Below, one piece after another: positions 1 through 46,220 of a DNA stretch of 46,220 bases (positions are counted from its first letter, which is position 1; every line of letters begins with the position of its first letter). Both the position numbers and the translations under genes were made by a program. Source of the DNA: Rhodospirillales bacterium (GTDB lineage Bacteria; Pseudomonadota; Alphaproteobacteria; ATCC43930; CGMCC-115725); the NCBI GenBank assembly GCA_019689675.1, contig JADGGZ010000005.1, positions 1 to 46,220 of the forward strand. The letters are read 5' to 3'. A model generated the notes under the pieces. That model made no database searches. It was not told the DNA's origin and saw only the letters and a list, made by a program, of their open reading frames with translations.

Positions 1-146
1 CCGGCGAACTTCGCCGCCTCGTCCAGAACCGCATCGACGACATCCGGCGCCGCGTTCTCGCATCCGGGCAGCCGCGCGAGATCCTCGAGCCCGACGATGG
101 CCCGCAAAGTGAACCGCATATCGGCGACGGGTGCGGTGTAGGTCAC
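1..146 (-). CDS. Acyl-CoA dehydrogenase, N-terminal fragment (runs off left edge)
   Basis: Only the first 48 codons are inside the window. The reading frame begins at a GTG (144-146) preceded by a good ribosome site, AGAGGAG, about 10 nt upstream. The peptide starts MTYTAPVADMRFTL and continues with a short helix-rich stretch ending DEAAKFA. This resembles the small N-terminal domain that precedes the main fold in the large acyl-CoA dehydrogenases (AcylCoA_DH_N, as in DmdC/FadE-like enzymes), which oxidise acyl-CoA using FAD and pass electrons to ETF. The ribosome site overlaps the stop region of the upstream ABC ATPase gene, so co-transcription is possible. The substrate cannot be judged from the fragment. 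Confidence 0.72.
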   Translation of the reverse strand, partial: MTYTAPVADMRFTLRAIVGLEDLARLPGCENAAPDVVDAVLDEAAKFA

Positions 147-161
147 GATTATCCTGCTCCT

Positions 162-908
162 CTAAAGAATCTGGCTCAAAAACTGGCGCGTGCGCGGGTC
201 TTTGGCGTTGGCGAAGAACTCCGCCGGCGGCCCGTGCTCGACGATGACGCCGCGGTCGGTGAAGTAGATATGATCCGCGAGCTCCCGGGCGAAGCCCATT
301 TCGTGCGTCACAAGGAGGCAGGTCATCCCCTCGGCGGCAAGCTCGCGGATGGTGACGAGCACTTCCTTGACCGTCTCGGGGTCGAGGGCCGCGGTCACTT
401 CGTCGAACAGCATGACGTCGGGGCTCATCGCGAGGCTGCGCGCGATCGCGACGCGCTGCTGCTGTCCGCCGGAGAGCTCGCCCGGGTAGGCGTCCTCCTT
501 TCCTTCGAGCCGGACCTTCTTGATCAGCCGGCGCGCCCGCGCCTCGACCTCCGCCTTGTCCTGCTTGAGGACATGCAACGGCGCCATCATCACGTTCTGC
601 AAGGCGGTCTTGTGCGGGAAAAGATTGTACTGCTGGAAGACCATTCCGACCTTGCGCCGAAGCGCCAGCTTGTCGAGCGCCGGGTCGTGAACCTCCTGTC
701 CTTCGACCAGAATCGAACCCTGCTCGATCGGAACGAGCGCGTTGATGCAGCGCAGGAGCGTCGATTTTCCCGATCCGGAGGGGCCGATGATGCAGATCAC
801 CTCTCCCTTCATGACGTCGAACGAGACGCCTTTCAGCACCTCGACGGCGCCGAAGCGCTTGTGCACGTCTCGGACCGAAACGATCGGCTCTTTCGGCGTC
901 CAGCTCAT
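162..908 (-). CDS. Polar amino-acid ABC transporter, ATP-binding subunit
   Basis: 248 residues, the usual length for GlnQ/AapP-type ATPases, which sit at the inner face of the cytoplasmic membrane and drive uptake by the two permeases encoded just upstream. Visible motifs are Walker A GPSGSGKST (42-50), signature LSGGQ (145-149), Walker B VMLFDE (165-170) and the switch histidine at 202. The ATG overlaps the stop of the second permease (ATGA), showing translational coupling and fixing the start; the open frame continues upstream but there encodes only an out-of-frame shadow of the permease. The transported amino acid cannot be told from the ATPase. Confidence 0.95.
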   Translation of the reverse strand: MSWTPKEPIVSVRDVHKRFGAVEVLKGVSFDVMKGEVICIIGPSGSGKSTLLRCINALVPIEQGSILVEGQEVHDPALDKLALRRKVGMVFQQYNLFPHKTALQNVMMAPLHVLKQDKAEVEARARRLIKKVRLEGKEDAYPGELSGGQQQRVAIARSLAMSPDVMLFDEVTAALDPETVKEVLVTIRELAAEGMTCLLVTHEMGFARELADHIYFTDRGVIVEHGPPAEFFANAKDPRTRQFLSQIL

Positions 909-1768
909 TTGACAGCCGTGCGTCGCTCGAGGGCCTGGGTCGCGCGAGCGATCGGGTAGCAATAAATGAAGAACCAGGCGAGGAGATAGAAGTACATCGG
1001 CACGAGGAGCTCGTTGCGTCCCTCGGCCGCGAGCGCGTCCTGGGTCAGCGTCATGGCCTCGTTGACGCCGACGATGGAGGCGAGCGGGGTGGCCACGGTG
1101 AGGATCGCGTAGAGATTCATCCAGGGCGGAGTCATCCGCCTGATGCATTGCGGCAGGATGATCATCCAGAGCGTCTGCCGCCGCGTGAAGGCCAGCGACT
1201 CCGCCGATTCCCACTGCCCGTACGGAATCGACTGGATGGCGCCGCGCACGAGCTCGGAAACGTTCGCCATCACCGGCAGCGCGAGGCCGATCGTGGCTTT
1301 GATCCAATCCGGGAGCGGTATCACCGTCCGCCCGACGACGATCTCGAAGGGCAGCAGGAGCATGCAGTAGAAGAGCAGAACGAGCCACGGCGAGTTGCGG
1401 AAGAACTGCGTCACGAACCAGGCGCTCTTCCGAAGCGGCTTGACGAGCGAGATCTGTCCGATTCCGAGGAGGAATCCGGCTGCGGTGCCGATAGCCATCG
1501 CGATGAAGCTGATCGCGATATTGAGCGCGAAGCCGCTGGCGAGAAGCGGGGTCCATTTGAGGATCGTCGCCACGATGCCCGGCTGACCCGGCTCGGTCTG
1601 GGCTTCGGCGACGCCGCAGGCGAGGACGAGCCCGAGGAAGAGAACCGCCCCGTGTATCGGGCGCAATTGCAGGCCTTCCCGGCGGGCCGCCGAAGAAAGG
1701 CCGCCGTACGACAGTACAGGCGGGAGAGGGCCGAGGACCGGAAGGTCGGTACGGGACTGCCGGATCAT
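905..1768 (-). CDS. Polar amino-acid ABC transporter, permease subunit 2
   Basis: 287 residues with the HisM/GlnP-type transmembrane fold and the cytoplasmic coupling loop (EAA loop) around GQWESAESLAFTRRQT, followed by the ILPQ segment. Compared with family members it carries an extra roughly 60-residue N-terminus, including a hydrophobic stretch (AVLFLGLVLACGVAEAQ) that looks like a cleavable signal peptide, before the typical start of the fold at KWTPLLASG. The ATG lies in an ATGA overlap with the stop of permease 1, which supports this early start. It is likely to form a heterodimer with permease 1. Confidence 0.92.
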   Translation of the reverse strand: MIRQSRTDLPVLGPLPPVLSYGGLSSAARREGLQLRPIHGAVLFLGLVLACGVAEAQTEPGQPGIVATILKWTPLLASGFALNIAISFIAMAIGTAAGFLLGIGQISLVKPLRKSAWFVTQFFRNSPWLVLLFYCMLLLPFEIVVGRTVIPLPDWIKATIGLALPVMANVSELVRGAIQSIPYGQWESAESLAFTRRQTLWMIILPQCIRRMTPPWMNLYAILTVATPLASIVGVNEAMTLTQDALAAEGRNELLVPMYFYLLAWFFIYCYPIARATQALERRTAVK

Positions 1769-2517
1769 GAGACGCCCCACCCCGGCACCCGCATCGCCCG
1801 CTCCCAGCGGCTCATCGCCCAGACGAGGAGGCCGACGAGGGACACGTAGACGACAAGGAGCACGTTCATCATCTCCGGGACGTTCACTTCGTCGGACCAG
1901 ATCTGGTTGGCGACGTAGAGCATCTCCGGAACGGCGATCGCGTAGGAGATCGTCGTCGTCTTGATCAGGTTGACGAGGTTGTTGTTGAGCGCCGGAAGGC
2001 TGATCCTGAAGGCGAGCGGCAGAATGACGTAGAGATACGCCTTGAGACGGCTGTATCCGAGCGACTCTGCCGCCTCGATCGTCTGCCGGGGCACGGCTTC
2101 GATCCCGGCGCGAAAGATCTCGACGTTGAAGGCGCCGGCGTAGAACGAAAGGCAGATCGCCGCCCAGGCGAAGTTGCCGACGAGCGGAACCGAAAGGCCG
2201 TTCTCGTTCGTGATCCGCAGATACGAACCGAGCGCGAAATAGAAGAAGTAGAGCTGGACCAGCGGCGGCGTGTTTCGGAAGAACTGAATGTAGGCCTGGA
2301 CGACGAGCCTGACGAGGTGCGAGCGCGCGCCCTGGAGCCATGCGCCGACGATCCCGATCGCGACGCTCGCGACGAGGCACACGCCCATGAGACGGACGGA
2401 GGTCAGGAACCCGTTGAAGAACCGGCTCCGGTCGAAATCGTCGTAGAAGATCGTAAGCTTGATCCCGGTGGCTTCGTAAAGCCACCGGAACCAATCCCAA
2501 ACGGGCTGAAGATCCAT
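1765..2517 (-). CDS. Polar amino-acid ABC transporter, permease subunit 1
   Basis: 250 residues, an inner-membrane permease of the HisQ/HisM family. It shows a substrate-path segment FFRNTPPLVQLYFFYF, typical of this family, and an EAA-type coupling loop QTIEAAESLGYSRLKAYLYVIL that docks on the ATPase. Its stop overlaps the start of permease 2. The gene is separated from the binding-protein gene by 39 nt containing a stem-loop (2529-2554), a common arrangement that keeps binding-protein levels above permease levels. No strong ribosome site lies at the normal distance from the ATG. Confidence 0.94.
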   Translation of the reverse strand: MDLQPVWDWFRWLYEATGIKLTIFYDDFDRSRFFNGFLTSVRLMGVCLVASVAIGIVGAWLQGARSHLVRLVVQAYIQFFRNTPPLVQLYFFYFALGSYLRITNENGLSVPLVGNFAWAAICLSFYAGAFNVEIFRAGIEAVPRQTIEAAESLGYSRLKAYLYVILPLAFRISLPALNNNLVNLIKTTTISYAIAVPEMLYVANQIWSDEVNVPEMMNVLLVVYVSLVGLLVWAMSRWERAMRVPGWGVS

Positions 2518-2528
2518 CGGGTTCGGCT

Positions 2529-2554
2529 GCTTCTCCCCGCGGACGGAGAAAAGC
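2529..2554 (-). promoter_or_regulatory. Intercistronic stem-loop between binding-protein and permease genes
   Basis: TTCTCC (2531-2536) and GGAGAA (2545-2550) form a 6-bp stem with an 8-nt loop, extended by a flanking GC/GC pair after a two-base bulge. No U-run follows. It probably stabilises the upstream mRNA or attenuates readthrough into the permease genes; this role is inferred from similar ABC operons. Confidence 0.4.
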
Positions 2555-2556
2555 GG

Positions 2557-3372
2557 TCAGCTGGCCTTCTTGTTCTTGTACTGCTCGTGCATTTTCTCGA
2601 GGAACGCGGAGGGCGGGATCTGCCACTTCTTCTCGAGCTCGATGAGGCGCCCGGAGCGGTGCCATTCCGCGATCGTCTCGCTCATGAACTTGCCCCAGGG
2701 GCCCTCACGTTCCTCGAGCCTCACCGCGATCCCCCACGGCTCTTCGAGGATCGTCGGCAGCGGCATTTCGAAGGCCGCGAACTTCGGGTTCGCGAGGCGT
2801 TCGGCGAAGGCCGTGTCGTCGTAGACCCAGCCGATGCAGTTGCCCTGGAGCAACGCGGTCTCGGCCTCGGCCTGCCCTTTGAACGAGATGAAGTCGGCGC
2901 CGTACTGCTCGGCGACGGGCTTGTTGTACCAGGCGCCCTGGATGCCGCAGACCTTCTGGTTCTTGAGCTGCTCCCAGCGCTTGAGACCCACCTTCTTCGC
3001 CGAAAGGATGTTCACCCCGGAAGCGTAGTAGAGCGGCTCGACGATCCCGACGACCTGCCGGCGGTCCGGCTTGTCGTTCATCGTCGCGATCATGAGGTCG
3101 ATCTTGCCCTGCTGCAGAAACTGCATTCGGTTCGAGGAGACGACGGGCTCGAGCTGAAGCTTCACGCCGAGCTTCTTGGCGACCTCGGCCGCCAGATCCG
3201 GCTCGAAGCCGACGATATTCCCCGAGGGGTCGCGGAACCCGAAGGGCTTGTAGTCGGCCTTGGTGCCGACCACGATGACGCCGCGCTGCTTGATCTTGTC
3301 TAACGTCTGTGCCGCCACGGGGCCGGCGGCGAGCGCCAGGACGGCGGCCGCGGCGAGAAGTCTGCTGAGCAT
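2557..3372 (-). CDS. Amino-acid ABC transporter, periplasmic substrate-binding protein
   Basis: 271 residues. An N-terminal Sec signal peptide (MLSRLLAAAAVLALAAGPVAA) with a likely cut after Ala-21 exports it to the periplasm. The rest is a family 3 solute-binding protein: the opening strand GVIVVGTKADYKPFGF, the GFEPDLAAEVAKKLG segment and the second-lobe hinge KNQKVCGIQG are typical of polar amino-acid binders. GGGAGG lies 9 nt before the ATG. It is the first gene of the four-gene transporter operon; all four subunits needed for uptake are present. Confidence 0.95.
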   Translation of the reverse strand: MLSRLLAAAAVLALAAGPVAAQTLDKIKQRGVIVVGTKADYKPFGFRDPSGNIVGFEPDLAAEVAKKLGVKLQLEPVVSSNRMQFLQQGKIDLMIATMNDKPDRRQVVGIVEPLYYASGVNILSAKKVGLKRWEQLKNQKVCGIQGAWYNKPVAEQYGADFISFKGQAEAETALLQGNCIGWVYDDTAFAERLANPKFAAFEMPLPTILEEPWGIAVRLEEREGPWGKFMSETIAEWHRSGRLIELEKKWQIPPSAFLEKMHEQYKNKKAS

Positions 3373-3475
3373 GATCGAGCCTCCCTGATCTTAGGGTGAT
3401 GGGACCTTAGCGGACCGGCACGGCACCCGCCAAGCTAGGGCTCGCCCGATGCGCAAGGAGTGCTAGATTTCCCCC

Positions 3476-3922
3476 GTGACCCTGCTCCTCGCCCTCCACG
3501 CCATCGCCGCGACCGTTTGGGTCGGCGGCATGTTCTTCGGCTATTTCGCGTTGCGGCCGGCTCTCTTGCCGTTCGACGAAAAGGTGCGTCTGCCGCTCTG
3601 GCGCCGCGTCTTCACGCGGTTCTTCCTCTGGGTCTGGGTCGCCATCGTCCTGCTTCTCGTGACCGGCTACACGATGTTTCTCCGGTATGGCGTGACGGGG
3701 ATCCACGTCCACATGATGCAGGCGAGCGGGGTGCTGATGATCCTCTTGTTCCTGCATATGTTCTTCGCGCCGTGGCGGCGGCTTCAGGCGGCGATCGACA
3801 CCCAGGACTTCGTCGCCGGTGCCCGGCACCTCGCGCAGATCAGGATGACCGTCGCTCTGAACCTCGCGCTCGGCCTCATTACGGTCGTGATCGGCGCAAG
3901 CGGCCGCTACTGGGAGTACTGA
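3476..3922 (+). CDS. CopD-like four-helix membrane protein
   Basis: 148 residues with four predicted membrane helices: residues about 1-27 (LLLALHAIAATVWVGGMFFGYFA), 45-68, 78-98 and 125-142. The histidine in the first helix (LHAIAATVWVGGM) and the later HVHMMQ and FLHMFF histidines match the CopD/YphA-like membrane family, some members of which bind copper or haem. The actual substrate is unknown. The start is a GTG with no clear ribosome site; the N-terminus matches family starts. Its last 16 nt overlap the 3' end of the convergent DUF1194 gene. Confidence 0.8.
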   Translation: MTLLLALHAIAATVWVGGMFFGYFALRPALLPFDEKVRLPLWRRVFTRFFLWVWVAIVLLLVTGYTMFLRYGVTGIHVHMMQASGVLMILLFLHMFFAPWRRLQAAIDTQDFVAGARHLAQIRMTVALNLALGLITVVIGASGRYWEY

Positions 3923-4623
3923 GCCGGGTCGGCGGGCAGCGCCGCGATCTCTCGAATGAGCTTTGCGAGGATCGCGCCGGCGAAGGCCCGGTAATCCTCG
4001 GCGGCGATGATGAACGAGCCCGGACCGCCGATCACGAACGTCTCGTAGTACTCGTCGAGATGCGGCTCCGCCGGACGGCCGAAATTGGGTCGATCGTTGA
4101 GGATGGGAAGCCCGTTGATGACGATGCCCTGCTGCACGGCGTCGTCCCGGGCCAGCCATACCGGGCGACCGCTGTTGTTGATGCCGTCGCCGGAGATGTC
4201 GATCACCCGTCGCGTCCCGCTGAAGCCGCTTCCGAATTGGCGTACCGAGTAGTCGATCGCTCCCGAGATCGACGTCCATCCCATGGATATCCGGGGGAGG
4301 GCGGCGATCCTCGAGGCGAACTCGCCCGCGCTCTCCCCGTCGCTGACGAGAAACCAGTCGACCATCGTGCGCTGGTAGTCGACGCCCGCCCATTCGACGT
4401 AAGTGACGGCGATGGCGCCGAGAGCGCCGCCCTGAATCGCCTCGATGACGCGCGGATCGGTGAAGGCCGCGACATATCCCTCGCGCTGCAGCTGGGCCTC
4501 GACGTCATCGACGCTGCGCGAAATGTCGACCGCTATCACCAGCTCAAGGTCGACCGGCACCTGGGGCCGCACCGGGCCGGCCGACGCGAGCAGCAGCAGC
4601 AAGGCCAAGAACCCGGCGCGCAT
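3907..4623 (-). CDS. DUF1194 family protein (von Willebrand A-like, exported)
   Basis: 238 residues from the ATG at 4623, chosen because GGGAGG lies just upstream and it begins a signal peptide (MRAGFLALLLLLASAGPVRP); an upstream in-frame ATG adds a non-signal-like leader. The mature part opens with LELVIAVDISRSVDD, where D33-x-S35-x-S37 is a MIDAS-type metal site of a von Willebrand A fold, and includes RRVIDISGDGINNSG. DUF1194 proteins are common in alphaproteobacteria but their function is not established. Metal-dependent protein binding in the periplasm is an inference. Confidence 0.85.
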   Translation of the reverse strand: MRAGFLALLLLLASAGPVRPQVPVDLELVIAVDISRSVDDVEAQLQREGYVAAFTDPRVIEAIQGGALGAIAVTYVEWAGVDYQRTMVDWFLVSDGESAGEFASRIAALPRISMGWTSISGAIDYSVRQFGSGFSGTRRVIDISGDGINNSGRPVWLARDDAVQQGIVINGLPILNDRPNFGRPAEPHLDEYYETFVIGGPGSFIIAAEDYRAFAGAILAKLIREIAALPADPAQYSQ

Positions 4624-4685
4624 GGTACCTCCCGCGACCCTGTGCCGCAGGATGATGCAGGGGCGAAAATTGGGCTGGCAAGGGC

Positions 4686-4734
4686 TTGACGGAGCCGCTG
4701 AATTACCCGATTTAGGAAAGCGTACCAACTTGGT
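4686..4734 (+). promoter_or_regulatory. Candidate promoter/operator region of the suf operon
   Basis: A TTGACG hexamer (4686-4691) could be a -35 element, with a weak TTTAGG (4711-4716) as -10. Downstream lies a perfect 11-bp palindrome ACCAACTTGGT (4724-4734), ending 11 nt before the regulator GTG. Rrf2-family regulators commonly bind inverted repeats in their own promoter, so this is a candidate site. It does not match the E. coli IscR consensus. Confidence 0.3.
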
Positions 4735-4745
4735 CCGAATTTGAC

Positions 4746-5188
4746 GTGATCATTCTTTCCCGCCTCGCCGACTACGGCGTCATCGTCGCAACGCACCTCG
4801 CCGGCATCCCTGACCGGCAGGTGAACGCGGCCGCCGTCGCCGCGGCGACACGGTTGCCTCCCGCGACGGTAGCGAAAGTTCTGAAGCGCCTCGCGCATGG
4901 CGGCATCGTGACCGGCGCGCGCGGGGCTACCGGCGGCTACCGTCTTGCGCGTGCGCCGGAGGAGATCTCGATCGCCGAGGTCGTGGCCGCGATCGACGGC
5001 GAGATCGGCGTCACCCAATGCGCCAGCCACGTCGAAGGCTGCGACCGGACGAATTTCTGCCCGACCCGCCCGCACTGGGCTCATATCAACCGCGCGGTCA
5101 GCCAAGCTCTCGGCGCCGTTACGCTCGCCGAGATGGTCGGCCCCGACTTTCTGCGGCCGCGCCCCTCCTCTCAGGTTCACGCCTCGCC

Positions 5189-5192
<4 letters not shown>
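4746..5192 (+). CDS. Rrf2-family transcriptional regulator of the SUF operon
   Basis: 148 residues. An N-terminal winged-helix domain ([15 protein letters not shown], then [19 protein letters not shown], then [13 protein letters not shown] as the wing) is followed by three cysteines at 92, 99 and 105, the arrangement used by IscR-like proteins to hold an Fe-S cluster. It probably senses cluster supply and controls the downstream suf genes. The GTG start has no visible Shine-Dalgarno sequence, which suggests leaderless or weak translation. Its stop overlaps the sufB start (ATGA), making it the first gene of the operon. Confidence 0.92.
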
Positions 5193-7373
<2,181 letters not shown>

Positions 7374-7377
<4 letters not shown>

Positions 7378-8552
7378 TCGCTCCGCTGAAGCAGGATGCG
7401 CTGATCGCCACCCGCGAGGCGGCGGCGCGTCGTTTCGTGCTGCCGACTCGGCGGGACGAGCCGTGGCGCTTTACGGATCTGCGTACCCTCGAAAAGAGCC
7501 TCTTTCCGCCGGCGGCGCCGGGCGCCGACGCGCCTTCCGCTGCGGTGCAGGCAGCCTATTCGAGCGGCGCTCCGGCTCAGCGCGTCGTGCTCGTCAACGG
7601 GCGCGTTGCGGCGATACAGGGTGCGCATGTCGCACGTCTGGCCGAACGTCTCGAGCTCGTGCGCGAGATCGACGATCTGGGGCCGTTCGCCGCGCTCAAC
7701 ACCGCTTTTGTCGAGGACGGCATCGTGATCTCGCTTCCCGCCGGCGCCAGCGAGCGGATCGAGATCCTGCATTGGGGCGCTGCCGAGTCCGCGGGCGCCT
7801 ATACGCGTGTTCTCGTCGAGCTCGGCGCTGGTGCCGAGGCGACGCTCGTCGAGAGCTTCGCTGGGACGGGGAACTACTTCGGCAACGTGATCGCCGCCAT
7901 CCGCCTCGGCGAAAAGGCACGATTGCGGCACGTGACGCTGCAGGACGAGGCGGGGGCCGCCGTGCATCTCGGCGCCGTCAAAGCCGACGTCGCGGAAGGC
8001 GCCGAGTACGAGGCCTTCGTGCTGATGCTGGGGGCACGCCTCTCTCGGCACGACCTCGTCGCCTGCCTCGGGAAGGGGGCGCGTTGCGCCATCAACGGCG
8101 CCTATCTCCTTCGCGGGCAGCAGGAAGCGACGATCGCGACCTTCGTCGACCACGCTGCCCCCTGCGCGCAAACGAGCGAGGTCGTGAAGGGAGTCGTCGA
8201 CGACCGCGCTCATGGCGTCTTCCAGGGCAAGATCAGGGTCCGCAGCGATGCGCAGAAGACCGATGCGCATCAGCTCAACCGGAATCTCCTTTTGTCGCCG
8301 CGCGCGGCGGTCGACACGAAGCCCGAGCTCGAGATCTACGCCGACGACGTGAAGTGCAGCCACGGCGCCACCGTCGGCGATCTCGACGAGGCGCAGCTCT
8401 TCTATCTGCGCAGCCGCGGCATCCCGGAGCCGGAGGCGCGACGCATCCTGGTCGAGGCCTTTGCGGTCGATGTCGTCGATCTCGTCGCGGATGCGCCGGC
8501 GAGGGACTATCTCATGCGGCACCTCGGGCGGTGGCTGGAGTCGGGGCGATGA
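7374..8552 (+). CDS. sufD: SUF complex subunit SufD
   Basis: 392 residues. The C-terminal half has the SufB/SufD beta-helix signature (GVVDDRAHGVFQGKIRV, then AVDTKPELEIYADDVKCSHGATVG), ending LFYLRSRGIPEPEARRILVEAF, while the N-terminal half is variable as usual. It pairs with SufB; the conserved C and H in VKCSHGAT correspond to residues at the SufB-SufD interface. Position between sufC and sufS with ATGA overlaps on both sides supports the call. Confidence 0.95.
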
Positions 8553-9772
8553 CGGGCAACGGCCGGCTCGACGCGCGCGAGGTGCGGCGCGACTTTCCGA
8601 TCTTCGAGAACAATCCGGGGCTCGTCTTCCTCGACAGCGGCGCCAGCGCGCAAAAGCCGCGTCAGGTCATCGACGCCGTCGCGGAGTTCTATCGGCGGGA
8701 CTACGCCAACATCCATCGCGGCGTCTATCGCCTCAGCGCGCGGTCGACCGAGCTCTACGAGGCGGCGCGCGAGACCGTGCGACGCTTCCTCAACGCGCCG
8801 GACGCGCGCGAGATCGTCTTCGTCCGCAACGCGACCGAGGCGATCAACCTCGTGGCGGCTGCCTGGGGCGCGACTTTCCTGCGCTCCGGCGACGAGATCC
8901 TGATCACGGAGCTCGAGCACCACGCGAACATCGTCCCCTGGCAGATGCTGCGCGACCGGCTCGGCTGCCGGCTCGTCGTGGCGCCGATCGACGAGACGGG
9001 CGGGCTCGACCTCGCTGCGCTCGAGGCACGGATCGGCCCGCGGACACGATTGATCGCGGTCACTCATCTGGCGAACGCGATCGGCACGCTGGTTCCGGTC
9101 GAGAGCATAGCGCGGCTCGCCCGGAAGGCCGGCGCGAAGCTCCTCGTCGACGGCAGCCAGGCGGCGCCGCGGCTCCCCGTCGACGTGCAGGCGATCGGTT
9201 GCGACTTCTATGTCTTCACGGGTCACAAGACCTACGGCCCGACCGGCGCCGGCGTCCTCTGGGCCCGTCGCGAGCTTCTGGAATCGATGCCGCCCTACCA
9301 GACCGGCGGCGACATGATTCTCGAGGTCACGTTCGAGAAGACGACGTTCCAGGAACCGCCGGCGCGTTTCGAGGCGGGAACGCCCGACATCGCCGCAGTG
9401 GTCGGGCTCGCGCGCGCCCTCGAATACATCGAGAGCCTCGGGAGGAGCGCCGTGCTGGCGCACGAAGAGGCGCTCACCGGATACGGCGTCGACCGGCTTT
9501 CCTCGATGCCCGGCGTTCGGCTCGTCGGCGCGGGGCAGAGGCGGCTCGCGATCCTCTCCTTCGAAGTCGAGGGCATTCACCCGCACGATCTCGCGACCGT
9601 GCTCGACCGGAACGGGGTTGCGGTCCGCGCCGGCCATCACTGCGCGCAGCCGCTCATGGAAAAGCTCGGCCTCGCCGCCACGACGCGCGCCTCGCTCGGC
9701 GTCTACAACGACGAGAGCGACATCGACGCGCTCGGAGCGGCGATCAGGGATGCACAGAGGATGTTCGGGTGA
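8549..9772 (+). CDS. sufS: Cysteine desulfurase SufS (group II)
   Basis: 407 residues, a PLP enzyme that removes sulfur from cysteine and passes it to SufU. The PLP lysine is K227 in FTGHKTYGPTG, the pyridine-stacking region is ELEHHANIVPW (about 121-131), and the persulfide cysteine is C365 in RAGHHCAQP, typical of group II desulfurases. It begins in the ATGA overlap with sufD and ends one base into sufU. No sufE is present in the cluster; SufU takes that place. Confidence 0.97.
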   Translation: MTGNGRLDAREVRRDFPIFENNPGLVFLDSGASAQKPRQVIDAVAEFYRRDYANIHRGVYRLSARSTELYEAARETVRRFLNAPDAREIVFVRNATEAINLVAAAWGATFLRSGDEILITELEHHANIVPWQMLRDRLGCRLVVAPIDETGGLDLAALEARIGPRTRLIAVTHLANAIGTLVPVESIARLARKAGAKLLVDGSQAAPRLPVDVQAIGCDFYVFTGHKTYGPTGAGVLWARRELLESMPPYQTGGDMILEVTFEKTTFQEPPARFEAGTPDIAAVVGLARALEYIESLGRSAVLAHEEALTGYGVDRLSSMPGVRLVGAGQRRLAILSFEVEGIHPHDLATVLDRNGVAVRAGHHCAQPLMEKLGLAATTRASLGVYNDESDIDALGAAIRDAQRMFG

Positions 9773-10236
9773 TGGATCTGCGCGACCTTTATCAGGACAT
9801 CATCCTCGATCACGGCCGCCACCCGCGGAATTTCGGAAAGCTCGAGCATCCGAGCCATTTCGCGCACGGTCATAACCCGCTTTGCGGCGACAAGATCACG
9901 GTTTACCTGACCGTGGCCGGCGACAGGATCGAGGATGTGAAGTTCGAGGGGCGCGGCTGCGCCATCTCGACCGCCTCCTCCTCGCTGATGACCGAAGTGC
10001 TGAAGGGGAAGACGATCGCCGATGCGAACCAGCTCTTCCGCAGCTTTCATGCCAAGGTCACGGGCGGCGCTGCCCCGCCGCTCTCGGAAGCGCTCGAGGA
10101 GGATGCCGACCGGCTCGATCCTCTGACCGGAGTGAAGGCTTACCCGGTCAGGGTGAAATGCGCGACGCTGCCATGGCATGCGGTCCAGGCCGCGCTCGAG
10201 GAAGGCGCTGTAGGCAAGACGGTGAAGACGGAGTAG
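9772..10236 (+). CDS. sufU: SufU-type sulfur acceptor protein
   Basis: 154 residues with the IscU fold and the three conserved cysteines C38 (NPLCGD), C63 (GRGCAIS) and C130 (RVKCATLPW), plus D40. The roughly 18-residue insertion before the third cysteine (SFHAKVTGGAAPPLSEAL region) separates SufU from IscU. SufU proteins accept persulfide from SufS, in Bacillus by a zinc-dependent ligand swap. It is cotranscribed with sufS (1-nt overlap) and followed 4 nt later by a SufT-like gene. Confidence 0.95.
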   Translation: MDLRDLYQDIILDHGRHPRNFGKLEHPSHFAHGHNPLCGDKITVYLTVAGDRIEDVKFEGRGCAISTASSSLMTEVLKGKTIADANQLFRSFHAKVTGGAAPPLSEALEEDADRLDPLTGVKAYPVRVKCATLPWHAVQAALEEGAVGKTVKTE

Positions 10237-10240
10237 GGCC

Positions 10241-10633
10241 GTGAACGACGACGGCAAGCACCTCTTCGATTTCTTCGGCGAGCGGCCCTCGCCCGAAGAC
10301 GTTTCCCGTCCGGAGCCGGACGAGGGCGACCCGGAGCTGCAGGAGCGCGTGATCGAGGCGATGAAGACCGTTCGCGATCCGGAAATTCCGGTGAACCTCG
10401 TCGATCTCGGCCTCATCTACGATCTCGTCGTGCGAAAGGATGGCACGATCTACATCGAGATGACTTTGACGACGCCGGCCTGCCCCGTCGCCGGCTCTCT
10501 TCCGGGCCAGGTCGAGGAGGCGGTGAAGGCGGTGGACGGGGTGAAGGACGTGCGCGTGAAGCTCGTCTGGTCGCCCCCCTGGACCCGCGACCGCATGACC
10601 GAGGAAGCGAAGCTCGAGCTCGGGCTGATGTAG
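10241..10633 (+). CDS. sufT: SufT / MIP18 (DUF59) family Fe-S maturation protein
   Basis: 130 residues from a GTG start. After an acidic leader of about 30 residues comes the DUF59 domain: VRDPEIPVNLVDLGLIY (45-60), then TLTTPACPVAGSLP with the conserved cysteine C81, then VKDVRVKLVWSPPW. Members take part in late steps of Fe-S protein maturation and are often encoded at the end of suf operons, as here. The 4-nt gap to sufU indicates one operon. Confidence 0.92.
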   Translation: MNDDGKHLFDFFGERPSPEDVSRPEPDEGDPELQERVIEAMKTVRDPEIPVNLVDLGLIYDLVVRKDGTIYIEMTLTTPACPVAGSLPGQVEEAVKAVDGVKDVRVKLVWSPPWTRDRMTEEAKLELGLM

Positions 10634-10639
10634 AGCGAA

Positions 10640-10671
10640 GAGGTTGCCCCGGCGGGGGTTTACGTAACCTC
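10640..10671. other. Hairpin after the suf operon
   Basis: GAGGTT (10640-10645) pairs with AACCTC (10666-10671), enclosing a second small CCCC/GGGG hairpin. There is no U-run, so it is only a weak terminator candidate, but its place just after sufT suggests a transcript-end or mRNA-stability element. Confidence 0.3.
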
Positions 10672-10694
10672 CGCGTTCGGCAACAGTGGGTCCC

Positions 10695-11213
10695 GTGGCC
10701 CGCTTTGCCGCCCTCGATTTCGAGACCGCCGACTATCGTCCCGACAGCGCCTGCGCCGTAGGCGTCGTGGTGGTCGAGAACGGCCGCGTCGCAACGCGCT
10801 TCTACTCGCTGATCCGGCCGCCACGTCCGCGCGTCATGTTCACGCATATTCACGGCCTTGCCTGGGACGATCTCCGCGACGCTCCGTCCTTCCCTGAGAT
10901 CTGGCCGCAAATAGCGCCTCTCCTCGATGGCTGCGCGTTCGTCGCCGCGCATAACGCGAGCTTCGAGTCTCGCGTGCTCCGGGCATGCACCGCGGCGGCG
11001 GCGATCGCCCTCGAGCCACCGCCCTTCCTCTGCACGGTACGGTTGTCGCGCCGGGTGTGGGGCCTCTACCCGACCCGGCTTCCGGATGTCTGCCGCGCCC
11101 TTCGGATCCCGCTCGTTCATCATCGCGCCGATTCGGACGCGGAAGCCTGCGCCCGAATCGTGATTGCAGCGTCCGTGCACGGCGCGGCCATCGAGGAGCA
11201 TTTGGCCGCCTGA
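10695..11213 (+). CDS. DnaQ-like 3'-5' exonuclease
   Basis: About 172 residues from the GTG at 10695; a GTG nine bases upstream is also possible and neither has a clear ribosome site. The sequence starts VARFAALDFETAD, where D8 and E10 form the ExoI motif of DEDDh exonucleases; AAHNASFESRVL carries ExoII and HHRADSDAEACARI the histidine/aspartate of ExoIII. These match the epsilon-subunit-like exonuclease family. Being a free-standing domain, it could act in repair or RNA/DNA trimming; the specific role is unknown. Confidence 0.87.
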   Translation: MARFAALDFETADYRPDSACAVGVVVVENGRVATRFYSLIRPPRPRVMFTHIHGLAWDDLRDAPSFPEIWPQIAPLLDGCAFVAAHNASFESRVLRACTAAAAIALEPPPFLCTVRLSRRVWGLYPTRLPDVCRALRIPLVHHRADSDAEACARIVIAASVHGAAIEEHLAA

Positions 11214-11313
11214 GGGAAGAGCAGGTTACGTTTTCTTATCCGGTCCAGGTGCAACATGGAACCCGGGAGAGGCGGTTCGCGTACAACCAATCGGGGGTGT
11301 TCGCGGAGGCCTC

Positions 11314-11547
11314 ATGCGATACCTGCTTCTCACGGTGTTCGGCGCGATGATGCTAGCTGGTTGTGCAAGCGAACCCAGGGTTGTCGACTCGGTTCCGCCC
11401 GGGGTGTCGTACAGATTCAGCGGCGACAACGTCGCGGAAGCCAACCGGCGCGCCGACCGCTACTGCGCTCAATATGGAAAACGGGCGCAACTTCAAAGCG
11501 TTACGCGGGGAGCTGTCGATAATATCGCGCAGTACGAATGCGGCTGA
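11314..11547 (+). CDS. Small two-cysteine lipoprotein
   Basis: 77 residues. The signal peptide MRYLLLTVFGAMMLAGC ends in a clear lipobox (LAGC, Cys-17), so the protein should be lipid-anchored. GGAGG sits 4 nt before the ATG. The mature part has two further cysteines in AEANRRADRYC and AQYEC, 26 residues apart, likely to form a disulfide. It aligns without gaps over about 39 residues with another small lipoprotein in this window (38714-39013). I do not recognise a named family. Confidence 0.75.
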   Translation: MRYLLLTVFGAMMLAGCASEPRVVDSVPPGVSYRFSGDNVAEANRRADRYCAQYGKRAQLQSVTRGAVDNIAQYECG

Positions 11548-11844
11548 CCGGGGCCGGTGTGGTACCGGGCGATTCCCCCTTCGGTTCTATTAATAGGTGT
11601 GATTTCGGGCATAAAATCGTTGCGCGTTGTGACATAGACGGGTAGCCTCCCATCGTTGGACGCGGGTGGAGGGAAACCTCGGGTTCGGCGCCGTCGCCTT
11701 CTGCTGGGGGAGTTCGAGGCGAGCGTCGTAACCAGGCCGGTCAACACCGCGTCAGAGTATGTTCTTGGAGGGGGCCGCGATCGTCCGGCCCGAAGCCCCT
11801 TGGGGGGAGTCGGCTCGGGCGTCCATCTGGCGACGCGGAGGAAC
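11548..11844. other. 297-nt intergenic region before the M23 peptidase gene
   Basis: No convincing gene. It holds a locally AT-rich stretch (11584-11640) with a perfect CTATTAATAG palindrome (11587-11596) and a TAAAAT element, which may be part of a promoter. The rest is GC-rich. The open frame of the downstream gene extends back through it but lacks family-like sequence, and a strong ribosome site lies only at its end. Confidence 0.4.
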
Positions 11845-13218
11845 ATGAAAACGACACTACGAAATTTTTGGACGCGATTTTGTTCTGAGCGACACATTTT
11901 GATCCGAGGCTCCAAGTCGGTGCGCCATCTGCGCATTCCGGGCTGGGTGCCGCCGGTGGGTGCGGCCGGTGCTGCGGCAACGGCGATCGCGCTCACGGTC
12001 GGAGCGTCGAGCTATTTCGAAGGCCGCGACGTCTTGTCGTTCCTCAAAGTGGAAGCCGCGCTGCGCCAAGCGGAGGTCCAGGAGGTCGAGGGCGCCAACG
12101 CCGATCTTCGGGAGCATGTTGCCCGTCTCGAGCAGCGCCTTGCGGCCGCCAACCGTCAGCTCGCTGAGGCGCAGGGAAAACTGCGGCAGGCGGCTGCCCA
12201 GAACAGCGAGTTGCGCGGCCAACTCTACAGCGTCGAACTGAAGCTCAGCGCGCTCCAAGAGGAGCGGGACGCCGCCGAGGAGCGGCTTCGCGTCGCGGAA
12301 GAGGCGTTCGCGGCGAAGTCGAGCGAACTCGACGAGCTCACCGCCGCGATCGAACTCGCCGCACGGCACGGCGACACGCAGCGTACGGTTCTCGCCGGAC
12401 GGCTGAAGCTGGTCGAGGCCGAGAAGGAGGCCGCCGCGCAGCGCGTCGCCGAAATGAAGCGGGCGCTCGACGCGGCAGAGCAGAAGGCGCGCGCCGCGGT
12501 CGCCGACAGGGACAGGATGCGCCATCGCCTGGCGCAGCTCGACAACGGCGGCAAAACCGACAAGCCCGTCGTCGCGAACGCGGCCGGCGAGGCGACGAAG
12601 TCGTCCCCGGCGGGCGGGTGGCTGGAGATCGAGAGCCTCCTCGCCTCGGTGGGGGTCGATGTCGCCTCCCTCAAAGCGAAGTTCAACCTCGCGCCGACAG
12701 GCGTCGGCGGTCCGTTCTACGCCTTCGACCCGCGCGAGAAGAATGGGGCGGGGCAGGTGCCGGTGGAAAACCTCAAGAAGCTGCTGACCAGCCTTCCGCT
12801 CGCCGCACCGCTCGACGACTATCGGCTCGAGAGCGATTTCGGCACGCGCACCGACCCGTTGAACAAGCGCCGGGCGACGCATTCGGGTCTCGATTTAGCT
12901 GCGCCGTATCGGACTCCCGTCTTCAGCACCGCGCCCGGCGTCGTCGTCTTCGCGGGCGCCAAGGGCGCCTACGGCCGTACTGTCGAGATAGATCACGGGC
13001 ATGGAATCGTCACGCGGTACGCGCATCTCCATCGCACGATGGTGGTGACGGGACAGCGCGTGACCGGGCGGTATCAGATCGGGCAGCTCGGCAGCACCGG
13101 GCGCAGCACCGGGCCGCATCTCCATTACGAGATTCTCGTGAACGGCGTGGCCCAGGATCCGGCGCGGTTTCTCGAGGCGGGGCGCAACGCGATCAAGGTC
13201 GTCGCCGAGAAGAAGTGA
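11845..13218 (+). CDS. M23 family metallopeptidase with long coiled coil (murein hydrolase or activator)
   Basis: 457 residues from an ATG preceded by GGAGG. A basic N-terminus is followed by one membrane segment (about 33-53, GWVPPVGAAGAAATAIALTVG), then a long heptad-rich coiled coil (about 62-235) and a C-terminal LytM/M23 domain. Zinc-binding residues are visible: H346 and D350 in HSGLD and H425-x-H427 in HLHYE. This is EnvC/NlpD-like architecture with apparently intact metal ligands, so it could be a peptidoglycan endopeptidase; activity as an amidase activator is the alternative. It probably acts in the periplasm, anchored in the inner membrane. Confidence 0.93.
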   Translation: MKTTLRNFWTRFCSERHILIRGSKSVRHLRIPGWVPPVGAAGAAATAIALTVGASSYFEGRDVLSFLKVEAALRQAEVQEVEGANADLREHVARLEQRLAAANRQLAEAQGKLRQAAAQNSELRGQLYSVELKLSALQEERDAAEERLRVAEEAFAAKSSELDELTAAIELAARHGDTQRTVLAGRLKLVEAEKEAAAQRVAEMKRALDAAEQKARAAVADRDRMRHRLAQLDNGGKTDKPVVANAAGEATKSSPAGGWLEIESLLASVGVDVASLKAKFNLAPTGVGGPFYAFDPREKNGAGQVPVENLKKLLTSLPLAAPLDDYRLESDFGTRTDPLNKRRATHSGLDLAAPYRTPVFSTAPGVVVFAGAKGAYGRTVEIDHGHGIVTRYAHLHRTMVVTGQRVTGRYQIGQLGSTGRSTGPHLHYEILVNGVAQDPARFLEAGRNAIKVVAEKK

Positions 13219-13251
13219 TGCGCGCGCCTCTGCGCAGGCGACGCACGGAAG

Positions 13252-14247
13252 TCAGGCGGCGAGCGCCTTCGCGAAGGTGACGCGGTCGACGTTTCCGCCG
13301 GAGGCGACCACGACCACGGTACGCCCGCGGAAACGGTCGCGCTGCTGCAGCGCGCAGGCGAGCGAAACCGCGCCGCCGGGTTCGATCACCAGCTTGAAGC
13401 GCTCGAAAGCCAGGGCCATCGCTCTCGCCACCGCGGCGTCGTCGGCGCTGAAACCGCCGGCAAGGAGCCGTCGCGCGATGGAAAACGTGATTTCGCCCGG
13501 CATCGGCGCCAGCAGCGCGTCGCAGAAGGAGCGCGACGCGGGCGCGTTCGTCTGCCGCGTCCCGGCAGAAAGCGAGCGCGCCATATCGTCGTATTCGGCG
13601 GGCTCGCTGCTGTAGACCTCGGTCGTGGGCGACAGCGCCGCGAGCGCAACGGCGCAGCCGGTGACGAGTCCGCCGCCGCTGCAGTTGGCGATGACGGCGT
13701 CGACCGTCACCCCGGCATCGGCGGCCTGCTCGGCGATCTCGAGGCCGGTCGTCCCCTGACCGGCGATGATCCGCACGTCGTCGAACGGCTTCACCGTCGT
13801 CGCGCCTCGATCCTCGGCGATCCGGCGGGCGATTGCCTCCCGGTCCTCGCGATCCCGGTCGTAGAGCACCACTTCGGCGCCGTAGCTTCTCGTGTTCTCG
13901 ATCTTGATCGACGGCGCGTCCTTCGGCATCACGATCGTGGAGCGGATGCCGAGGAGCTGCGCGGCGGCGGCCACGCCTTGGGCATGGTTCCCGGAGGAGA
14001 AGGCGACGACCCCTCTCGCGCGCGCCTCGGGATCGAGCAGAGCCATCGTGTTGTAGGCGCCGCGGAACTTGAACGAGCCGGTGCGTTGGAGGGGCTCCGC
14101 CTTTATGAAGAGGCGAAACCCGAGCTCGTCGTCGAGCGCCGGCACGTTGAGGAGCGGGGTGCGGATCGCCTTGCCGCGCAGCCGCTCGGCAGCCGCCTTG
14201 ATGTCGGCGAGGGTGACGGGGAGATCAGAAGCGGGCGAGGAAGTCAT
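13252..14247 (-). CDS. Threonine/serine dehydratase-like PLP enzyme
   Basis: 331 residues, fold type II PLP enzyme of the threonine dehydratase/serine racemase group. The PLP lysine is K60 in RTGSFKFRGA, the phosphate-binding loop is NCSGGGLVTG, and FSSGNHAQGVA is the substrate serine loop. There is no C-terminal ACT regulatory domain, so it resembles catabolic threonine dehydratase or serine racemase rather than feedback-inhibited IlvA. Its start overlaps the 3' end of the upstream hydrolase gene by 23 nt. Confidence 0.9.
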   Translation of the reverse strand: MTSSPASDLPVTLADIKAAAERLRGKAIRTPLLNVPALDDELGFRLFIKAEPLQRTGSFKFRGAYNTMALLDPEARARGVVAFSSGNHAQGVAAAAQLLGIRSTIVMPKDAPSIKIENTRSYGAEVVLYDRDREDREAIARRIAEDRGATTVKPFDDVRIIAGQGTTGLEIAEQAADAGVTVDAVIANCSGGGLVTGCAVALAALSPTTEVYSSEPAEYDDMARSLSAGTRQTNAPASRSFCDALLAPMPGEITFSIARRLLAGGFSADDAAVARAMALAFERFKLVIEPGGAVSLACALQQRDRFRGRTVVVVASGGNVDRVTFAKALAA

Positions 14248-15097
14248 CGAGCGCCTGTCGCGATTCGGGTTCGACGAGCGACGGCACGTGGCCAGCGTCG
14301 CGCACCGTCACATGTAGCAGATCCGGGCGTACGGCGACCATCCTCGCGAGCCCCTCCTCGGTGAGAACGTCGGACGCCTCGCCGCGCAGGAGCAGGGTCG
14401 GGACCGCCGCGGTCGCGCGGAACATCGGCCAGAGATCGGGAATGCTCGCCCGATCGTGCAGCATGCCCTTGACGAGGGCGGTGTCGTAGTCGAAGTGCAG
14501 CTTGCCGTCCGCGCCCTCGCGGAAGGTCCCGCGGGTGAGGTTTCGCCAGGTCGCGTCGTCCTTGATCGGAAGATGCGCGAGAGCGGTTCGAATGAACTTC
14601 TCGGCGGTCTCCCAGTCGGGCTGCGGCTGGTCCTCCGCGATCCACGCGGTGATGCGGGCTAGCCCGGTGCCGGCGATGTCCGGCCCGATGTCGTTGAGCA
14701 CGAGCCCCGCGACCACGGCGGGGCGGACGGCGCAAAGCCCCATCGCGAGGAGCCCGCCGAGGCTGGTTCCGACGACGATGCAGCGCTCGATGCCGGTCGC
14801 GGCGAGGAGGTGGAGAGTGTCGTTGAGGTAGACGAGCGCCTGGTAGTTTCGCCAGTTGGTGTCGTAGGCGGAGAGGCCGCGGCCCCGGTAGTCGGGCGAG
14901 AGGACGCGGCGCTCTGCCGCTGTCCGGGTCGCGAAGGGCTCGAAGTCGCGGCTGTTGCGGGTGAGCCCCGAGAGGCAAAGCACCGGCAGACGGGCCGAGA
15001 GCGGGTCGCCGTAGTCGCGATAGTAGAGGCGCAGCCCGTCCTGCGCTGTCAGATGCCGTTCGACGTAGCGCCGTTCGGCGCTAGCGCCTGAGGTCAT
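14225..15097 (-). CDS. Alpha/beta hydrolase
   Basis: 290 residues. The nucleophile elbow is GTSLGG with S112, the oxyanion region is LSGLTRNSRDF, and the catalytic histidine is in DAGHVPSL near the C-terminus. SPDYRGRGLS is typical of the family. The substrate cannot be assigned. The gene sits between the lytic transglycosylase and the PLP enzyme, overlapping both (17 nt and 23 nt), so the three are one transcription unit. Confidence 0.9.
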   Translation of the reverse strand: MTSGASAERRYVERHLTAQDGLRLYYRDYGDPLSARLPVLCLSGLTRNSRDFEPFATRTAAERRVLSPDYRGRGLSAYDTNWRNYQALVYLNDTLHLLAATGIERCIVVGTSLGGLLAMGLCAVRPAVVAGLVLNDIGPDIAGTGLARITAWIAEDQPQPDWETAEKFIRTALAHLPIKDDATWRNLTRGTFREGADGKLHFDYDTALVKGMLHDRASIPDLWPMFRATAAVPTLLLRGEASDVLTEEGLARMVAVRPDLLHVTVRDAGHVPSLVEPESRQALDDFLARF

Positions 15098-17087
15098 CCG
15101 AGATCGAGAACGCGAGCTGCCGGTCGCCGAGGCGGACGCGGTAGACTTGAAGGTTCTCGAGCACGCGCTGGACGTAGTTCCGCGTCTCGCTGACCGGGAT
15201 CGACTCGACCCAGTCGACCACGTCGATGTCCGGCGCGCGGGGGTCGCCGTAGTCGCGCAGCCACTGACGCACGCGCGCCGGGCCGGCGTTGTAGGCGGCG
15301 ATCGCGAGCACGTAGGAGCCGCCGAAGCTGTCGAGGAGATGGTCGAGGTAGTAGCGGCCGAGGCTCAGATTGTAGCTCGGGTCGCTGGTGAGACGGGCGA
15401 GGCTGAACTGGAGCCCGCTCGACTTCGCGACTTCCTTGGCGGTGGAGGGCATGAGCTGCATGAGGCCGCGCGCGCCCGCAGGGCTGACCGCGCGGATGTC
15501 GAACGCGCTTTCCTGCCGCGTCATCGCGAGCACGAGCGGGCGCTCCGAAATTCCGCCGTTCCCGATCGGGATCACCGGGTAGCCGTGCGACATCAGAGGA
15601 ATGCCGGCGTAGCTCGCGCGCTTGCCGACCGCGACCTCGAGGTCGGGCCTGCCGAGCTGCTCGGCGAGGCGCGCGGCGAGGGCGTGATCGGACGGCGTCC
15701 TGGCGAGTTCGGAGAGCCTGAGCACGAAGGGTTTCGCCCGGTCGGTCGCGCCGACCTCGTGCAGCATTCGCGCCACCCGTACGAGCTCCTTCTTCTCGAA
15801 CGCGGCCGTTTCCTGCGCGCTCGGTTCGGGTTCGGGGAGGAGCTTGGGCGGAGCCTCCTTGCCTAGCTTGGTCCTCGCGAGCTGGCCGTAATAGGTCGCC
15901 TGATGCTCGGAGGCGGTCAGATACCAGTTCGCCGCGAGCTGCTTCGCGTTGCGCGCCTCCGCCGCGCGCCCGGCCCAATAAGCCGCCCGAGCGACGCTGA
16001 TCGGCAGCTTCGCAACGTCGTGCAGACGGTCGAAATGCGTGTACGCAGTGGGTGCGTCGCGAAGGAAGCGAAGCGCGATCCACCCCGCGAGGAACTCGGC
16101 ATCGAAATAGGCGACCGTACCGGGTTCGAGCGCGTGCTTGACGACGAGCCGGTATGCGAGCTTCGGGTTTCCGTCGAGGAGGGCGCGGCGGGCCAGAATC
16201 TGTCGCTCGGTCCACCACGCGGCCGGCCGGCCGAGGTCGGAAGGCGCGTTGGCGACGATCTCGGCCGCATCCTGAAAGCGGTCCTTGCGGCGGAAGTAGC
16301 GCGCCCTTTCGTAGAGAAGGCCCGGATCCTTGTGCAGCTTCGCTGGGACCTGCGCGACGAGCTTCGGGGCATTGCTCGCCAACCCTTCGAGCGCGAAACG
16401 CGCCTCCGCGACGGCCTTCCATTCGGCCGGCACCCTCGCGTACTGCCGCTTGGCGGCGTCGCGGTTGCCGTCCCAGACGAGGCGGTCGAGGCGCCGAATA
16501 TGATCTTCGCGCCGAAGGTGGTCGCCGTAACGGCTGAGAACAAGCTTCTCGTCGGCCTTGCTGAAATCCGACTCGACCCACACCGAGCGGATGAGCGCAA
16601 CGGCGGCTTCCCGCTTGCCGTCGCCGAGAAGGAGATCGGCCTGGCGGAGCCGGGCGAAGGGAGTCACCGGCGGATAGCGCTCGAACCAAGCGCGAAGTTC
16701 CGCGTCCGAGAGCCCGGCGATCGCGTCCTCGGCCCGCACCCGCAGCGTGCCGAGCCCCGGCCATTCGGGGTTCTGGTCGTGGAACGCGACGATGTCATGG
16801 AAGCTGCGGCCGCTTCCCGGGCTCGACAGCTCCATCCACTCGATCGCCTTGGCCAGCAGCTTGTTCCGCGCCCTGGCGGCGTGGCGATGCGCATCCTGGT
16901 ACTTGCCGCGATCGACCGCCTCGAACGCCGCCCGATAGGCATTGCGGTCGTCGGGCGAGAGTTCTTCGCCGCGCGCCGTCAGTGGAAGGCAGAGTGCGAC
17001 AAAAACGAAGAGGAGGGCGAAACGAGACGGCATGGACACACGATCGTAGGCGGCGGGCGAGACGGGAACAAGGATGGCCGGTTGCAT
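15081..17087 (-). CDS. Soluble-type lytic murein transglycosylase (Slt family)
   Basis: 668 residues. The start at 17087 is supported by GGAAGG just upstream; a second ATG at 17033 would give a shorter signal peptide but lacks a ribosome site. A hydrophobic export segment ([16 protein letters not shown]) is followed by an alpha-helical superhelix and a C-terminal SLT domain: [20 protein letters not shown] with catalytic E526, then [14 protein letters not shown] and [16 protein letters not shown]. The enzyme cleaves the MurNAc-GlcNAc bond of peptidoglycan to give anhydro-muropeptides, the substrates of AmpG, which is encoded at the far end of the window. Confidence 0.95.
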
Positions 17088-17134
17088 GTTCCTTCCAGCC
17101 CGTCAAATCTTGGTTAAGGAAATGCGACGGCCGG

Positions 17135-17166
17135 TTGCGACGAGGTGGGCGGGGCGATATCGTCCC
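17135..17166 (+). promoter_or_regulatory. Candidate dapA promoter with overlapping inverted repeat
   Basis: TTGCGA (17135-17140), a 17-nt spacer and TATCGT (17158-17163) form a plausible sigma-70 promoter, predicting a leader of about 20 nt. The -10 element lies inside GGGGCGATATCGTCCC (17151-17166), a 16-bp inverted repeat with one mismatched pair, a possible operator. Confidence 0.35.
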
Positions 17167-17188
17167 GGCGAATCGGGTGGAGGCGGAA

Positions 17189-18064
17189 ATGTTCAAGGGC
17201 TCGCTCGTCGCGCTGATCACGCCGTTTCGCGACGGAGCCGTCGATGACAAGGCGTTCCAGGAATTCGTCGCTTGGCAGATCGCCGAGGGGACCCACGGGC
17301 TCGTGCCGTGCGGGACTACCGGCGAATCGCCGACCTTGAGCCATGACGAGCACAAGCGGGTCGTCGAACTCTGCCTCGAGGTGGCCAAGGGGAAGGTGCC
17401 GGTGATCGCCGGCACCGGGTCCAACTCGACCGCGGAGGCGATCGAGCTGACGCGCCACGCGCAGAAGGCTGGTGCCGACGCCGCCCTCGTCGTCACGCCG
17501 TACTACAACAAGCCGACCCAGGAGGGTCTCTATCAGCACTTCAAGGCGATTCACGACGCGACCGACATTCCGATCATCATCTATAATATTCCACCGCGCT
17601 GCATCATCGACATGAGCGTCGCGACGATGGCGCGGCTCGCGAAGCTGCCACGCATCGTCGGCGTCAAGGACGCGACCAACGATCTCACCCGGCCGGTGCG
17701 AACGAAGCTGGCGATCGGGCCGGATTTCTGCCTCCTCTCCGGAGAGGACGGGACCGCGCTCGCCTATCTCGCCCAGGGCGGGCACGGGTGCATCTCCGTC
17801 ACCGCCAATGTCGCGCCGCGGCTCTGCGCCGACATGCACGAGGCGTGGGCCAAGGGCGACGTGAAGACCGCGATGCGGCTCAACGAGCGCCTGATGCCGC
17901 TGCACGAGGCGCTTTTCGCCGAGACGAGCCCCGCGCCGGTGAAGTTCGCCGCCTCGCTCCTCGGCAAGTCGAGCGAAACCTGCCGCCTGCCGCTCGCCGA
18001 GCTCCTTTCCGAGACGAAGGAGCGCGTGCGGCGCGAGATGCGCGCTGCCGGCATTCTCGAGTAG
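17189..18064 (+). CDS. dapA: 4-hydroxy-tetrahydrodipicolinate synthase
   Basis: 291 residues, the normal length. DapA condenses pyruvate with aspartate semialdehyde, the first committed step to lysine and meso-diaminopimelate for peptidoglycan. The Schiff-base lysine is K160 in VGVKDAT, the catalytic Y132 is in IYNIPPR, and T44/T45 lie in [10 protein letters not shown]. The ATG at 17189 follows GGTGGAGG and matches family starts. Its last base is the first base of the smpB start codon. Confidence 0.97.
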
Positions 18065-18528
18065 TGGCTCGGCCGACCGACCGCTTCGCGGCGCAAAACC
18101 GCCGGGCGCGCTTCGACTACAACATTCTCGACACGCTCGAAGCGGGGCTCGTCCTCACGGGAAGCGAGGTGAAGTCGCTTCGCGAGGGGCATGCGAGCAT
18201 CAACGAGGCCTATGCTACCGAGGACAAGGGCGAGCTCTGGCTCATCAATGCGCACATTCCCGAATGGAAGGCCGCGACACGCTTCAATCACGAGCCCCGC
18301 CGCCCGCGCAAGCTGCTGGTCCATCGCAAGGAGCTGAACCGGCTCGCCGGCGCCATCAAGCGCGAGGGCGTGACCCTGGTGCCCCTCTCGATCTATTTCA
18401 ACGAGAAGGGGCGGGCGAAGTGCGAGATCGGCCTCGCCAAGGGCAAGAAGAAGGCCGACAAGCGCGAGACGGAGAAGGCGCGCGACTGGCAGCGCGACAA
18501 GGCGCGGCTGATGCGGGAACGGGGCTGA
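18064..18528 (+). CDS. smpB: SsrA-binding protein SmpB
   Basis: 154 residues from a GTG that overlaps the dapA stop by one base; an ATG-initiated alternative would lose the conserved N-terminus. Landmarks are [29 protein letters not shown], the segment [16 protein letters not shown], and a basic C-terminal tail ([17 protein letters not shown]) that mimics mRNA in the decoding centre. SmpB delivers tmRNA to stalled ribosomes. The ssrA gene itself is not in the window. A dapA-smpB order is common in alphaproteobacteria. Confidence 0.96.
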
Positions 18529-18541
18529 CCCGCCGGTCCTT

Positions 18542-19219
18542 TCAGGCCGACAGGATCGCGCCCCGGCTTTCCCTCGCGTCGAGGCGGGCGCGCAGCGCCG
18601 TGAATACCGCCTCGAACATGGCGGGCGTGAGCTTGCCCGTGTTCGTGTTGTAGCGCGAGCAGTGATAGCTGTCGGCAAGGAGTAGCGGGCCGAGCTCGTG
18701 CAGGGCGCCGTGCGCGAACGGGAACGCGGCCCGCCGCTTTCCGAGCGCACCGAGCACGGCTCCGTGCGCGATCTGCCCCAACGCGAGCACGGCCTCGAGC
18801 CCGTCGCTCGCGAGCTCTCGAGCGAGGAAAGGTCGGCAGGCAGCCACCTCGCCGGGTTCAGGCTTGTTCTCGGGCGGCACGCAGCGAACGGCGTTGGTGA
18901 TTCGGCAGTCGACGAGCTCCAGCCCGTCGTCCGGGGCGGCGCCGTACTCGCCGCGCGCGAAGCTGAACTTCTTCAGCGTCGCGTAGAGGAGCTCGCCGGC
19001 GAAATCGCCCGTGAATGGCCGCCCGGTCCGATTGGCACCGCGCAGGCCGGGAGCGAGCCCGACGATGAGGAGCCGTGCGTTCGCGGCGCCGAACGACGGC
19101 ACCGGCGCATTGTGCCAGTCGGGGTGGAGGGCGCGCTGAGTTTCCCGAAACGACGCGAGGCGCGGACAGAGATTGCAATCCGCTGTCGGCTCCGCAGTCG
19201 CCGCTGCAACGGCGCTCAC
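18542..19219 (-). CDS. Uracil-DNA glycosylase, family 5 (UdgB) type
   Basis: 225 residues. CNLCPRL near the N-terminus and later cysteines fit the Fe-S cluster site of family 4/5 enzymes. The active-site loop GLAPGLRGANRTGRPFTGD lacks the family 4 acidic residue and matches family 5 (UdgB), and the second motif appears as YHCSRYNTNTGK. Family 5 enzymes excise uracil and some other deaminated bases during base excision repair. The start overlaps the stop of the NYN gene (ATGA); the gene ends 13 nt from the convergent smpB. Confidence 0.9.
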   Translation of the reverse strand: MSAVAAATAEPTADCNLCPRLASFRETQRALHPDWHNAPVPSFGAANARLLIVGLAPGLRGANRTGRPFTGDFAGELLYATLKKFSFARGEYGAAPDDGLELVDCRITNAVRCVPPENKPEPGEVAACRPFLARELASDGLEAVLALGQIAHGAVLGALGKRRAAFPFAHGALHELGPLLLADSYHCSRYNTNTGKLTPAMFEAVFTALRARLDARESRGAILSA

Positions 19220-19785
19220 GTCGCCTGCGGCTCGCGTGCCGCGGCGCGGTCCTCGCGGTGATGGCGCATGATCGACGGCGCGAGGTCCTGAAGCTCGACG
19301 AAGGCGTCCGCCTGGCGTCGGAGATCGTCCGCCACCATCGGCGGCGAGGAGCGCAGCGTGGAAACGACCGTCACGCGCACACCTTTACGCTGCACGGCCT
19401 CGACGAGACGACGGAAATCGCCGTCGCCCGAGAAGAGCACGACATGGTCCACATGCGGCGCCATCTCCATGACGTCGATTGCGAGCTCGATGTCCATGTT
19501 GCTCTTCACCTTCCGGCGTCCGGTGGCGTCGGTGTACTCCTTCGCAGGCTTCGTCACCATCGTGTAGCCGTTGTAGTCGAGCCAATCGACCAGCGGACGG
19601 ATCGGGGAGTACTCCTGATCCTCTATGAGGGCGGTGTAGTAGAAGGCGCGGACCAGCCGAGCGCTGCTGCTGAAGAGCTCCAGCAGGCGTTTGTAGTCGA
19701 TATCGAAACCGAGGGATCGTGCTGCTGCATATAGATTCGCGCCATCTATGAACAAAGCAATTCGCTCTTGGGGATAAAACTTCAT
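19216..19785 (-). CDS. NYN domain protein (LabA/DUF88-like putative RNase)
   Basis: 189 residues from the ATG at 19785, preceded by GGAGAGA; an in-frame ATG 18 nt further up is possible. The PIN-like NYN fold is shown by ALFIDGANLYAAAR (D14), SNMDIELAIDVMEMA and VVLFSGDGDFRRLVEAVQRKG, which supply the acidic metal-binding residues of a nuclease centre. Relatives are proposed RNases but the substrate here is unknown. It is translationally coupled to the uracil-DNA glycosylase. Confidence 0.88.
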   Translation of the reverse strand: MKFYPQERIALFIDGANLYAAARSLGFDIDYKRLLELFSSSARLVRAFYYTALIEDQEYSPIRPLVDWLDYNGYTMVTKPAKEYTDATGRRKVKSNMDIELAIDVMEMAPHVDHVVLFSGDGDFRRLVEAVQRKGVRVTVVSTLRSSPPMVADDLRRQADAFVELQDLAPSIMRHHREDRAAAREPQAT

Positions 19786-19865
19786 GAAAATCTCTCCAAT
19801 CACGTACCCGAGTTTTCCTTTCCATTATCATTAATTATGCCAATCGACATCGGCAAGAGGTCGGC

Positions 19866-20378
19866 TTGATCATCGTCGCGCTCGGCGGAAATCTTTCGCA
19901 TGAAGTCTACGGGGCGCCGCGGAAGGTGATCGAAGCGGCGTTCGAGGCGCTCGAGGCCCGGGGGCTGCGGATCGCGGCGCGGTCCCGCCTCTACGAGAGC
20001 GCGCCGGTGCCCGCCTCGGATCAGCCGGACTTCGTCAATGCAGCCGCGAGGGTCGAAACGCCCCTTCCGCCGCGCGAGCTTTTGCGCCTTCTCCACGGGG
20101 TCGAGGCGGCGTTCGGCCGTGTGCGTCAGACCCGCAACGAGGCGAGAACGCTCGATCTCGATCTTCTCGCCTATCACGACCTCGCCGTCGACGCCGACGA
20201 CCTCGTCCTGCCGCATCCGCGACTCCACGAGCGCGCATTCGTGCTTCTGCCGCTGCAGGACGTCGCGCCCGGCTGGCGCCATCCGGTGCTGGGCAAGACG
20301 GTCGAGGCCATGATCGAGGCCTTGCCGCAAGCGGCGCTTCAGGGAACGAGGGCGATCGCCGACAGACCGCGCCCGTAG
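19866..20378 (+). CDS. folK: 2-amino-4-hydroxy-6-hydroxymethyldihydropteridine pyrophosphokinase
   Basis: 170 residues. FolK transfers pyrophosphate from ATP to the pterin in folate synthesis. Visible landmarks are VALGGNL at the start, YESAPV, QPDFVNAA, the RTLDLDLL motif binding ATP-Mg, and LPHPRLHERAFVLLPLQD. The start is a TTG with AAGAGG 5 nt upstream; no ATG or GTG in frame would preserve the IIVALGGN beginning. The last 40 nt overlap the 3' end of the convergent pgeF gene. Confidence 0.93.
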   Translation: MIIVALGGNLSHEVYGAPRKVIEAAFEALEARGLRIAARSRLYESAPVPASDQPDFVNAAARVETPLPPRELLRLLHGVEAAFGRVRQTRNEARTLDLDLLAYHDLAVDADDLVLPHPRLHERAFVLLPLQDVAPGWRHPVLGKTVEAMIEALPQAALQGTRAIADRPRP

Positions 20379-21103
20379 TCCTTCTCGCCGCGCAGCGAGG
20401 TCCGGCGCCAGGAAAAGAAGCGCCGCTCGTCGGCGGCGGTGTCGTCCTGCGACCGCGCGACTTCTGCGAGGCCGAGGCTCCGGAGCTTGCGCTCGAGATA
20501 GCCGCCGAGATCGAAAAGAAAGCGCCCCTCCCGCTGCGAGGGAGCGAAGAAATCGGCATTTTGCGGCGACTCGGCGAGGAAGGGCGCCGGAAATTCCGGT
20601 CCCACCTCGTAGCTGGGCTGCCCGATCGCGGGTCCGATCGCGGCGACGATGCGCTCCGGACGCGCCCCGTGCTTCACCATCGCGGCGAGCGCCGCCTCGC
20701 AGACGCCGCCGATCGCGCCACGCCAACCCGCATGGGCCGCGCCGATGACTCCGGCCTCCGCATCGGCGAACAGCACCGGCGCGCAGTCGGCGGTGAGGAC
20801 GCCCAGGGCAAGGCCGCGCCGGGTCGTCACGAGCGCGTCGGCGCGCGGCGCCTCCTCGCGCCGCCACGGCGCCTCGACCTCGACGACCGCGGCACTGTGG
20901 ACCTGGTAGCAGGTCACGAGCGATCCGGGCGCGATCTCGAGGCGGCGCATCGCGCGCGCCCGGTTCTCGGCGACACGCTCGGGCTCGTCGCCCGAGCCGA
21001 AGCCGCAATTGAGCGAGGCGTAGAGGCCTTCGCTCACCCCGCCCTCGCGGGTGAAGAAGCCGTGCGCGATGCCCGGCAGATCGAGGGTCTCGAAGGTGAT
21101 CAT
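20339..21103 (-). CDS. pgeF: Purine nucleoside phosphorylase-like / peptidoglycan editing factor (laccase domain)
   Basis: 254 residues of the YfiH/DUF152 family. Metal-site landmarks are CYQVHSA, LTADCAPVLFAD and GAAHAGWRGA, with GPAIGQPSYEVG downstream. In E. coli the protein removes wrongly added serine from UDP-MurNAc precursors, and other members act as purine nucleoside phosphorylases. The ATG lies in an ATGA overlap with the preceding methyltransferase gene. It is the last gene of the hldD-lgt-midA-like-pgeF run. Confidence 0.93.
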   Translation of the reverse strand: MITFETLDLPGIAHGFFTREGGVSEGLYASLNCGFGSGDEPERVAENRARAMRRLEIAPGSLVTCYQVHSAAVVEVEAPWRREEAPRADALVTTRRGLALGVLTADCAPVLFADAEAGVIGAAHAGWRGAIGGVCEAALAAMVKHGARPERIVAAIGPAIGQPSYEVGPEFPAPFLAESPQNADFFAPSQREGRFLFDLGGYLERKLRSLGLAEVARSQDDTAADERRFFSWRRTSLRGEKDYGRGLSAIALVP

Positions 21104-22182
21104 GGGAGGAAGCCGGCGAGGTCGGAAAGTTTCGGGTCGGCCAGAGCGAGAACTTTGAACAGCGTGCCCATCCCGCCCGGCTCGATCAAGCGGCGCGCTC
21201 CGCTCTCGACCAGCGGGGCCTGCGCCGGGCTCGCGGTCTTCATGAGCGTGGCGAGGCGGAGATCGAGGCCAAGCGCCAGCAGGAACGCCCGTTGCGTGAC
21301 GGGGCCGTGGCAGGCCGCGCCCGCGGCTTCGGCCGCCTCCGCGAGCGCCGCGAAGTCGACATGGGTCGTGAGGTCTGCGGTCCCCGGTTCGACCAAAGGC
21401 TCGTGCCGCTGATGGCCGCGGACGGCCTGCAAAGTCTCGCCAGGTCCGCCGAGGACGTGCCCGTAGTCGATGACGAGGGCGGCGCCGCCGTCCTCTACCA
21501 CGCGATGCGCCAATGCGGCGGCCAGGTCCAGCGCGATCGGGCTCACCTCCCATTCCGTGCCGACGGGGGCGTCGGCGAGTCGCGCCGGCAAATGCCGCTG
21601 CGCCTTGGTGGGCCGCTCCGCGAGGCCGAAGGCGAGCCTTTCGCCGGCGGCGTCGAGCGTCACCACGCGCTCGCGCCAGCCGCGCTCGGTGCGAACGAAT
21701 TGATGGACCGGCAGGGCATCGAAGAATTCGTTGGCGAGGACGAGCATGGGGCCGCGCGGCACGGTCTTCAGCGAATCGTGCCAGCATGGCGCATCGCCCA
21801 GCGCCTTCCTTTGCGCAGCGCGGAGAACGGGGCTCGTTTCGACCAGGTGCACGTGGAGAGCCTGCCGGAAGGCCGGACGTATCGCCGCCGCACGGAGCGC
21901 GTCCTTCATCAGCGTGCCCCGACCGGGGCCGAGCTCGACGAGCAGCACCGGATCGGGTTCCCCCATTCTTTGCCATGTGTCGGCACACCAGAGGCCGAGC
22001 AGCTCGCCGAAGATCTGGCTGATCTCGGGCGCGGTGATGAAGTCGCCGGCGCGGCCGAGCGGGTCGCGCGTGCGGTAGTAGCCGTACTTCGGATGCCCGA
22101 GCGCCAGCTCCATGTACTCGGCGACGCTGAGCGGCCCGCGCCGGCGGATTCGGGCGGCGATGAGATCGAAAAGCGCGGTCAC
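21100..22182 (-). CDS. MidA/NDUFAF7-like SAM-dependent methyltransferase
   Basis: 360 residues from a GTG that overlaps the lgt stop (GTGA). The SAM-binding region is VLLVELGPGRGTLMKDALR, preceded by the family marker GDFITAPEISQIFGELLG and followed by LANEFFDALPVHQF. The eukaryotic relative NDUFAF7 methylates an arginine of the complex I subunit NDUFS2 during assembly; an equivalent role in this bacterium is an inference. Confidence 0.92.
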   Translation of the reverse strand: MTALFDLIAARIRRRGPLSVAEYMELALGHPKYGYYRTRDPLGRAGDFITAPEISQIFGELLGLWCADTWQRMGEPDPVLLVELGPGRGTLMKDALRAAAIRPAFRQALHVHLVETSPVLRAAQRKALGDAPCWHDSLKTVPRGPMLVLANEFFDALPVHQFVRTERGWRERVVTLDAAGERLAFGLAERPTKAQRHLPARLADAPVGTEWEVSPIALDLAAALAHRVVEDGGAALVIDYGHVLGGPGETLQAVRGHQRHEPLVEPGTADLTTHVDFAALAEAAEAAGAACHGPVTQRAFLLALGLDLRLATLMKTASPAQAPLVESGARRLIEPGGMGTLFKVLALADPKLSDLAGFLP

Positions 22183-22976
22183 GCCGCCTTCTGTCGGGCG
22201 CGGAGCAGCAGCCAGATTCCGATGAGCGCCAACGGAATCGAGAGAAGCTGACCCATCGTCGCACCGAACAGGAGGAAGCCGAGGAACGCGTCGGGCTCGC
22301 GGAAGAGCTCGCCGATCATGCGCGCTGCGGCATAGCCGAGAAGGAATGCGCCCGTGAGCGCCCCTGGCCTCTCGCGCAGCCGCGTGCCGAACTGGAGCCA
22401 GGTCAGGAGGGCGAAGAGCAGAATCCCCTCGAGCCCGGCCTCGTAGAGCTGGCTCGGGTGTCGCGGCAGGCGGCTCTCGTCCGTCGGGAAGATCATCGCC
22501 CAAGGGACGTCGCTGACGCGGCCCCACAGCTCGGCATTGATGAAGTTCGCCACCCGGCCGAAGAAGAGGCCGATCGGCACCGCGCAGGTGATGATGTCCG
22601 AAAACGCGAGAAGGGGGATCTTGCGCCGGCTGCAGAACCAGAGGATCGCCACCATGACACCGAGCGCGCCGCCGTGGAACGACATTCCGCCGTGCCAGAC
22701 CTGGACGATCTCGAGCGGATGGGCGAGGTAATAGCTCGGCTTGTAGAAGAAAACGTAACCCAGTCTGCCGCCGACCACGACGCCGACCGTCGCCCAGGAC
22801 AGGAAGTCGTCGACGTCCTGCCGCCTGATCCCGTGCGGGGAACGGCCGGCGAGGTAGAGGCAGTAGCGCCAGCCGAGGACGAGCCCCGCGATGTAGGCGA
22901 GCGCGTACCAGCGGATCTGCAGCGGCCCGATCTGGATCGCGACCGGGTCCAGCGCCGGAAAGAGCAGCGCAAACAT
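22179..22976 (-). CDS. lgt: Prolipoprotein diacylglyceryl transferase
   Basis: 265 residues with about seven membrane helices. Lgt adds diacylglycerol from phosphatidylglycerol to the lipobox cysteine of prolipoproteins at the inner membrane. The signature GRVANFINAELWGR and the preceding HGGMSFHGGALG loop are intact. It would process the lipoproteins encoded at 11314, 33484, 38714 and 43843. The ATG shares one base with the hldD stop. Confidence 0.97.
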   Translation of the reverse strand: MFALLFPALDPVAIQIGPLQIRWYALAYIAGLVLGWRYCLYLAGRSPHGIRRQDVDDFLSWATVGVVVGGRLGYVFFYKPSYYLAHPLEIVQVWHGGMSFHGGALGVMVAILWFCSRRKIPLLAFSDIITCAVPIGLFFGRVANFINAELWGRVSDVPWAMIFPTDESRLPRHPSQLYEAGLEGILLFALLTWLQFGTRLRERPGALTGAFLLGYAAARMIGELFREPDAFLGFLLFGATMGQLLSIPLALIGIWLLLRARQKAA

Positions 22977-23962
22977 CAGCGGTACGGGTCCTCGGCCAGG
23001 AGATGGTTCCGCACGTAGCGGGCGACGCCTTCCTCAAGCGGGGTCGTCGCTCTGTCGTAGCCCGCGGCCCGGAGGCGATCGAGCTTGGCCTCGGTGAAGT
23101 ACTGATACTTGTCGCGGATCGCCTCGGGCGTGTCGATCCACCGGATCTGCGGCTCGCGTTCCATCGCCCTGAACACCGCGTGCGCGACATCGAGGAACGA
23201 GCGCGCCGTCCCGCTTCCCATGTTGAAGAGCCCTGAGACGCGCGGGTTGTCGTAGAGGAAAAGGAGCATGTCGACGACGTCGTCGACCCAGACGAAGTCG
23301 CGCTTCTGCCCTCCGTCCGGGACATCGGGGCGATGGGAGCGGAAGAGCGTCACCGGTTCCCCGGCCCTGATCTTGGGCACCATCTGCGCGACCACGCTCA
23401 TCATGGGGCCCTTGTGGTACTCGTTGGGGCCGTAGACATTGAAGAACTTGGCGCCGACCCATTGCGGCGGGCGCGGCGCGTTCGAGGCGACGAGGCGCGC
23501 GACGCGGCGGTCGAAGAGGTGCTTCGACCATCCGTATGCATTGAGGGGAACGAGCGACGCCAGTCCCTCGACGCTGCCGTCGTCGTCGAATCCTGCCTCG
23601 CCGCTGCCGTAAGTGGCCGCCGAGGAGGCATAGAAGAGCCGCACGCCGTGCTCGGCGCACCAGTCCCAGATTCGCTGGGAGAGCGTGAAATTCGTCGCGA
23701 CCACGAGGTCGGCATCGGTCTCGGTGGTGGAGGAGATCGCACCGAGGTGGAAGACGGCCTCGATCTCGCCCCGGCGAGCGTCGAGAAAGTCGAAGAGGCG
23801 CTCCGGTGCGACGATCTCGGCAAGCTCGCGCTTCCGGAGGTTGCGCCACTTCTCGCCAGTTTCGAGCCTGTCGCAGACGGCGACCGCACCCGGCGCGCGA
23901 ATTTCGAGCGCCGCCACCAGGTTCGAGCCGATGAATCCGGCTCCGCCGGTAACAATCAGCAT
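22976..23962 (-). CDS. hldD: ADP-L-glycero-D-manno-heptose 6-epimerase
   Basis: 328 residues, extended SDR family. The NAD(P) motif is GGAGFIG (6-12) and the catalytic pair is Y143 and K147 (YGWSK). FNVYGPNEYHKGPMMSV and KRDFVWVDDVVD are characteristic of HldD/RfaD, which inverts the C6 position of ADP-heptose for the lipopolysaccharide inner core. It is the first gene of the minus-strand run ending in pgeF, with the divergent ubiK on the other side. Confidence 0.96.
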   Translation of the reverse strand: MLIVTGGAGFIGSNLVAALEIRAPGAVAVCDRLETGEKWRNLRKRELAEIVAPERLFDFLDARRGEIEAVFHLGAISSTTETDADLVVATNFTLSQRIWDWCAEHGVRLFYASSAATYGSGEAGFDDDGSVEGLASLVPLNAYGWSKHLFDRRVARLVASNAPRPPQWVGAKFFNVYGPNEYHKGPMMSVVAQMVPKIRAGEPVTLFRSHRPDVPDGGQKRDFVWVDDVVDMLLFLYDNPRVSGLFNMGSGTARSFLDVAHAVFRAMEREPQIRWIDTPEAIRDKYQYFTEAKLDRLRAAGYDRATTPLEEGVARYVRNHLLAEDPYR

Positions 23963-24024
23963 GGCGCGCTCTTACATTGGAATCCGTTTCCCTACTAGGC
24001 TTCGCACGTGCTAGCGGAGGTGGC

Positions 24025-24339
24025 ATGCAGACCCGCAACCCGATTCTCGACGATCTTGCCCGCGTCGCCTCAGGAGCGCTCGGCGCCCTGGGGGGTGTTC
24101 GCGGCGAGATCGAGGAGCGGCTCAAGGAGCAGCTCGAGAAAGTGCTAGCGCGCATGGATCTCGTGAGCCGCGAGGAGTTCGAGGCGGCAAAGGCGTTGGC
24201 GGCCAAGGCGCGCCTCGAGCAGGAGGCGCTCGAAAGCCGTCTCGCCAAGCTGGAGGCGCGAATCGCCGAACTCGAAGCGAAAGCGCCGTCGACGCTCGCG
24301 GTCAGTCGTGCCGCGTTGCCCGCCGGCGAGGCCGGCTGA
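24025..24339 (+). CDS. ubiK: Ubiquinone biosynthesis accessory factor UbiK (BMFP/YqiC)
   Basis: 104 residues from an ATG with GGAGG upstream. An N-terminal amphipathic helix (NPILDDLARVASGALG) is followed by a highly charged coiled coil containing SREEFEAAKALAAKARLEQEALESRLAKLEARIAELE. This is the BMFP family: trimeric membrane-associated proteins which in Enterobacteria help the Ubi complex make ubiquinone. It stands alone here. Confidence 0.88.
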   Translation: MQTRNPILDDLARVASGALGALGGVRGEIEERLKEQLEKVLARMDLVSREEFEAAKALAAKARLEQEALESRLAKLEARIAELEAKAPSTLAVSRAALPAGEAG

Positions 24340-24494
24340 TTGCCGGGACCGCGCGGAATTCTTCTCTTGCACGCCGCGCACCGGTTTGGCAGCCTACTTT
24401 CCATGGTGTCCTTGCAGGACGCTCGATACTAGATGTCGCGGCTCCTTTTGAGCGAGCTGCCCGAGTCCCGCCTCTGCGGCGATAGGAGGCCGTC

Positions 24495-24998
24495 ATGACC
24501 TCTCTCCACAGCGAAAGCAGTATCTCCGTCACCAACCCGATCGATCTCGTCGAGGAGATCGTGTCGGCGAACGAGTGGGCGCACGACCGTGCCGGCGACG
24601 ACGAGATCGTCGTCGAGGTCACCGGGCGTTGGTGCGACTACCGGCTGTTCTTCGTCTGGCAGGAGGAAATCAGCGCCATGCACTTCTCGTGCGCCTTCGA
24701 CATGAAGGTGCCGAAGGCGCGCCGGGCGGCGGTTTACGAGCTCTTGGCGGCCATAAACGAGAAGCTCTGGCTCGGTCATTTCGATCTCTCGTCCGACGAC
24801 GGCCAGCCCGCGTTCCGGCATGCGGTGCTGCTCCGCGGGGCGATGGGGGCGAGCGCCGAGCAGGTCGAGGATCTCGTCGACATCGCGCTGACCGAGTGCG
24901 AGCGTTTCTATCCCGCCTTCCAGCTCGTCGTCTGGGGCGGGAAGTCGCCGGACGACGCGATCACCTCCGCCATGATCGAGCCGATCGGGGAGGCCTGA
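24495..24998 (+). CDS. YbjN domain protein
   Basis: 167 residues with ATAGGAGG upstream of the ATG. It has the YbjN fold, related to type III secretion chaperones: LVEEIVSANEWAHDR, ISAMHFSCAFDMKVP, RRAAVYELLAAINEKLWLGHFDL and LTECERFYPAFQLVVWGGKSPDDAI. YbjN-type proteins influence stress and motility traits in enterobacteria, but no precise biochemical role is established. The 155 nt before it hold no gene and no strong promoter that I can see. Confidence 0.88.
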   Translation: MTSLHSESSISVTNPIDLVEEIVSANEWAHDRAGDDEIVVEVTGRWCDYRLFFVWQEEISAMHFSCAFDMKVPKARRAAVYELLAAINEKLWLGHFDLSSDDGQPAFRHAVLLRGAMGASAEQVEDLVDIALTECERFYPAFQLVVWGGKSPDDAITSAMIEPIGEA

Positions 24999-25118
24999 GC
25001 ACAGGCTGCTTCCGGCTCGGGTGAAGCTCGAGCCTCACCTCTTATGGCCGAGTCCCTTGCCCGCATGCGCGGCGCTGGAGCATTCTCGCGCCCTCGTTCT
25101 TGATTCTGGGAAATCTCG

Positions 25119-25898
25119 ATGACCACGCTTCTGCTCGTCGGCTGCGGCAAAATGGGAGGCGCTCTCCTGCGCGGCTGGCGAGAGGCGCGCGCCGCCGATC
25201 GCTTCGAGGTCGTGGAGCCGGCGGGCGGCGAGGGCTTCCACCGCGAAGCCGACGCGCTCCCGAAGGATCTTGCGCCCGATGTCGTCGTGCTCGCCGTGAA
25301 GCCGCAGACGATGGAAACGGCGCTGCCGCCCTACCGCCGCTTCGCCCGTCCGGGGACGGTCTTCCTCTCGATCGCGGCAGGCAAGACGCTCCGGTACTTC
25401 GCTCGCCGTCTCGGCGAGGAGACGGCGATCGTCCGGGCGATGCCGAACACGCCTGCTGCGGTCGGACGCGGCATCACGGTCGCCTGCGCCAATCAACACA
25501 CGACACCGGCGCAGCGCGCGCTCTGCGACCGGCTCCTTGCCGCCGTCGGCGAAGTCGCATGGGTCGAGGACGAAAGCCTCATCGATCCGGTGACGGCGGT
25601 TTCGGGCGGGGGACCCGCCTACGTCTTTCTCCTCATCGAGGTGCTGGCGAAGGCGGGGGTGGCGGCAGGTCTTCCTGAAGAGCTCGCGATGCGGCTCGCC
25701 CGCAGCACCGTTTCCGGAGCCGGAGAACTCGCGCGGCTGTCGCCCGAGCCGGCGAGCCGGCTGCGCGAGAACGTCACGAGCCCCAACGGAACGACCTTCG
25801 AGGCGCTCAAAATCCTGATGGGCGAGAAGGGGATCGAGCCGCTCTTCGTCGAGGCGATCGCGGCCGCCACGCGGCGCTCGCGCGAACTCGCGGAATGA
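25119..25898 (+). CDS. proC: Pyrroline-5-carboxylate reductase
   Basis: 259 residues. ProC makes proline from pyrroline-5-carboxylate with NAD(P)H. The Rossmann loop is LVGCGKMGGALL near the N-terminus, followed by VLAVKPQTM, VRAMPNTPAAVG, and the dimerisation signature SGGGPAYVFLLIEVL to NVTSPNGTTFEAL. The 120 nt before the gene contain no ORF. Its stop overlaps the start of the YbaK-like gene (ATGA). Confidence 0.96.
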   Translation: MTTLLLVGCGKMGGALLRGWREARAADRFEVVEPAGGEGFHREADALPKDLAPDVVVLAVKPQTMETALPPYRRFARPGTVFLSIAAGKTLRYFARRLGEETAIVRAMPNTPAAVGRGITVACANQHTTPAQRALCDRLLAAVGEVAWVEDESLIDPVTAVSGGGPAYVFLLIEVLAKAGVAAGLPEELAMRLARSTVSGAGELARLSPEPASRLRENVTSPNGTTFEALKILMGEKGIEPLFVEAIAAATRRSRELAE

Positions 25899-26356
25899 AC
25901 GGCGTCGACCGCGTGCGCGCCGCCCTCGCGGCGGCGGGTTCGAGCGCCGAGGTCGTCGAGCTCGCGGCGACGGCGCGGACTTCTGCCGATGCCGCCGCGG
26001 CGATCGGCTGCACCGTGGCGCAGATCGCCAAGTCGCTCGTCTTCCGCGCCGCCTCCGGCAGGCCCGTCCTCGTCATAGCGAGCGGCGCGAACAGGGTCGA
26101 CGAGGCGAAGGTCGCGGCCGCCTTGGGCGAGGCGATCGGAAAGGCCGATGCCGCTTTCGTGCGCGAGAAGACCGGGTTCGCGATCGGCGGCGTGCCGCCG
26201 ATCGCGCACGATGTGCCGCCGCACGTCTTTCTCGACCAGGACCTCGCGGCGCTGGAGCCGATCTGGGCCGCGGCCGGCCACCCGCATGCGGTCTTCCGGA
26301 CGAGCTTCGCGGAGCTTTGCCGCTTGACCCGCGGGCGGGTGATCGCGCTGAAGTAG
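25895..26356 (+). CDS. YbaK/ProX-type aminoacyl-tRNA deacylase
   Basis: 153 residues with the YbaK/EbsC fold: QIAKSLVFRA (the catalytic lysine in AKSLVF), PVLVIASGANRVDEAKV, REKTGFAIGGVPPIAH and VFRTSFAELCRLTRGRVI. Free-standing members hydrolyse mischarged tRNA (for example Cys- or Ala-tRNAPro). Translational coupling to proC is notable because both touch proline metabolism, but direct cooperation is inferred. Confidence 0.9.
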   Translation: MNGVDRVRAALAAAGSSAEVVELAATARTSADAAAAIGCTVAQIAKSLVFRAASGRPVLVIASGANRVDEAKVAAALGEAIGKADAAFVREKTGFAIGGVPPIAHDVPPHVFLDQDLAALEPIWAAAGHPHAVFRTSFAELCRLTRGRVIALK

Positions 26357-26360
26357 GACG

Positions 26361-26963
26361 ATGGCGACGAAGAAGCCGGATCCGGCCAGCCGCATCGTCG
26401 ACGCAGCCGTCGCTCTCGCCGCACGCCAGGGCTGGGCTCGGACGAGCCTCGCCGAGATTGCCGAGGAGGCCGGCCTGCCGCTCCTCGACGTCTATGCGCA
26501 TTTCCGCTCGAAGCCGGCGATCTTTGCCGCGTTTCTCGCGCGCATCGACCGGGCCGTGCTCGCCGGCGAGACGGAGGCGGGGGAGAAGCCGCGCGACCGG
26601 CTCTTCGAGACGCTGATGCGGCGATTCGACGCATTACGCCCTTACAGGGATGCGGTCCGGGCGATGCTGCGGGCGGGCCCCGCCGACCCGGTGGGCGCGC
26701 TTTGCTCGGCTCCCGCGTTTCTGGGCTCCGTCGCTTGGATGCTCGAAGCCTCGGGGATCGGAACGGGCGGGCTGCGCGGCGCTTTCCGGACCAATCTCGT
26801 CGCCGCGCTTTACCTTTCCGTGATGAGGACCTGGCTCGACGACGACACGGCCGACCTCATGAAGACGATGGCGGTTCTCGACCGCCGCCTCAAGAGCGTG
26901 GAAGGTCTCTTGGGATTATCGTCTTATGTTGCACCGCAAAAACCGCTTGACACCTCCGCCTAG
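26361..26963 (+). CDS. TetR-family transcriptional regulator
   Basis: 200 residues. The N-terminal helix-turn-helix (RIVDAAVALAARQGWARTSLAEIAEEAGLPLLDVYAHFRSK, about 11-51) is followed by a helical ligand domain with conserved WLDDDTADLMKTMAVLD. It starts 4 nt after the YbaK-like gene. The last codons overlap the -35 hexamer of the phasin promoter, so it lies directly upstream of phaP, but the operator there looks like a PhaR site rather than a TetR site. Confidence 0.85.
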   Translation: MATKKPDPASRIVDAAVALAARQGWARTSLAEIAEEAGLPLLDVYAHFRSKPAIFAAFLARIDRAVLAGETEAGEKPRDRLFETLMRRFDALRPYRDAVRAMLRAGPADPVGALCSAPAFLGSVAWMLEASGIGTGGLRGAFRTNLVAALYLSVMRTWLDDDTADLMKTMAVLDRRLKSVEGLLGLSSYVAPQKPLDTSA

Positions 26964-26977
26964 CGGGCACATATAGC
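26947..26977 (+). promoter_or_regulatory. Phasin gene promoter
   Basis: A perfect -35 TTGACA (26947-26952), 19-nt spacer and TATAGC (26972-26977). The -35 lies in the last codons of the TetR gene. The predicted start point falls at the edge of the 26983 palindrome, so a bound repressor would block initiation. Confidence 0.55.
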
Positions 26978-26982
26978 GGTCG

Positions 26983-26997
26983 TTGTGCACTGCACAA
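26983..26997. promoter_or_regulatory. PhaR-type operator before the phasin gene
   Basis: TTGTGCA-C-TGCACAA, a perfect 15-bp palindrome with a TGC-N3-GCA core, lies between the phasin promoter and start codon. PhaR repressors of alphaproteobacteria are known to bind TGC/GCA inverted repeats in phasin promoters and leave the DNA when PHA granules form. PhaR itself is not encoded in the window. Confidence 0.65.
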
Positions 26998-27029
26998 AAT
27001 CGCAGCCCGCCCCGGAACTGGAGAGAAAG

Positions 27030-27458
27030 ATGGTCAACGGCAACAACTTCTTCGACATGACGAGGGTCATGGCCGACTTCCGCGTGCCGACGCTCGATGT
27101 CGATGCGATGGTCGCCAGCCAGCGCAAGACGATCGAGGCTCTGACGCAGGCGAACCAGGTCGCCGTCGAGGGCGTGCAGGCGGTCGCGCGTCGGCAGGTC
27201 GAGATGGCCCGCCAGACGATCGAAGATCTCACCGGCCTCTTCCGCGAGATTGCGCAGCCCGGCACGCCGGAAGAGAAGCTGGCGAAGCAGGCCGAGGCCG
27301 CCAAGAACGCCCTCGAAAAGGGCGTCGCGAATGCCCGCGAACTCGCCGAGCTCGTCGCGAAGGCGAACACCGAGGCGTTCAACGTCCTCAACAAGCGGGT
27401 CGCCGAAGGCCTCGACGAGGTTCGCGACTACGCGAAGAAGCGCGCCGCGGCGAAGTAA
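27030..27458 (+). CDS. phaP: Phasin (PHA granule-associated protein)
   Basis: 142 residues, almost entirely amphipathic helix and free of cysteine. FFDMTRVMADFRVPTLDVDAMVASQRKTIEALTQAN and GVQAVARRQVEMARQTIEDL are typical of phasin family 2. The C-terminus is Ala/Lys-rich (YAKKRAAAK). Phasins coat polyhydroxyalkanoate granules and limit their coalescence. GGAGAG precedes the ATG. A strong promoter, a PhaR-like operator and a strong terminator show it is a single regulated transcription unit. Confidence 0.93.
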   Translation: MVNGNNFFDMTRVMADFRVPTLDVDAMVASQRKTIEALTQANQVAVEGVQAVARRQVEMARQTIEDLTGLFREIAQPGTPEEKLAKQAEAAKNALEKGVANARELAELVAKANTEAFNVLNKRVAEGLDEVRDYAKKRAAAK

Positions 27459-27495
27459 GGCCGCGCGCTTCCAAAATTCCCTGCATCTTTCTCGC

Positions 27496-27525
27496 AAAGG
27501 GCCGCTCCTCGTGAGCGGCCCTTTT
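27496..27525 (+). terminator. Rho-independent terminator of the phasin gene
   Basis: A perfect 12-bp stem AAAGGGCCGCTC / GAGCGGCCCTTT (27496-27507 and 27513-27524) with a CTCGT loop, ending in TTTT. The A-rich left arm gives a T-run on the other strand too, so it may also end speE transcripts from the opposite direction. Confidence 0.9.
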
Positions 27526-27544
27526 CCATTCTCGGGGCTTCGGA

Positions 27545-28441
27545 CTAGAAGCCGCCCGATTCCGCCGTCGCCGGTTGCGGGCGCGACGCCATCAGGTCGC
27601 GGATGAACCGCGGCAGGGCGAATGCCGCGAGATGCACCTCCGGGAGATAGTACCGGGTCGTCACTCCCGAGGTTTCGAAGCGGCGTTCGAGAACGTCCAG
27701 CGGCGTTCGCCGCTTTGCTGCATCGTCCGTCGCGAAGACGAACGCCATGTCGCCGCCGTAGTAGCTCGGTACCGCCGCCCTGTAGGCGCTGACCTCACGG
27801 AAGACCTGCCGAAGGCGGCAGGCGACCGAACTCAGCTCGTTCGGTTGCATAAACGGCACGCCGCATTGCGCGACGAGGATGCCGCCGGGATTCAGCCGGC
27901 TGCGGCAATGCGTGTAGAAGGCCGTGGTGAAGAGCCGCCAGCCGGGCCCCTGCGGGTCGGTGGAATCGATGATCACGACATCGAACCGGTCGCCCGTGGC
28001 GCGGACGAACGACAGCCCGTCCTCGATGACGACGCGCGCCCGCGGGTCGTCGAAAGCGCCCTTCGCGATCTCGGGAAGATGCTCCCGGCTCGCCGCGATT
28101 ACAGTCTCGTCGATTTCGACAAGGGTCGCCTGTTCGACATTCGGATGCTTCAGCACCTCCTCGAGCGTGCCGCCGTCGCCGCCGCCGATGATGAGGACCC
28201 GTCGCGCCGAGCCGTGCGCGAACAGCGGCACGTGCGCCAGCATCTCGTGATAGATGAACTCGTCCCGCTCGGTCGTCTGGACGACGCCGTCGAGGAGGAG
28301 GGTACGGCCGAAGATCGGATTCTCGATGACGAGCAGTTCCTGGAACCCGCTCTTGCGGTCGAGAAGCACGCGGTCGGCACGAAGCCGCTGCGAGACCGTC
28401 GCACCGTGCAGCTTCTCCTCGACCCAGCGTGCCTCGTTCAC
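27545..28441 (-). CDS. speE: Spermidine synthase
   Basis: 298 residues from a GTG preceded by GGAGGAGG. SpeE transfers an aminopropyl group from decarboxylated SAM to putrescine. Motifs are IIGGGDGGTLEEVLKH, VEIDETVI, VVIIDSTDPQGPG, FYTHCRSRLNPGGILVAQ and SYYGGDMAFVFAT. The start overlaps the speD stop (GTGA), so the enzyme and the supplier of its substrate are coupled. Confidence 0.95.
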   Translation of the reverse strand: MNEARWVEEKLHGATVSQRLRADRVLLDRKSGFQELLVIENPIFGRTLLLDGVVQTTERDEFIYHEMLAHVPLFAHGSARRVLIIGGGDGGTLEEVLKHPNVEQATLVEIDETVIAASREHLPEIAKGAFDDPRARVVIEDGLSFVRATGDRFDVVIIDSTDPQGPGWRLFTTAFYTHCRSRLNPGGILVAQCGVPFMQPNELSSVACRLRQVFREVSAYRAAVPSYYGGDMAFVFATDDAAKRRTPLDVLERRFETSGVTTRYYLPEVHLAAFALPRFIRDLMASRPQPATAESGGF

Positions 28442-28926
28442 GTTGCCGCTCCTCCTCCGCCGCGTCGGTGCTCGCTCACGGCCATGAAGCGCGGCGCGAA
28501 CGCCCGGCGCAGCACCGGGACCGCCTTCTGCGGATCGCACTTGCCGCACATGAAGACATCTAGCGCGGCGTAGCCCCGTTCAGGCCAGGTATGAATGCTG
28601 ATATGCGATTCGGCCAGAACGGCGACGCCCGAAACGCCGCCATTCGGCTCGAACCGATGAAGGTGGATGTGAAGCAAAGTAGCGCCTGCCGCGTCGACGC
28701 TGTCGCGGAGAGCGCGCTCGATTGTAGCCATGTCGTCGAGGGCTCGCGCCTCCCAGAGATCGAGAATGAGATGGCTTCCCACGAAGGCGACGCGGTCCGC
28801 CGGCGTCGTCGCCGGCTCGGACTGCGTCGTCGTGGGCGGACGGCTCGAAACGATCAAGGGGCGGGTGGAGTCGTGCACTTCGCTTCTTTCCTCGCTACGT
28901 TCAATGGAGACGCTGCCCGTCGGCAC
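28438..28926 (-). CDS. speD: S-adenosylmethionine decarboxylase proenzyme
   Basis: 162 residues from the GTG at 28926, or 146 from a GTG at 28878 that has GAGGAAAG upstream. The self-cleavage site is E106-S107 in LAESHISIHTWPE, and S107, H112 and C127 keep the 5- and 15-residue spacing known for the class 1B enzyme. The first 48 residues are a low-complexity extension rich in Ser, Thr and Pro (SSRPPTTTQSEPATTP). The product, decarboxylated SAM, feeds SpeE. Confidence 0.92.
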   Translation of the reverse strand: MPTGSVSIERSEERSEVHDSTRPLIVSSRPPTTTQSEPATTPADRVAFVGSHLILDLWEARALDDMATIERALRDSVDAAGATLLHIHLHRFEPNGGVSGVAVLAESHISIHTWPERGYAALDVFMCGKCDPQKAVPVLRRAFAPRFMAVSEHRRGGGGAAT

Positions 28927-29023
28927 GCCTCCGGTGGAGCCGGGCGAGGTGCTAGCGCACTCTGTCCCGGACGAAGCCAGGGGCGGGCATGCCGCTCGCC
29001 TCGAACCGAGCGGCGGCCCGCCG

Positions 29024-29425
29024 CTACGGTTGCGGAAGGATGCGCAGGACGGTCAACGTCTTGATGCGCTGGTCGGGCGTTTCGTAGGAGATCGATTGCC
29101 CCTCGGCAAGCCCCAGCAGGGCCGCCCCGACCGGCGTCAAGACGGAAATGGAGTCCGGGTGGTCCCCCATTTCGGCCGGAAATGCGAGCGTTCCGGTGTG
29201 CTTGCGTCCCGTCTCGTCTTCGAAGCACACGCGGGAACCAAGCTTAACGAAACTGGCAGTATCGTCGTCGTCCGCGACGATCGACGCGCGATCGACCTCG
29301 CGCCGGAGGTATTCGAGAACGCGAGAGGTATTCGGCAGCCCGGCCAGCAGCGCGTCAAGCCGGCCGAGATCCCGGTGAGTGAGGCGAATCGCGGGCGGAT
29401 CGCCAAGCTGCAGCTTTCGGTTCAT
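29024..29425 (-). CDS. rnk: Rnk-like nucleoside diphosphate kinase regulator (GreA C-terminal fold)
   Basis: 133 residues. The start at 29425 follows GGAGG, which itself follows a T7 run. An N-terminal helical arm (THRDLGRLDALLAGL) leads to the GreA/GreB C-terminal domain: DDTASFVKLGSRVCFEDETG, VLTPVGAALLGLAEGQSI and the final strands. Rnk binds RNA polymerase without the long Gre coiled coil and affects NDP kinase and stringent-response phenotypes. It lies upstream of speD on the same strand and is divergent from the CBS-BON gene. Confidence 0.88.
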   Translation of the reverse strand: MNRKLQLGDPPAIRLTHRDLGRLDALLAGLPNTSRVLEYLRREVDRASIVADDDDTASFVKLGSRVCFEDETGRKHTGTLAFPAEMGDHPDSISVLTPVGAALLGLAEGQSISYETPDQRIKTLTVLRILPQP

Positions 29426-29432
29426 CGGATCC

Positions 29433-29470
29433 TCCAAAAAAAGAGTCGCCGCCCGCGAGGACGGGCGACG
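29433..29470 (-). promoter_or_regulatory. Terminator-like hairpin in the rnk leader
   Basis: Read on the minus strand, GTCGCC pairs with GGCGAC around a GC-rich interior with a bulge, followed by CTCTTTTTTT and then immediately the GGAGG ribosome site. No upstream minus-strand gene needs terminating, so this is best read as a transcription attenuator or the 3' end of a short leader RNA. Confidence 0.45.
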
Positions 29471-29595
29471 CTGACCAGCATGTAATACGAAATGCGGCCG
29501 AATCAAGCCGAAGGACGTCTCCGGGACGAGCGCGTCCGATGGTGATTCCGCTCGGGGCCTCCGCGGGTTAGGCTCACGCCCGAGGAGGTGGGGCG

Positions 29596-30288
29596 ATGCG
29601 TGCTGGCGATATCATGTCGGAGCGGTTGTTCAAGGTACGGCCCGAGACGAGCGTCGCCGACATCGCCCAGACGATGGTCGAGCGGCAGATCAGCGCTGTA
29701 CCGGTGGTGGATGCCGAGGACCGCGTCGTCGGCATCATCACCGAACGCGACCTGATGCGGCGGGTCGAGATCGGAACCGCGCCCGGTCCCGCGGAGGCGG
29801 ACCTGACCTTCTCCGAGCGCACCAGCCGCGCCGCCGCCTACGTCAAGTCGCACGGGACCACGGCGGGCGAGATCATGACGCCCAAGGTGATCACTGTCGG
29901 CAGGGACACGCCGCTGATGGAGGTCGCCGACATCATGGAAAGGTGGCGCATCAAGCGCGTTCCGGTCGTCGAGGATGGCCGGCTCGTCGGCATCGTCAGC
30001 CGCCTCGATCTGGTGCGGGCGCTCTGCATCCAGAACCTCAACCAGTCGCGCTCGCCGCTCGGCGACGAGGAGATCGCAGCGAAGCTGAGGGCGGAGATCG
30101 AGCGCGAGGGCTGGCAGCTCGGCCCCACCTCGAAAATCTCCGTCTTCGAGGGCGTCGTGCATCTCTTCGGGTCGATCGCCTCGGTCCAGGAGATGAAGGC
30201 GCTGCTCACAGCGGCGAGGGCGCTTCCCGGGGTCCGCGACGTCCAGAATCACCTGCGGATCGCCGAACCGCGGATCGAGTTCGTCTGA
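29596..30288 (+). CDS. CBS-pair and BON domain protein
   Basis: 230 residues with GGAGG upstream. Two CBS domains lie at about 3-60 (DIMSERLFKVRP to IGIITERDLM) and 90-150 (EIMTPKVITVGRDTPL to GIVSRLDLVRAL), followed by a C-terminal BON domain (about 160-225, LRAEIEREGWQLGPTSKISV to VRDVQNHLRI). CBS pairs bind adenosine nucleotides and BON domains are often linked to membranes or phospholipids. The combination is known in alphaproteobacteria; the ligand is not known. Confidence 0.9.
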   Translation: MRAGDIMSERLFKVRPETSVADIAQTMVERQISAVPVVDAEDRVVGIITERDLMRRVEIGTAPGPAEADLTFSERTSRAAAYVKSHGTTAGEIMTPKVITVGRDTPLMEVADIMERWRIKRVPVVEDGRLVGIVSRLDLVRALCIQNLNQSRSPLGDEEIAAKLRAEIEREGWQLGPTSKISVFEGVVHLFGSIASVQEMKALLTAARALPGVRDVQNHLRIAEPRIEFV

Positions 30289-30304
30289 GGGTGAAAGGGC
30301 GCCG

Positions 30305-30682
30305 TCAGGCGGGGGGAACCGGTCGGGGCCGCCGGTCCGGTCCGAGCGCGACATAGGTGAAGATGCCCTCGGTGACCTTCACCGCCTCGCCCGTCCAGCC
30401 GCGCCGCGCCCAGGCCTCGACCTTGATCGCCATCGAGGTCGTCCCGACCTTTTCGAGCGAGCAGTAGCAACTCACCTCGTCTCCGACGTAGACCGGCAGG
30501 TGGAAGGTCATCGCGGTGATCGCGACGGTCGCAACGCGTCCCTTCGCCCGCTGGCCGGCGAAATTTCCGCCGGCGAGGTCCATCTGCGAGAGAATCCAGC
30601 CGCCGAAGATGTCGCCGGTAGGGTTGGCGTCCGCCGGCATGGCGATGGTTCGCAGCGCCGGCTCGCGAGACGAGGTGTTCAT
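30305..30682 (-). CDS. yciA: Acyl-CoA thioesterase, YciA-like hotdog fold
   Basis: 125 residues. NPTGDIFGGWILSQMDLAG is the hotdog catalytic motif with the key aspartate, followed by VAITAMTFHLPVYVGDEVSCYC and FTYVALGPDRRPRP, typical of YciA-type enzymes that hydrolyse a broad range of acyl-CoAs. It is divergent from parE with a 72-nt shared intergenic region. The ribosome site is weak. Confidence 0.9.
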   Translation of the reverse strand: MNTSSREPALRTIAMPADANPTGDIFGGWILSQMDLAGGNFAGQRAKGRVATVAITAMTFHLPVYVGDEVSCYCSLEKVGTTSMAIKVEAWARRGWTGEAVKVTEGIFTYVALGPDRRPRPVPPA

Positions 30683-30689
30683 GGCACGG

Positions 30690-30746
30690 TTACCATATGT
30701 TGTGTCCTCCCGCTATATACCTATCGAGAAGTAGCTGAGTTATAGT
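30690..30746 (+). promoter_or_regulatory. Candidate parE promoter elements
   Basis: TTACCA (30690-30695), 18 nt, TATATA (30714-30719) is one candidate. A better -10 match, TATAGT (30741-30746), lies 8 nt before the ATG; if used, the transcript would start almost at the ATG. There is no Shine-Dalgarno sequence, which is compatible with leaderless translation. Confidence 0.28.
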
Positions 30747-30754
30747 GCTCGCCA

Positions 30755-32710
30755 ATGGCTGATCTCTTCGACAATCTCGCCCGCAAGCCGCAAGGTTCCG
30801 CCTATTCCGCTAAGGACATCGAGGTCCTCGAGGGCTTGGAGCCGGTCCGGCGGCGTCCCGGCATGTACATCGGCGGGACCGACGAGCGGGCCCTTCATCA
30901 CCTCGTGGCCGAGGTGCTCGACAACGCGATGGACGAGGCGGTCGAGGGCCACGCGAGCCGGATCGAGGTCGAGCTCGAGCGGGACGGCAGCGTCACCGTG
31001 CGCGACAACGGGCGCGGCATTCCGGTCGACCCTCATCCGAAGTTCAAGAACAAGTCGGCGCTCGAGGTCATCCTGACGATGCTGCACTCGGGCGGCAAGT
31101 TCAGCGGCAAGAACTACAAGACCTCGGGCGGTCTTCACGGGGTCGGCATTTCGGTCGTGAACGCGCTTTCCGACCGGCTCGAAGTCGAGGTCGCGCGCGA
31201 TCGCCGGCTTTTCGCGCAGCGCTACGAGCGCGGCGTGCCCAAGACGAAGCTCCTCGACAAGGGGCCGGTCAGCAACCGCCGCGGGACGACGGTCCGGTTC
31301 CACCCGGACCCGCAGATTTTCGGGACGGGCGTCGGCTTCAAGCCGGCGACGCTCTACCGGATGTGCCGCTCCAAGGCCTATCTCTTCCGCGGCGTCGAGA
31401 TCCGGTGGTGGTGCGACCCGTCGCTGCCGCGACCGGAGAACGTGCCGCAAGAGGAGCGGTTTCACTTCCCGGGCGGACTCGCCGATTTCCTCGCGGCGAC
31501 TCTCGAGGGCCGCGCCCAGGTGACGCCCGAACCGTTTGTCGGCACGGTCGAGTTCGACGACCATTCCCGCGTCGAGTGGGCGATCGCCTGGCCCGAGGAC
31601 GACGAGGGGTTCTGCAACTCCTACTGCAACACGATCCCGACCCCGGAAGGGGGGACTCACGAGGCGGGGCTCCGCGCGGCGCTCACGCGCGGCCTCAAGT
31701 CCTACGGCGAGCTCGTGCAAAACCGCCGCGCGGGACAGGTGACGGGCGAGGACGTGATGCAGGGCGCCGCCGTCATGCTGTCCGTCTTCGTGCGGGAACC
31801 GCAGTTCCAGGGCCAGACGAAGGACCGCCTCGCCAGCCCCGAGGCGCAGCGGCTCGTCGAGAACGCCGTAAAGGATCATTTCGATCATTTCCTCTCCGGC
31901 AACCCGGCGGCCGCGAAAGCGCTGCTCGAGCGGATCATCGAGCGGGCCGAGGAGCGCCAGAGACGGCGGCAGCAGCAGGATCTGAAGCGGCAGAGCGCGA
32001 CGCGCAAGCTCCGCCTTCCCGGCAAGCTGGCCGACTGCACTCGGCAGGGAATGACCGGGACCGAGATCTTCCTCGTCGAGGGCGACAGCGCCGGCGGCTC
32101 GGCGAAGCAGGCCCGCGACCGCGAGACGCAGGCGATCCTCCCGCTGCGCGGCAAGATCCTCAACGTCGCGAGCGCCTCGGCCGACAAGCTGAAGGGCAAT
32201 CAGGAGCTGGCCGATCTCGCGCTCGCGCTCGGCTGCGGGACCGGCAGCCACTACGTCGAGGAAAAGCTGCGCTACGAGCGCGTCATCATCATGACGGACG
32301 CCGACGTCGACGGCGCGCACATCGCCTCGCTTCTGATGACCTATTTCTTCCGCGAGATGCCGAAGCTGGTCGAGAACGGCCATCTCTATCTCGCCCTTCC
32401 GCCGCTCTACCGCCTTTCTCGCGGCGACGTCATCCACTACGCCCGGGACGAGGCGCACAAGGAGGAGCTTCTCGCGACGGCCTTCCCGGGGAACGGCAAG
32501 GTCGAGATCAGCCGCTTCAAGGGTCTGGGCGAGATGCCCCCCGCCTATTTGAAGGCGACGACGATGGACCCGAAGCGGCGCACGCTCCTGCGGGTCACGC
32601 TCCAGTCCGACCCGAAGGCGCTGGTCGAGAGCCTGATGGGGCGCAAGCCCGAGCTCCGCTACGAATACATCCAGAAGAACGCGCGTTTCGTCCGCGACCT
32701 CGACGTCTAA
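30755..32710 (+). CDS. parE: DNA topoisomerase IV subunit B
   Basis: 651 residues. The GHKL ATPase domain shows EVLDNAMDEAVEG, DNGRGIPVD and GGLHGVGISVVNALS; the transducer follows, then the Toprim domain with EGDSAGGSAKQARDR and DADVDGAH. ISRFKGLGEM lies near the C-terminus. With ParA/ParC-type subunits (not in the window) it unlinks daughter chromosomes. The length and the absence of the long GyrB insert favour ParE over GyrB. Confidence 0.96.
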   Translation: MADLFDNLARKPQGSAYSAKDIEVLEGLEPVRRRPGMYIGGTDERALHHLVAEVLDNAMDEAVEGHASRIEVELERDGSVTVRDNGRGIPVDPHPKFKNKSALEVILTMLHSGGKFSGKNYKTSGGLHGVGISVVNALSDRLEVEVARDRRLFAQRYERGVPKTKLLDKGPVSNRRGTTVRFHPDPQIFGTGVGFKPATLYRMCRSKAYLFRGVEIRWWCDPSLPRPENVPQEERFHFPGGLADFLAATLEGRAQVTPEPFVGTVEFDDHSRVEWAIAWPEDDEGFCNSYCNTIPTPEGGTHEAGLRAALTRGLKSYGELVQNRRAGQVTGEDVMQGAAVMLSVFVREPQFQGQTKDRLASPEAQRLVENAVKDHFDHFLSGNPAAAKALLERIIERAEERQRRRQQQDLKRQSATRKLRLPGKLADCTRQGMTGTEIFLVEGDSAGGSAKQARDRETQAILPLRGKILNVASASADKLKGNQELADLALALGCGTGSHYVEEKLRYERVIIMTDADVDGAHIASLLMTYFFREMPKLVENGHLYLALPPLYRLSRGDVIHYARDEAHKEELLATAFPGNGKVEISRFKGLGEMPPAYLKATTMDPKRRTLLRVTLQSDPKALVESLMGRKPELRYEYIQKNARFVRDLDV

Positions 32711-32729
32711 TCCCGGGAACGCCGTCGTC

Positions 32730-32762
32730 CCCGCTTCGGGCCCCGGGGCCGTCGGAAGCGGG
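32730..32762. other. GC-rich hairpin downstream of parE
   Basis: CCCGCTTC (32730-32737) pairs with GAAGCGGG (32755-32762), with a self-complementary GGGCCCC interior. No U-run follows. It could contribute to transcript ending or stability after parE. Confidence 0.3.
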
Positions 32763-32882
32763 TCGGCCGTCCGCCCTCCGCTTTCCTCGCCGCTTCGCTG
32801 AACAAGGGGGGAATGGCCGGCGTTGGAACAGGCGAGGCGGCGCCGCGGCCGCCTCGATCCAGCCGACACGGGAGAGTCTGCG

Positions 32883-33434
32883 ATGGAAGGCCGACGCGTG
32901 CCCTCGATGGTGTTCAAGACCCGCGTGCGCGACGAGAGCGTCGGCGGGCCCAATCCCTTCCGCTGGCAGGACGTGCGGAGCGAGGAAATCTTCCACGGCC
33001 GCCGCGTCGTCGTCTTCTCGCTTCCGGGCGCGTTCACGCCGACCTGCTCCAACCGGCAATGCCCGGCCTTCGATCAGCTTTGTCCGGAGTTCCGCCGGTT
33101 CGGCATCGACGATGTTTATTGCTTCAGCGTCAACGACGCCTTCGTGATGCATCGATGGGGCAGGCAGCTCGGGCTCCAGCACGTGAGGCTGATCCCGGAC
33201 GGCACTGGCCAGTTCACCCGCCGCATGGGCATGCTCGTCGACAAGGAGCACCTCGGTTTCGGTTACCGGAGCTGGCGTTACGCCATGGTTGTGCGCGATG
33301 GTGTCGTCGAGAAATGGTTCGAGGAACCGGGCATCAATGACGAGGGTGCGGACGAGGATCCCTACGGCGAGACCGATCCCGAGCGCGTGCTCGACTACCT
33401 GCGCCACGAGAAGGCTGCCTCGCACGGGGACTGA
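32883..33434 (+). CDS. Peroxiredoxin, Prx5/AhpE-like
   Basis: 183 residues from the ATG at 32883 (GGGAGAG upstream); an in-frame ATG 60 nt upstream is less likely. The active site is SLPGAFTPTCSNRQCPAF with peroxidatic Cys-55 and a second cysteine at 60. RYAMVVRDGVVEKWFEEPG is a Prx5 family marker. It reduces hydrogen peroxide and organic peroxides using a thiol donor. No fused glutaredoxin is present. Confidence 0.93.
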   Translation: MEGRRVPSMVFKTRVRDESVGGPNPFRWQDVRSEEIFHGRRVVVFSLPGAFTPTCSNRQCPAFDQLCPEFRRFGIDDVYCFSVNDAFVMHRWGRQLGLQHVRLIPDGTGQFTRRMGMLVDKEHLGFGYRSWRYAMVVRDGVVEKWFEEPGINDEGADEDPYGETDPERVLDYLRHEKAASHGD

Positions 33435-33483
33435 AGGGGGCCGGCCGGGCGCTCGCGAACGAGGAAAGCGGATCGTCCTTCTT

Positions 33484-34044
33484 TTGCGCGCCGGTGCCTT
33501 GCTCGCGGCTGTGCTCCTCGCCGGGTGCAACATACCCGGCGCGCTCTCGCCGCCCTATTATCGCGGTTCCTACCAGCCTGGCGAAACCGGGATACAGGCG
33601 ACTATCCCCGTCGTCGTGCGCGGCAACCCGTTCCCTTTGCCGGATGTCGATGTCGCCGCCGCGGTGGTCGACGCCATGCAGGGTAACACTTGGTGGCCGA
33701 CCGTCTTCGTCCCGGCGACCGTCGATCCACGGATGACCTACCGGGTTGTCGTCCTTTTCTCGGGCCCGATGGCGATGCCCTATCCCGACCTCTGCAGCGC
33801 CGCCGTCCTGCCGTCCGAGCAGCCGCAGCCGATGTCGACCGGCCCCACGCCCGTGTCGGCCGCGCTCTGCAAGTGGGAGGTCCTGCTCGCGGCGACATCG
33901 AGCACTGTGCTGGCGACCTCGCCCGACGATCCGCGTTTCCGCTCCTTGATGGCCGCAATCGCCCGAACCCTCTTCCCGCTTCGCAACCCCGACGACGCGC
34001 AACGCAACGGATTGCGGGTAGGCTGGCTCGGTCCGGGATTTTAG
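33484..34044 (+). CDS. Hypothetical lipoprotein
   Basis: 186 residues if translation starts at the TTG at 33484, giving a short classical lipoprotein signal MRAGALLAAVLLAGC with lipobox LAGC. No ATG or GTG in frame gives a signal peptide; a far upstream ATG would overlap the peroxiredoxin gene. The mature part has FVPATVDPRMTYRVVVLFSG, two cysteines, and a conserved-looking FRSLMAAIARTLFPLRNPD. I do not recognise the family. It follows the peroxiredoxin by 49 nt. Confidence 0.6.
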   Translation: MRAGALLAAVLLAGCNIPGALSPPYYRGSYQPGETGIQATIPVVVRGNPFPLPDVDVAAAVVDAMQGNTWWPTVFVPATVDPRMTYRVVVLFSGPMAMPYPDLCSAAVLPSEQPQPMSTGPTPVSAALCKWEVLLAATSSTVLATSPDDPRFRSLMAAIARTLFPLRNPDDAQRNGLRVGWLGPGF

Positions 34045-34124
34045 CCGGCCCCGACCGGGCCCTCGTCCCTCGGCCCGCGAGGCTCCGCTCCGCTCGGCGC
34101 GGAAGCGAGAACGCGAAAGCGGAT

Positions 34125-34823
34125 TCAGTTCGCGAGCCAGTCCTCGAGCGCGGCGTTGATCGCTTCCGGCTTTTCCAGCGTGGCGAGATGGCCGGAATCC
34201 TCGATGATCACGAGACGAGCGCCGGGGATGCCCGCCGCCATCTCCTCGTGGAGAGCCACTGGCGTAAGGGCGTCCTGGCGGCCAACCAGAACGAGGGTAG
34301 GGCAGTTGATCCGGGCGAGGTCCGGACGGCTGTCGGGGCGGCCCATGATCGCCTTCTGCTGGCGCAGGAACGCCTCCTTGCCGACGCGCTCCGCCATTCC
34401 CATCACCGTCGCCGTGAGCGCCTCGTCGCCGAGCCGGTCTGGATGGATGAGAAGCGGCAGGAGCCGCGGCGTCACACCCTTGAACTCGCCCTTCTCCGCG
34501 AGCTCGATGAGGCCGCGCCGACGCGCGCGCTGCTCGTCGGTGTCGGGCCGGGCAGAGGTGTCGAGGAGCGCCAGCCTCGTCACCCGCTCGGGCGCTCGGC
34601 GCATGATCTCGAAGGCGCAGTAGCCCCCCATGGAGAGCCCCGCGAGGGCGAAGCGGGGCGGCGCTTCCGCGAGGACCGCCTCGGCCATGCCGGCCATGCT
34701 GTCGTGGCGCGTGAGGTCGCCGATCATGATCGGGTCGGCGAGACCTCGGAGCGCAGAGACTTGCGGCGCCCAAAGCGCCGCGTCGCAAAGGAGGCCGGGC
34801 AGGAGGACGAGGGGTTCTGTCAT
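34125..34823 (-). CDS. Alpha/beta hydrolase
   Basis: 232 residues. LVLLPGLLCDAALW holds the oxyanion region, GLSMGG the nucleophile serine, VLVGRQDALTPV the acid residue and DSGHLATLEKP the catalytic histidine. The substrate is unknown. The ATG overlaps the stop of the isochorismatase-family gene (ATGA), so the two hydrolases are made together and may act in one small pathway. Confidence 0.9.
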   Translation of the reverse strand: MTEPLVLLPGLLCDAALWAPQVSALRGLADPIMIGDLTRHDSMAGMAEAVLAEAPPRFALAGLSMGGYCAFEIMRRAPERVTRLALLDTSARPDTDEQRARRRGLIELAEKGEFKGVTPRLLPLLIHPDRLGDEALTATVMGMAERVGKEAFLRQQKAIMGRPDSRPDLARINCPTLVLVGRQDALTPVALHEEMAAGIPGARLVIIEDSGHLATLEKPEAINAALEDWLAN

Positions 34824-35362
34824 TTGAGGAGCGGCAAGAGATCGCGGAACTCGGGCGACGGAGCATGCCTCAGCCATTCGAAAATCACCATCTCCGCCGT
34901 CACCAGCTCGCATCCTTCGGCTGCGAGCCGGCGCAGCGCGGCTTCACGGTCGGATGCGCGCCGCGAGGAGACGGCGTCGGTCACGATGGCGACCCGGGGG
35001 ACCTGCGCCTTCAGCGAGAGCGCGGTCTGGAGAAGACATACATGCGCCTCGCAACCCGCGAGCACGATGTCCGCGCGGCCGATCCCGGCGAGTCGCTCGC
35101 GGAACGCCGGCTCGTCGCCCGCGGCGAAGCGGTGCTTGACGAGGATGTCGCCTGGCGCCACCAGCTCCAGGAGCTCGGGCACGGTCGTCCCGAGCCCCGC
35201 CGGGTACTGCTCCGTCGCCAGCACCGGGACCTGGAGCCGCTTGGCCGCGGCCGCCAGAAGCCGTGCCCGTTCAACCACTTGGGCGGCGGAATCGATGGCC
35301 GGCAGCAGATTGCGCTGCAGATCGACCAGAACGAGGCAGCTTCGTTCACGCTCCAGCAACAT
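34820..35362 (-). CDS. Isochorismatase-family hydrolase (YcaC-like)
   Basis: 180 residues. The catalytic triad of the family is visible: aspartate in CLVLVDLQRNL, lysine in ILVKHRFAAG, and the nucleophile cysteine in LAGCEAHVCLLQTALS. A cis-peptide region TDAVSSRR follows. YcaC-type proteins have poorly known substrates; amidase activity is plausible. GGAGGAGG lies upstream but about 13 nt from the ATG. Confidence 0.9.
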   Translation of the reverse strand: MLLERERSCLVLVDLQRNLLPAIDSAAQVVERARLLAAAAKRLQVPVLATEQYPAGLGTTVPELLELVAPGDILVKHRFAAGDEPAFRERLAGIGRADIVLAGCEAHVCLLQTALSLKAQVPRVAIVTDAVSSRRASDREAALRRLAAEGCELVTAEMVIFEWLRHAPSPEFRDLLPLLK

Positions 35363-35507
35363 TTCGTTAACGTGCCTCCTCCACGCTCCGCTGGCAAATC
35401 CTCGAGGAGGGACGCGTTGACGGGAGCGTTTGACTTCCTATGATGCGCCCCCAAATAAGGCGCGCGGCACGACTTGCCCGGTCATAGAACGGAAGCCACC
35501 CTTTTCG

Positions 35508-36983
35508 ATGCAATTCTCCGACCTCGGACTATCGCCCGACGTCCTCAGCGCCGTGGCCGATAAAGGCTACGCGAAACCAACCCCGATCCAGGAACAGGCG
35601 ATTCCGGTGGTCCTCATGGGCCGCGACGTGCTCGGTTGCGCGCAGACCGGCACGGGCAAGACGGCGAGCTTCGTTCTGCCGATGCTCGACATTCTCTCCG
35701 CCGGTCGCGCCCGCGCCCGTATGCCGCGCTCGCTCATCCTCGAGCCGACGCGCGAGCTTGCCACCCAGGTCGCCCAATCCTTCGAGGAATACGGCAAGAA
35801 CGTGAAGCTCTCGATGGCGCTGCTCATCGGCGGCGAGAGCTTCACCGACCAGGAGAAGGCGCTCGAGCGCGGCGTCGACGTGCTGATCGCGACGCCGGGA
35901 CGGCTCCTCGATCTTTTCGAGCGCGGCCGCATCATCCTCGCCGACACCAAGATCCTCGTGATCGACGAGGCCGACCGGATGCTCGACATGGGCTTCATTC
36001 CCGATGTCGAGCGCATCGTCTCGCTTTTGCCGAAGATCCGGCAGACGCTCTTCTTCTCGGCGACGATGCCGCCGGAAATTCGGCGCCTCGCCGATGCCTT
36101 CCTTTCCAATCCCAAGGAGATCACGGTCGCGCCGCCCGCGTCCCCGGCGGAGACCGTCACCCAGGGCCTCGTCGTCGTCGAGGCGGACAGGAAGCGCGAC
36201 ACGCTGCGGCGCCTCATCCGGCACGAGGACGTCAAGAACGCGATCATCTTCTGCAATCGGAAACGGGACGTCGACATTCTCTGGAAGTCGCTGAAGCGGC
36301 ACGGCTTCGACGCTGTCGCGCTGCACGGCGACATGCCGCAGTCGGCGCGTACCGAGACCTTGGCCAAGTTCAAGGCGGGGGAGGCGCGGCTCCTGGTCGC
36401 AAGCGACGTCGCGGCTCGCGGGCTCGACATTCAAGGCCTCAGCCACGTCTTCAACTTCGACGTGCCGATCCATGCCGAGGATTACGTGCACCGGATCGGA
36501 CGAACGGGGCGCGCCGGACGCCCGGGACGCGCCTTCACCATCGCGGCGCCGGAGGACGGGCGCTTCGTCCAGGCGATCGAGCAGCTCATCCAAAAAACGA
36601 TCCCCCGGATCGAGCTCGAGGGCGTCGAGCAGGCGGAGCTCGTCTTCGAGGAGCGCCGGCGGCGGCGCGGCGGGCGGAAGGAAGCGCAGCGCGGCGAGGG
36701 GAAGCCGCGCGCCGAGCGGAAGGAGCATCGCGAGGCGGTGCCGGAGAGCGCCCCGACGCAGACCGAGGCTGCGCGTCCCAAGCGCCGGGAGCGCCGGCAG
36801 GAGCGCCCGGCGGAGTCGCCGGTGCGCATGGAGAACGTCGACATCGACAACGTGCGCCGGTTGCCGGTGCGGCCGAGCCAGCGTCATGAGGACGAGCCGG
36901 ACGACGGGCGGGTGGTCGGCTTCGGCGATCACACGCCGGCGTTCCTCGTGCGTCCGGTTCGTGTCGCCGGCGGGCGCGGCTAG
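35508..36983 (+). CDS. rhlE: DEAD-box RNA helicase, RhlE type
   Basis: 491 residues. Q-motif FSDLGLSPDVLSAVADKGYAKPTPIQEQA, motif I AQTGTGKT (45-52), PTREL, TPGR, DEAD (153-156), SAT, and the second RecA domain with ARGLDIQG and HRIGRTGRAG are all intact. The C-terminus is a long basic, low-complexity tail (RRRRGGRKEAQRGEGKPR and onward), typical of RhlE RNA-binding tails. It remodels RNA, for example in ribosome assembly or cold adaptation. Confidence 0.94.
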   Translation: MQFSDLGLSPDVLSAVADKGYAKPTPIQEQAIPVVLMGRDVLGCAQTGTGKTASFVLPMLDILSAGRARARMPRSLILEPTRELATQVAQSFEEYGKNVKLSMALLIGGESFTDQEKALERGVDVLIATPGRLLDLFERGRIILADTKILVIDEADRMLDMGFIPDVERIVSLLPKIRQTLFFSATMPPEIRRLADAFLSNPKEITVAPPASPAETVTQGLVVVEADRKRDTLRRLIRHEDVKNAIIFCNRKRDVDILWKSLKRHGFDAVALHGDMPQSARTETLAKFKAGEARLLVASDVAARGLDIQGLSHVFNFDVPIHAEDYVHRIGRTGRAGRPGRAFTIAAPEDGRFVQAIEQLIQKTIPRIELEGVEQAELVFEERRRRRGGRKEAQRGEGKPRAERKEHREAVPESAPTQTEAARPKRRERRQERPAESPVRMENVDIDNVRRLPVRPSQRHEDEPDDGRVVGFGDHTPAFLVRPVRVAGGRG

Positions 36984-37006
36984 GAGGAAGGAAAGGAGGC
37001 CGGGCA

Positions 37007-37264
37007 GTGAAGACCATCTTCGTCATGGTGAAATGCCAGCTCGGCCAGGCGTACAAGGTCGCAGACGAGGCGGTGCAGCGCGTCGAGCAGGTGTCCGAGG
37101 TCTATTCGACTTCCGGCAAGTACGACCTCCTCATGAAGTGCTATCTCACCGAGGATCAGGACATCGGTCACTTCGTGACCGAGCAGCTCCAGACGATCCC
37201 CGGGGTCGCCGACACGTTCACGATCATCGCCTACAAGGCGTTCTCCGAGGACAAGTCGTACTAG
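37007..37264 (+). CDS. Stand-alone Lrp/AsnC ligand-binding (RAM) domain protein
   Basis: 85 residues from a GTG with GGAGG upstream. The whole protein is one RAM/ACT-like domain (IFVMVKCQLGQAYKVADEAVQ, VYSTSGKYDLLMKCYL, VTEQLQTIPGVADTFTIIAYKAF) with no helix-turn-helix. Such stand-alone domains form oligomers and bind amino acids or modulate full-length Lrp proteins. It follows the helicase by 23 nt, so the two may be cotranscribed. Confidence 0.88.
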   Translation: MKTIFVMVKCQLGQAYKVADEAVQRVEQVSEVYSTSGKYDLLMKCYLTEDQDIGHFVTEQLQTIPGVADTFTIIAYKAFSEDKSY

Positions 37265-37270
37265 GAGGGA

Positions 37271-38200
37271 TCAGGTGCGCGCCGGCTTGACGCTGACGAG
37301 CACCACCCCGACCAGGACGAGGACGCCGCCGAGGATCTGCAGCGGCGCGAGCTCCTCGTCGAGACCGAGCCAGCCGAGAAACACCGTCGTCACGGGCCCG
37401 AGCGCGCCCAGTATCGCCACGTGATTGGCGCCGATCCGGCGCAGGGCCTCCGAGGTCATGAAGACGGGCAGGACCGTGCTGAAGGTCGCCATCACGAACG
37501 CGACGACATAGACCTCGACCGGCAGCGCGAGCGCGGAGAGCGGCCGGACCGCGAGAAACTGCACGATCGCGCAGAGGCTCGCGACGACGAGAGCGTAGGC
37601 GCTGAAGCGGAGCGCGCCGACGCGATGGATGACCTCGGTTCCGGCGACGAGATAGACCGCGTACATGACGCTCCCGGCGAAGACGAGCGCTGCGCCGAGC
37701 GGCAGGTTCGGGTTGTGCCCGATCGCGACCGAGAGGACGAGGCTGATCCCCGCATAGCAGATCACGAGCGCGGCGACGTCGCGCGGTCGGACGCGGTGCC
37801 CGAGGAAGACCGCGGAAAGCAGCACGACGACGGTCGGATAGAGGAAGAGGATGAGCCGGCCGAGCCCGGCCGAGACGTACTGCAGGCCGAGGAAGTCGAG
37901 AAAGCTCGCAAGGTAGTAGCCGATGAACCCGAGCGCGGCGACATGGACCATGTCGCGGCCTCGCAGCGGCGTCATCGCGCCTCTGCGTCCGACCCAGAAC
38001 GCGGCCGCGAGGAAGAACGGTAGCGAGAAGATCATGCGGAGCGCGAGCAGGGTCACCGGGTCCGGCGCGTATACGTAGGCGATCTTGATCAGAAGCGGCC
38101 GGATCGAGAAGGCGACGACCCCGCCGATCGCGAGGAGAATGCCCACCAGGCGCCAGGACGCCGGCTGCCTGGTCCTGCTCGCTTCGTCGATCGTCACCAT
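37271..38200 (-). CDS. EamA-family (DMT) transporter
   Basis: 309 residues with about ten membrane helices in two EamA repeats (about 17-148 and 165-305). IRPLLIKIAYVYAPDPVTLLALRM and ILGALGPVTTVFLGWLGLDEEL are repeat hallmarks. DMT proteins export or import metabolites across the inner membrane; the substrate is not predictable. It converges on the RAM-domain gene with 6 nt between stops. Confidence 0.91.
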   Translation of the reverse strand: MVTIDEASRTRQPASWRLVGILLAIGGVVAFSIRPLLIKIAYVYAPDPVTLLALRMIFSLPFFLAAAFWVGRRGAMTPLRGRDMVHVAALGFIGYYLASFLDFLGLQYVSAGLGRLILFLYPTVVVLLSAVFLGHRVRPRDVAALVICYAGISLVLSVAIGHNPNLPLGAALVFAGSVMYAVYLVAGTEVIHRVGALRFSAYALVVASLCAIVQFLAVRPLSALALPVEVYVVAFVMATFSTVLPVFMTSEALRRIGANHVAILGALGPVTTVFLGWLGLDEELAPLQILGGVLVLVGVVLVSVKPART

Positions 38201-38333
38201 CGCGTTCTTCTACGATGCGGCGCACGCGTAGCGCGATCGGGTTCCGCCCCTTGCGGGCGAGGACCGGCCTTGCGCGCTGCGCATGGCCGGAAGCCGGTGA
38301 TAGACTTCCTGCGCGCGTGCCAGGGAGGACGCC

Positions 38334-38627
38334 ATGACGACCTATATCGCGCTCATCAACTACACCGACCAAGGCATTCGGGCCGTCCGCGAGTCGCCGA
38401 AACGGCTCGATGCCAGTCGCGCCGCTCTTCGCGAGATGGGCGGCGAGGTCAAGGCTTTCTACATGACGATGGGCGACATCGACATCGTCCTCGTGTTCGA
38501 GGCGCCGGACGACGCCGTGGCGGCGCGCTTCATTCTCATGCTGGGCGCGCTCGGCAACGTGCGCACGAAGACGATGAAGGCGTTCCCCGAGGCCGCCTAC
38601 CGCGAGATCGTCGCCTCGCTCGCCTGA
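38334..38627 (+). CDS. GYD domain protein
   Basis: 97 residues, with GGGAGGA upstream. YIALINYTDQGIRAVRESPKR, GGEVKAFYMTMGDIDIVLVFEAPDD and ALGNVRTKTMKAFPEAAYREIV match the GYD family, small ferredoxin-like proteins of unknown role. It is divergent from the EamA transporter across a 133-nt region holding a TTGCGC/TAGACT pair as a weak promoter candidate. Confidence 0.87.
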   Translation: MTTYIALINYTDQGIRAVRESPKRLDASRAALREMGGEVKAFYMTMGDIDIVLVFEAPDDAVAARFILMLGALGNVRTKTMKAFPEAAYREIVASLA

Positions 38628-38713
38628 GCCCTCGATCGGACCGTCGCGGAGGTCGGCAACTCCGCAAGGGGCTGCGGCGTTTCTCGTGCGACGGTTTTGA
38701 AAGAGGGCTGCCA

Positions 38714-39013
38714 GTGCTGGACGGAAGCCCGCGCGGCGAAGATCGACGACAGGCGTTCGATCGGAGGAAGCGTGCGCGCACGAGATTCGCTCCTGCGGTT
38801 CTCGGAGCCGGTCTTCTCGCGTGCGCGGGATGCACGACCTTTCCCGACACGCCGGTCACGACAGATGGCACGGTCACGCTTCGGACCTACGGGAACATCG
38901 CGACCGCCACGAGCAGGGCGCGCCTCGCCTGCGGAGAGCCGAAGCGTACGCCCGTCCTCATGTCGGTCGACGGGTCGGGGGATGATCAGACGGCGACTTT
39001 CGGCTGCCTCTGA
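38714..39013 (+). CDS. Small two-cysteine lipoprotein (relative of the one at 11314)
   Basis: About 99 residues from a GTG at 38714; the start is uncertain because GGAGG (38763-38767) points further in, where no standard in-frame start exists. A basic stretch and FAPAVLGAGLLACAGC look like a lipoprotein signal. The mature part NIATATSRARLAC and TATFGC has two cysteines 26 residues apart, and a gapless alignment with the 11314 lipoprotein shares N, A, A, R, A, C, L, S, V, D, A and C. That similarity is the main evidence that the frame is real. Confidence 0.5.
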   Translation: MLDGSPRGEDRRQAFDRRKRARTRFAPAVLGAGLLACAGCTTFPDTPVTTDGTVTLRTYGNIATATSRARLACGEPKRTPVLMSVDGSGDDQTATFGCL

Positions 39014-39024
39014 GCCGGCGCGCC

Positions 39025-39360
39025 TCAGTACAGCCGGCCGCCGTTCGGAACGGGCCTTTCCGGCTGGATCAGCACGACCCTCCCCTCGCCATCGGGAAAG
39101 CCGAGCACGAGAACCTCGCTCATGAACTTCCCGACCTGCTTCGGCGGGAAGTTCACGACCGCTGCCACTTGCCGGCCGAGGAGGTCCTCCTTCGCATAGA
39201 GCGCCGGCAGCTGCGCCGACGACTTCTTGATCCCGATCTCGGGCCCGAAATCGACGCGCAGCCGGTAGGCGGGGCGGCGCGCCTCGGGAAAATCCTCGAC
39301 CGCCACGATGGTGCCGACGCGGATATCGACCTTCAGAAAATCGTCGAAGCTGATCGTCAT
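39025..39360 (-). CDS. csaA: tRNA-binding protein, CsaA-like
   Basis: 111 residues forming one OB-fold tRNA-binding domain. FLKVDIRVGTIVAVEDFPEARRPAYRLRVDFG, SSAQLPALY, GRQVAAVVNFPPKQVGKFMSEVLVLG are characteristic of CsaA, a dimeric tRNA-binding protein with proposed chaperone activity. It converges with the small lipoprotein gene and is divergent from the MBL gene across 45 nt. Confidence 0.92.
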   Translation of the reverse strand: MTISFDDFLKVDIRVGTIVAVEDFPEARRPAYRLRVDFGPEIGIKKSSAQLPALYAKEDLLGRQVAAVVNFPPKQVGKFMSEVLVLGFPDGEGRVVLIQPERPVPNGGRLY

Positions 39361-39405
39361 GGCGAGAAACCTGCTCCCTTCGGAAAATTGGCGCTAAAGT
39401 TAGTC

Positions 39406-40140
39406 ATGCGACGGCTTCGCTTCATCGGTAGCGGCGACGCGTTCGGCTCCGGCGGACGCTACCATACCTGCTTCCTCGTCGAGGCGGCTTCCCCGTTCCT
39501 GATCGATTTCGGCGCCTCGAGCCTGATCGCGCTGAAGCGCTGGGGCGTCGATCCCAACGCGATCGGAACGATCCTCGTGACGCATCTTCACGGCGACCAT
39601 TTCGGCGGACTGCCTTTCCTCATCCTCGATGCGCATCTCGTGAGCAGGCGCACGGCGCCCTTGACGATCGCCGGGCCGCCGGGCTTCCGCGAACGCTTGC
39701 ACACCGCGATGGAGTGCTTCTTTCCGGGCTCGACCGGCATTCCGCCGAAATTCGAGCTGCGGCTTCTCGAGCTCGAGGCGGGGCGGCGCACCGAAATCGA
39801 CGGTCTCGGGGTGACGCCCTACGAGGTGCGCCACTACTCGGGCGCGCCTCCCTTCGCCTATCGCATCGAGAGCGGCGGCAAGGTGCTCACCTATTCCGGC
39901 GACACCGAGTGGGCGGACAGCCTCGTCCCGGCCGCGCAAGGCGCCGACCTCTTCATCTGCGAGGCCTATTTCTTCGACAAGAAGGTGAAGTGGCACCTCG
40001 ACTACGCGACGCTCGCCGCCAAGCTCGACGAGATCGGCGCCGAGCGGGTCGTTCTCACGCATATGAGCGCCGAGCTCCTGGGGCGTCTCGGCGAGGTGAC
40101 GCTCGAGACCGCCGAAGACGGAAAGTGGATCGAAATCTAG
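39406..40140 (+). CDS. Metallo-beta-lactamase-fold hydrolase (RNase Z-like)
   Basis: 244 residues. The metal-binding motif is THLHGDH (H60, H62, D64, H65), followed by a histidine in EVRHYSGAPP, the aspartate in TYSGDTEW and a C-terminal LTHMSAE. The start GSGDAFGSGGRYHTCFLVE is typical of RNase Z/phosphonate-type MBL proteins. It may act on RNA or on a small phosphodiester; I cannot tell which. It ends 6 nt before the DinB-like gene. Confidence 0.9.
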   Translation: MRRLRFIGSGDAFGSGGRYHTCFLVEAASPFLIDFGASSLIALKRWGVDPNAIGTILVTHLHGDHFGGLPFLILDAHLVSRRTAPLTIAGPPGFRERLHTAMECFFPGSTGIPPKFELRLLELEAGRRTEIDGLGVTPYEVRHYSGAPPFAYRIESGGKVLTYSGDTEWADSLVPAAQGADLFICEAYFFDKKVKWHLDYATLAAKLDEIGAERVVLTHMSAELLGRLGEVTLETAEDGKWIEI

Positions 40141-40146
40141 CCGGCC

Positions 40147-40653
40147 ATGAACCGCTACTTCGTGACGCTCGCCCGCTACAACGAATGGGCAAACCGGCGC
40201 CTCTACGACGCCGCCGGCCGGCTGTCCGAAGCCGAATACATGCAGCCGCGGCCGTCGTTCTTCGGCTCGATCCACGCCACGCTGAACCACATCCTCGTCG
40301 CCGACCGGATCTGGCTCGCGCGCATCGAGGAGAAACCGAACCCGCCCTATCGGCTCGATCAGATCCTCTACGGCGACCTCGTGGCGCTGCGTGTCGCGCG
40401 CGAGGCCGAGGACGCGCGTATCGTCAACCTCGTCTCCGGCATCGAGGAGAGTCGTCTCGACCAGATCCTCTCCTACGCCAACACCAAGGGCGAGAAGCAG
40501 CACACGCAGCTACGTCTCGTGCTCGGCCACTTCTTCAATCATCAGACGCATCATCGCGGGCAGGTGCATGGGCTCTTGTCCCACGCCGGCGTCGAGCCGC
40601 CCCCGCTCGATCTCATCTACTTCCTGCGCGAGCCCTCAGCAGCATCCGATTGA
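40147..40653 (+). CDS. DinB-family protein
   Basis: 168 residues forming a four-helix bundle. Candidate metal ligands are the histidine in ATLNHILVADRIW and the pair in FNHQTHHRGQVHGLL. This is the DinB/YfiT-like fold, whose members include thiol-dependent S-transferases; the substrate is unknown. It follows the MBL gene by 6 nt and overlaps the convergent methyltransferase gene by 41 nt. Confidence 0.91.
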   Translation: MNRYFVTLARYNEWANRRLYDAAGRLSEAEYMQPRPSFFGSIHATLNHILVADRIWLARIEEKPNPPYRLDQILYGDLVALRVAREAEDARIVNLVSGIEESRLDQILSYANTKGEKQHTQLRLVLGHFFNHQTHHRGQVHGLLSHAGVEPPPLDLIYFLREPSAASD

Positions 40654-41809
40654 GGCCGTTCATCGTGCGGTAGAGCGCCTCGGCCTGGGCCGCGAAATCC
40701 TTCGCCGGAGGCAGGCTCGCCTCGATCTCGGCGAAGCTGCGGCGGCCGTCGATGCGCTCGAGGATGGCGCCGGCGAGCGGCGGGAGCGGGAGCGAGGCGC
40801 GATGGCCGCCGAGATCCGCGGAAAGGTTCGTTCCCGGCCTGAAGTTGCGTGCCAGGGCGCTGCCGTCGAGCTCGCGGAGCACGGGAACCGCGTCGAGCGA
40901 GAAGGTGGCGACCGTCGGGGCAGGGTTCGCCGCCCGGACCGCATAGAAGACATGGCTTTTCATGCTGCCGGAGAGATTCTCGGCGAAGGCGGCGCGATCC
41001 TGCGGCGCGAGGGCGGCCGTCGCGCGGCGAAGCACCGGGTCCGCAAGATAGCTTTCGGGTTCGTACCGGGCGGGCTCGATCCAGGCGACGAGCCGCAGAT
41101 CCGCGCGCTCGAGGAGGGCGTAGATCTCGGGAACCGTGTAGGCGCGGTCCTGCGCGTGGAGGAGGAGGTCGTAGAGCCCGGCGTCGTTCTGCAGGTGGTC
41201 GCCGAGAAAGGGATTCCGCCGGAACCAGTTGCTCTCGGGAAGCGCCGAGAGCAAGCGCCGCGCGAGCGCGAGATCGGCGCCGAGCGCGCGCAGCATCGAC
41301 TGCATCGGGTAGACGCCGGTGCGGCCGAGCGCGCCGTAGAGCATGATGCCGATGCCGCCGTCGGGCGCGAGCGCGGCGACGAGGGCGCGCAGGCCTGCGT
41401 CGGGGTCCTCGAGGTGGTGGAGCACGCCGCAGCAATCGATGTAGTCGAAGGATCCGAGGTCCGGCGCGTCGAGCAGCGAGCCGGTCCGGAAGACGATGCT
41501 GGCGAGCTTCCGCTTGGCGGCGCGTGCCTCGGCGATCCGGCGCGAAGCCTCGGAAAGGTCGAGGTACACGATCTCCGCCGGGCAGCCGAGGTCGGCGAGC
41601 TGCTGCGCCAGCATGATCGTCGCGTCTCCGGTCCCGCCGCCTGCGACGAGCGCGCGGAAGGGGCGCGACCAGTCGCGCGCGCCCGCGAAGAGATAGTGGT
41701 CGATCTCGAGAAGGTGGCTGGGGCTTCCCGTGACGAGACGCTTCGCTTCGTCCTTCGGATCGCGCGCCGGATAGGGGTGGGCCTCGTACTGCGCGCGGAC
41801 GCGGTCCAT
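40613..41809 (-). CDS. Class I SAM-dependent methyltransferase
   Basis: 398 residues. An N-terminal YEAHPYPARDP precedes the Rossmann domain with SAM loop ALVAGGGTGDATI (about 53-65), acidic strand end IVYLDLSEAS and DYIDCCGVLHHLEDP. A C-terminal domain of about 150 residues has no motif I can name. The acceptor is unknown. The ATG shares one base with the oxidoreductase stop, the last junction of a three-gene operon. Confidence 0.88.
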   Translation of the reverse strand: MDRVRAQYEAHPYPARDPKDEAKRLVTGSPSHLLEIDHYLFAGARDWSRPFRALVAGGGTGDATIMLAQQLADLGCPAEIVYLDLSEASRRIAEARAAKRKLASIVFRTGSLLDAPDLGSFDYIDCCGVLHHLEDPDAGLRALVAALAPDGGIGIMLYGALGRTGVYPMQSMLRALGADLALARRLLSALPESNWFRRNPFLGDHLQNDAGLYDLLLHAQDRAYTVPEIYALLERADLRLVAWIEPARYEPESYLADPVLRRATAALAPQDRAAFAENLSGSMKSHVFYAVRAANPAPTVATFSLDAVPVLRELDGSALARNFRPGTNLSADLGGHRASLPLPPLAGAILERIDGRRSFAEIEASLPPAKDFAAQAEALYRTMNGLNRMLLRARAGSR

Positions 41810-42780
41810 CAGCGCGTCGTCAGCACGACCTTGCCGGTCGCCCGACGCGTGCTCAGGAGCTCGAGCGCGCGTGACGCCTCCTCGAGCGGAAGGCGGTGCG
41901 ACACGTGCGGCCGAAGCTTGCCGGCCTCGAACCAGCCGAGCAGCTTCTGGAACGACTCTCGCACGAGTTCCGGCCGGTGCTTGCGGTACGAGCCCCAGTA
42001 ATAGCCGATCGCGTCGGCGTTCTTGACGAGCAGGATGTTGGCCGGAATCTGCGGGATCTTCCCGCCGGCGAAGCCGATGACGAGGAGCCGGCCGCCCCAG
42101 GCGACGCAGCGCAGGCTCTGCTCGAAGACCTCGCCCCCGACCGGGTCGTAGATGACGTCGGCGCCGCGTCCTCCCGTGATCTCCTTGACGCGGTCGCGGA
42201 AATTCTCGGTCGTGTAGTCGATGAGATGGTCGGCGCCGTGCGCACGGGCGACGGCGAGCTTTTCCGCGCTGCTCGCGGTCGCGATCACCGTGGCTCCCAT
42301 CGCCTTGCCGATCTCGACCGCGGTGAGGCCGACGCCTCCTGCGGCGCCATGCACGAGAAGCGTTTCCCCGGGCTGCAAACGTGCTCGCCACTCGAGCGCG
42401 CCGTGCGAGGTGCCGTAGGCGATGGGGAAGCCGGCGGCGACCGCGAATTCCATGCTGTCGGGTATGCGGACCACGCTCTCGGCGGGCGCGACGACGAAGT
42501 CGGCGAAGCCACCCCAGCTGAAGGTCGCCATGACGCGGTCGCCGACCGCGAGACCGTCGACGCAGTCACCGATCTCGGCGATCCGGCCCGCTACCTCGGC
42601 TCCGGGCGAGAAGGGCAGCGCCGGCTTCTCCTGGTACTTCCCTTCGACGATGAGCGTGTCGAAGAAATTGACCGCGGCCGCATGCACCTCGATCAGGACC
42701 GAGCCGGGACCCGGCTCGGGCTGCGGCACTTCCTCGACCGAGAGGCCGCCGCCGAACGACTTGCAGAGCACCGCGCGCAT
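41809..42780 (-). CDS. NADPH:quinone oxidoreductase (zinc-free MDR family)
   Basis: 323 residues. An N-terminal GroES-like domain (VLIEVHAAAVNFFDTLIVEGKY, FSPGAEVAGRI) is followed by a Rossmann domain with VHGAAGGVGLTAVEIGKAMG for NADPH and ADVIYDPVGGEVFEQSL. The residues that bind structural zinc in alcohol dehydrogenases are missing. It probably reduces quinones or enones. It is linked to asparaginase and methyltransferase by 1-nt overlaps on both sides. Confidence 0.93.
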   Translation of the reverse strand: MRAVLCKSFGGGLSVEEVPQPEPGPGSVLIEVHAAAVNFFDTLIVEGKYQEKPALPFSPGAEVAGRIAEIGDCVDGLAVGDRVMATFSWGGFADFVVAPAESVVRIPDSMEFAVAAGFPIAYGTSHGALEWRARLQPGETLLVHGAAGGVGLTAVEIGKAMGATVIATASSAEKLAVARAHGADHLIDYTTENFRDRVKEITGGRGADVIYDPVGGEVFEQSLRCVAWGGRLLVIGFAGGKIPQIPANILLVKNADAIGYYWGSYRKHRPELVRESFQKLLGWFEAGKLRPHVSHRLPLEEASRALELLSTRRATGKVVLTTR

Positions 42781-43766
42781 CAGGAAATCACCCCACGAAT
42801 CATGCCGACCTCACGTCCTGCGACGTTCCTCACCACCGGACGAAGATAGTGCTCCAGTCCGCTCATGTTGATTCCGAGCCGCTCGAGCACCGAGGCCATC
42901 GCCACCTCGGATGCCCTTCCCGCGCCGTCGTCGATCTTGAGCGCGACGCCGAGCCCGCGCTTCGGCAGGATCGCGCAGAAAATCCCTTCGGCGCCGGGCT
43001 TCACCAGGACGTCGCGCCCGACGGCCTTCATCACCTCGGTCGCGAAGCCGCCGGTGCCATCGACCATCAGCGGCTCTGCCGCCATCGCCTCGCGGATCCG
43101 CCGCGCCGCTTCCACGCGCTCGGGCGGAAGGCCAGTCGTGTCGGCCATGCGCGCCATGCCGCGCGCGATCGCGCGGAGCGGCAGCGCGATCGTCGGAATG
43201 CCGCAGCCATCGATGCCCCAGGGGGCGCGCGGCGCGTCGATGCCGCACATCTCGGAGAGGGCGTCGGTCACGCGACGCTGCACCGGATGCTCGTAATCGA
43301 TGTAGCCGCGGGTCCGCTCGCCCTTGTGGACCGCGGTCGTGAGAAACCCGCTGTGCTTGCCCGAGCAGTTGCTGTGGAGCGGGCAGGGCGATCCGCCCGC
43401 GCGCAGGAGCGCGTGCGCGGTGGCGGTGTCGTACGGGAGATGGGCGCCGCATTCGAGGTCGCGCTCTGAAAGTCCGATCCGCTCGAGCCACGCCGCGACG
43501 GCCGTGGTATGCGCCTTCTCGCCGTGATGCGAGGCGCAGGCGAGCGCGATCTCCTTCGGTCCGAGGCGGAAGCGTTCGGCCGCGCCGCTCTCGACGAGCG
43601 GCAAGGCCTGGATCGGCTTCACCGCCGAGCGGGGAAAGACGGGACGCTCGACGTCGCCGACGGCATCGACCAGCTTTCCGGTCGCGTCGGAGACCGCGAT
43701 GGCGCCGCGGTGCCGGCTTTCGACGGTATTGCCGCGCAGGATCTCGACGAGAACGGGATTTTCCAT
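42780..43766 (-). CDS. L-asparaginase, Rhizobium etli type II (PF06089) family
   Basis: 328 residues. VEILRGNTVESRHRGAIAV, FPRSAVKPIQALPLVESGA, CASHHGEKAHT, NCSGKHSGFL and GIDGCGIPTIALPL match this family, which is structurally unrelated to E. coli asparaginases and hydrolyses asparagine to aspartate and ammonia. There is no ribosome site; a strong terminator ends about 16 nt before the ATG. First gene of a three-gene minus-strand run. Confidence 0.93.
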   Translation of the reverse strand: MENPVLVEILRGNTVESRHRGAIAVSDATGKLVDAVGDVERPVFPRSAVKPIQALPLVESGAAERFRLGPKEIALACASHHGEKAHTTAVAAWLERIGLSERDLECGAHLPYDTATAHALLRAGGSPCPLHSNCSGKHSGFLTTAVHKGERTRGYIDYEHPVQRRVTDALSEMCGIDAPRAPWGIDGCGIPTIALPLRAIARGMARMADTTGLPPERVEAARRIREAMAAEPLMVDGTGGFATEVMKAVGRDVLVKPGAEGIFCAILPKRGLGVALKIDDGAGRASEVAMASVLERLGINMSGLEHYLRPVVRNVAGREVGMIRGVIS

Positions 43767-43772
43767 AGGGGC

Positions 43773-43805
43773 CAGAAGAAAACGGGCGCCCGGCCGGGCG
43801 CCCGT
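43773..43805 (-). terminator. Rho-independent terminator, 24-bp perfect palindrome
   Basis: ACGGGCGCCCGG / CCGGGCGCCCGT (43782-43805) is perfectly self-complementary, followed on the minus strand by TTTTCTTCT. It should stop transcripts of the glycine-zipper lipoprotein gene. It ends just before the asparaginase start. Confidence 0.85.
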
Positions 43806-43842
43806 CGTGCCTAGCGCGGATGCGCCGCGCGATGCAAGGCCT

Positions 43843-44055
43843 CTACTTCTTCGAAGTGACCGCGCCGATCGCGGCGCCGCCGGCGCCGCCGATGAGGGCG
43901 CCCGCGACCCAGCTGCCGGTCACTGCACCGATGACGGCACCGCCGGCGGCGCCGAGCGCGCCGCCGGAAAGAGCGCGCTGCTCCCGCTCCGACATGTTCG
44001 AGCAGCCCGCGAGGGCGCCCAGGCAGATCAGCGCGACGACAACGTTCTTTCTCAT
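43843..44055 (-). CDS. Glycine-zipper lipoprotein
   Basis: 70 residues. MRKNVVVALICLGALAGC is a lipoprotein signal (lipobox LAGC, Cys-18), preceded by GGAGG. The mature part is dominated by two glycine-zipper segments (GGALGAAGGAVIGAVTG and GALIGGAGGAAIGAV), which can insert in membranes or self-associate. It lies 11 nt after the His-rich surface-antigen gene and ends in a terminator, so the two form a small unit. Confidence 0.85.
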   Translation of the reverse strand: MRKNVVVALICLGALAGCSNMSEREQRALSGGALGAAGGAVIGAVTGSWVAGALIGGAGGAAIGAVTSKK

Positions 44056-44066
44056 TCGTCCTCCGT

Positions 44067-44576
44067 TCAGCTCACGACTCGCCATGACCCGTCGGGCATG
44101 CGGCACGCGCGTCCGTAGACCATCTGCTCGCGGCCGCCGATCCATGCCCGGCTCTGGTATTCGCGACAGTAGTGCCCGCGCTCTTCCCAGCTGCGCATCG
44201 GCACGACCTCGTATTCTCCCCAGATCACGGGATAGCGATCGGGGACGTATTCCAGCACCTGCGCGACGCAGGCTCGGTCGATGTCGTCCATGCCGCGGAC
44301 GATCACGCCGCCGACCAGGACGCCGATGATGGCATCGGCCAGCGCGGCTCCGAGAAGGTCGCGGTGGCAGGTCCGCTCGCCGAGCCCGTACGGCATGACG
44401 TAGACGACCCGGTCGTCGTGCCGCTCGTGCTTGTGTTTGTGCTCGTGCTTGGCGCGCCAGCCGTGCGCCGGCGCCCAGGGCGGCGGATCGGCGCTCGCAG
44501 GCGCCGGCTGCAGCAGCGACACCGCGAGAAGCGGCGCTATCGCGGCTGCGGCAAGGCGGTGGAACAACTCGCGCAC
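44067..44576 (-). CDS. 17-kDa surface antigen-like exported protein with His-rich segment
   Basis: 169 residues from a GTG with GGGAGAAG upstream. A signal peptide (RLAAAAIAPLLAVSLLQPAPASA) is followed by a histidine-rich stretch (HEHKHKHERHDD, about 48-59), a small-residue hydrophobic segment (ALADAIIGVLVGGVIV) and a C-terminal domain ending CREYQSRAWIGGREQMVYGRACRMPDGSWRVVS. That ending is characteristic of the 17-kDa surface antigen family. The His-rich part could bind metal; this is an inference. Confidence 0.82.
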   Translation of the reverse strand: MRELFHRLAAAAIAPLLAVSLLQPAPASADPPPWAPAHGWRAKHEHKHKHERHDDRVVYVMPYGLGERTCHRDLLGAALADAIIGVLVGGVIVRGMDDIDRACVAQVLEYVPDRYPVIWGEYEVVPMRSWEERGHYCREYQSRAWIGGREQMVYGRACRMPDGSWRVVS

Positions 44577-44782
44577 GTCTTCTCCCACTCGAAGCGACGA
44601 AGGTCCGCGCGAACAACGCGCGCCGCGAGCGCAAAATTGCGCGTTTGCGGCGAAAATGCCTGTGGCTTTATTGCGCCCGAGTATTGCGTCAGCCACGGGT
44701 CGGGCATGTTTGTCAAGGACTTACCGGGCACGGCTCGGGCGTGCTACGTGCCGCCCTCGGCAATTTCCACTCGAGGAGGCTG
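44577..44782. other. 206-nt divergent intergenic region (surface antigen gene and bioY)
   Basis: It contains GCGCAA-AA-TTGCGC (44629-44642), an inverted repeat with 6-bp arms that could bind a regulator. I see no BioR-like TTATAGATAA box and no clear promoter for bioY. No gene is supported here. Confidence 0.35.
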
Positions 44783-45367
44783 ATGTCGATGACCGGTGCC
44801 GCCCCGCTGCTCGGGACGCTCGTAGCTCCGCTCCCATCCCGCGTCGCCCTGGCGAGCCGCATCGCGGCCGTTCTTCTCGGCACCGCGCTGCTCGCGCTTT
44901 CCGCCAAAGTGCAGGTGCCGTTCTGGCCGGTACCGATGACGATGCAGACCCTCGTCGTCCTGCTGATCGGGGCCGCGTACGGGTCGCGGCTCGGCGCCGC
45001 GACGGTGCTTCTCTACCTGGTCGAGGGGGGCGCCGGCTTGCCGGTCTTCGCCGGCGCTTCTGCCGGGCCGGCATATATCTTGGGCCCGACCGGAGGATAT
45101 CTCGTCGGCTTCGTCGGCGCCGCCTGGGTGACCGGTGCGCTCGCCGAACGCGGCTGGGACCGCTCGCCTCTTCTCGTCATTGTCGCGATGACGCTGGGGC
45201 ACGTCGTCCTCTTCTCGACGGGTGTCGCCTGGCTCGCGTTCCTGATCGGCGCCGATGCGGCGATCGCCAACGGGTTCCTGCCCTTCGTCGGCGCGACGGT
45301 GCTGAAGACGCTGCTCGCCGCCGCGCTCATCCGGGCCGCCTGGCGCGGCCGGGCGGCGCTCGGCTGA
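44783..45367 (+). CDS. bioY: BioY-family biotin transporter substrate-binding subunit
   Basis: 194 residues with about six membrane helices. AKVQVPFWPVPMTMQTLVVLLIGAAYGSRLGAATVLLYLVEGGAGLPVFAG is the BioY biotin-binding signature, followed by GPTGGYLVGF. It starts at an ATG behind CGAGGAGG. No bioM or bioN (ECF ATPase and T component) is adjacent; alphaproteobacterial BioY can take up biotin on its own. It ends 10 nt from the convergent ampG gene. Confidence 0.95.
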   Translation: MSMTGAAPLLGTLVAPLPSRVALASRIAAVLLGTALLALSAKVQVPFWPVPMTMQTLVVLLIGAAYGSRLGAATVLLYLVEGGAGLPVFAGASAGPAYILGPTGGYLVGFVGAAWVTGALAERGWDRSPLLVIVAMTLGHVVLFSTGVAWLAFLIGADAAIANGFLPFVGATVLKTLLAAALIRAAWRGRAALG

Positions 45368-45377
45368 GGAACGCGGG

Positions 45378-46220
45378 TCAGAGGGCCGGCTGCGCCGCGG
45401 CGAACCGGAAGCCGCCGCGGCGCATCAGCCACGCCACCATGAGCACGCCGGGCAGCGCGGCGACGGCCGTGAAAAGGAAGAACGGGATCCAGTCCGTCTG
45501 ATCGACGATCCAGCCTGCCGGGGCGGAGAGGAAACGGGTCGGCACCGCGGCGAGCGAGGAGAAGAGCGCGTACTGCGTCGCCGTGAACGACGTGTTGCAG
45601 AGATTCGAGAGGTAGGCGACGAACGCCGCCGAGCCCATCCCGCCGGTGAAGTTCTCGGCGAAGATCGTCACCGTCAGCATCATCGGATCGTGCCCCACCA
45701 TGGCCTGGACCGCGTAGGTGAGGTTCGAAAGCATCTGGAGGACGCCGCAGAAGAAGAGGGCGCGCAGGAGACCCAGCCTTGCGGCGAGCGCACCGCCGAC
45801 CGCCACCCCGGCGAGGGTCGCCGCGAGCCCGAAGACCTTGCTGATCGCGGCGATCTCCTCCTTCGAGAAGCCGAGCTCGAGGTAGAAGGGGTTCGCCATG
45901 GTGCCGGCCATGGCGTCGCCGAGCTTGTAGAGGACGATGAAGACGAGCACCGCGGCCCAGCCCGGGCGGCGCACGAAGTCGGCGAACGGCTCGACGACCG
46001 CGGCGCGCAGCGTCTCGATGAAGGTAGCGCGTCGTTGGTCGATGGCGGCGTGTGGCTCGGGGGTCAGCAGGACCGTCGCCATTCCGATCAGCATCAGCCC
46101 GGCCATGATCGAGTAGGCGGCGCTCCAGCCCGCGTGCTCCGCCGCGTAGAGGGCGCCGGCGCCGGAAGCGAGGAGGCCGAAGCGGTAGCCCCATTGCGTC
46201 GCCGCCGCGCCCGCTGCCTG
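45378..46220 (-). CDS. ampG: AmpG-type muropeptide permease (MFS), 5' end outside the window
   Basis: 281 codons are present, starting inside the protein at QAAGAAATQWGYRFG and running through about eight membrane helices to AAAQPAL. WGYRFGLLASGAGALY, LYKLGDAMAGTMANPFYLELGFSKEEIAAISKVFG and FTATQYALFSSLAAVPTRFLSAPAG are typical AmpG sequences. AmpG imports anhydro-muropeptides released by lytic transglycosylases such as the Slt encoded at 15-17 kb, for recycling. The start codon is beyond the right edge. Confidence 0.94.
   Translation of the reverse strand, partial: QAAGAAATQWGYRFGLLASGAGALYAAEHAGWSAAYSIMAGLMLIGMATVLLTPEPHAAIDQRRATFIETLRAAVVEPFADFVRRPGWAAVLVFIVLYKLGDAMAGTMANPFYLELGFSKEEIAAISKVFGLAATLAGVAVGGALAARLGLLRALFFCGVLQMLSNLTYAVQAMVGHDPMMLTVTIFAENFTGGMGSAAFVAYLSNLCNTSFTATQYALFSSLAAVPTRFLSAPAGWIVDQTDWIPFFLFTAVAALPGVLMVAWLMRRGGFRFAAAQPAL

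Follow-up and report, generated by a model that had tools for sequence, protein, structure and literature searches.

The phasin locus and its promoter

The analysed window, 46,220 nt long, is one contig of a draft genome of 4.22 Mb and contains a phasin gene next to a gene of the TetR family (Table 1). PhaR is the switch that keeps the gene of the granule coat protein (phasin) off until bioplastic granules form. Two sites with a TGC-N3-GCA core, here termed O1 and O2, bracket the phasin promoter, and both carry this PhaR-type core with the published flanks. The centres of the two sites are 56 bp apart, and 5 bp separate the end of O1 from the -35 hexamer. Judged from the sequence, phasin transcription would start at about 26982-26983.

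Table 1. Features of the phasin locus (positions refer to the window).
Feature	Position	Strand	Remarks
tetR-family gene	26361-26963	+	PF00440 (TetR_N), 42.6 bits; neighbour of the phasin gene
O1, upstream PhaR-type site TGTTGCACCGCAAAA	26927-26941	.	within the 3' end of tetR; fits TKBTGCRNYGCAVMA
-35 hexamer TTGACA	26947-26952	+	read from the sequence; within the tetR ORF
-10 hexamer CATATA	26970-26975	+	17-bp spacer to TTGACA
O2, perfect palindrome TTGTGCACTGCACAA	26983-26997	.	predicted main PhaR operator, over the inferred start site
Ribosome-binding site GGAGAG	27020-27025	+	by eye; ATG 4 nt further on
Phasin gene	27030-27458	+	PF09361, 76.7 bits; TIGR01841, 80.3 bits (cut-off 30.2)

An earlier note, made from the sequence alone, had reported the perfect palindrome with its TGC-N3-GCA core and had placed the -35 hexamer in the last codons of tetR, and both descriptions proved accurate. 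Its proposal of a single PhaR-type operator is supported for O2 itself, but O1 was overlooked, and the operator is a pair. The distance of 6-20 nt that it gave between the -10 element and the palindrome applies to an alternative -10, TATAGC (26972-26977; spacer of 19 bp from TTGACA), whereas O2 begins 8 nt 3' of CATATA and thus lies 8-22 nt from it.

PhaR, phasins and motif sites in the genome

The phaR homologue that the earlier note had suggested looking for is encoded in the genome (TIGR01848, 155 bits, cut-off 109.45; 153.7 bits for the predicted protein alone; PF07879 and PF05233 also match), as are PhaC and four phasins of family PF09361. The closest named relatives found for the phasin belong to a MAG titled Rhodospirillales bacterium (72%), followed by Inquilinus limosus (50-51%).

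Perfect palindromes of the 7-1-7 type are not rare in the window, where 11 were counted against a mean of 5.55 over 20 base shuffles, so that the excess over chance lies in the full motif and its placement, not in the palindrome as such. The bare TGC-N3-GCA core occurs 19 times in the window. The full motif TKBTGCRNYGCAVMA, whose core and flanks agree with a published pattern of PhaR sites (PMC12849132), occurs there twice, as O1 and O2, both at the phasin promoter. The entire genome contains 14 full-motif sites, compared with one for the reversed control pattern, and the motif is specific enough for a regulon to be proposed from it. Two of the 14 sites are those of the window's phasin, two belong to a second phasin gene (on contig C387), and 10 are located elsewhere. 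At the second phasin gene, one site precedes a -35 hexamer TTGAAC and the other covers the -10/start region, and the locus (L009) showed no match to the tetR homologue. The expectation of further copies at PHA genes was thus borne out at the second phasin and in the vicinity of an mmgR homologue (see below), but not at phaC, phaR, and the two other phasins (contigs C396 and C413), which have no full-motif site upstream.

Conservation at the phasin promoters of relatives

The phasin search matched 49 of 61 genomes. The analysis covered 30 loci among the matches listed (own genome and 29 relatives, one locus each) and subsequently another 12 in 11 additional genomes; of the remaining eight genomes, G001, G002, and G010 were seen only as motif-site stretches and G004, G007, G014, G026, and G034 were left out. 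In the 220 bp that precede the phasin match, all 30 promoters contain at least one TGC-N3-GCA and 24 contain two, compared with 44 and 2, respectively, of 391 background windows, mostly coding stretches drawn from phaR loci. The hexamer TTGA[CA] is followed at a distance of 16-17 bp by a -10-like hexamer (loose expression) in 23 of the 30 loci, and in the loci with this pair the downstream 15-mer starts 4-8 nt past the -10. A position able to block phasin initiation has thus been kept in the relatives. The description of the promoter as strong found mixed support, as the hexamers are conserved in these 23 loci but a generic sigma-70 scan returned no promoter above its thresholds at the phasin promoter. 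The upstream site is located within the tetR ORF in five of the 30 loci. Measured between the O1 core and the -35, distances fall into apparent steps (7-12, 18-21, and 29 bp).

PhaR might bridge O1 and O2 as a pair in helical phase, in analogy to the LacI-like arrangement proposed for phaP1 of Ralstonia eutropha (PMC12849132). Within the window's family, the centre spacings do group at 54-58 and at 66-68 bp, two genera having 71 and 75 bp, respectively, but the Rayleigh test, run on spacing values that were entered by hand and stem from few independent lineages, gave p values of 0.03-0.10 for periods of 10-11 bp and did not support helical phasing. The three two-site loci of the next family, which includes Inquilinus, have a spacing of 19-20 bp, and for Sinorhizobium meliloti either copy was described as enough for binding (PMC12542648), and such bridging is therefore considered unlikely.

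Association of the motif with PhaR and TetR

A PhaR match was obtained in 49 and a TetR homologue (E <= 1e-15) in 48 of the 61 genomes, and since both proteins are this widespread, genomes that have one without the other are the informative ones. Sites of the form TGC-N3-GCA were sought in the 330 nt preceding the phasin match. Among the genomes with PhaR but without TetR, G044 has three sites and G050 two, and G052 has none at the match examined, which lies inside a longer frame; the genome with TetR but without PhaR, G053, has none. Where both proteins are missing, G046 and G060 lack a site and G059 has one that does not fit TGCRNYGCA. Where both are present, G047 and G051 have three sites each, one phasin of G055 has two and its other phasin none (a full-motif site lies about 510 nt before the match of the latter), and G054 has none at its phasin.

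Genome-wide counts of the full motif, given as forward/reversed control, were 164/15 in 12 PhaR-positive relatives, 105/20 in 11 PhaR-positive genomes of the class, and 7/3 in nine PhaR-negative genomes. The latter are mostly small, so that the PhaR-positive G050 (1.8 Mb; 15/0) is the only fair size match. No excess was found in G054 (4/6) and little in G041 (9/7). Three genomes, G017, G018, and G036 (completeness 70, 96, and 87), possess phasin sites and TetR without a PhaR match, perhaps owing to assembly gaps. Among the matches listed, 69 motif-site stretches from five genomes were looked at. Across genomes, the motif mostly goes with PhaR and, the exceptions named aside, not with the adjacent TetR.

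These data bear on the alternative that the palindrome serves the adjacent TetR-family protein as its operator, the protein acting on it alone or in competition with PhaR. The gene arrangement speaks for such a role, as a tetR homologue precedes the phasin gene in all 30 loci and in five of five further named loci, and so do the three genomes that hold TetR and sites without a PhaR match. However, sites are kept in the TetR-negative, PhaR-positive G044 and G050 and missing in the TetR-positive, PhaR-negative G053, the phasin of G054 has no site despite the presence of TetR, and the motif was rejected as a TetR operator on this pattern of co-occurrence. The second phasin of the own genome, located apart from tetR, has the same two sites, the 15-mer recurs in S. 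meliloti within a site bound by PhaR (PMC12542648), and no further repeated motif is conspicuous by eye between O1 and O2. Control by TetR through the palindrome is accordingly judged very unlikely. The dual control by PhaR and the neighbouring TetR that the earlier note had envisaged is likewise unsupported, because the motif mostly follows PhaR and not TetR, G017, G018, and G036 being opposite cases. The pairing of tetR and phasin genes itself is strongly conserved although the motif does not track TetR.

That the palindrome is a functionless chance inverted repeat, for which the frequency of such palindromes in the window could be adduced, is hardly credible in view of its conservation at the same place in relatives and the 14 genomic sites against one control.

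A probable two-operator PhaR element at the phasin promoter

PhaR very probably binds the palindrome, and we hold with high confidence that O2 is the start-site operator of a two-operator PhaR repression element at the phasin promoter. The interpretation of O2 as a PhaR-type operator, first offered in the earlier note, is supported by phaR in the genome, by the sites of the second phasin, and by the S. meliloti 15-mer. By analogy with characterised species, PhaR would bind both sites, repress the gene, and be titrated by the polymer. As long as polymer is absent, O2-bound PhaR would sit over the start site and O1-bound PhaR over the flank of the -35, so that RNA polymerase would be excluded. 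Once PHA granules form, PhaR would be titrated onto them, the operators would be vacated, and phasin would be made. Release of PhaR by titration onto granules has been described for characterised species (PMC12542648, PMC9049629, PMC12849132).

The finding is of a known kind, since S. meliloti has the 15-mer inside a site that PhaR binds and the layout resembles that of the R. eutropha footprints. In R. eutropha, the reported PhaR footprints on phaP1 cover the start region and the stretch immediately upstream of the -35 (PMC12849132); likewise, one of the window's sites lies just upstream of the -35 and the other would lie around the start, an arrangement like that of BS1 and BS2. O1 and O2 each agree with the motif YTKNTGCRNYGCANMAR of that study at 16 of 17 positions (hand count). 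R. eutropha differs in being a Betaproteobacterium and in having a third site predicted within the ORF, whereas the upstream site of the window sits in the tetR ORF. In S. meliloti, PhaR binds phaP1 DNA with TTATTGTGCACTGCACAAATT, which includes the exact 15-mer of O2, and EMSA shifts were lost when the palindromes were removed or mutated (PMC12542648). Both phaP1 and phaP2 of this organism have two PhaR (AniA) sites per promoter, and mmgR has a site too, but the phasin sites flank the -35 element there, whereas the window's sites flank the whole promoter (PMC12542648). According to citations in PMC12542648 and PMC10888616, the TGC-N3-GCA core also occurs at phasin genes of Rhodobacter sphaeroides, in the PhaR site CTGCNNNGCAG, and of Paracoccus denitrificans, in TGC-rich regions; the flanks differ, being CTGC...GCAG instead of the TGTGC...GCACA of O2. 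A two-site PhaR arrangement around a phasin promoter is thus already known from other bacteria, of which the present locus, by its resemblance to them, is a further example. The R. eutropha type of layout is widespread in the family of the window, and a predicted PhaR operator code is now set for a little-studied lineage near the Rhodospirillales.

A PhaR-like site at the mmgR homologue

A homologue of mmgR was identified at C67:736-808 (RF00519, 52.8 bits, cut-off 41). The PhaR-like site TTGTGCAGTGCGACA (C67:705-719) overlaps the end of a hexamer TAGATT, with TTGATT 17 bp away. RF00519 matched 51 of the 61 genomes, and 30 loci among the matches listed plus the own locus were examined, further matches in several genomes being left out. 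In 21 of these 31, TGCRNYGC[AG] occurs at -80 to -10, compared with 24 of 1238 background windows; the upstream expression required an eleventh letter and therefore missed G049, where a site is visible by eye. PhaR (AniA) represses mmgR in S. meliloti (PMC12542648, PMC8401924), and, judging by these sites, the known link between PhaR and mmgR seems to be conserved in the lineage studied here. For Caulobacter, four sibling RNAs were reported without a common promoter motif (PMC12559287), so that conservation of the link depends on the lineage. Matches to the Rfam families mir-9242 and SorY were below their cut-offs and were taken as chance.

PhaR-type sites upstream of ccr

Crotonyl-CoA carboxylase/reductase (Ccr) is the entry enzyme of the ethylmalonyl-CoA pathway. 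The ccr gene of the own genome (TIGR01751, 625.9 bits), which is divergent from a methylmalonyl-CoA-mutase-type gene, has a full-motif site at C143:16041-16055 (L053). Eleven sequences with at least 78% identity (L205-L215) were treated as ccr orthologues, L216, L218, and L219 (53-66%) were kept apart, and the contig fragments L217 and L220 of G041 were omitted. TGCRNYGCA is present within 230 nt upstream of 10 of the 11 orthologues, compared with 12 of 369 background windows, and upstream of none of the three more distant homologues. Besides the window's family, three others contribute orthologues with a site, and the orthologue without TGCRNYGCA, from G043 of a fourth, has CGCATCGCA. Full-motif sites were found at six of the 11, and the number and position of the sites vary.

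No report of PhaR acting on ccr was found in the open-access literature searched, outside of which most subscription papers lie, nor in passages of PMC6520949 and PMC7109303, and the PhaR-type sites upstream of ccr are thus a prediction for which this literature yielded no report. We tentatively suggest, giving the idea slightly less than even weight, that PhaR directly controls ccr in several alphaproteobacterial families, with the status of the granules setting the branch between C4 storage and assimilation, and that this control forms one storage-sensing regulon together with the conserved PhaR-mmgR link. If true, PhaR control of ccr would join carbon storage to the assimilation of acetyl-CoA.

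Other motif sites

The ten full-motif sites outside the phasin loci are regulon predictions of unequal weight. Besides ccr, they have as neighbours a gene for the beta subunit of succinate-CoA ligase, a peptidase gene whose weak Xaa-Pro matches stay below the cut-offs, either a small ORF or, opposite to it, a PQQ-dehydrogenase-like gene with a match below cut-off, and an unnamed ORF of 186 aa; one site lies on C67 at an ORF start some 150 nt 5' of the mmgR match, and one between ORFs near sdhB. Two RND efflux adaptor genes have an upstream full-motif site with an ATT centre (L006:1501-1515, C275; L055:1501-1515, C247), and these ATT-centred sites may belong to another regulator. On C14 (L002:1501-1515), a full-motif site lies just before a small ORF of about 55 aa (by eye) with two larger genes around it.

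Autoregulation of PhaR through the motif was rejected as a general rule, TGCRNYGCA being present upstream of phaR in 6 of 30 loci (none in the own genome) against 13 of 287 background windows. A shared regulon did not emerge either when the genes next to motif sites were clustered across six genomes with rough start codons: besides phasin (five genomes), only two-genome clusters were obtained, namely tetR, RND adaptors, a peptidase, and one more. In G001, two full-motif sites spaced 56 bp apart (C80:243738-243808, L114) are located upstream of a small ORF without a phasin match and possibly mark another PhaR-controlled unit.
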